Virus record (IMG/VR): IMGVR_UViG_3300009408_000036
Coordinates: 1-21,945 of that record
Direction: 5' to 3' (one strand)
Source of the DNA: a virus
Length of the DNA stretch: 21,945 bases
A program made the position numbers and the translations under genes. Within the stretch, counting starts at the first letter, position 1; each line of letters begins with the position of its first letter. Under the pieces are notes generated by a model. That model was not told the DNA's origin and did no database searches. It worked only from the letters and a program-made list of their open reading frames with translations. This document shows positions 1-21,945 of the stretch, one piece after another.

Positions 1-284
1 ATACTGTAGGTATTTGTGTGAGTTATAAAAAAGAAGTTATAGACACACAAGATAAGAATCAGGATACTAATGTAATCCATACTGATTGGTGTACTAAGTA
101 TGATACAGATTGTACTTCTAGTACTAGGGATACATCAGATTCAGAATGTTTGTATACAAAAAGCTTAATCTCGGAAGTAGTTCAAGAAGTAGCCAGTCAG
201 AAAGAGGCTAATGACAGGCGTACTGAGTTGGTTAACAGGCTTACAAAGCTTGTGATTGCGGCCAAGAAGTGGTTCCAAGATTAA
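1..284 (+). CDS. Unknown phage protein, possibly the C-terminal end of a longer gene
   Basis: The reading frame is open from the window edge to the TAA at 282-284. A GTG at 18 with a weak GTAGG six to ten bases upstream could start an 88-residue protein, but the frame stays open above it, so this may equally be the tail of a longer gene cut by the window. The visible part is rich in Asp, Thr and Ser up to about residue 45. It ends in an amphipathic helix (SEVVQEVASQKEANDRR onward, finishing AAKKWFQD). I do not recognise a family. Its position just before the scaffold and capsid genes fits the end of a portal, protease or other head gene, which is inference only. Confidence 0.5.
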   Translation, partial: TVGICVSYKKEVIDTQDKNQDTNVIHTDWCTKYDTDCTSSTRDTSDSECLYTKSLISEVVQEVASQKEANDRRTELVNRLTKLVIAAKKWFQD

Positions 285-324
285 AGTGTTTTTCTATAAT
301 CCAAATTTTTAAGGAGGTAGAAAT

Positions 325-705
325 ATGCCACAATTAGGACGAGCTCAAACTGGTGAGCTTAAAGGTAAACCCGGTGTGGTAGCTGTTAAGGCTGACAATG
401 ATAGTAAGGTTATTTATCGTTCCACTGGTAAAGACGGTGCTCCAATGCTTTGGTCAGAAGTTGTTGTAGCTAGTGGTATCGATACCGTTGTTTGTAGTGG
501 GATAACCATTAATGGTTATGACTTAGCTTCAATGGCTACTGTTGTTGCCACACCCACGGCTTCTGTTGGAGCCAACTCTTGGTACATTGATCAAGACGCT
601 ACTAATAATGTTATAAGCATTAAGTCTAGTGGTTCTTTGGCTAATGTGTCGTTTAATGTTTTATTTATGTTAGGTAAAAGTGATAGTGTTATTAGTAAAT
701 ACTAA
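325..705 (+). CDS. Small beta-rich putative virion protein
   Basis: A 126-residue protein with an excellent ribosome binding site (AAGGAGG about nine bases before the ATG). The sequence is Gly/Ser/Val/Thr-rich and predicted mostly beta. There are no charged helices, no signal peptide and no membrane segment. The second half (ANSWYIDQDATNNVISIKSS, then a short strand ending in FMLGK) has the alternating pattern of a small beta-sandwich. It carries two SG[I] turns of the kind repeated through the fibre genes of this window. Its place two genes before the decoration and capsid genes suggests a minor head or head-decoration protein. I cannot name the family. Confidence 0.7.
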   Translation: MPQLGRAQTGELKGKPGVVAVKADNDSKVIYRSTGKDGAPMLWSEVVVASGIDTVVCSGITINGYDLASMATVVATPTASVGANSWYIDQDATNNVISIKSSGSLANVSFNVLFMLGKSDSVISKY

Positions 706-843
706 TTTTACTAAAGGTAAAGGATTTTAGGTTGGTATACGACTCTTACGAGTCAAAAAGATTTATTAAGGAGGTTAGTAGCCTACTTACCATTAATAGA
801 TTGTCATAATTGATGATCAATATTGTTTAGGAGGAATAAAAAC
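706..843 (+). promoter_or_regulatory. Non-coding leader with three inverted repeats before the scaffold gene
   Basis: A 138-base gap in an otherwise tightly packed region. It holds a 5-bp hairpin (GACTC 741-745, GAGTC 750-754, TTAC loop), a 19-base hyphenated palindrome at 773-791 (GGT-t-AGTAG, centre C782, CTACT-t-ACC) and a second odd-centred palindrome at 809-821 (ATTGAT-g-ATCAAT). An AAGGAGG at 768-774 overlaps the large palindrome, but no start codon follows at a usable distance. The real ribosome binding site of the next gene is at 829-834. No hairpin is followed by a T run, so none is a convincing terminator. I found no confident -35/-10 pair. A leader or operator role is inferred. Confidence 0.4.
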
Positions 844-1542
844 ATGGAAGATAAATTGAAGCAAGACATCAAGGCTTTTGTATCTGAAATATTCTCCCAG
901 AAGGAAGAGCAGGAGCGTATTTCTAAAACAGAAGCTGCCCTTGAAGAGTCTGCTAGAACCATAGAAGAGCTTACAAAGGCTCTTGATTCTAAGACCAATG
1001 AGGTCGAAGAACTTGGTCAAACTGTGGCTTCTTTAGAGGAAGAAATGGCCACCGTTAAAGAGGCTCTTAAGGAAGCCAAAGACAAGGCTGAAGAGGCTGA
1101 CAAAGGGAAAGCCTCTGTTGAAGACGAGCTGGCTAAAGCACAAGCCAGTGTTGAAGAGCTCTCTGGCAGGCTAGCTGACATAGAGAAGAATACTGTAGCA
1201 GATGCTAGGATGAAAGAGTTAGAAACCGCTGGTGTTTTAAGCAAGAATCCAGAAGCACAACGTGCTAAAATCATAGATATGGATGATGAGGCTTTTACTT
1301 CTTATAAAGAGGAGTTGGCCTCAGTTAAAGAAGCCATTATGGCTAGTCTTTCTGACAACCAAACTACTGATCCAGATGATGATGGCAAGTCAGTAGATAA
1401 TAACGACACCCCTGATGCCGATTTGAATGGCAAATCAAAGGCTTCATTGAATCTAGAAAGTGATTCATCTGATTTAGCTACTAAGTACGCTGAATTAGGC
1501 AAGGCTTTGGCTGCTAAAATGGTTGGCGATAAAAGTAATTAA
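844..1542 (+). CDS. Putative capsid scaffolding protein (coiled coil)
   Basis: A 232-residue acidic protein. The ATG at 844 is preferred over an upstream in-frame TTG at 823 because AGGAGG at 829-834 sits nine bases before it and would lie inside the longer form. Residues of about 20 to 120 form a continuous heptad-rich coiled coil (repeated EEL, LEEEM, KEALKEAKDKAEEADK patterns). A Pro/Asp/Asn-rich linker follows (TDPDDDGK), then a short C-terminal helix (LATKYAELGKALAAKMVG). A long Glu/Lys coiled coil with a small C-terminal helix, two genes before the major capsid gene, is the classic form and position of a phage scaffold, which guides procapsid assembly and then leaves. No protease motif is visible. 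Confidence 0.75.
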   Translation: MEDKLKQDIKAFVSEIFSQKEEQERISKTEAALEESARTIEELTKALDSKTNEVEELGQTVASLEEEMATVKEALKEAKDKAEEADKGKASVEDELAKAQASVEELSGRLADIEKNTVADARMKELETAGVLSKNPEAQRAKIIDMDDEAFTSYKEELASVKEAIMASLSDNQTTDPDDDGKSVDNNDTPDADLNGKSKASLNLESDSSDLATKYAELGKALAAKMVGDKSN

Positions 1543-1556
1543 GGAGGAATAAAAAT

Positions 1557-2189
1557 ATGTTTATACCAAGACATCCTGTTGTTGAGAATCAGTTTTGTAA
1601 GTATGCTGCTCAGACTGATACAGGCGCTGCCGGCATTGGCGGTGTAATCGCATACGCTGGTTCTGTTCTTTATCTTGATCCGACAGCTACTAATGAGGAA
1701 GCTGTTGTAAAGAAAATGGCCCACGGTGTTACCGAGGCTCCATTTGGTTTTGCTATGCAGAAAGTTAAGACCGGTTACCATCAGGTACATCCTGTTGGAT
1801 ATATGATGCCAGGTGATTCTGGTTCTAGTGACGTTATCGCACAGCCATTGTACGATGCTACTGGTAACGTTGTTGGTACTAAAGAGGCTCCACTTGGTGT
1901 TGCTCACTACGGTATTTGGGATACAGTCCATTATACCTGTCTACAGTCAACTACTGTTGGTACTGTTGATGATGGTGATCACATGAAACCAGGTATGAGT
2001 TTGTACCCAGCTGCTGACGAAGCTAAACTTACTAACTCTACTGTCAATTCTGACGGTACCGATGATAATGGCGAGCGCTGTTCTAGTACAGTGGTTGCCA
2101 GGGTTGTTGAAGGTGCTAGCGCTGCTAAGTGTACTGCTAACATCAAGAACACCACTCTGTACCCAATCAGAGTTAAGTTGGTTATATAA
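1557..2189 (+). CDS. Putative head decoration (capsid cement) protein
   Basis: A 210-residue beta-rich protein with a strong ribosome binding site (AAGGAGGAATAAAAAT before the ATG), 14 bases after the scaffold gene. It is Gly/Val/Thr-rich with a central compact stretch (EAPFGFAMQKVKTGYHQV, then GYMMPGDSG) and ends in a hydrophobic strand (LYPIRVKLVI). It has no helical coiled coil, membrane segment or signal. Phage genes between scaffold and major capsid protein are most often decoration proteins, and the beta-barrel-like composition agrees. The assignment rests on position and composition, not on a recognised family motif. The strong ribosome binding site and the terminator right after it suggest high expression. 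Confidence 0.6.
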   Translation: MFIPRHPVVENQFCKYAAQTDTGAAGIGGVIAYAGSVLYLDPTATNEEAVVKKMAHGVTEAPFGFAMQKVKTGYHQVHPVGYMMPGDSGSSDVIAQPLYDATGNVVGTKEAPLGVAHYGIWDTVHYTCLQSTTVGTVDDGDHMKPGMSLYPAADEAKLTNSTVNSDGTDDNGERCSSTVVARVVEGASAAKCTANIKNTTLYPIRVKLVI

Positions 2190-2204
2190 TTGTTTTTTGA
2201 TAAC

Positions 2205-2233
2205 AAGGCCCGCCATATTATGTGGTGGGCCTT
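2205..2233 (+). terminator. Hairpin after the decoration gene, probable terminator or attenuator
   Basis: A stem of 11 pairs (2205-2215 with 2223-2233), including GGCCCGCCA against TGGTGGGCC with one G-T pair, closes a 7-base loop. Only TTAAAA follows, not a long T run, so read-through into the capsid gene is likely. It may instead act as an RNA-processing or stability element between the decoration and capsid messages. Confidence 0.65.
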
Positions 2234-2242
2234 AAAATGTGT

Positions 2243-2275
2243 GGATTAATTTACAACCATATGTGTTGTAAATCC
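2243..2275 (+). other. Inverted repeat in the capsid gene leader
   Basis: TTTACAAC (2250-2257) pairs with GTTGTAAA (2265-2272) around a 7-base loop. Alternatively TACAAC/GTTGTA can be extended by GGATT (2243-2247) with AATCC (2271-2275) around a 4-base bulge. It lies 30 bases before the capsid start and leaves the AAGGAGG free. It could stabilise the 5' end of the capsid message, which is inference. Confidence 0.4.
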
Positions 2276-2304
2276 TAAAATAATAAACTATAAGGAGGTA
2301 TCTT

Positions 2305-3372
2305 ATGGATATCAAAGAAATGCAGGCTCTGTTTAGAGCCACCGCTGAGGTTTCACCGGAAGGTGAAGCGGCTTACAAAGCTTTTGCTGCTGCTCTCACC
2401 ACTCCTATTCTTCAGAAAGTTGAACTAGAATCAATCATGAGACAGCTTTTTGCTGTCGAACGGCTTGCGCCAGGTGCACAAGCTAGTTATCCAGTTGCGG
2501 AAGATTTTGAGGTACCTGTGTGGGTTCTCCCTGGCCTTGGGTATGTCGCTCAGAACTTTATCGAAGGTATTGGGGAAGAGGTTTACGTTCCCACTTTTAC
2601 ACTAAGTTCTTCTGCTGATTGGAAGATTACTTATGCTCGTGATTCACGTATAGATATTCCACAGAGAGCTGCTGCTCGTGTTGCTAAAGATCTGGCTAAC
2701 TATGAGGAAGAGTGTGGTTGGCGTGTTATTGTCCCAGCTGCTACTTCTTCATTTGCTGGTAAAGGTCTTTTAGGTTCACGTCCTGCACCTATTTATGAGA
2801 TGGACCCAACATCAACTGGTGCCGGGTATCTTTCTCCTCAGCTTATCAACAAGATGTTGGTTGGCTTCAAGCGTGTAGGTAGGACCCTTACTGACCTGTA
2901 TGTCAGTCCCGAAGATGCTGCCGATATTCGTGAGTGGACAGACACCGATATCGATCCAGTAACTCGTCGTGAGATTTTCCAGGCTTCCGGTATGGGTAGT
3001 GTTTGGAATGTTCGTCTCCACGAGGTACAGCACCTTGGTGCCACAGGTCTTTATAATATTAACTCTTCGGATTCAGAATATGGTAAGTTCAATGCTGATG
3101 CTTCTAATACCTTCAATTCGTACGTCTTGGATAATCCGAACAAGACTAATGCTGATGGTACAGTAGCTACACTGGGTGAAACCCAGATTTACGGTTTCGA
3201 TCTTACCACCAACGATTCGCTGGTCATGCCTATTAAGAAAGAGTATGAGGCTATCGAAGATCCGACCCTGTTAAGAGTCCAGAAGCAGGGCTTCTTCGGT
3301 TGGATGGAAGTAGGCTTTGCCGCCCTCGATCCTCGTATGCTTGGTATGGGCGTAATCGATCGCTCACTGTAA
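2305..3372 (+). CDS. Major capsid protein (HK97-like fold inferred)
   Basis: A 355-residue protein with a strong AAGGAGG site. Features typical of this class: a helical N-terminus (MDIKEMQALFRATAEVS), an early Pro/Val region (SYPVAEDFEVPVWVLPG) and a strand-turn-strand with a long helix (SRIDIPQRAAARVAKDLANY). A mid-protein segment LYVSPEDAADIREW resembles the motif seen in the P-domain helix region of many phage capsid proteins. There is a C-terminal beta segment (KKEYEAIEDPTLLRVQKQG, then FFGWMEVGFA). Size, the scaffold and decoration genes just upstream, and the private strong terminator all agree. It looks richer in GC and in C-ending codons than its neighbours, as expected for the most abundant virion protein. 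No long N-terminal delta domain is evident, consistent with a separate scaffold gene. Confidence 0.88.
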   Translation: MDIKEMQALFRATAEVSPEGEAAYKAFAAALTTPILQKVELESIMRQLFAVERLAPGAQASYPVAEDFEVPVWVLPGLGYVAQNFIEGIGEEVYVPTFTLSSSADWKITYARDSRIDIPQRAAARVAKDLANYEEECGWRVIVPAATSSFAGKGLLGSRPAPIYEMDPTSTGAGYLSPQLINKMLVGFKRVGRTLTDLYVSPEDAADIREWTDTDIDPVTRREIFQASGMGSVWNVRLHEVQHLGATGLYNINSSDSEYGKFNADASNTFNSYVLDNPNKTNADGTVATLGETQIYGFDLTTNDSLVMPIKKEYEAIEDPTLLRVQKQGFFGWMEVGFAALDPRMLGMGVIDRSL

Positions 3373-3396
3373 TCAGTGCTTAACACGTAGTTTACC

Positions 3397-3426
3397 AAAG
3401 CCCCTCTTTTTGAGGGGCTTTTTTAT
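3397..3426 (+). terminator. Strong intrinsic terminator after the major capsid gene
   Basis: A 9-bp perfect stem (AAGCCCCTC 3398-3406 with GAGGGGCTT 3412-3420) and a 5-base T loop, followed directly by a T run (3419-3424). This is a textbook Rho-independent terminator and isolates the head genes from the downstream fibre block. Confidence 0.93.
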
Positions 3427-3454
3427 TAAGTAACCTTCTATAAATTAGAATATT

Positions 3455-3769
3455 ATGCTTAAGTTTTTGATTTATAGTATCTTAGTAGAAGAAGTTACAG
3501 AGATAGTGGTTAAGTCGTCGTTACTAAATCAATTGAAAAAACGACTGCTTAGATCAGATAGCAAGGTTTGCAATCTGTTACACGATTTATTGGATTGTGG
3601 TTTTTGTTTTTCATTTTGGGTATCGTTGTTAGTAACGATATTGTTTTTTGATAATAGAGTGTTGTTAGAGGAAAAGGTGCCTTTATTGGTGTTTGCTTTG
3701 TTGTTACACAAAGCTTCTAATACATGGCATAACTTTTTTGATTTTATTAGGTATTTTAATAACAGATAG
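3455..3769 (+). CDS. Small membrane protein, DUF1360-like
   Basis: A 104-residue protein starting at ATG 3455, about 30 bases after the capsid terminator. No clear Shine-Dalgarno is visible. It has two hydrophobic segments (about residues 51-65, FSFWVSLLVTILFF, and 75-85, VPLLVFALLLH) and a CxxCxxFWVSLL signature at the entry of the first (DCGFCFSFWVSLL). This arrangement, a CxxC just before a transmembrane helix and a second helix near the C-terminus, resembles the DUF1360 family of small membrane proteins of bacteria and phages, whose function is unknown. It is T-rich and looks unlike its neighbours in composition. Among virion genes it could be a moron, for example acting on the host envelope, but that is speculation. 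Confidence 0.6.
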   Translation: MLKFLIYSILVEEVTEIVVKSSLLNQLKKRLLRSDSKVCNLLHDLLDCGFCFSFWVSLLVTILFFDNRVLLEEKVPLLVFALLLHKASNTWHNFFDFIRYFNNR

Positions 3770-3786
3770 GAAAAGGAGGAAACATT

Positions 3787-4245
3787 ATGTATGGAGTAGT
3801 TAAAAACATGGGACAAGCATGGGCTTATGCCTTTAAACGGGCTGTGGCTCCTGGCGGCGAGATACCTCTTGCTGAATTATATGAGCAGTATGGTAAGAAA
3901 TATAATATTTCAGAAGGGGAAGAATTCGTTAAGTGGTTGCAGGAAGTCAAACTAGGCAAATCACCTAATTGGGCCGTAATCATTGATGACCCTGCCAAGC
4001 AGTCAGTAGTCGAAACAGGAAAAGATACTAGTAATCTAGTTAGTCCCATAATTAAAAAAGAGATTACCGTTATGGATATTGTAGAGCTTTCTGTTCGTAA
4101 AGCTAGGAAAAAATTACCTGAAATAAATGATATTAGGTTGTTAAAATATGCTTTACAGGAAGCTAGCGGTAGATCTGGTAAAGATAGCTTATGTAATTTA
4201 TTACGCAGGCGGATTCAAGAATTGGAGCTGACGCGTAATATATAA
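3787..4245 (+). CDS. Unknown phage protein, two helical parts
   Basis: A 152-residue protein with a strong AAAGGAGGAAAC site before ATG 3787. The first part (to about residue 60) is mixed helix with aromatic residues (NMGQAWAYAFKRAVAPGG, LAELYEQYGKKYNISEGEEF). A polar linker of about 35 residues follows. The C-terminal half (about 95-150) is strongly helical and basic (IVELSVRKARKKLPEIND, then LCNLLRRRIQELEL). There is no signal peptide or membrane helix. I do not recognise the family. The basic C-terminal helices might bind nucleic acid or a virion partner. It opens the run that leads into the tail-fibre block. Confidence 0.6.
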   Translation: MYGVVKNMGQAWAYAFKRAVAPGGEIPLAELYEQYGKKYNISEGEEFVKWLQEVKLGKSPNWAVIIDDPAKQSVVETGKDTSNLVSPIIKKEITVMDIVELSVRKARKKLPEINDIRLLKYALQEASGRSGKDSLCNLLRRRIQELELTRNI

Positions 4246-4271
4246 AAAAATAAAATAATGGTAGAGTAACT

Positions 4272-5573
4272 ATGAGTAGAAGTCTTTTGAGGCAGTTAGA
4301 ACAGATTAGATGGTCGGCTACTTATGATGATAGTATAGCCAATGTTAATACTATCGGTGTAGCCGAACCAACATTGTCAGGCTCGTTAGAGCAGGATCTA
4401 AATGTTATACGTACTCTTATGAAGGGTGTTAAGGGTACAGCTAACTGGTACGATGACTTAGGTAAGTATTTTGATCCTACAAATACAGATGTAGCTAGTT
4501 CAGAATACAAAACCTTAAATCTTTCTAATTTAAAAAATAATACATTAGATGCTAAAACCATTATAGTACCTGTAACAGCTGATAATAATGGTCAAGGGTA
4601 TACTGTTAGTGGTACATCCACTGGTGTATCTATAGCCACTACGGTACCATATGCTAAACCGAACAATCGTATAGGTTTGCCTATATTTGCTAGTACCGCT
4701 AATAATGGTACTTACTATGATGAAGGTGGTTTAGATAGGGTTGTTAGGGCTGATGTTATAAATGTAGACACTGGCCAGGAAATACAGGATAACAACGGTT
4801 ACACTATTTACGCAAAACTACATGACGGTGTAGATTTTGGTGGTGTAGGTGATGGTACTGATGTTTATGCTCGTTTTTACGCTAATGATGTAGCTGTTGA
4901 TTTAAGCACTGTTTCTGGTGGCGTTCCATCAGCTGTAAAAATTATATACCCATATCGTAAGCATTTAAGCGATATGATGGAGTACGATTGGTTACGTACA
5001 GACTTCGTAAACTCTTGGGAGGGTGACGTAGCTCTTGTAGATGATATCCATAATTTGTGGGCATTTACTGGTGCTACCGATAATGATAGGTCTGCCCAGC
5101 CTTGGAATAATATTAGCGGTAATTATTTACTTAACTCCAACCCTGCCAGCCTTAAGGGTGCCTTAGACGCTCTTAATGACGGTATAGGTGACGCAACTTA
5201 TGTTGGAGCTACTTACTTAACTTCTGGTGAGAATATCACACAATCTTTAATTGCTTTAGATACCAATTTAAAGAATGTGTCTGATACTCTTAATGCTGTT
5301 GCCCCAGAAAAATATATAGAGTCTCCTGCTACTACTATTCCTAAAAATACTCCTCATACATTACCAGGTGGGGCTTCTTACACACCAGAAAGTACATCTG
5401 GTAGGGAGGGCGCTAATATGGATATTTATGTCGATGGTCAGCTATTAGCCGCAGATACAGGAGTTGATGGGGCCAATGCTGATCGTGATTACGGCGAGAC
5501 TTCTACTATTACAGTAACATTTAGGTTTGATATACAAGCTGGCCGTAACATAACTTATGTTATTCGTAAGTAA
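4272..5573 (+). CDS. Tail fibre-type virion structural protein
   Basis: A 433-residue protein. Residues 37-67 carry the motif SLEQDLNVIRTLMKGVKG followed by ANWYDDL, a helix-then-NWYD segment that I know from the N-terminal third of many phage virion and fibre proteins. The middle is beta-rich with repeated Gly/Asp/Thr turns. Around residues 300-345 is a short helical zipper (ITQSLIALDTNLKNVSDTL) of the kind that trimerises fibres. The end (about 345-433) is a compact beta domain containing MDIYVDGQLL and ITVTFRFDIQAGRNITYVI. The ribosome binding site is weak (GTAGAG). It is a likely structural component of the tail tip or a head or tail fibre; the exact place in the virion cannot be told. 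Confidence 0.72.
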   Translation: MSRSLLRQLEQIRWSATYDDSIANVNTIGVAEPTLSGSLEQDLNVIRTLMKGVKGTANWYDDLGKYFDPTNTDVASSEYKTLNLSNLKNNTLDAKTIIVPVTADNNGQGYTVSGTSTGVSIATTVPYAKPNNRIGLPIFASTANNGTYYDEGGLDRVVRADVINVDTGQEIQDNNGYTIYAKLHDGVDFGGVGDGTDVYARFYANDVAVDLSTVSGGVPSAVKIIYPYRKHLSDMMEYDWLRTDFVNSWEGDVALVDDIHNLWAFTGATDNDRSAQPWNNISGNYLLNSNPASLKGALDALNDGIGDATYVGATYLTSGENITQSLIALDTNLKNVSDTLNAVAPEKYIESPATTIPKNTPHTLPGGASYTPESTSGREGANMDIYVDGQLLAADTGVDGANADRDYGETSTITVTFRFDIQAGRNITYVIRK

Positions 5574-5585
5574 TTAACATATAAA

Positions 5586-5605
5586 ATATAGATGTATTTC
5601 TATAT
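5586..5605 (+). other. AT-rich hairpin between genes
   Basis: ATATAG (5586-5591) and CTATAT (5600-5605) form a 6-bp AT stem with an 8-base loop, followed by AATTTTAAAGGAG. It is too weak to call a terminator with confidence and lies just before the ribosome binding site of the next gene. Confidence 0.25.
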
Positions 5606-5625
5606 AATTTTAAAGGAGAAGGTAT

Positions 5626-5919
5626 ATGGTATCAGATAATAGTAAATTACGTGATATAGTTATGAAGGCTGGGGATCAGGGAGTTATAACCAAAGAAGAA
5701 GTTGGCTTTATAGTAACTTTGGTTGAGAGGTTCCGCCGTGATATAGAAGTTAAGACCGAGCAGGTTTACATGTTAACTGGTGAGATATCACAGCTCAGGG
5801 CCAATGAAAAAATTATAATAGATTTGGTGGATAATCTTATAAGGGCCTCTGATAGAGATAAGGCACGGCAAGAGACTATAAAAGAGCTTAAAGAAAATAC
5901 ACCTGCGAATAAGAGGTAG
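5626..5919 (+). CDS. Short coiled-coil phage protein
   Basis: A 97-residue, charged, almost entirely helical protein with an AAAGGAGAAGG site before ATG 5626. A short N-terminal segment (KLRDIVMKAGDQGVITKEEV) is followed by a coiled coil from about residue 28 to 90 with regular I/L/V spacing. It has no enzymatic motif. It sits between two beta-rich virion proteins. Small coiled-coil proteins at such positions can be fibre assembly chaperones or small virion parts. The function is unknown. Confidence 0.6.
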   Translation: MVSDNSKLRDIVMKAGDQGVITKEEVGFIVTLVERFRRDIEVKTEQVYMLTGEISQLRANEKIIIDLVDNLIRASDRDKARQETIKELKENTPANKR

Positions 5920-5927
5920 GTGTTTAA

Positions 5928-6449
5928 ATGATTATTCTACGTAGAGTAAGTCAAGCCCCTAGTAGTGTATCTTCGTATATAACTAAGGTAGGTAAGGACC
6001 TTTATGGGGTTAAAGATGGGGTCAATAAACTTTTTTACGTAGAGGAAGCGTATGAACCTAATGAGATAGTTGTATACTATAATGGTCAGGCGCTTCATAG
6101 CGGTGATGATTTTTTAGAGGTTAGTGCTAGTGGTATACAGTTTTACTATATAGCCCCACACCCAGAAGATGTGTTGAAGGCTGTGTATACCACTAGTTCT
6201 ACCCGGTATGTGCTACATGGTATAAAGCCTATACCTATTTATGCCGACAAACAGATAATAACATTATCACCGCCGCTGGCCGACAACAACTATAACGTTA
6301 AGGTGGATATAACTACTACTTCCGGTACCGTACCTAGTATATACGGTTGGGTAGTTGGTAACAAGAAACCGGATAGTTTTACTGTGTATTTATCTGGTGA
6401 GATAGATACCAACGATTATTTTATTGATTGGTCTATAATAAAAAATTAG
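5928..6449 (+). CDS. Tail fibre-type protein with duplicated C-terminal beta domain
   Basis: A 173-residue protein. The N-terminal half (to about residue 95) is beta-rich and contains VEEAYEPNEIVVYYNGQAL followed by SGDDFLE, an attachment-type phage module in which 'yyNGq.L..g.DF' marks a beta-hairpin domain common in fibre proteins. Residues 98-173 form a separate domain homologous to the C-terminus of the next gene product (shared pattern YADxxY at the start, then a conserved strand ending SGxxDTxxYxxxW). The gene starts nine bases after the previous stop with a GAGGTAGG site. A receptor-binding or tail-tip role is likely from the domain pairing and position. Confidence 0.68.
   Translation: MIILRRVSQAPSSVSSYITKVGKDLYGVKDGVNKLFYVEEAYEPNEIVVYYNGQALHSGDDFLEVSASGIQFYYIAPHPEDVLKAVYTTSSTRYVLHGIKPIPIYADKQIITLSPPLADNNYNVKVDITTTSGTVPSIYGWVVGNKKPDSFTVYLSGEIDTNDYFIDWSIIKN
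6219..6446 (+). repeat. Copy 1 of a duplicated C-terminal beta domain
   Basis: It encodes residues 98-173 of the 173-aa fibre protein. It aligns end to end with the region encoded at 7246-7473: ADNNYNVKV against ADTNYTVSV, SIYGWVV against AIYPMMV, and LSGEIDTNDYFIDW against FSGDMDTANYVLEW. The similarity is at the protein level. Confidence 0.75.
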
Positions 6450-6462
6450 AGGAGAGTAACGT

Positions 6463-7476
6463 ATGGCTAAATTTCAAGGTAAGCACTTAAAGCTAAAAGA
6501 TAACCAAAGAGTTTATTTTGGTAATAATGATAATACAAGTATTTGGTGGGACGGAGCAGAGCTGCGTATAGCCACCTCTATTAGTGGCGTATCGCCTACA
6601 CAAGATGGGCATTTAGTTACAAAAAAATATGTAGATTCTAAAGTCACTAATGTTGATTGGCAAGACTCAGTTTTAAATAATACTATATCAGATCCCCCAG
6701 CTAGTCCTAGTGTTGGGGATAGGTATATTATCGCTGCCGCCGCCACAGGGGATTGGTCAGGACATGACGGCGATATAGTCGAGTGGAATGGGTCTGCTTG
6801 GGTATTTACAACAAAGAACCCAGGAATGGCCACCTATGTTGAAAGTGCCAATAAGATGTATATCTATAATGGTACTAACTGGGTAGTTATGGCCAGTATT
6901 TTTTCACATTCTAACTTGGCTGATCTCAATTCTGACGATCACACCCAGTATATAAGGGTAGATGGTGCTAGAGCTTTTACAAACACTGTGGCTGGTGTTG
7001 ATCCTGTTAATCCACAGGACCTATCTACCAAGAATTACGTAGACAACGAGTTCAGTACCCTTAGTGGTGTATTAAGTATTCATAGCAACTTACAAGGTCT
7101 GGGAGCAGACGACCACCAGCAGTATGTACGTGTAGATGGTGCTAGAGGGTTCACAGCCACTGTAAGTGGTGTAACACCTGTTAATGATTATGACTTAGCT
7201 ACTAAAGGCTATGTCGATTCACAGGCTGCAGATAAACAACGTTCAGGTAGAGTATCCCTACCTCTAAATGCTTCTAGCCAGTCAGTGACATTTTCTACAC
7301 CATATGCTGACACTAATTACACTGTCAGTGTGGTACTTACAAATACAGTTGATGCTACTCCGGCTATATACCCGATGATGGTATCGGCTAAGTCTACTAC
7401 TGGTTTTACAGTAATATTTTCTGGTGATATGGATACAGCTAATTACGTACTCGAATGGGTATGTCTTCACGATTAA
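6463..7476 (+). CDS. Tail fibre protein with DUF2793-like domain and tandem repeats
   Basis: A 337-residue modular fibre protein with a GAGGAG site. In order: an N-terminal attachment module (residues 1-60, GKHLKLKD, YFG, IWWDGAELR) shared with the next gene product; a DUF2793-like domain at about 65-142 (ISDPPASPSVGDRYIIAAAA, then DGDIVEWNGSAW and MYIYNGTNWV); two tandem 46-residue repeats at 149-194 and 207-252 built on HxNLxxLxxDDHxQY followed by RVDGAR and TKxYVD; and a C-terminal beta domain at 262-337 shared with the preceding gene product. All are typical of trimeric phage fibres. The likely role is host recognition. Confidence 0.85.
   Translation: MAKFQGKHLKLKDNQRVYFGNNDNTSIWWDGAELRIATSISGVSPTQDGHLVTKKYVDSKVTNVDWQDSVLNNTISDPPASPSVGDRYIIAAAATGDWSGHDGDIVEWNGSAWVFTTKNPGMATYVESANKMYIYNGTNWVVMASIFSHSNLADLNSDDHTQYIRVDGARAFTNTVAGVDPVNPQDLSTKNYVDNEFSTLSGVLSIHSNLQGLGADDHQQYVRVDGARGFTATVSGVTPVNDYDLATKGYVDSQAADKQRSGRVSLPLNASSQSVTFSTPYADTNYTVSVVLTNTVDATPAIYPMMVSAKSTTGFTVIFSGDMDTANYVLEWVCLHD
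6907..7218 (+). repeat. Two tandem 46-residue fibre repeats
   Basis: The segments 6907-7044 and 7081-7218 encode repeats with 32 of 46 identical residues by direct alignment, joined by a 12-residue spacer. Both contain DDHxQYxRVDGAR and end DLxTKxYVD. A half repeat (SGVSPTQDGHLVTKKYVDS) occurs near the N-terminus of the same protein. Confidence 0.85.
7246..7473 (+). repeat. Copy 2 of the duplicated C-terminal beta domain
   Basis: It encodes residues 262-337 of the 337-aa fibre protein, co-linear with the domain encoded at 6219-6446. Two neighbouring fibre genes therefore end in the same small beta domain. Confidence 0.75.
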
Positions 7477-7481
7477 GATAA

Positions 7482-7898
7482 ATGGCTAGAATAAAAGGCA
7501 AAGACTTATATCTTAAAGATGATGACCAAATATATTTTGGTACAGGTATTAAAGCAGCTCTCTGGTATGCTAACGGAGAGCTGCAACTTAACCATACCTT
7601 AAGTGGTACTTGGGCGTCGGCCCCATACCATTATGTTGTTAAAGAACAGGTAGAGTACATCGTAAACACTACTATTTCAGGTGTAGTGGTTTCTGGGGTA
7701 TCTACTCACAACCTTTTAAATGGTTTACAGGGCACAGGTCCTGATTATTACCATTTAACTAAGCCGCAGTATACTGAATTGACTACTAGCGGTGTTACTA
7801 GTTTACATACTCATACCAATAATGAGATAATGTTTTTTATGGATGCTACACCTGTGTTAGATAGTGATGGTAATATTGTGTTAGGTGGGGGTTATTAA
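7482..7898 (+). CDS. Short tail fibre protein sharing the N-terminal attachment module
   Basis: A 138-residue protein. Residues 1-42 are paralogous to the start of the preceding protein (MARIKGKDLYLKDDDQIYFG against MAKFQGKHLKLKDNQRVYFG, then WYANGEL against WWDGAEL). Residues of about 75-105 carry the very common fibre motif HNLLNGLQGTGPDYYHLTK followed by PQYTEL. The C-terminus has the short tail-fibre ending TPVLDSDGNIVLGGG. Only five bases separate it from the previous gene and no good ribosome binding site is visible, which suggests translational coupling. Its stop overlaps the next start (TAATG). Confidence 0.78.
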   Translation: MARIKGKDLYLKDDDQIYFGTGIKAALWYANGELQLNHTLSGTWASAPYHYVVKEQVEYIVNTTISGVVVSGVSTHNLLNGLQGTGPDYYHLTKPQYTELTTSGVTSLHTHTNNEIMFFMDATPVLDSDGNIVLGGGY

Positions 7899-8437
7899 TG
7901 TTTCATAGAGACGCTAGAAAAGAAGATGCGCATATTATCTACAGATGGGAATATACCAATGAGTCTGAACGGTTGGCGGCTACTGGGTTTAGACCGGAAG
8001 ATGTTGGGGTATTAGCTAGACAACTAACCCCAAACAGTTTATGGATGTTGGTTAATCATGATCCTCCTACATGGGAGGATATGACTACTTTGAATGGTAG
8101 TCTTCAATTAGGTACTACGTCGGGTACGGCTTTTCGCGGAGATTATGGTCAACTAGCGTATGAGCACATTGGTAGTACTGGAGAGTCTCATGCATATATA
8201 GACCAACCAGTTACTTCTGGCTCTTCTCCATATTTTATAGGTAAAAATATTACAGGTATAAGTCACTCTACGTTATCAGGTCTGGGTAATGATGATCATC
8301 CTCAATATTTAAATGTGGGCAGAGGCGATCAGCGGTATTACTTAAAATCCGAAGTTGACACTATATCTGGTACATTAGCTGATCAGATAAATAAATTAAA
8401 AACCGATATGGTTGCTTATTCACTAGTTTTGGGGTAG
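7898..8437 (+). CDS. Tail fibre protein with an LARQ/SLWML-type domain
   Basis: A 179-residue protein whose ATG overlaps the previous stop by one base. Residues 16-60 (ESERLAATGFRPEDVGVLAR, then QLTPNSLWMLVNHDPPTW) match a module I know from many phage fibre proteins, usually read as an N-terminal attachment or joint segment. Residues 122-138 contain another HxxLxxLxxDDHxQY unit, like the two in the 337-aa fibre protein. The end is a helix (ISGTLADQINKLKTDMVAYS) that may trimerise. Together with its neighbours it forms a set of fibre pieces split across separate genes. Confidence 0.78.
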   Translation: MFHRDARKEDAHIIYRWEYTNESERLAATGFRPEDVGVLARQLTPNSLWMLVNHDPPTWEDMTTLNGSLQLGTTSGTAFRGDYGQLAYEHIGSTGESHAYIDQPVTSGSSPYFIGKNITGISHSTLSGLGNDDHPQYLNVGRGDQRYYLKSEVDTISGTLADQINKLKTDMVAYSLVLG

Positions 8438-8446
8438 GAGGCAAAT

Positions 8447-9301
8447 ATGAAATATAGATTAGAGGATTTAGGCGGAAGTTATACATTTGATCCGGCAAAT
8501 AAACAAGTAACAGTTTCTGGTGTCCAGCTTAATTTGGAAGACCTGCTTATTATAACAAACGTTACGACTAACGATGTTATTTACCTGTTCAATGATAACA
8601 CTAAAGGTGCCACAATAACAAATGACGTTATATCGCTTGCTTATGATACGACAGCTATGTCGTCAACCGATATATTACAGGTTTATGTAGATAAACCTTA
8701 TGCTGTGTTAGATGCTAATGGTAAAGACGCTTTAGGAGAGGTTGCTGATGTGCCTACCATTAATACTTTACTTGGTAGGTTGAAATCTGTTGAAGATTTA
8801 CTTGACAGATTTAAATTCGATCCTATATCTGGTTTTAATATATGTACTGGGGCTAGTCATGCCGAAATACATGCTGGAGATACGTGGTTATCAGCCCATG
8901 ATTTTGTTACTAATGTGGCAGGTACTACTTATTTATTCTTATTCCAATCATCTAGTACCCATGAAAGCCATTGTATCTTTGACTTTTTTGGGTCTGATAA
9001 ATTTTATTTACGTATATATTTGAATCCTGTAATAACTGATGTTGGGACACCCATTAATGGTATCGGTATTACTAATGCTAAAAGTAGCATCACTACTGGA
9101 TGGACCGCAAATATAACAGAGTCCCCAGCTTACTCAGACAAAGGCACAAAGATAGGTTTCTTTTATGCCAACAAAGAAGATGTTGGTAGATCTGAAGAAA
9201 TCATTATAGAGCCTAATGATTATTGCTTATTTGAGGTTATTCCTGATAAAGATTATATAACAATTGGGTTTAGATTTTTTTGGTATGAGGAGGCGGTATA
9301 A
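8447..9301 (+). CDS. Virion (tail fibre-associated) structural protein
   Basis: A 284-residue protein with AGGAGG overlapping the previous stop codon. Residues 1-90 hold a recurrent phage N-terminal domain (SYTFDPANKQVTVSGVQLN, then DLLIITNVTTNDVIYLFND and ILQVYVDKP). A short helix follows (INTLLGRLKSVEDLLDRF), a probable trimerisation zipper. The rest, about residues 130-284, is beta-rich (FVTNVAGTTYLFLFQSSS, DKFYLRIYLNP) and would form a globular tip. It ends at the TAATG shared with the next gene. No enzymatic motif is visible. Confidence 0.72.
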   Translation: MKYRLEDLGGSYTFDPANKQVTVSGVQLNLEDLLIITNVTTNDVIYLFNDNTKGATITNDVISLAYDTTAMSSTDILQVYVDKPYAVLDANGKDALGEVADVPTINTLLGRLKSVEDLLDRFKFDPISGFNICTGASHAEIHAGDTWLSAHDFVTNVAGTTYLFLFQSSSTHESHCIFDFFGSDKFYLRIYLNPVITDVGTPINGIGITNAKSSITTGWTANITESPAYSDKGTKIGFFYANKEDVGRSEEIIIEPNDYCLFEVIPDKDYITIGFRFFWYEEAV

Positions 9302-10023
9302 TGGTTTCAGAAGTCAATGTTTCATTACAGGAATTATTGGAATTGCGGAGAAGTGTTAATTCTACTTTATATGGCGAGAAACAAGGTAATGGTAGAGTTA
9401 AGCTATATACTGTTCCCGAGAACGGTATAGTTTTAACTTGCTCAGCAGATCCTAATAGCGTAGAGTATCTTAATGTTAAGGATTATATAAATAAACCTAT
9501 ATTATTTACTGATAGACGTATAGTGACCCATGACTTTGCAAATAGTGCTAGTTGGGTAGACGGTCCTACAGATTCAGTATTTAAGGTAGAACCTGATGCT
9601 GGTAAGAAATTAATTGTTACATCAATACAAGTACGTTTTCCTAAATCAGTTGCTCTTAAAGATTCTAATCGTCTTTTCTTTTCTCTAAATCTATATTCTA
9701 GTGTTACTGATAGCATAGTAGAAGTTATGAATTTACAATATGCTTCAGTCAAAGATCTTGTAAAAAAGACTAATAACCCTATGATTATTCCTGTAGATAT
9801 TGTTGAGGATGTATCTACAGAAAAAGTTGTTGAGATAGAATTCAAATATGCTGACCCAGCCACCTTGAAGGGATCTCCTATGGTGTTGAGAAGCTCGTTA
9901 GGTGAGCATATTGATATTGGATTGACTGGTAATGTCCAATTAAAACGCAAATCGGATGATTCTGATTACAACGGTGATGAGTGTTGGGCTGTTGTTAACG
10001 GCAAACAAGTAATAGAATTTTAA
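9301..10023 (+). CDS. Virion structural protein with jelly-roll-like domain
   Basis: A 240-residue protein overlapping its predecessor by one base (GAGGAGG upstream). The N-terminus is helical (VNVSLQELLELRRSVNSTLY), followed by a beta-rich body. The segment VTHDFANSASWVDGPTDSVF with the strand KKLIVTSIQVRFP resembles the 'HDFSdxxTW' type of beta-sandwich domain found in phage tail and fibre proteins. It probably works with the 284-aa protein as an adsorption component. The assignment is by pattern only. Confidence 0.65.
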   Translation: MVSEVNVSLQELLELRRSVNSTLYGEKQGNGRVKLYTVPENGIVLTCSADPNSVEYLNVKDYINKPILFTDRRIVTHDFANSASWVDGPTDSVFKVEPDAGKKLIVTSIQVRFPKSVALKDSNRLFFSLNLYSSVTDSIVEVMNLQYASVKDLVKKTNNPMIIPVDIVEDVSTEKVVEIEFKYADPATLKGSPMVLRSSLGEHIDIGLTGNVQLKRKSDDSDYNGDECWAVVNGKQVIEF

Positions 10024-10041
10024 TAATTTGGAGGCATCGAC

Positions 10042-10590
10042 ATGTCTATGATAGAGAATATTATTCGTTTCCTTGGTGATATTAGATTGTATAAAGGTGG
10101 CATAGTTTTATTCGGAGAGAGTAGCTACCGTGTTAAAGGTGAGGAAGCCAGAGAGATTGATGGTCTAGTTAAGCCTGGGGACGTGTTGTTGCGTAGATAT
10201 GAGCATTATCTAGGTAGTCTTCTTATCCCAGGGTATTGGTCACATACAGGTATTTATGTAGGTAATCATGAGGTTGTTCATGTACTTCATGATGGTGTGG
10301 TTAAAGAGGATCTATTGAATTTCTTAAGATGTGATGATGTTAAAGTATTACGAACTTCTAATAGCACATTAACCATATCTGCTGTAGAAAAGGCTTTAGA
10401 ATTATATGATAAGCATATAAAGTACGATTTTGAATTCGATTTTGAAGATAACACAAAAATGTCATGTTCTGAATTTATTGATTACTGTTACGGACATCCG
10501 AGATATTCAAATACTATGATCTCGGGAAAGATAGTTCCAGATGATTTGGAGAACACTATTTTTACCGAAGTAGTTTGGAGCAGGGATTAA
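10042..10590 (+). CDS. Permuted NlpC/P60 (YiiX-like) cysteine peptidase/amidase
   Basis: A 182-residue protein with a GGAGG site. It shows the order typical of circularly permuted papain-like enzymes (YiiX/YebB, PF05708 group): VKPGDVLLRR at 43-52, SHTGIYVG at 67-74 with catalytic His68, a strand region GNHEVVHVLHDGVVKEDLL, and MSCSEFIDYCY at 140-150 with nucleophile Cys142. The His precedes the Cys, opposite to classical NlpC/P60 enzymes. Such proteins hydrolyse amide bonds in peptidoglycan peptides or act on lipids. There is no signal peptide. Set among fibre genes, it could be a virion-associated wall hydrolase that helps DNA entry, or a processing enzyme. The family call is firm, the role is inference. 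Confidence 0.85.
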   Translation: MSMIENIIRFLGDIRLYKGGIVLFGESSYRVKGEEAREIDGLVKPGDVLLRRYEHYLGSLLIPGYWSHTGIYVGNHEVVHVLHDGVVKEDLLNFLRCDDVKVLRTSNSTLTISAVEKALELYDKHIKYDFEFDFEDNTKMSCSEFIDYCYGHPRYSNTMISGKIVPDDLENTIFTEVVWSRD

Positions 10591-10605
10591 TATAGAGGGA
10601 TAAGG

Positions 10606-11139
10606 GTGATAAGAGTAGATGTTGGAGAAAAGTTTCCTATCACGGTTGCTCTTGTTGATGAAGCTACTGGTGATGCAGTTACAGGGGAAGTGGTGGTTTA
10701 TGACATCAGAACCACAGATGACTTACCGTTATCGCCTACTGTTAGTGGTATAGTTCCAGAATCTACTTCAGACCCTGGCATATACAGAACAGAGATTAGC
10801 CTACCCACTCCTGGTAATTATATTTGTTATGTTAGAGCTACTGGTTTTATAACTTCTACCGAAGAAGTACTTGTAAATGATGAGAGTTTAAAAGATTTAG
10901 TAAAACAAAATAGACATTATAATATTTCGGTAGAACATGTGTTGAGAAATAATGCTACACCTACCCCATCACAGCTTGTACGTAATGTTCCACTAAGTAA
11001 GACAGATTATATAATTACAAAAATAAAATATGACTATGATACCGATTGGTTATCCACTACTACTAGTGGTGTGGTATACGCTTGGTACCACTCTGTGAAC
11101 GACAATGTCCCATACAAAATGGGTCCTTCGGGGGTGTAA
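10606..11139 (+). CDS. Beta-rich (Ig-like) virion protein
   Basis: A 177-residue protein starting at GTG 10606, chosen because GAGGG at 10595-10599 lies six bases upstream. The first 90 residues look like one Ig-like beta-sandwich (FPITVALVDEATGDAVTGEV, GIYRTEISLPTPGNYICYVR). A helix follows (SLKDLVKQNRHYNISVEHVL), then a second beta region ending YAWYHSVNDNVPYKMG. It ends in TAA, and the next gene starts at GTG in the same frame after a single extra codon, so the two may be one split gene or a translationally coupled pair. Confidence 0.66.
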   Translation: MIRVDVGEKFPITVALVDEATGDAVTGEVVVYDIRTTDDLPLSPTVSGIVPESTSDPGIYRTEISLPTPGNYICYVRATGFITSTEEVLVNDESLKDLVKQNRHYNISVEHVLRNNATPTPSQLVRNVPLSKTDYIITKIKYDYDTDWLSTTTSGVVYAWYHSVNDNVPYKMGPSGV

Positions 11140-11142
11140 ATT

Positions 11143-11577
11143 GTGGATATTAGGTATATAGCTTGTGCCGGATATGATTTAATAGGGTGCACAGTAAGTG
11201 GTACATCTTCAGACAATTGTTTTGACAAAGGTACCATAGAGCTAGAGCCTGGTTGGTCATTGGTAGCTATACCTATCCAATATGGTTATTGGGACAATAT
11301 TCTACATAAGCATATACATGATGGGGCCACCATAGCCAAAATAAAGAATTATATAATAGACCAGGTAGACGATGTGTATGGTCAGGGGTTAATATCTGTG
11401 GCCAACACGTATATAGGTGACACTCAAGCTTATTATTCGTATGTTCCTGGTGTAACCCCTGAAACTAGTCCACACAATTTTCAACTTATATATCTAGATG
11501 GTGTAAATAAAGAGATATCTGGTTTTTGGATTAATTACACTGGAAATACTCCTATAACATTGGTGTGGGGTGAATAA
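11143..11577 (+). CDS. Beta-rich virion protein, in frame with the preceding gene
   Basis: A 144-residue protein starting at GTG 11143, one codon after the in-frame TAA that ends the 177-aa protein. A GGGGGTG inside the end of that gene gives a plausible ribosome binding site. The sequence is aromatic- and Gly-rich: LEPGWSLVAIPIQYGYW at about 31-47, a helix (IAKIKNYIIDQVDDVYGQ), then a strand region ending SGFWINYTGNTPITLVWG. The ending 'GFWINY...TLVWGE' suggests a beta-sandwich. I cannot name a family. Its tight coupling to its neighbours suggests that it joins the same virion complex. Confidence 0.65.
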   Translation: MDIRYIACAGYDLIGCTVSGTSSDNCFDKGTIELEPGWSLVAIPIQYGYWDNILHKHIHDGATIAKIKNYIIDQVDDVYGQGLISVANTYIGDTQAYYSYVPGVTPETSPHNFQLIYLDGVNKEISGFWINYTGNTPITLVWGE

Positions 11578-11579
11578 CT

Positions 11580-13880
11580 ATGTCCCTTAACGTGACCATA
11601 AATGGCTATTTATATAATAGTGACGGTTCTATTAATACTGGTGATGGGTATTACCAGTTTTTATTTTATAGGAATGGTACAGCTAGTTCTCCAGATAAAT
11701 GGAATTCTGTTAGACAGGTAGAGCCCGGTACTGGTTACTTTAATGCTAATTTGGGTGACTCAGATTTTCTCACACCAACGGGTACAGCTTTAGCTAACTC
11801 TAAGATAGTGCTAGTTTTCTGGCGAGGAGCCGCAGACAGAAATGCAGCGTGTTCTCAATTAGTAGAGTGGGGCGCTACAGAAATAACATATGATGGATCG
11901 TCCTCCGTTTATTCTTTGGATGTACAAGTTAGGCCTAATATTTTACCAAACCTTGTTTGGTCCCTACCTGTTAACGGATTTTTAGGGACTGTCTATACGG
12001 CTTCTAATAGTAGTTATGATGTCCATAACTGGGTTTTTGGTCAAGTGACCATGTATCATTGGTTGTCCAGGTATGGGTATCTTATACAGAGTGTTAACTC
12101 TATAACCACTACTGAAGTTGATTGGGGAGATGATACCATAGACACATATAGTGGTGTGTATAGCCCCAACCATTCATGGACATCAACTGGTGTTTATGAT
12201 GTGGTATTATCTGTTTATGATGAGTGTGGTGGTGTAGTATCTGGCACTAAACAAATCACCATTAACAATAAGGCACCTACCGTTGATATAACTTGTATAG
12301 AAGCAGTAGGTACTGAAATAGTGGTTCCTAATACTGTTGTTACGTTTAAATACTCTGGTAATGACCCTGATGATTCTATCACTAAAATAGAATGGGTTAT
12401 AGAGGATGCCACGAACACTACTTATACATCCACGGACAAGAATGAGATAGTCTACCATACGGCCGGTACTGGTACTTTTTGGTGTTATAAGGATGCCGAG
12501 CCCGGCGCTTTCACACTTCCTGGAGATCATACGGTTTATGTTAGAGTACATTGGTTTGATGGTTTTAATTCTAACATAATAGAATACAGTGAAACTTTTA
12601 AACAAAAACTTTTTTCCGGGCCAAATTTAGATTTTATACAAGACCCATCACAAGCCATAATAAATTCACCGATAACATTTACCAATAACAGTACGAATGT
12701 TGATATGGTAGGCAAAGCCCCACCAGATTGTGTTAAATACAATTGGTATTATAATGATAATGGTGTGGAAACTAGTTTACTAGATGTACCATATGGTGAA
12801 GTTTTTTCTTATACACCTACTACTGTGAGTGGTGTGGTAACTTTAGAAGCGTATTGGAGTGATGGATACTCTCAACATATTGCCAAAATCAGTAAGGATG
12901 TTACTTTTGCTACCACTGTTTTAGTGACACCAGAGCAATGTTATTACTCATTGTATATAGAAGGTACTTCTACAGGTGGTACTGCTGACGCATATAGTTG
13001 GGAGATTTATAAAGATGAATCTGCAGCATCTGACGGGTCAGGCCCATGGGAGCTGGTTTGGTATAGCCCTGTCAATATTGAGCAGCAGTATAAGAAGATT
13101 TGTTTCACTGCTCTAAGTTACTACAAGATTGTAGGGTATGTACACGGTTCTGGTAATCCGACAAGCGATTATGATATTGTAAATATTGATATTGTATGTA
13201 AAGAGTCCCCACAGGAAGATGTAACTATCATATGGAATGGTACTGGGGAAGATGATGTTGGTGGTGATTGGGATCATAGTGGTTTTGGTATTGAATCACC
13301 AGCTGCTAAATATTCTGGTACAAATGGTCTAGAAGTCATAGGGTTTAATTCGGATAAAGAAATAGTATTTTCTAGAAGCCAATCGGTGGATACTACTGCT
13401 TATGATTTACTTGTTGGTATGATAAACATCTTATCCGATGATGACGAAGAAGATGTAAAACTATTGGTTAAGTTTAACAATGGTAAGGAAGTCAATCTTC
13501 TAAGATTTATTGGCACCCATGATAACGACTATAGTCACAGGGAATGGGTCAAATTTTATGTGCCTTTAACAGAATTTAACTTAACCGATAAACATTTAAA
13601 TAAGCTAACCTTCTATACTAATAGACGTATAGACTTTTACCTTGACGATTTAGAATTCGCCGTAGGTGTTGTAAAGTATGTACCTGTTCACGAGTATGAT
13701 ATTGACTCTGATGAAGTTGGTAAGTCACATGTTGTTGGTGATGAGATAAAACCAAGTATTAAGGCAAAAGACCATGGCGAACATAAGCCACGTATCAGTG
13801 CTAAAGATGCACTAGGTTTGGAAGGGGAAGCTGAGGAAATAAAACCAAGCATGAAAGTTAAATTCCCAAAACCTTACTAG
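11580..13880 (+). CDS. Large multidomain PKD/Ig-like virion protein
   Basis: A 766-residue protein whose ATG follows the previous stop by two bases. An N-terminal beta domain (1-120) is followed by a PKD domain at about 172-230 with the hallmark VDWGDDTIDTYSG ... PNHSW ... GVYDVVLSVYD. At least two more Ig/PKD-type repeats follow (231-345 and 345-440), then another beta domain at 441-545. A jelly-roll-like domain at about 550-690 (EDDVGGDWDHSGFGIESPAA, RRIDFYLDDLEF) resembles carbohydrate-binding modules. The last 60 residues are basic and low-complexity, with three KP(S/R)(I/M)xxK units. It is probably a long adsorption protein that reaches cell-surface polysaccharide; the carbohydrate role is inferred. 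Confidence 0.78.
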   Translation: MSLNVTINGYLYNSDGSINTGDGYYQFLFYRNGTASSPDKWNSVRQVEPGTGYFNANLGDSDFLTPTGTALANSKIVLVFWRGAADRNAACSQLVEWGATEITYDGSSSVYSLDVQVRPNILPNLVWSLPVNGFLGTVYTASNSSYDVHNWVFGQVTMYHWLSRYGYLIQSVNSITTTEVDWGDDTIDTYSGVYSPNHSWTSTGVYDVVLSVYDECGGVVSGTKQITINNKAPTVDITCIEAVGTEIVVPNTVVTFKYSGNDPDDSITKIEWVIEDATNTTYTSTDKNEIVYHTAGTGTFWCYKDAEPGAFTLPGDHTVYVRVHWFDGFNSNIIEYSETFKQKLFSGPNLDFIQDPSQAIINSPITFTNNSTNVDMVGKAPPDCVKYNWYYNDNGVETSLLDVPYGEVFSYTPTTVSGVVTLEAYWSDGYSQHIAKISKDVTFATTVLVTPEQCYYSLYIEGTSTGGTADAYSWEIYKDESAASDGSGPWELVWYSPVNIEQQYKKICFTALSYYKIVGYVHGSGNPTSDYDIVNIDIVCKESPQEDVTIIWNGTGEDDVGGDWDHSGFGIESPAAKYSGTNGLEVIGFNSDKEIVFSRSQSVDTTAYDLLVGMINILSDDDEEDVKLLVKFNNGKEVNLLRFIGTHDNDYSHREWVKFYVPLTEFNLTDKHLNKLTFYTNRRIDFYLDDLEFAVGVVKYVPVHEYDIDSDEVGKSHVVGDEIKPSIKAKDHGEHKPRISAKDALGLEGEAEEIKPSMKVKFPKPY

Positions 13881-13889
13881 GAGATTTTG

Positions 13890-14852
13890 ATGATATCTTT
13901 AACTTTTAATATAGATAATGTTTCTACTGTTTTAAGCGTATTTGATACTATTCAGATACGTAGGTATACTGGTACGGGTATACCGTCTACACCTATCGAT
14001 TTAGTAGATTATACTATTGTTTCTGGTATAGATAATATAAGTAATATACAGCCTACAAGCGAGGTGAAATTAGTATCTGGGTATACTCAGTATTATTTCA
14101 CTGATCCTGATGGTACAGCAGAGGATTGGTATATTTCTAGGTACTTTAATAGTACTACTAGTGGTGCTAGTGCTTGGACAGATCCTATTTTAGGTGAACC
14201 AGGTGACTTATACTACGATCCTGTTTATCCACCAGAGGTATCTTATGGTAGTGCTGATCAAGCAATAATAGATAGGATACGTACCCTTATAGGTGATATA
14301 GTAGGTTTATCCAGGGAATATGGTACTGAGGCTGAAGGCAACATAATGCCAGACGGTAAGACCTATGTTTTAGAGGAAAAAGGTTGGCCAGTAAGTATCA
14401 ACATGAACGGCGTACAATACACGGAAACAAGCAACCCCTCTATAAATGGTTATAGGTACCTTAAGTTTGATGACTTTATAGATAAACCAGTAACTGTTGT
14501 AAGTGGTTCTAGGGTCTATCAAAAAGGTGTCGATATTTGGTATTATACATTTAGATGGTCTGACAGGGAGATCATGGATGCCTTTAATCGTACATCACCA
14601 CCGCCACCATTAAATGATATAAACACAAGTACTGAAATACAGATCCTAGCTTGTGCGTATGATTTGTTATTTTCTGAAACTTGGGAGTATATCAATGAGG
14701 ATGGTTCCACTATAAAAGATGATAGTACCACCTATGACCCATCTCCAGGTATAGAAGCTAGAGCTGACATGCTTGATAAGTTGAAGAAAAGACTAGACGA
14801 TGCGGTAAAAGCTAATAGGTTATTAGGTTTGTTTGGAGTAAGGATTGACTAA
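13890..14852 (+). CDS. Candidate head-tail adaptor protein with N-terminal beta extension
   Basis: A 320-residue protein. ATG 13890 is chosen over the TTG three bases earlier because AGGAG at 13879-13883 lies six bases upstream. The first 115 residues are beta-rich (SLTFNIDNVSTVL, VKLVSGYTQYYFTDPDGTAE). From about 120 the protein becomes helical (DQAIIDRIRTLIGDIVGLSR, then EIMDAFNRT, IQILACAYDLLFSETWEY and a C-terminal helix DMLDKLKKRLDDAVKANRL). This helix order, with the RIRTLIGD start, matches gp6/Ad1-type head-tail adaptors that sit under the portal. The beta N-terminus is an addition to that core. It starts the neck cluster directly after the fibre block. Confidence 0.6.
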   Translation: MISLTFNIDNVSTVLSVFDTIQIRRYTGTGIPSTPIDLVDYTIVSGIDNISNIQPTSEVKLVSGYTQYYFTDPDGTAEDWYISRYFNSTTSGASAWTDPILGEPGDLYYDPVYPPEVSYGSADQAIIDRIRTLIGDIVGLSREYGTEAEGNIMPDGKTYVLEEKGWPVSINMNGVQYTETSNPSINGYRYLKFDDFIDKPVTVVSGSRVYQKGVDIWYYTFRWSDREIMDAFNRTSPPPPLNDINTSTEIQILACAYDLLFSETWEYINEDGSTIKDDSTTYDPSPGIEARADMLDKLKKRLDDAVKANRLLGLFGVRID

Positions 14853-14854
14853 CT

Positions 14855-15451
14855 ATGAGAGGCCGTATTAGAAAAGCTACTAAAGAGCGATATCGTAGGC
14901 GTATGTTAGATGTTATAAATGGTTTAGGCCGTAATGTTGAAGTATATCGCCAACCGAAACAATCTGAATGTCCTAATTGTTATTATGATAAGTTAACAGA
15001 TAAATCTACTGGAAAATGTAAATGGACCGTTTTAGAAGCGCAACAAAAACAGGATGAGTATGAAGCATCTGGTGGTGTTGGTGTGCTTTATAAATATTTT
15101 ATACGTGGTCGCTGTCCTGTATGTAAAGGGCTTGGTAAGTTAGAAGAAGATCGCACAGTTTGGATCAAGTGTTTGGTTAATTGGGACCCTAAGGATGTTG
15201 GCTCTAGTAACAATCTTACGCTAACACCAGCTGGTAGTGAAGGGTCTACTATAGTAAAACTTAAAACTGATCCAAAATATTTTAACGAGTTTAAGAATTC
15301 GTCAAAAATAGTGGTTGATGGTGTTAATTGTAAACTATCGAAAGCACCAATAGTGCGCGGATTAGGTAATCAATCTGTTCTTGTAGTTATAGCGTTTACT
15401 ACAGATAAACCTTCTATAGATACTGATGAGATAATTAAGGACTACTCATAA
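14855..15451 (+). CDS. Candidate head-closure protein with zinc knuckles
   Basis: A 198-residue protein, its ATG two bases after the previous stop. The N-terminus is basic (MRGRIRKATKERYRRRM). Two CxxC knuckles, Cys39/Cys42 (ECPNCYYD) and Cys87/Cys90 (RCPVCKGLGKL, DnaJ-like), could hold one zinc ion, with Cys55 nearby. The C-terminal half is beta (IVKLKTDPKYFNEFKNSSKI, GVNCKLSKAPIV), suggesting the small beta-barrel of phage stopper or head-closure proteins. Position after the adaptor and before the tail terminator candidate fits that role. The zinc site is inferred from cysteine spacing. Confidence 0.6.
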   Translation: MRGRIRKATKERYRRRMLDVINGLGRNVEVYRQPKQSECPNCYYDKLTDKSTGKCKWTVLEAQQKQDEYEASGGVGVLYKYFIRGRCPVCKGLGKLEEDRTVWIKCLVNWDPKDVGSSNNLTLTPAGSEGSTIVKLKTDPKYFNEFKNSSKIVVDGVNCKLSKAPIVRGLGNQSVLVVIAFTTDKPSIDTDEIIKDYS

Positions 15452-16065
15452 TGCCGCCGCTCTTACAACAATTTCCAATAACTTTGAGAAATAAATTTAA
15501 AGATAGAGTGACCGATGCATTATTATCATTTTCCGATAGTGTTAGGGAAATTATATTAGAAACATATAATGATGAACTTTTGGCAGCCAAAGTTCCAAAA
15601 GAGAGTAAAGCTAATCCAGCATATTTATATGACGAGTTTTTATCTCGTCTGAATAGTTTTGAGATGTTGGATAAATCAGGGGACAAATTTGAATTCATTG
15701 TTCCGGATGTAACTACATTTGATTTCAGTGGTGAGCTAAGTATACTTAAAACCATACTAGAAGGGACAGTTGGTGTGTATGTAGAAGTAACTGATGAGCA
15801 ATATGTAGAGATGTATCACAAAAGACCGGTCAATCTTTTACTAGGGTATAAAGGTCACGTAGCAAAAGAAAATGTGTATTTAGTAAGGTACACCCCTGAC
15901 GTTAGGAAAAGAGAAAAAGATAGTAATATCAAACTGGTAAGATTCCCGTTTTCTAATACTCCACCAATTGGTTTGTTTGAACCAGCTAATGAGTATGTAG
16001 AAAATAATTTAAGTAAAGTTATTCACGAAGCTATAGACAAAGCTATAATAGAGGTGACGAAGTGA
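15451..16065 (+). CDS. Candidate neck/tail-completion protein
   Basis: A 204-residue protein. Its ATG overlaps the stop of the zinc-knuckle gene by one base, with AAGGA upstream. The N-terminal third is helical (LRNKFKDRVTDALLSFSDSV, then REIILETYNDELLAAKVP), the middle is mixed, and the end is again helical (VENNLSKVIHEAIDKAIIEV). It has no enzymatic motif. In siphophages the genes between stopper and tail terminator usually include a neck or HK97 gp10-like tail-completion protein. Size and position fit, but I see no diagnostic motif. It overlaps the next gene by four bases (GTGA). Confidence 0.5.
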   Translation: MPPLLQQFPITLRNKFKDRVTDALLSFSDSVREIILETYNDELLAAKVPKESKANPAYLYDEFLSRLNSFEMLDKSGDKFEFIVPDVTTFDFSGELSILKTILEGTVGVYVEVTDEQYVEMYHKRPVNLLLGYKGHVAKENVYLVRYTPDVRKREKDSNIKLVRFPFSNTPPIGLFEPANEYVENNLSKVIHEAIDKAIIEVTK

Positions 16066-16967
16066 GTTCTGAAATGACCAAACTTAGAAAAGAGGACTCA
16101 AGTTTGTACTATTACATAAAAGATATAGTCCTTAAAGATTATATCGAATTTGAACAGAAGGCAGAGTTAATGTACCTTGATTCGGTATCATCGCCTTTAG
16201 ATAATAGTTATGTTTATGAAGCTCTAGTTGAGTTCACACCTAAGCCTTCTGATCGCGGCAGAGGCCTTGTTTACTTTGATGACACGGATTTAAATTGTTT
16301 AGTTAGTACTACTACTTATTCTGGCACACCAGAGCAAAAGAATAGGGTTGTGGTTTATTCAACCACTAGTTCTGGGACATTAGAAGTGGTACCTAGAAGT
16401 GAGTATATAATTGATTATATAGATGCCAGAATAATTACTTCTGGTACCATAGAACCTACACACATAGACTTCTATTGGAATTACATAAGTATCGTCGATG
16501 AGTGGGCCGCTATAGAAGCTGCATCACCACCAGTAGTTGTTATAGATATTCATGGTACAGATAAAAAAGGTTACCAACTTGGTGGTGGTAAAAAAGATAT
16601 AAGAAAGGTCGATATACATATATTTGCTTCATCTACAGCCGAAAGGAATGATCTAGTAGATAAAATTTACAACGCATTCTATAACAAGAGCATACCAGTT
16701 TATGACTTTCCTAAAGGGTCCGTGCTGGATTATGACGGCACATTCTATGGAATTAAAGATGCTGTTGATAGGGATAGTTTGTATTTCGATAGGACCACTA
16801 TTTCTGGTGTAAGCAATTTATATTTTGATAATGTTACCAGTAGACATATAAGTTTACCACTTATAATGACCCGAGGTGTTAACGAAGTTATGTTAAGTGA
16901 CTTAAATGCTTATAGGGCCAAAATAAGTTTTGCTATGTATTCATATAATGATAGGTATGATATTTAA
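16062..16967 (+). CDS. Candidate tail terminator protein
   Basis: A 301-residue protein starting at GTG 16062, four bases inside the previous gene, with GAGGTGA as ribosome binding site. The N-terminus is helical (SLYYYIKDIVLKDYIEFEQK), followed by an inserted beta region to about residue 165. Then comes VVVIDIHGTDKKGYQLGGGK with RKVDIHIFASSTAERNDLVD and KIYNAFYNKSIPVYDFPKG. This pattern, a strand 'vdihifA.t..er..L.d.I...l' with a following 'ipvyDF' segment, is characteristic of tail terminator/neck (gpU-like) folds. Its place just before the tube gene agrees. It is longer than typical terminators because of the inserted beta region. Confidence 0.65.
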   Translation: MSSEMTKLRKEDSSLYYYIKDIVLKDYIEFEQKAELMYLDSVSSPLDNSYVYEALVEFTPKPSDRGRGLVYFDDTDLNCLVSTTTYSGTPEQKNRVVVYSTTSSGTLEVVPRSEYIIDYIDARIITSGTIEPTHIDFYWNYISIVDEWAAIEAASPPVVVIDIHGTDKKGYQLGGGKKDIRKVDIHIFASSTAERNDLVDKIYNAFYNKSIPVYDFPKGSVLDYDGTFYGIKDAVDRDSLYFDRTTISGVSNLYFDNVTSRHISLPLIMTRGVNEVMLSDLNAYRAKISFAMYSYNDRYDI

Positions 16968-17152
16968 GTAACCTATCTAAGTATAGAACTGGAAAAGGAA
17001 AAGGTAGCTATTTGCCTCAATAGCTAGCGGGTACTATATACCAACCTAGTACTCTTTCGGCTACTAACTGAATACCGGCTAGGAATTTCTGCTGTTTATC
17101 CTATATACCGGTAAATAGTAAACAGCATTATAAAAAAATAGGAGGAAAAAAT
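16968..17152 (+). ncRNA. Structured leader RNA candidate before the tail tube gene
   Basis: This is the longest gene-free stretch in the window. It contains an 8-bp perfect hairpin (TAGCTATT 17005-17012 with AATAGCTA 17019-17026, 6-base loop). A long-range 10-base match follows (17024-17033 with 17073-17082, nine of ten pairing). A 5-bp hairpin lies inside it (TAGTA 17047-17051 with TACTA 17062-17066). An 8-bp stem (GCTGTTTA 17091-17098 with TAAACAGC 17119-17126) can be extended by CTAT/ATAG after a 2-base bulge. A short alternative hairpin (GGTA 17030-17033 with TACC 17039-17042) competes with the long-range pairing. The ribosome binding site (ATAGGAGG) follows the last stem. It has no T run and is not a tRNA. 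A regulatory or processing leader is inferred. Confidence 0.45.
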
Positions 17153-18745
17153 ATGGCTAGAAATAGAATTATATACGCTTCTGAAAGCGTATGGGCCAAC
17201 GGTGAAGTGCTTTATCGTGTTCAGTCATTTGGTAGCACTACTACCTTCAACAGTGAAGATATATTCGAATTAGGGCACCTGGATATCATAGATATAGTCG
17301 ATGACGTCCCATCTGTGGCCATTACGCTGAACACCAATGACTTTGGTGACGTTAGAACTTTGGCGGTTTTGGCACAGTTAAGTCCAGAAAAAATCAAAAT
17401 GGACGCTACAGCTACCAGCTCTAATGCTAATCTTGTTGTTGTTAGTGGTACTTCTCTAACACCTACCACCACATTTATGCATGGTGTATCACTAGCTGAC
17501 TTTGCTATCACTTGTGGTAACCTTCCAGGTGTAACCATCTGGTCTCCTGTACAGGAAGAGTGTTCTATTGGTACTTTATCTAACAACATCGACCAGACAG
17601 TGTTCTTGGATGAAGTATACGTTAACAGTATTGAGTTTGGTTACTCTACAGGTGCCAACGCTACTGAGAACTACGGTGCTGAAACCGATAACAAGATGTG
17701 GCTATTGAATGATGGCCGTTTCGTTAACTACGACAAGTATGAACTTACTGGTACAGAAACTCAGGTTTCTTTGACTCTTGGTGCATCTGATAACGTTGCC
17801 ACCTTATCAACAGGTCTGGGCTTCTTACGTAAGGACGAAAATGGTGCTGCAGCTGTTACTTATTTTGACAGTAGCACCAATACTGTTCGTAATATAGAGG
17901 TCATTGCTGGTACAGCAGCTGATGCTACTAAGTTTGTGTATAATGCTGCTGGTCCACATGTTGTCTATTTACCAACAAGTCTAACCATCAATAACGGTGA
18001 CCGTATCGAGGTTATTTATGCTGCTGATGCTTATGGTAGCGGCACATCAAATACCTACTTTAAGGCTCTTGATGATGCCAATCGTCCTGATTCTATCGGT
18101 GCTCTACGTCAGGGCCAGATAGAGGTTTATATCGTGTCTGATAGCGATACCAGCTACGATATTGCTTGGCGTTTGACTGGTTGTACTATCTCAGCTAACC
18201 TTACCCGTACACCTCTTGCAGAGCTTGGTCACTTAGGTCCATATGACCGTCCATTGACTCTACCGATTCCGATCACAGTCAATGTTAATACCACAGCTGG
18301 TGACCTTGAGAACTGGGCTAAGGTTGCTGACCAATTGGCAGCTTTCAAGACCAATACTCTGGATGATATCGATCTTGCTGATTTGATGACTTCTGAAGAT
18401 TTGAAGCTTATTGTTAAGATCTATGGTCAGACAGATGAGGAAGCTGGCGGTACTGGCGCTAATCGTAAGATAGCTGCCGGTTCAAAATTCATCGGACAGA
18501 ATTATTTTGTTGACGGTGTTTTGAACAATGGTGGTAGTGCTTATGTTGCTGGTGATCGTGAGTACGCTCTTAAGACTATTGTAGTCGAGCACTTGAAGAT
18601 CACTGAAGAGGGTATGACTCTGGATATGGGTAACAATGCTACCCAGACCTTTAACTTCAGGTCAACTAATGACTTGTATGTTGTTAAGGGCGATGTTTCT
18701 ATTCAGAACGTCACCTCTGATTTCAAGATTCGCCGGAACGGCTAA
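17153..18745 (+). CDS. Major tail tube protein (enlarged)
   Basis: A 530-residue protein with ATAGGAGGAAAAAAT before the ATG. The opening (VLYRVQSFGSTTTFNSEDIF, ELGHLDIIDIVDDVPSVAIT) and the later echo of that phrase (LAELGHLGPYDRPLTLPIPI, then an ITVNVNTTAGDLENW segment) fit the tail tube beta fold with an N-terminal strand and inner-ring loops. The end (ALKTIVVEHLKITEEGMTLD, MGNNATQTFNF) is a typical tube C-terminus. About 530 residues is far above the usual 150-250, so extra domains, probably exposed on the tube surface, are inserted in the middle. C-ending codon use and its own leader and terminator point to high expression. It lies upstream of the chaperone pair and tape measure, as expected. 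Confidence 0.8.
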   Translation: MARNRIIYASESVWANGEVLYRVQSFGSTTTFNSEDIFELGHLDIIDIVDDVPSVAITLNTNDFGDVRTLAVLAQLSPEKIKMDATATSSNANLVVVSGTSLTPTTTFMHGVSLADFAITCGNLPGVTIWSPVQEECSIGTLSNNIDQTVFLDEVYVNSIEFGYSTGANATENYGAETDNKMWLLNDGRFVNYDKYELTGTETQVSLTLGASDNVATLSTGLGFLRKDENGAAAVTYFDSSTNTVRNIEVIAGTAADATKFVYNAAGPHVVYLPTSLTINNGDRIEVIYAADAYGSGTSNTYFKALDDANRPDSIGALRQGQIEVYIVSDSDTSYDIAWRLTGCTISANLTRTPLAELGHLGPYDRPLTLPIPITVNVNTTAGDLENWAKVADQLAAFKTNTLDDIDLADLMTSEDLKLIVKIYGQTDEEAGGTGANRKIAAGSKFIGQNYFVDGVLNNGGSAYVAGDREYALKTIVVEHLKITEEGMTLDMGNNATQTFNFRSTNDLYVVKGDVSIQNVTSDFKIRRNG

Positions 18746-18765
18746 TCTTTGAAGGTTAATAGGTC

Positions 18766-18793
18766 CGTGGGGAGGGTAACCTCCCCACGTTTT
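18766..18793 (+). terminator. Strong hairpin terminator after the tail tube gene
   Basis: A perfect 10-bp stem, CGTGGGGAGG (18766-18775) with CCTCCCCACG (18780-18789), closed by a GTAA (GNRA-type) tetraloop and followed by TTTT. It gives the abundant tube message its own end, while some read-through must reach the chaperone and tape genes unless an unseen promoter follows. Confidence 0.88.
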
Positions 18794-18817
18794 AGGTAAA
18801 GGTTTAGGAGGTAAAAA

Positions 18818-19066
18818 ATGAATTATACAGATAAAAGTAAAGACAAGCTTAAGGATGACATCCGTAAAGAAGTCACACATTTGTTTGAAAAGACTTTAGA
18901 TTATGCTCAAGTGGCTTGTCCTAACAAGGAGACTTTTAGAGCTCTGAGGAGTCGCATTTTACGTATGGGCAATGATTGTATAAGGAAACTACATACCAGA
19001 CTTGATAATAGTTATGATGTTAACTACATAACCAAGTCTGAAGACGTAATAGAGATTAAAAGGTAA
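18818..19066 (+). CDS. Small helical protein between tail tube and chaperone genes
   Basis: An 82-residue protein with TTAGGAGGTAAAAA before ATG 18818. It is almost all helix and charged (KSKDKLKDDIRKEVTHLFEK, FRALRSRILRMGNDCIRKLH), with a short extended C-terminus (VNYITKSEDVIEIKR). It has no cysteine motif or membrane segment. I do not recognise a named family. Its place between tube and chaperone genes suggests a tail assembly accessory or a small virion part. Clear ribosome binding site and good coding character make it a real gene. Confidence 0.65.
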   Translation: MNYTDKSKDKLKDDIRKEVTHLFEKTLDYAQVACPNKETFRALRSRILRMGNDCIRKLHTRLDNSYDVNYITKSEDVIEIKR

Positions 19067-19079
19067 TAAGGAGGAAATT

Positions 19080-19784
19080 ATGGAAAAGGCTAAAAGGGAA
19101 TTTACATTAGAAGACGGGACTAAATACTATATACATGACCCAACCGCAGAGGATATTAGGGGAGCAGATTGGCAGTATAGTAAGACATACACAAATTGTC
19201 TTGTTGAAGGTATCACTACCGCTGCGGAAATGTCTGATATTTTAATGCGTCGCGGTATAATTGGTCCAGAGTATGAACGTAGGGCTAGAGAGTTGGAAGA
19301 TGATTTGCGCGATAAGATAACACAATTAGAGATGGCAGATGACGTTGAGGAAAAGCGTGTACTTGCAATAGAAGTTATGGAACTTCGTGAAGAATTGTTT
19401 CAGTGGAATCAGCGTTTCAACGGTCCTATGGGTAATACTTGCGAGCAGATTTCTGATGATGCTAGATTAGAATACCTTACATCGTGTATGGTAAGAAGTG
19501 AAGACGGTAATCGAGTTTGGGAAACTTATGAAGACTACCTTAATGATGTGGAATCAGGTACCTTACCGTCTATAGCTCGTTACGAAGTTATGCTCTTCCT
19601 ACAAGGTCTAGACTCAGACTTTATGGAAAATACTCCAGAAGCTGTAGCTTTTAAAGAGATAGAAGAAGATCTACTCAAGCGTGCTAAAGAAGCTGAAGAA
19701 GCGTTAAAAGAAGTGCCTGAAAAAGCACCAAAGAAAACCACAAAAAGTAAAGCTACTAAAAAGAGGACCAAGAAAAGCGAGTAA
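19080..19784 (+). CDS. Tail assembly chaperone-like protein A
   Basis: A 234-residue protein with AAGGAGG before the ATG, 13 bases after the previous gene. It opens with a phrase typical of this position (EFTLEDGTKYYIHDPTAEDI). A helical middle (70-115) follows, then a conserved-looking block at 137-179 (MVRSEDGNRVWETYEDYLND ... YEVMLFLQGLD). The end is Lys-rich (EEALKEVPEKAPKK to KKRTKKSE). Position between tube and tape measure, plus co-linear similarity to the next gene product, support a role like gpG/gpGT, chaperoning the tape measure during tail assembly. The Lys-rich end contains A-rich runs near the stop, where a frameshift could occur. Confidence 0.7.
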   Translation: MEKAKREFTLEDGTKYYIHDPTAEDIRGADWQYSKTYTNCLVEGITTAAEMSDILMRRGIIGPEYERRARELEDDLRDKITQLEMADDVEEKRVLAIEVMELREELFQWNQRFNGPMGNTCEQISDDARLEYLTSCMVRSEDGNRVWETYEDYLNDVESGTLPSIARYEVMLFLQGLDSDFMENTPEAVAFKEIEEDLLKRAKEAEEALKEVPEKAPKKTTKSKATKKRTKKSE

Positions 19785-19792
19785 ATTTATAT

Positions 19793-20818
19793 ATGGAGCT
19801 TTCTTACCAAGAACTTGGGGATCTTATAACACAGATCTCCGAGGGTGTAACATTAAAAGAATTTAATAAAGGCTCTGATGTTTTGTTGCTAGAGTTCAGA
19901 CAACCTACTAACAAAATATTAATCAGGGCCAAATATATATATGATAAAAGCCATAAAGAGGCTATAGACTCAGGTCTGTTACCTACTGATGAATTAGAAA
20001 AGGTTATTGTAGAACGTAACATTTTTACTGAAGCCGACCAAAAAGAACTGGAAGGACTGGAAGCTAAGATTGAGGCTCAGAAAGTTTTGTTATCTAAAAT
20101 AACCAAAGTAATGGCCAACAAGGATAGGATTTCTAAATATATTAATGAACTAGAGGCTAAAGCCTTCCAGTTACGGTATAGAAAATATTCTACATTAGCG
20201 TTTAGCGCTGAGTCTAAAGCCGACGAGGATAGGAATAGTTTCTTATGCGCTATGTGCGTGTATGACTCTGATAGTGGTGAGCGTTATTGGAAAACTTTAG
20301 ATGACTTTTTTAACGAACCCGATCCAGAGTTTAGAACATTAGTACTCTCAGAATATACCAAGTTTTACAATGGTATAGATGTAACCACTATTAGATATAT
20401 AGCTAGAAGCAATCTATGGCGAATTAGATATATAAATAGTTGTAAAACCAATGAGTCATTGTTTGGTAGGCCTAGTAGTATGTATACTAATGATCAGTTG
20501 AATCTGGTGTACTGGTCTAATTACTACCAATCAATATACGAAATGATGCCTGAAGATAGGCCCCCAGAGCATATCATTAATGATGATACTGCTTTGGATA
20601 CCTATATGGATGATTATTATAAGGAACTGGAAAAGGAAGCTTCTTTTAGGAAGGGGAACAAAACGACAAAGGGTAAGTTGTCGGCTTTTGATAGCGAAGA
20701 AGTTATTGTTACCCAGTTTAGCGATATCTATCAAGATATTAAATATGACAAACCGAGAGAAGCGGCAAGGATAAAAGATAGAGCCGATATAAAGAAAAGA
20801 ACATCACGTAGAAGTTAG
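19793..20818 (+). CDS. Tail assembly chaperone-like protein B (paralogue of A)
   Basis: A 341-residue protein, ATG eight bases after the previous stop with no clear Shine-Dalgarno. It runs co-linear with protein A: PTNKILIRAKYIYDKSHKEA matches PTAEDIRGADWQYSKTYTNC, and the block at 152-196 (CVYDSDSGERYWKTLDDFFN ... YTKFYNGID) matches the A block. It has about 100 extra residues at the C-terminus, with a basic end (KDRADIKKRTSRRS). Its frame is the -1 frame relative to gene A and is open from 19760 into its ATG. It could be translated independently, by coupling, or as an A-B fusion. A role in tail length control and tape folding is inferred from position. Confidence 0.68.
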   Translation: MELSYQELGDLITQISEGVTLKEFNKGSDVLLLEFRQPTNKILIRAKYIYDKSHKEAIDSGLLPTDELEKVIVERNIFTEADQKELEGLEAKIEAQKVLLSKITKVMANKDRISKYINELEAKAFQLRYRKYSTLAFSAESKADEDRNSFLCAMCVYDSDSGERYWKTLDDFFNEPDPEFRTLVLSEYTKFYNGIDVTTIRYIARSNLWRIRYINSCKTNESLFGRPSSMYTNDQLNLVYWSNYYQSIYEMMPEDRPPEHIINDDTALDTYMDDYYKELEKEASFRKGNKTTKGKLSAFDSEEVIVTQFSDIYQDIKYDKPREAARIKDRADIKKRTSRRS

Positions 20819-20839
20819 AAATATTGGGGGTAAAGAAGG

Positions 20840-21945
20840 TTGGCCAATAATACTTATGATATAAATATTAACACTTCAAACACTGCTGGTTCATCAGGAA
20901 ATTTAGGAAACAATTCTTCAAACATTACAAGCCAGTTAACACAAGCTCTTAGAGCAGAATTAGCAAAGGCTGTAAGAGATATATTACAAGGTACCTTAAA
21001 GAACCAGCCATCTGCTGTCACAAAAGTAGTCTTATCAGAAGATTCTGTCAATAAAATAGTTACTGCAATAGCCAGGACAATAGCACCTGAGACAAGGAGT
21101 AAGGGGCCTATATCAGGTGAACCTTCACAAACTCTGTCACAAAATATCAAAAATTCTTTAGGTAATATAAGTGACGATATTAAAAATTCCGTATCACAAG
21201 CTGTGGTAAAGGCTCTTGCAGCCAAGACTAAAAATCAAGATTTTTCTAATGTCCGTACCCTTATAGCCTCACTAAGGGATGTAAAAGATTTAAAACGTGC
21301 CGTTGACGCTTTGCAGGGAACCATAAAAGATGCGTCAAGTAAAACAGCACAAAAACCTACATCTGTAACTGCTATGGCTGAAGGTGCTAGCAAAGCCCTT
21401 AATGTAAGTATAGATAAACTTAGTAGTAAGATAGAAAATCTTAACCTCCCCCAAAGTTCAGGGCAGCAGGATAGTTCTAGTTTAAAGAGGGTTGTAGAAG
21501 ATGCTAAACGTGAACAGGTAAAACTTTTACGTGAATTACTTGATGTTTTAAAGAGTAGGCCAGAAGATCACAATCGTCAAGATACTGCTAAGGCTGTACA
21601 AACATTATCTGATTTAATAGCTAGAACTTCGACAAGTCCACAACAACCTAGTACACAAAAGATAGTAGTTGAAACTAAAAGTGGTGCAGCAATTAATGAA
21701 CTTCGTAACGATATAAAATCTTTGATAGCTGAATTACATTCGGATTTTAATAAACTGTTGGAGGCAGTAAGAAAACAAAACAGAGATTTACCTCCATCAG
21801 CGAAAAAAGATGAAGGTACTAAAACTATAAAAGTACACGAAAAAGTTATTGCTCAAGGTGATTTACATTCTGCTAGATCTTTTGCTGAACAATCAGTTAA
21901 AACTTATGATGACGCCGCAATCAGGGGTGCCGCCAAGACTGTTAG
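20840..21945 (+). CDS. Tape measure protein, N-terminal part (cut by window end)
   Basis: The frame is open from TTG 20840 to the window end (368 complete codons). A GGGGG at 20826-20830 is the likely ribosome binding site, ten bases upstream. The protein starts MANNTYDININ and then is Ser/Asn/Gln-rich. Long amphipathic helices follow (QLTQALRAELAKAVRDILQG, KRVVEDAKREQVKLLRELLD, AELHSDFNKLLEAVRKQ), separated by Pro/Ser/Thr linkers, with no cysteines. This low-complexity helical pattern directly after the chaperone genes is the hallmark of phage tape measure proteins, which set tail length and fill the tube. A later transmembrane or peptidase domain cannot be seen here. It is also possible, though less likely, that this is another virion protein before the tape measure gene. 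Confidence 0.78.
   Translation, partial: MANNTYDININTSNTAGSSGNLGNNSSNITSQLTQALRAELAKAVRDILQGTLKNQPSAVTKVVLSEDSVNKIVTAIARTIAPETRSKGPISGEPSQTLSQNIKNSLGNISDDIKNSVSQAVVKALAAKTKNQDFSNVRTLIASLRDVKDLKRAVDALQGTIKDASSKTAQKPTSVTAMAEGASKALNVSIDKLSSKIENLNLPQSSGQQDSSSLKRVVEDAKREQVKLLRELLDVLKSRPEDHNRQDTAKAVQTLSDLIARTSTSPQQPSTQKIVVETKSGAAINELRNDIKSLIAELHSDFNKLLEAVRKQNRDLPPSAKKDEGTKTIKVHEKVIAQGDLHSARSFAEQSVKTYDDAAIRGAAKTV

Follow-up and report, generated by a model that had tools for sequence, protein, structure and literature searches.

What do the 185 gene-free bases in front of the putative tail tube gene of this uncultured phage contribute, a folded RNA or ordinary spacer? In the window, an IMG/VR virus record analyzed at its full length of 21,945 bases, the upstream open reading frame stops at position 16967 and the ATG of the forward-strand tube gene (17153-18745; 530 amino acids) begins at 17153; these two boundaries bear out the gap (16968-17152) from which the original prediction started. 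A longer, near-identical contig (L002) carries the same tube gene and leader. The window tube protein yielded no sequence match in PHROG, Pfam or PDB; a structural model predicted from 13 sequences, of low confidence (pLDDT 63), has nearly all its look-alikes among tail tube and Hcp-type proteins, including those of T5, phage 812, SPP1 and lambda. By this likeness the gene call and the tail tube assignment of the original prediction stand, with moderate confidence.

Relatives of the tube protein were found neither in the 84,980 bacterial and archaeal genomes searched nor among annotated phages. Starting from the tube protein, about 60 loci beyond the window were reached in IMG/VR; a search with this protein gave 44 loci, and a later one with a profile built from 13 tube proteins gave 75. 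Through their capsid protein, the phages that carry the element are distant kin of Bacillus phage G; the window encodes a major capsid protein (2305-3372) that is a remote relative of gp27 of phage G (23% identity, E 3e-9). The window also encodes, amid structural genes, a permuted papain-like amidase of the Peptidase_C92 type (10042-10590).

Conserved layout and covariation of the leader

Thirty distinct leaders were compared, from phages with tube proteins down to approximately 60% identity; where group I introns split the tube gene, the true first exon was located upstream. In these leaders the element lies 74-142 bases before the start codon and follows a recurring layout: a GG-N3-4-GG box, a hairpin with an outer and an inner stem (S2 and S3) and the loop (N)GCCTC(A), often AAGGA, an A/T-rich linker, the box (T)ACCAACC(T), a second A/T-rich linker, AGGAGG, and ATG. 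The A/T-rich stretch between the CC box and AGGAGG was seen in nearly all leaders. The corresponding forward-strand features of the window are the GG box GGAAAAGG (16997-17004), present in GG-N3-4-GG form in all aligned leaders; the hairpin TAGCTATT-TGCCTC-AATAGCTA (17005-17026), a short fused form of the S2/S3 hairpin with the loop TGCCTC at 17013-17018; the CC box CCAACC (17041-17046), which reads YCRAYC in relatives; and the Shine-Dalgarno sequence AGGAGG of the tube gene (17140-17145), whose GAGG is complementary to the CCTC of the loop. A 5′ module read from the sequences precedes them (16966-16986, same strand) and consists of AAGTAACCT and a small hairpin (CTAT 16973-16976 with ATAG 16983-16986); its counterpart in many relatives, with pairing assigned by reading only, is TAACTAACCT plus a hairpin, and it is absent from others.

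The unpaired parts of the element are strongly conserved. The loop sequence CCTC is invariant in the 29 aligned leaders, and GCCTC occurs in 28 of them (ACCTC in L015), or in 29 of 30 when the separately found leader L033 is counted. The CC box YCRAYC occurs in all 30 leaders, compared to 1.0 expected from shuffled regions; the substitutions seen (CCAATC, TCGACC, CCGACC, and CTAACC in a hairpin-less clade) all leave pairing with a GG possible. This clade (L003, L004, L010, L011, L013, and L042) has lost the hairpin and kept the GG box as GGAAAAGG (or GGAAAGG, GGATAGG), followed by YYAACC some 12-16 bases on; since the GG and CC boxes are retained together, they may be the more basic part of the element. 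In three other leaders (L172, L173, and L192) the stretch between the upstream stop codon and the GG box has a second GCCTCA, placed just past the stop codon and in front of a hairpin. The sequence AACTAACCTCTnTATTnAATAGA is intergenic in the 5′ modules of L014 (from 4167), L006, L015 and L019, and lies inside the upstream gene, where it encodes NKLTSLFNRT, in L016 (4690), L024 (2453) and L041 (2075); gene conversion or chance could possibly account for its occurrence in both kinds of places.

When the 29 leaders were folded individually with the loop held open, each formed a hairpin of the conserved kind; this constraint biases the folding, and the case for the hairpin therefore rests on covariation. 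The leaders were aligned by MAFFT on sequence only, without use of structure, and 17 named pairs were scored, 15 in the hairpin and two between the GG box and the loop. Across these 17 pairs and 29 leaders, 67.9% of the cells were paired, compared to 56.5% (sd 1.5) in shuffled alignments; both sides had changed in 89 cells vs. 39.1 (sd 6.3), and the covariation score was 0.373 vs. 0.199 (sd 0.021). None of 500 shuffles reached any of the three values, and every slid version of the named structure scored below the observed one. Because shuffling ignores kinship, a tube-protein tree was built and null alignments were simulated along it, with columns evolving independently and the parsimony number of changes multiplied by 1, 1.5 or 2.5. 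In the hairpin (15 pairs), 66.6% of the cells were paired vs. 45-47% in these tree-based nulls, with 89 double changes vs. 33-50 and a score of 0.47 vs. 0.19-0.22; the observed hairpin values were reached by 0 of 900 null alignments. An alignment fitted to a covariance model, leaving out the window and adding L033, gave the same picture (96 double changes vs. 41.5, sd 6.3; covariation score 0.481 vs. 0.239). Double changes are present at all 15 hairpin pairs. At the GG/CC pairings covariation is impossible, as the partners are nearly invariant. RNAalifold predicted no pairs on the MAFFT alignment, which is probably too divergent for this program, and the counting of named pairs was used for this reason.

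The hairpin structure is thus kept by compensatory changes across homologs. The compensatory-change check in relatives that accompanied the original prediction has in this way been carried out, with a covarying hairpin between conserved boxes, and covariation across 29-30 relatives gives strong support to the view that the gap holds a folded RNA and not spacer. For the core (16997-17046) the spacer reading is refuted; the stretch 17054-17131 could still be spacer.

Inverted repeats and folding of the window leader

The window leader by itself proves nothing, as it folds at the level of shuffled sequences (minimum free energy -42.9 vs. -39.5, sd 4.0; z -0.85); folding of the core only, with a mean z of -1.6 over 29 leaders, is suggestive only. 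The four inverted repeats originally described exist in the sequence: 17005-17012/17019-17026 (8 of 8 pairs), 17032-17042/17110-17120 (10 of 11 pairs, 67 bases apart), 17090-17098/17119-17127 (9 of 9 pairs), and a shorter one at 16950-16956/16971-16977; folding beyond chance was not seen in this sequence. Of the proposed stems, the hairpin at 17005-17026 has a counterpart in relatives and the others do not. The long-range stem, and its competition with a local hairpin for GGTA (17030-17033), whose possible partners are TACC 17039-17042 or the long-range sequence, found no support and are not the conserved fold; the competing fold is private to the window phage and the near-identical contig L002. 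The long-range stem and the hairpin TGCTGTTTA/TAAACAGCA (17090-17127, forward strand, recognized as an inverted repeat) draw on bases 17054-17131, a segment absent from relatives; the distance from the CC box to the ATG is 41-80 bases in relatives and 112 in the window. The stems 17032-17042/17110-17120 and 17090-17098/17119-17127 thus involve sequence without equivalent in relatives, and either chance or an addition private to this phage may explain them.

Folding also places a local helix around the CC box of the window (GTACTA 17031-17036 with TAGTAC 17047-17052; forward strand, 17031-17052; z -2.9), and the mean over relatives was -3.5 vs. -2.7 kcal/mol; as a general feature this helix was rejected, being strong in the window, L014, L015, L022, L170 and L173, and near chance elsewhere. 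No sigma-70-like promoter was predicted inside the leader, a weak test given that the phage may use its own factors.

Specificity and comparison with known leader RNAs

A first covariance model (R1), applied to 0.7 Mb, recovered L033, which was not part of its training set, with an E-value of 0.0036; in that search the window reached only E 0.32, its hairpin being short. A second model (R2), built without the window, ranked the window copy first among its matches in the window (19.9 bits, E 0.032, unfiltered); a slight leak remains, since R1 had been used to fit the R2 input alignment and had itself been trained on a set with the window. Significant matches (E below 0.01) occurred once per record in 31 of 38 virus records, and in the records searched every genuine copy precedes the tube gene in the same orientation. 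The best two secondary matches (G012:194785 and G016:177650; E 0.02-0.04) lie in coding sequence, lack the loop, and were discarded. A first loose motif scan of IMG/VR gave mostly chance hits among the matches listed, and two strict scans of the whole collection returned tube leaders and chance matches only. R2 misses the more distant clades (L182-L191; L038, L039, L045, and L193; L181 and L190); these are related by eye only and were left out of the covariation statistics.

Among the 4227 families of Rfam 15, the best match to the window leader had an E-value of 0.28 and a bit score below half of the gathering threshold, and the best match to the L006 leader an E-value of 1.1; the original statement that no known riboswitch or ribozyme is recognizable agrees with this search. 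In the open-access literature searched, no leader RNA was found before a tail tube gene. The element is called here a new RNA family of a known kind, the structured phage mRNA leaders, in a new place; as a candidate family in uncultured phages it is missing from Rfam. This leader RNA is tied to one structural gene and has been kept over tube proteins that differ at approximately 40% of their residues.

Among the closest known arrangements is the gene 32 operator of phages T4, T2 and RB69, likewise a structured phage mRNA leader approximately 70 bases upstream of a start codon, with an A/U-rich stretch leading into the ribosome binding site of a gene whose protein is needed in large amounts; there, a pseudoknot 67 bases upstream is the binding site of gp32, which from it extends along the A+U-rich tract as far as the ribosome binding site (PMC3014915). 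In contrast to this pseudoknot, the tube leader is supported as a hairpin, with an invariant CCUC loop and GG and CC boxes; it precedes a virion structural gene, and no sequence relation between the two has been demonstrated. The gene 43 operator of T4 and RB69 resembles the tube leader as a single hairpin upstream of the ribosome binding site whose stem varies more than its conserved loop (PMC3014915), but the tube leader has extra boxes on both sides and a hairpin further from the ribosome binding site. The pseudoknot operator of ribosomal protein S15 (rpsO) is a leader structure competing with the ribosome binding site in a model of autogenous control (PMC3014915); it belongs to a cellular gene, and no sequence or structural match to the tube leader was found. 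The manA, wcaG and PhotoRC-II motifs, structured 5′ leaders of cyanophages with putative functions, were, like the tube leader, found computationally and are supported by covariation (PMC2864571). These known motifs precede metabolic, exopolysaccharide and photosynthesis genes, whereas the tube leader is confined to the front of a tail structural gene and lacks a match in Rfam. Phage operators were known before replication genes (PMC3014915).

Proposed function, rival explanations and mobile elements

How large phages balance the output of their packed late operons is mostly unknown. Folding and covariation show the structure of the leader; its function may be inferred from the order of a structured element, an A/U-rich stretch and a ribosome binding site, which matches the layout of the gene 32 operator and therefore favors an operator. 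The leader is a conserved cis-acting RNA of the tube mRNA that most likely acts as a translational operator (probability approximately 0.6) and probably controls the amount of tube protein made. Its core would be formed by the GG box, the GCCUC-loop hairpin and the CC box (YCRAYC), followed by the A/U-rich stretch and the ribosome binding site. The loop and boxes might be presented to a protein, either the tube protein or another late phage protein, and/or the GCCUC loop might pair with the GAGG of the Shine-Dalgarno sequence; the GG box and CC boxes would serve to clamp the RNA in one of two alternative folds. A tentative extension is a new family of feedback RNAs in tailed double-stranded DNA phages, with the GCCUC hairpin and boxes as a binding site for the tube protein or an assembly partner, or with a loop that toggles between GG box and Shine-Dalgarno sequence; if true, tube synthesis would be matched to tail assembly, much as RNA-phage coat protein and T4 gp32 regulate their own messages. 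With helix, loop and boxes named, translational control of tail assembly becomes directly testable.

The evidence for loop pairing with the Shine-Dalgarno sequence is weak; such pairing may be a complementary or alternative step. The complementarity extends to GCCTCC/GGAGGC in L181 and L190; the clade with a GCCCCC loop (L038, L039, L045, and L193) shows no clear complementarity to its own Shine-Dalgarno sequence. The pairing was rare in nested folding of the leaders, a method blind to pseudoknots. A correlation between loop and Shine-Dalgarno sequence across clades was rejected as confounded by clade-wide Shine-Dalgarno usage: at other genes, GAGG-type sequences account for 5 of 37 in L003, L004, L010, L011, L013 and L042, vs. 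143 of 319 in the rest. A pairing of the GG box with the loop CC is conceivable, but the bases on both sides hardly vary; with a helix of up to 15 pairs directly next to the box, steric reasons make a local pseudoknot doubtful. On these grounds, and for lack of variation to judge it by, the pairing was set aside. Pairing of the GG box with either CC box is plausible.

Control of translation has to be weighed against a role in RNA processing or stability, whereby a 5′ hairpin left by endonuclease cleavage would protect a monocistronic, abundant tube message. The presumably abundant structural protein encoded downstream, the persistence of the hairpin even where a foreign endonuclease-like gene has inserted just upstream, and the precedent of T4 gene 32 mRNA, cleaved 71 bases ahead of its start and stabilized (PMC3014915), are consistent with such a role. 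It is nevertheless unlikely, as a simple protective hairpin needs neither the invariant CCTC loop nor the GG and YCRAYC boxes; conservation of this kind suggests that the RNA is recognized or adopts a tertiary fold. A covarying helix flanked by conserved unpaired boxes is also aptamer-like, as expected of a ligand-sensing riboswitch or small ribozyme; yet none of the Rfam families rose above chance, so that a new class would be needed, and the element occurs before one structural gene only, in one copy per phage record, whereas riboswitches for metabolites are usually found in several genomic contexts, ahead of metabolic or transport genes. A sensor or ribozyme is accordingly quite improbable.

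A signal at the DNA level, a palindromic promoter, recombination site or homing target, would suit the surroundings of the leader: homing-endonuclease-like genes end right before it in nine relatives, and other relatives have group I introns in the tube gene, which makes the region a mobile-element hot spot. Such a signal would not explain why stem sequence is free to change as long as pairing is kept. In the stems G-U pairs outnumber A-C mismatches about two to one (46 vs. 21), which favors an RNA in the same sense as the tube message; the control structure slid by +1 shows a similar excess (47 vs. 22), and the G-U count is therefore supporting, not decisive. Taken together, a DNA signal has very little probability. 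Ordinary spacer with chance repeats, to which the shuffle-level folding of the single sequence would correspond, is hardly credible against covariation and box conservation across relatives. The preferred reading remains a translational operator.

Homing-endonuclease-like genes stand between the upstream gene and the leader in L003, L012, L019, L022, L024, L026, L041, L169 and L175; those of L003 and L022 were assigned by likeness or position only. The inserted genes combine CapR repeats, an MTES_1575/Vsr-like nuclease and a Mom/GNAT-like C-terminus, with an HNH type in L024. The GG and CC boxes persist despite these insertions. In L178, the leader region is immediately preceded by a gene for an OmpA/OprF-like outer-membrane protein (3647-4780), which may have been captured from a host or may betray a chimeric contig. 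The tube gene is split by at least one group I intron in many relatives, several of the introns lying near the SEDIF and DVVDDVP codons. In a search of 12 relative loci against Rfam, only group I introns were matched; RF00028 had no match in the leaders searched and occurred only inside the tube genes of L019 (3302-3521, 4709-4939) and L026 (4101-4352, 4418-4649, 4717-4938). Similar, intron-like sequence is also found in L024, L031, L033, L041 and L043.
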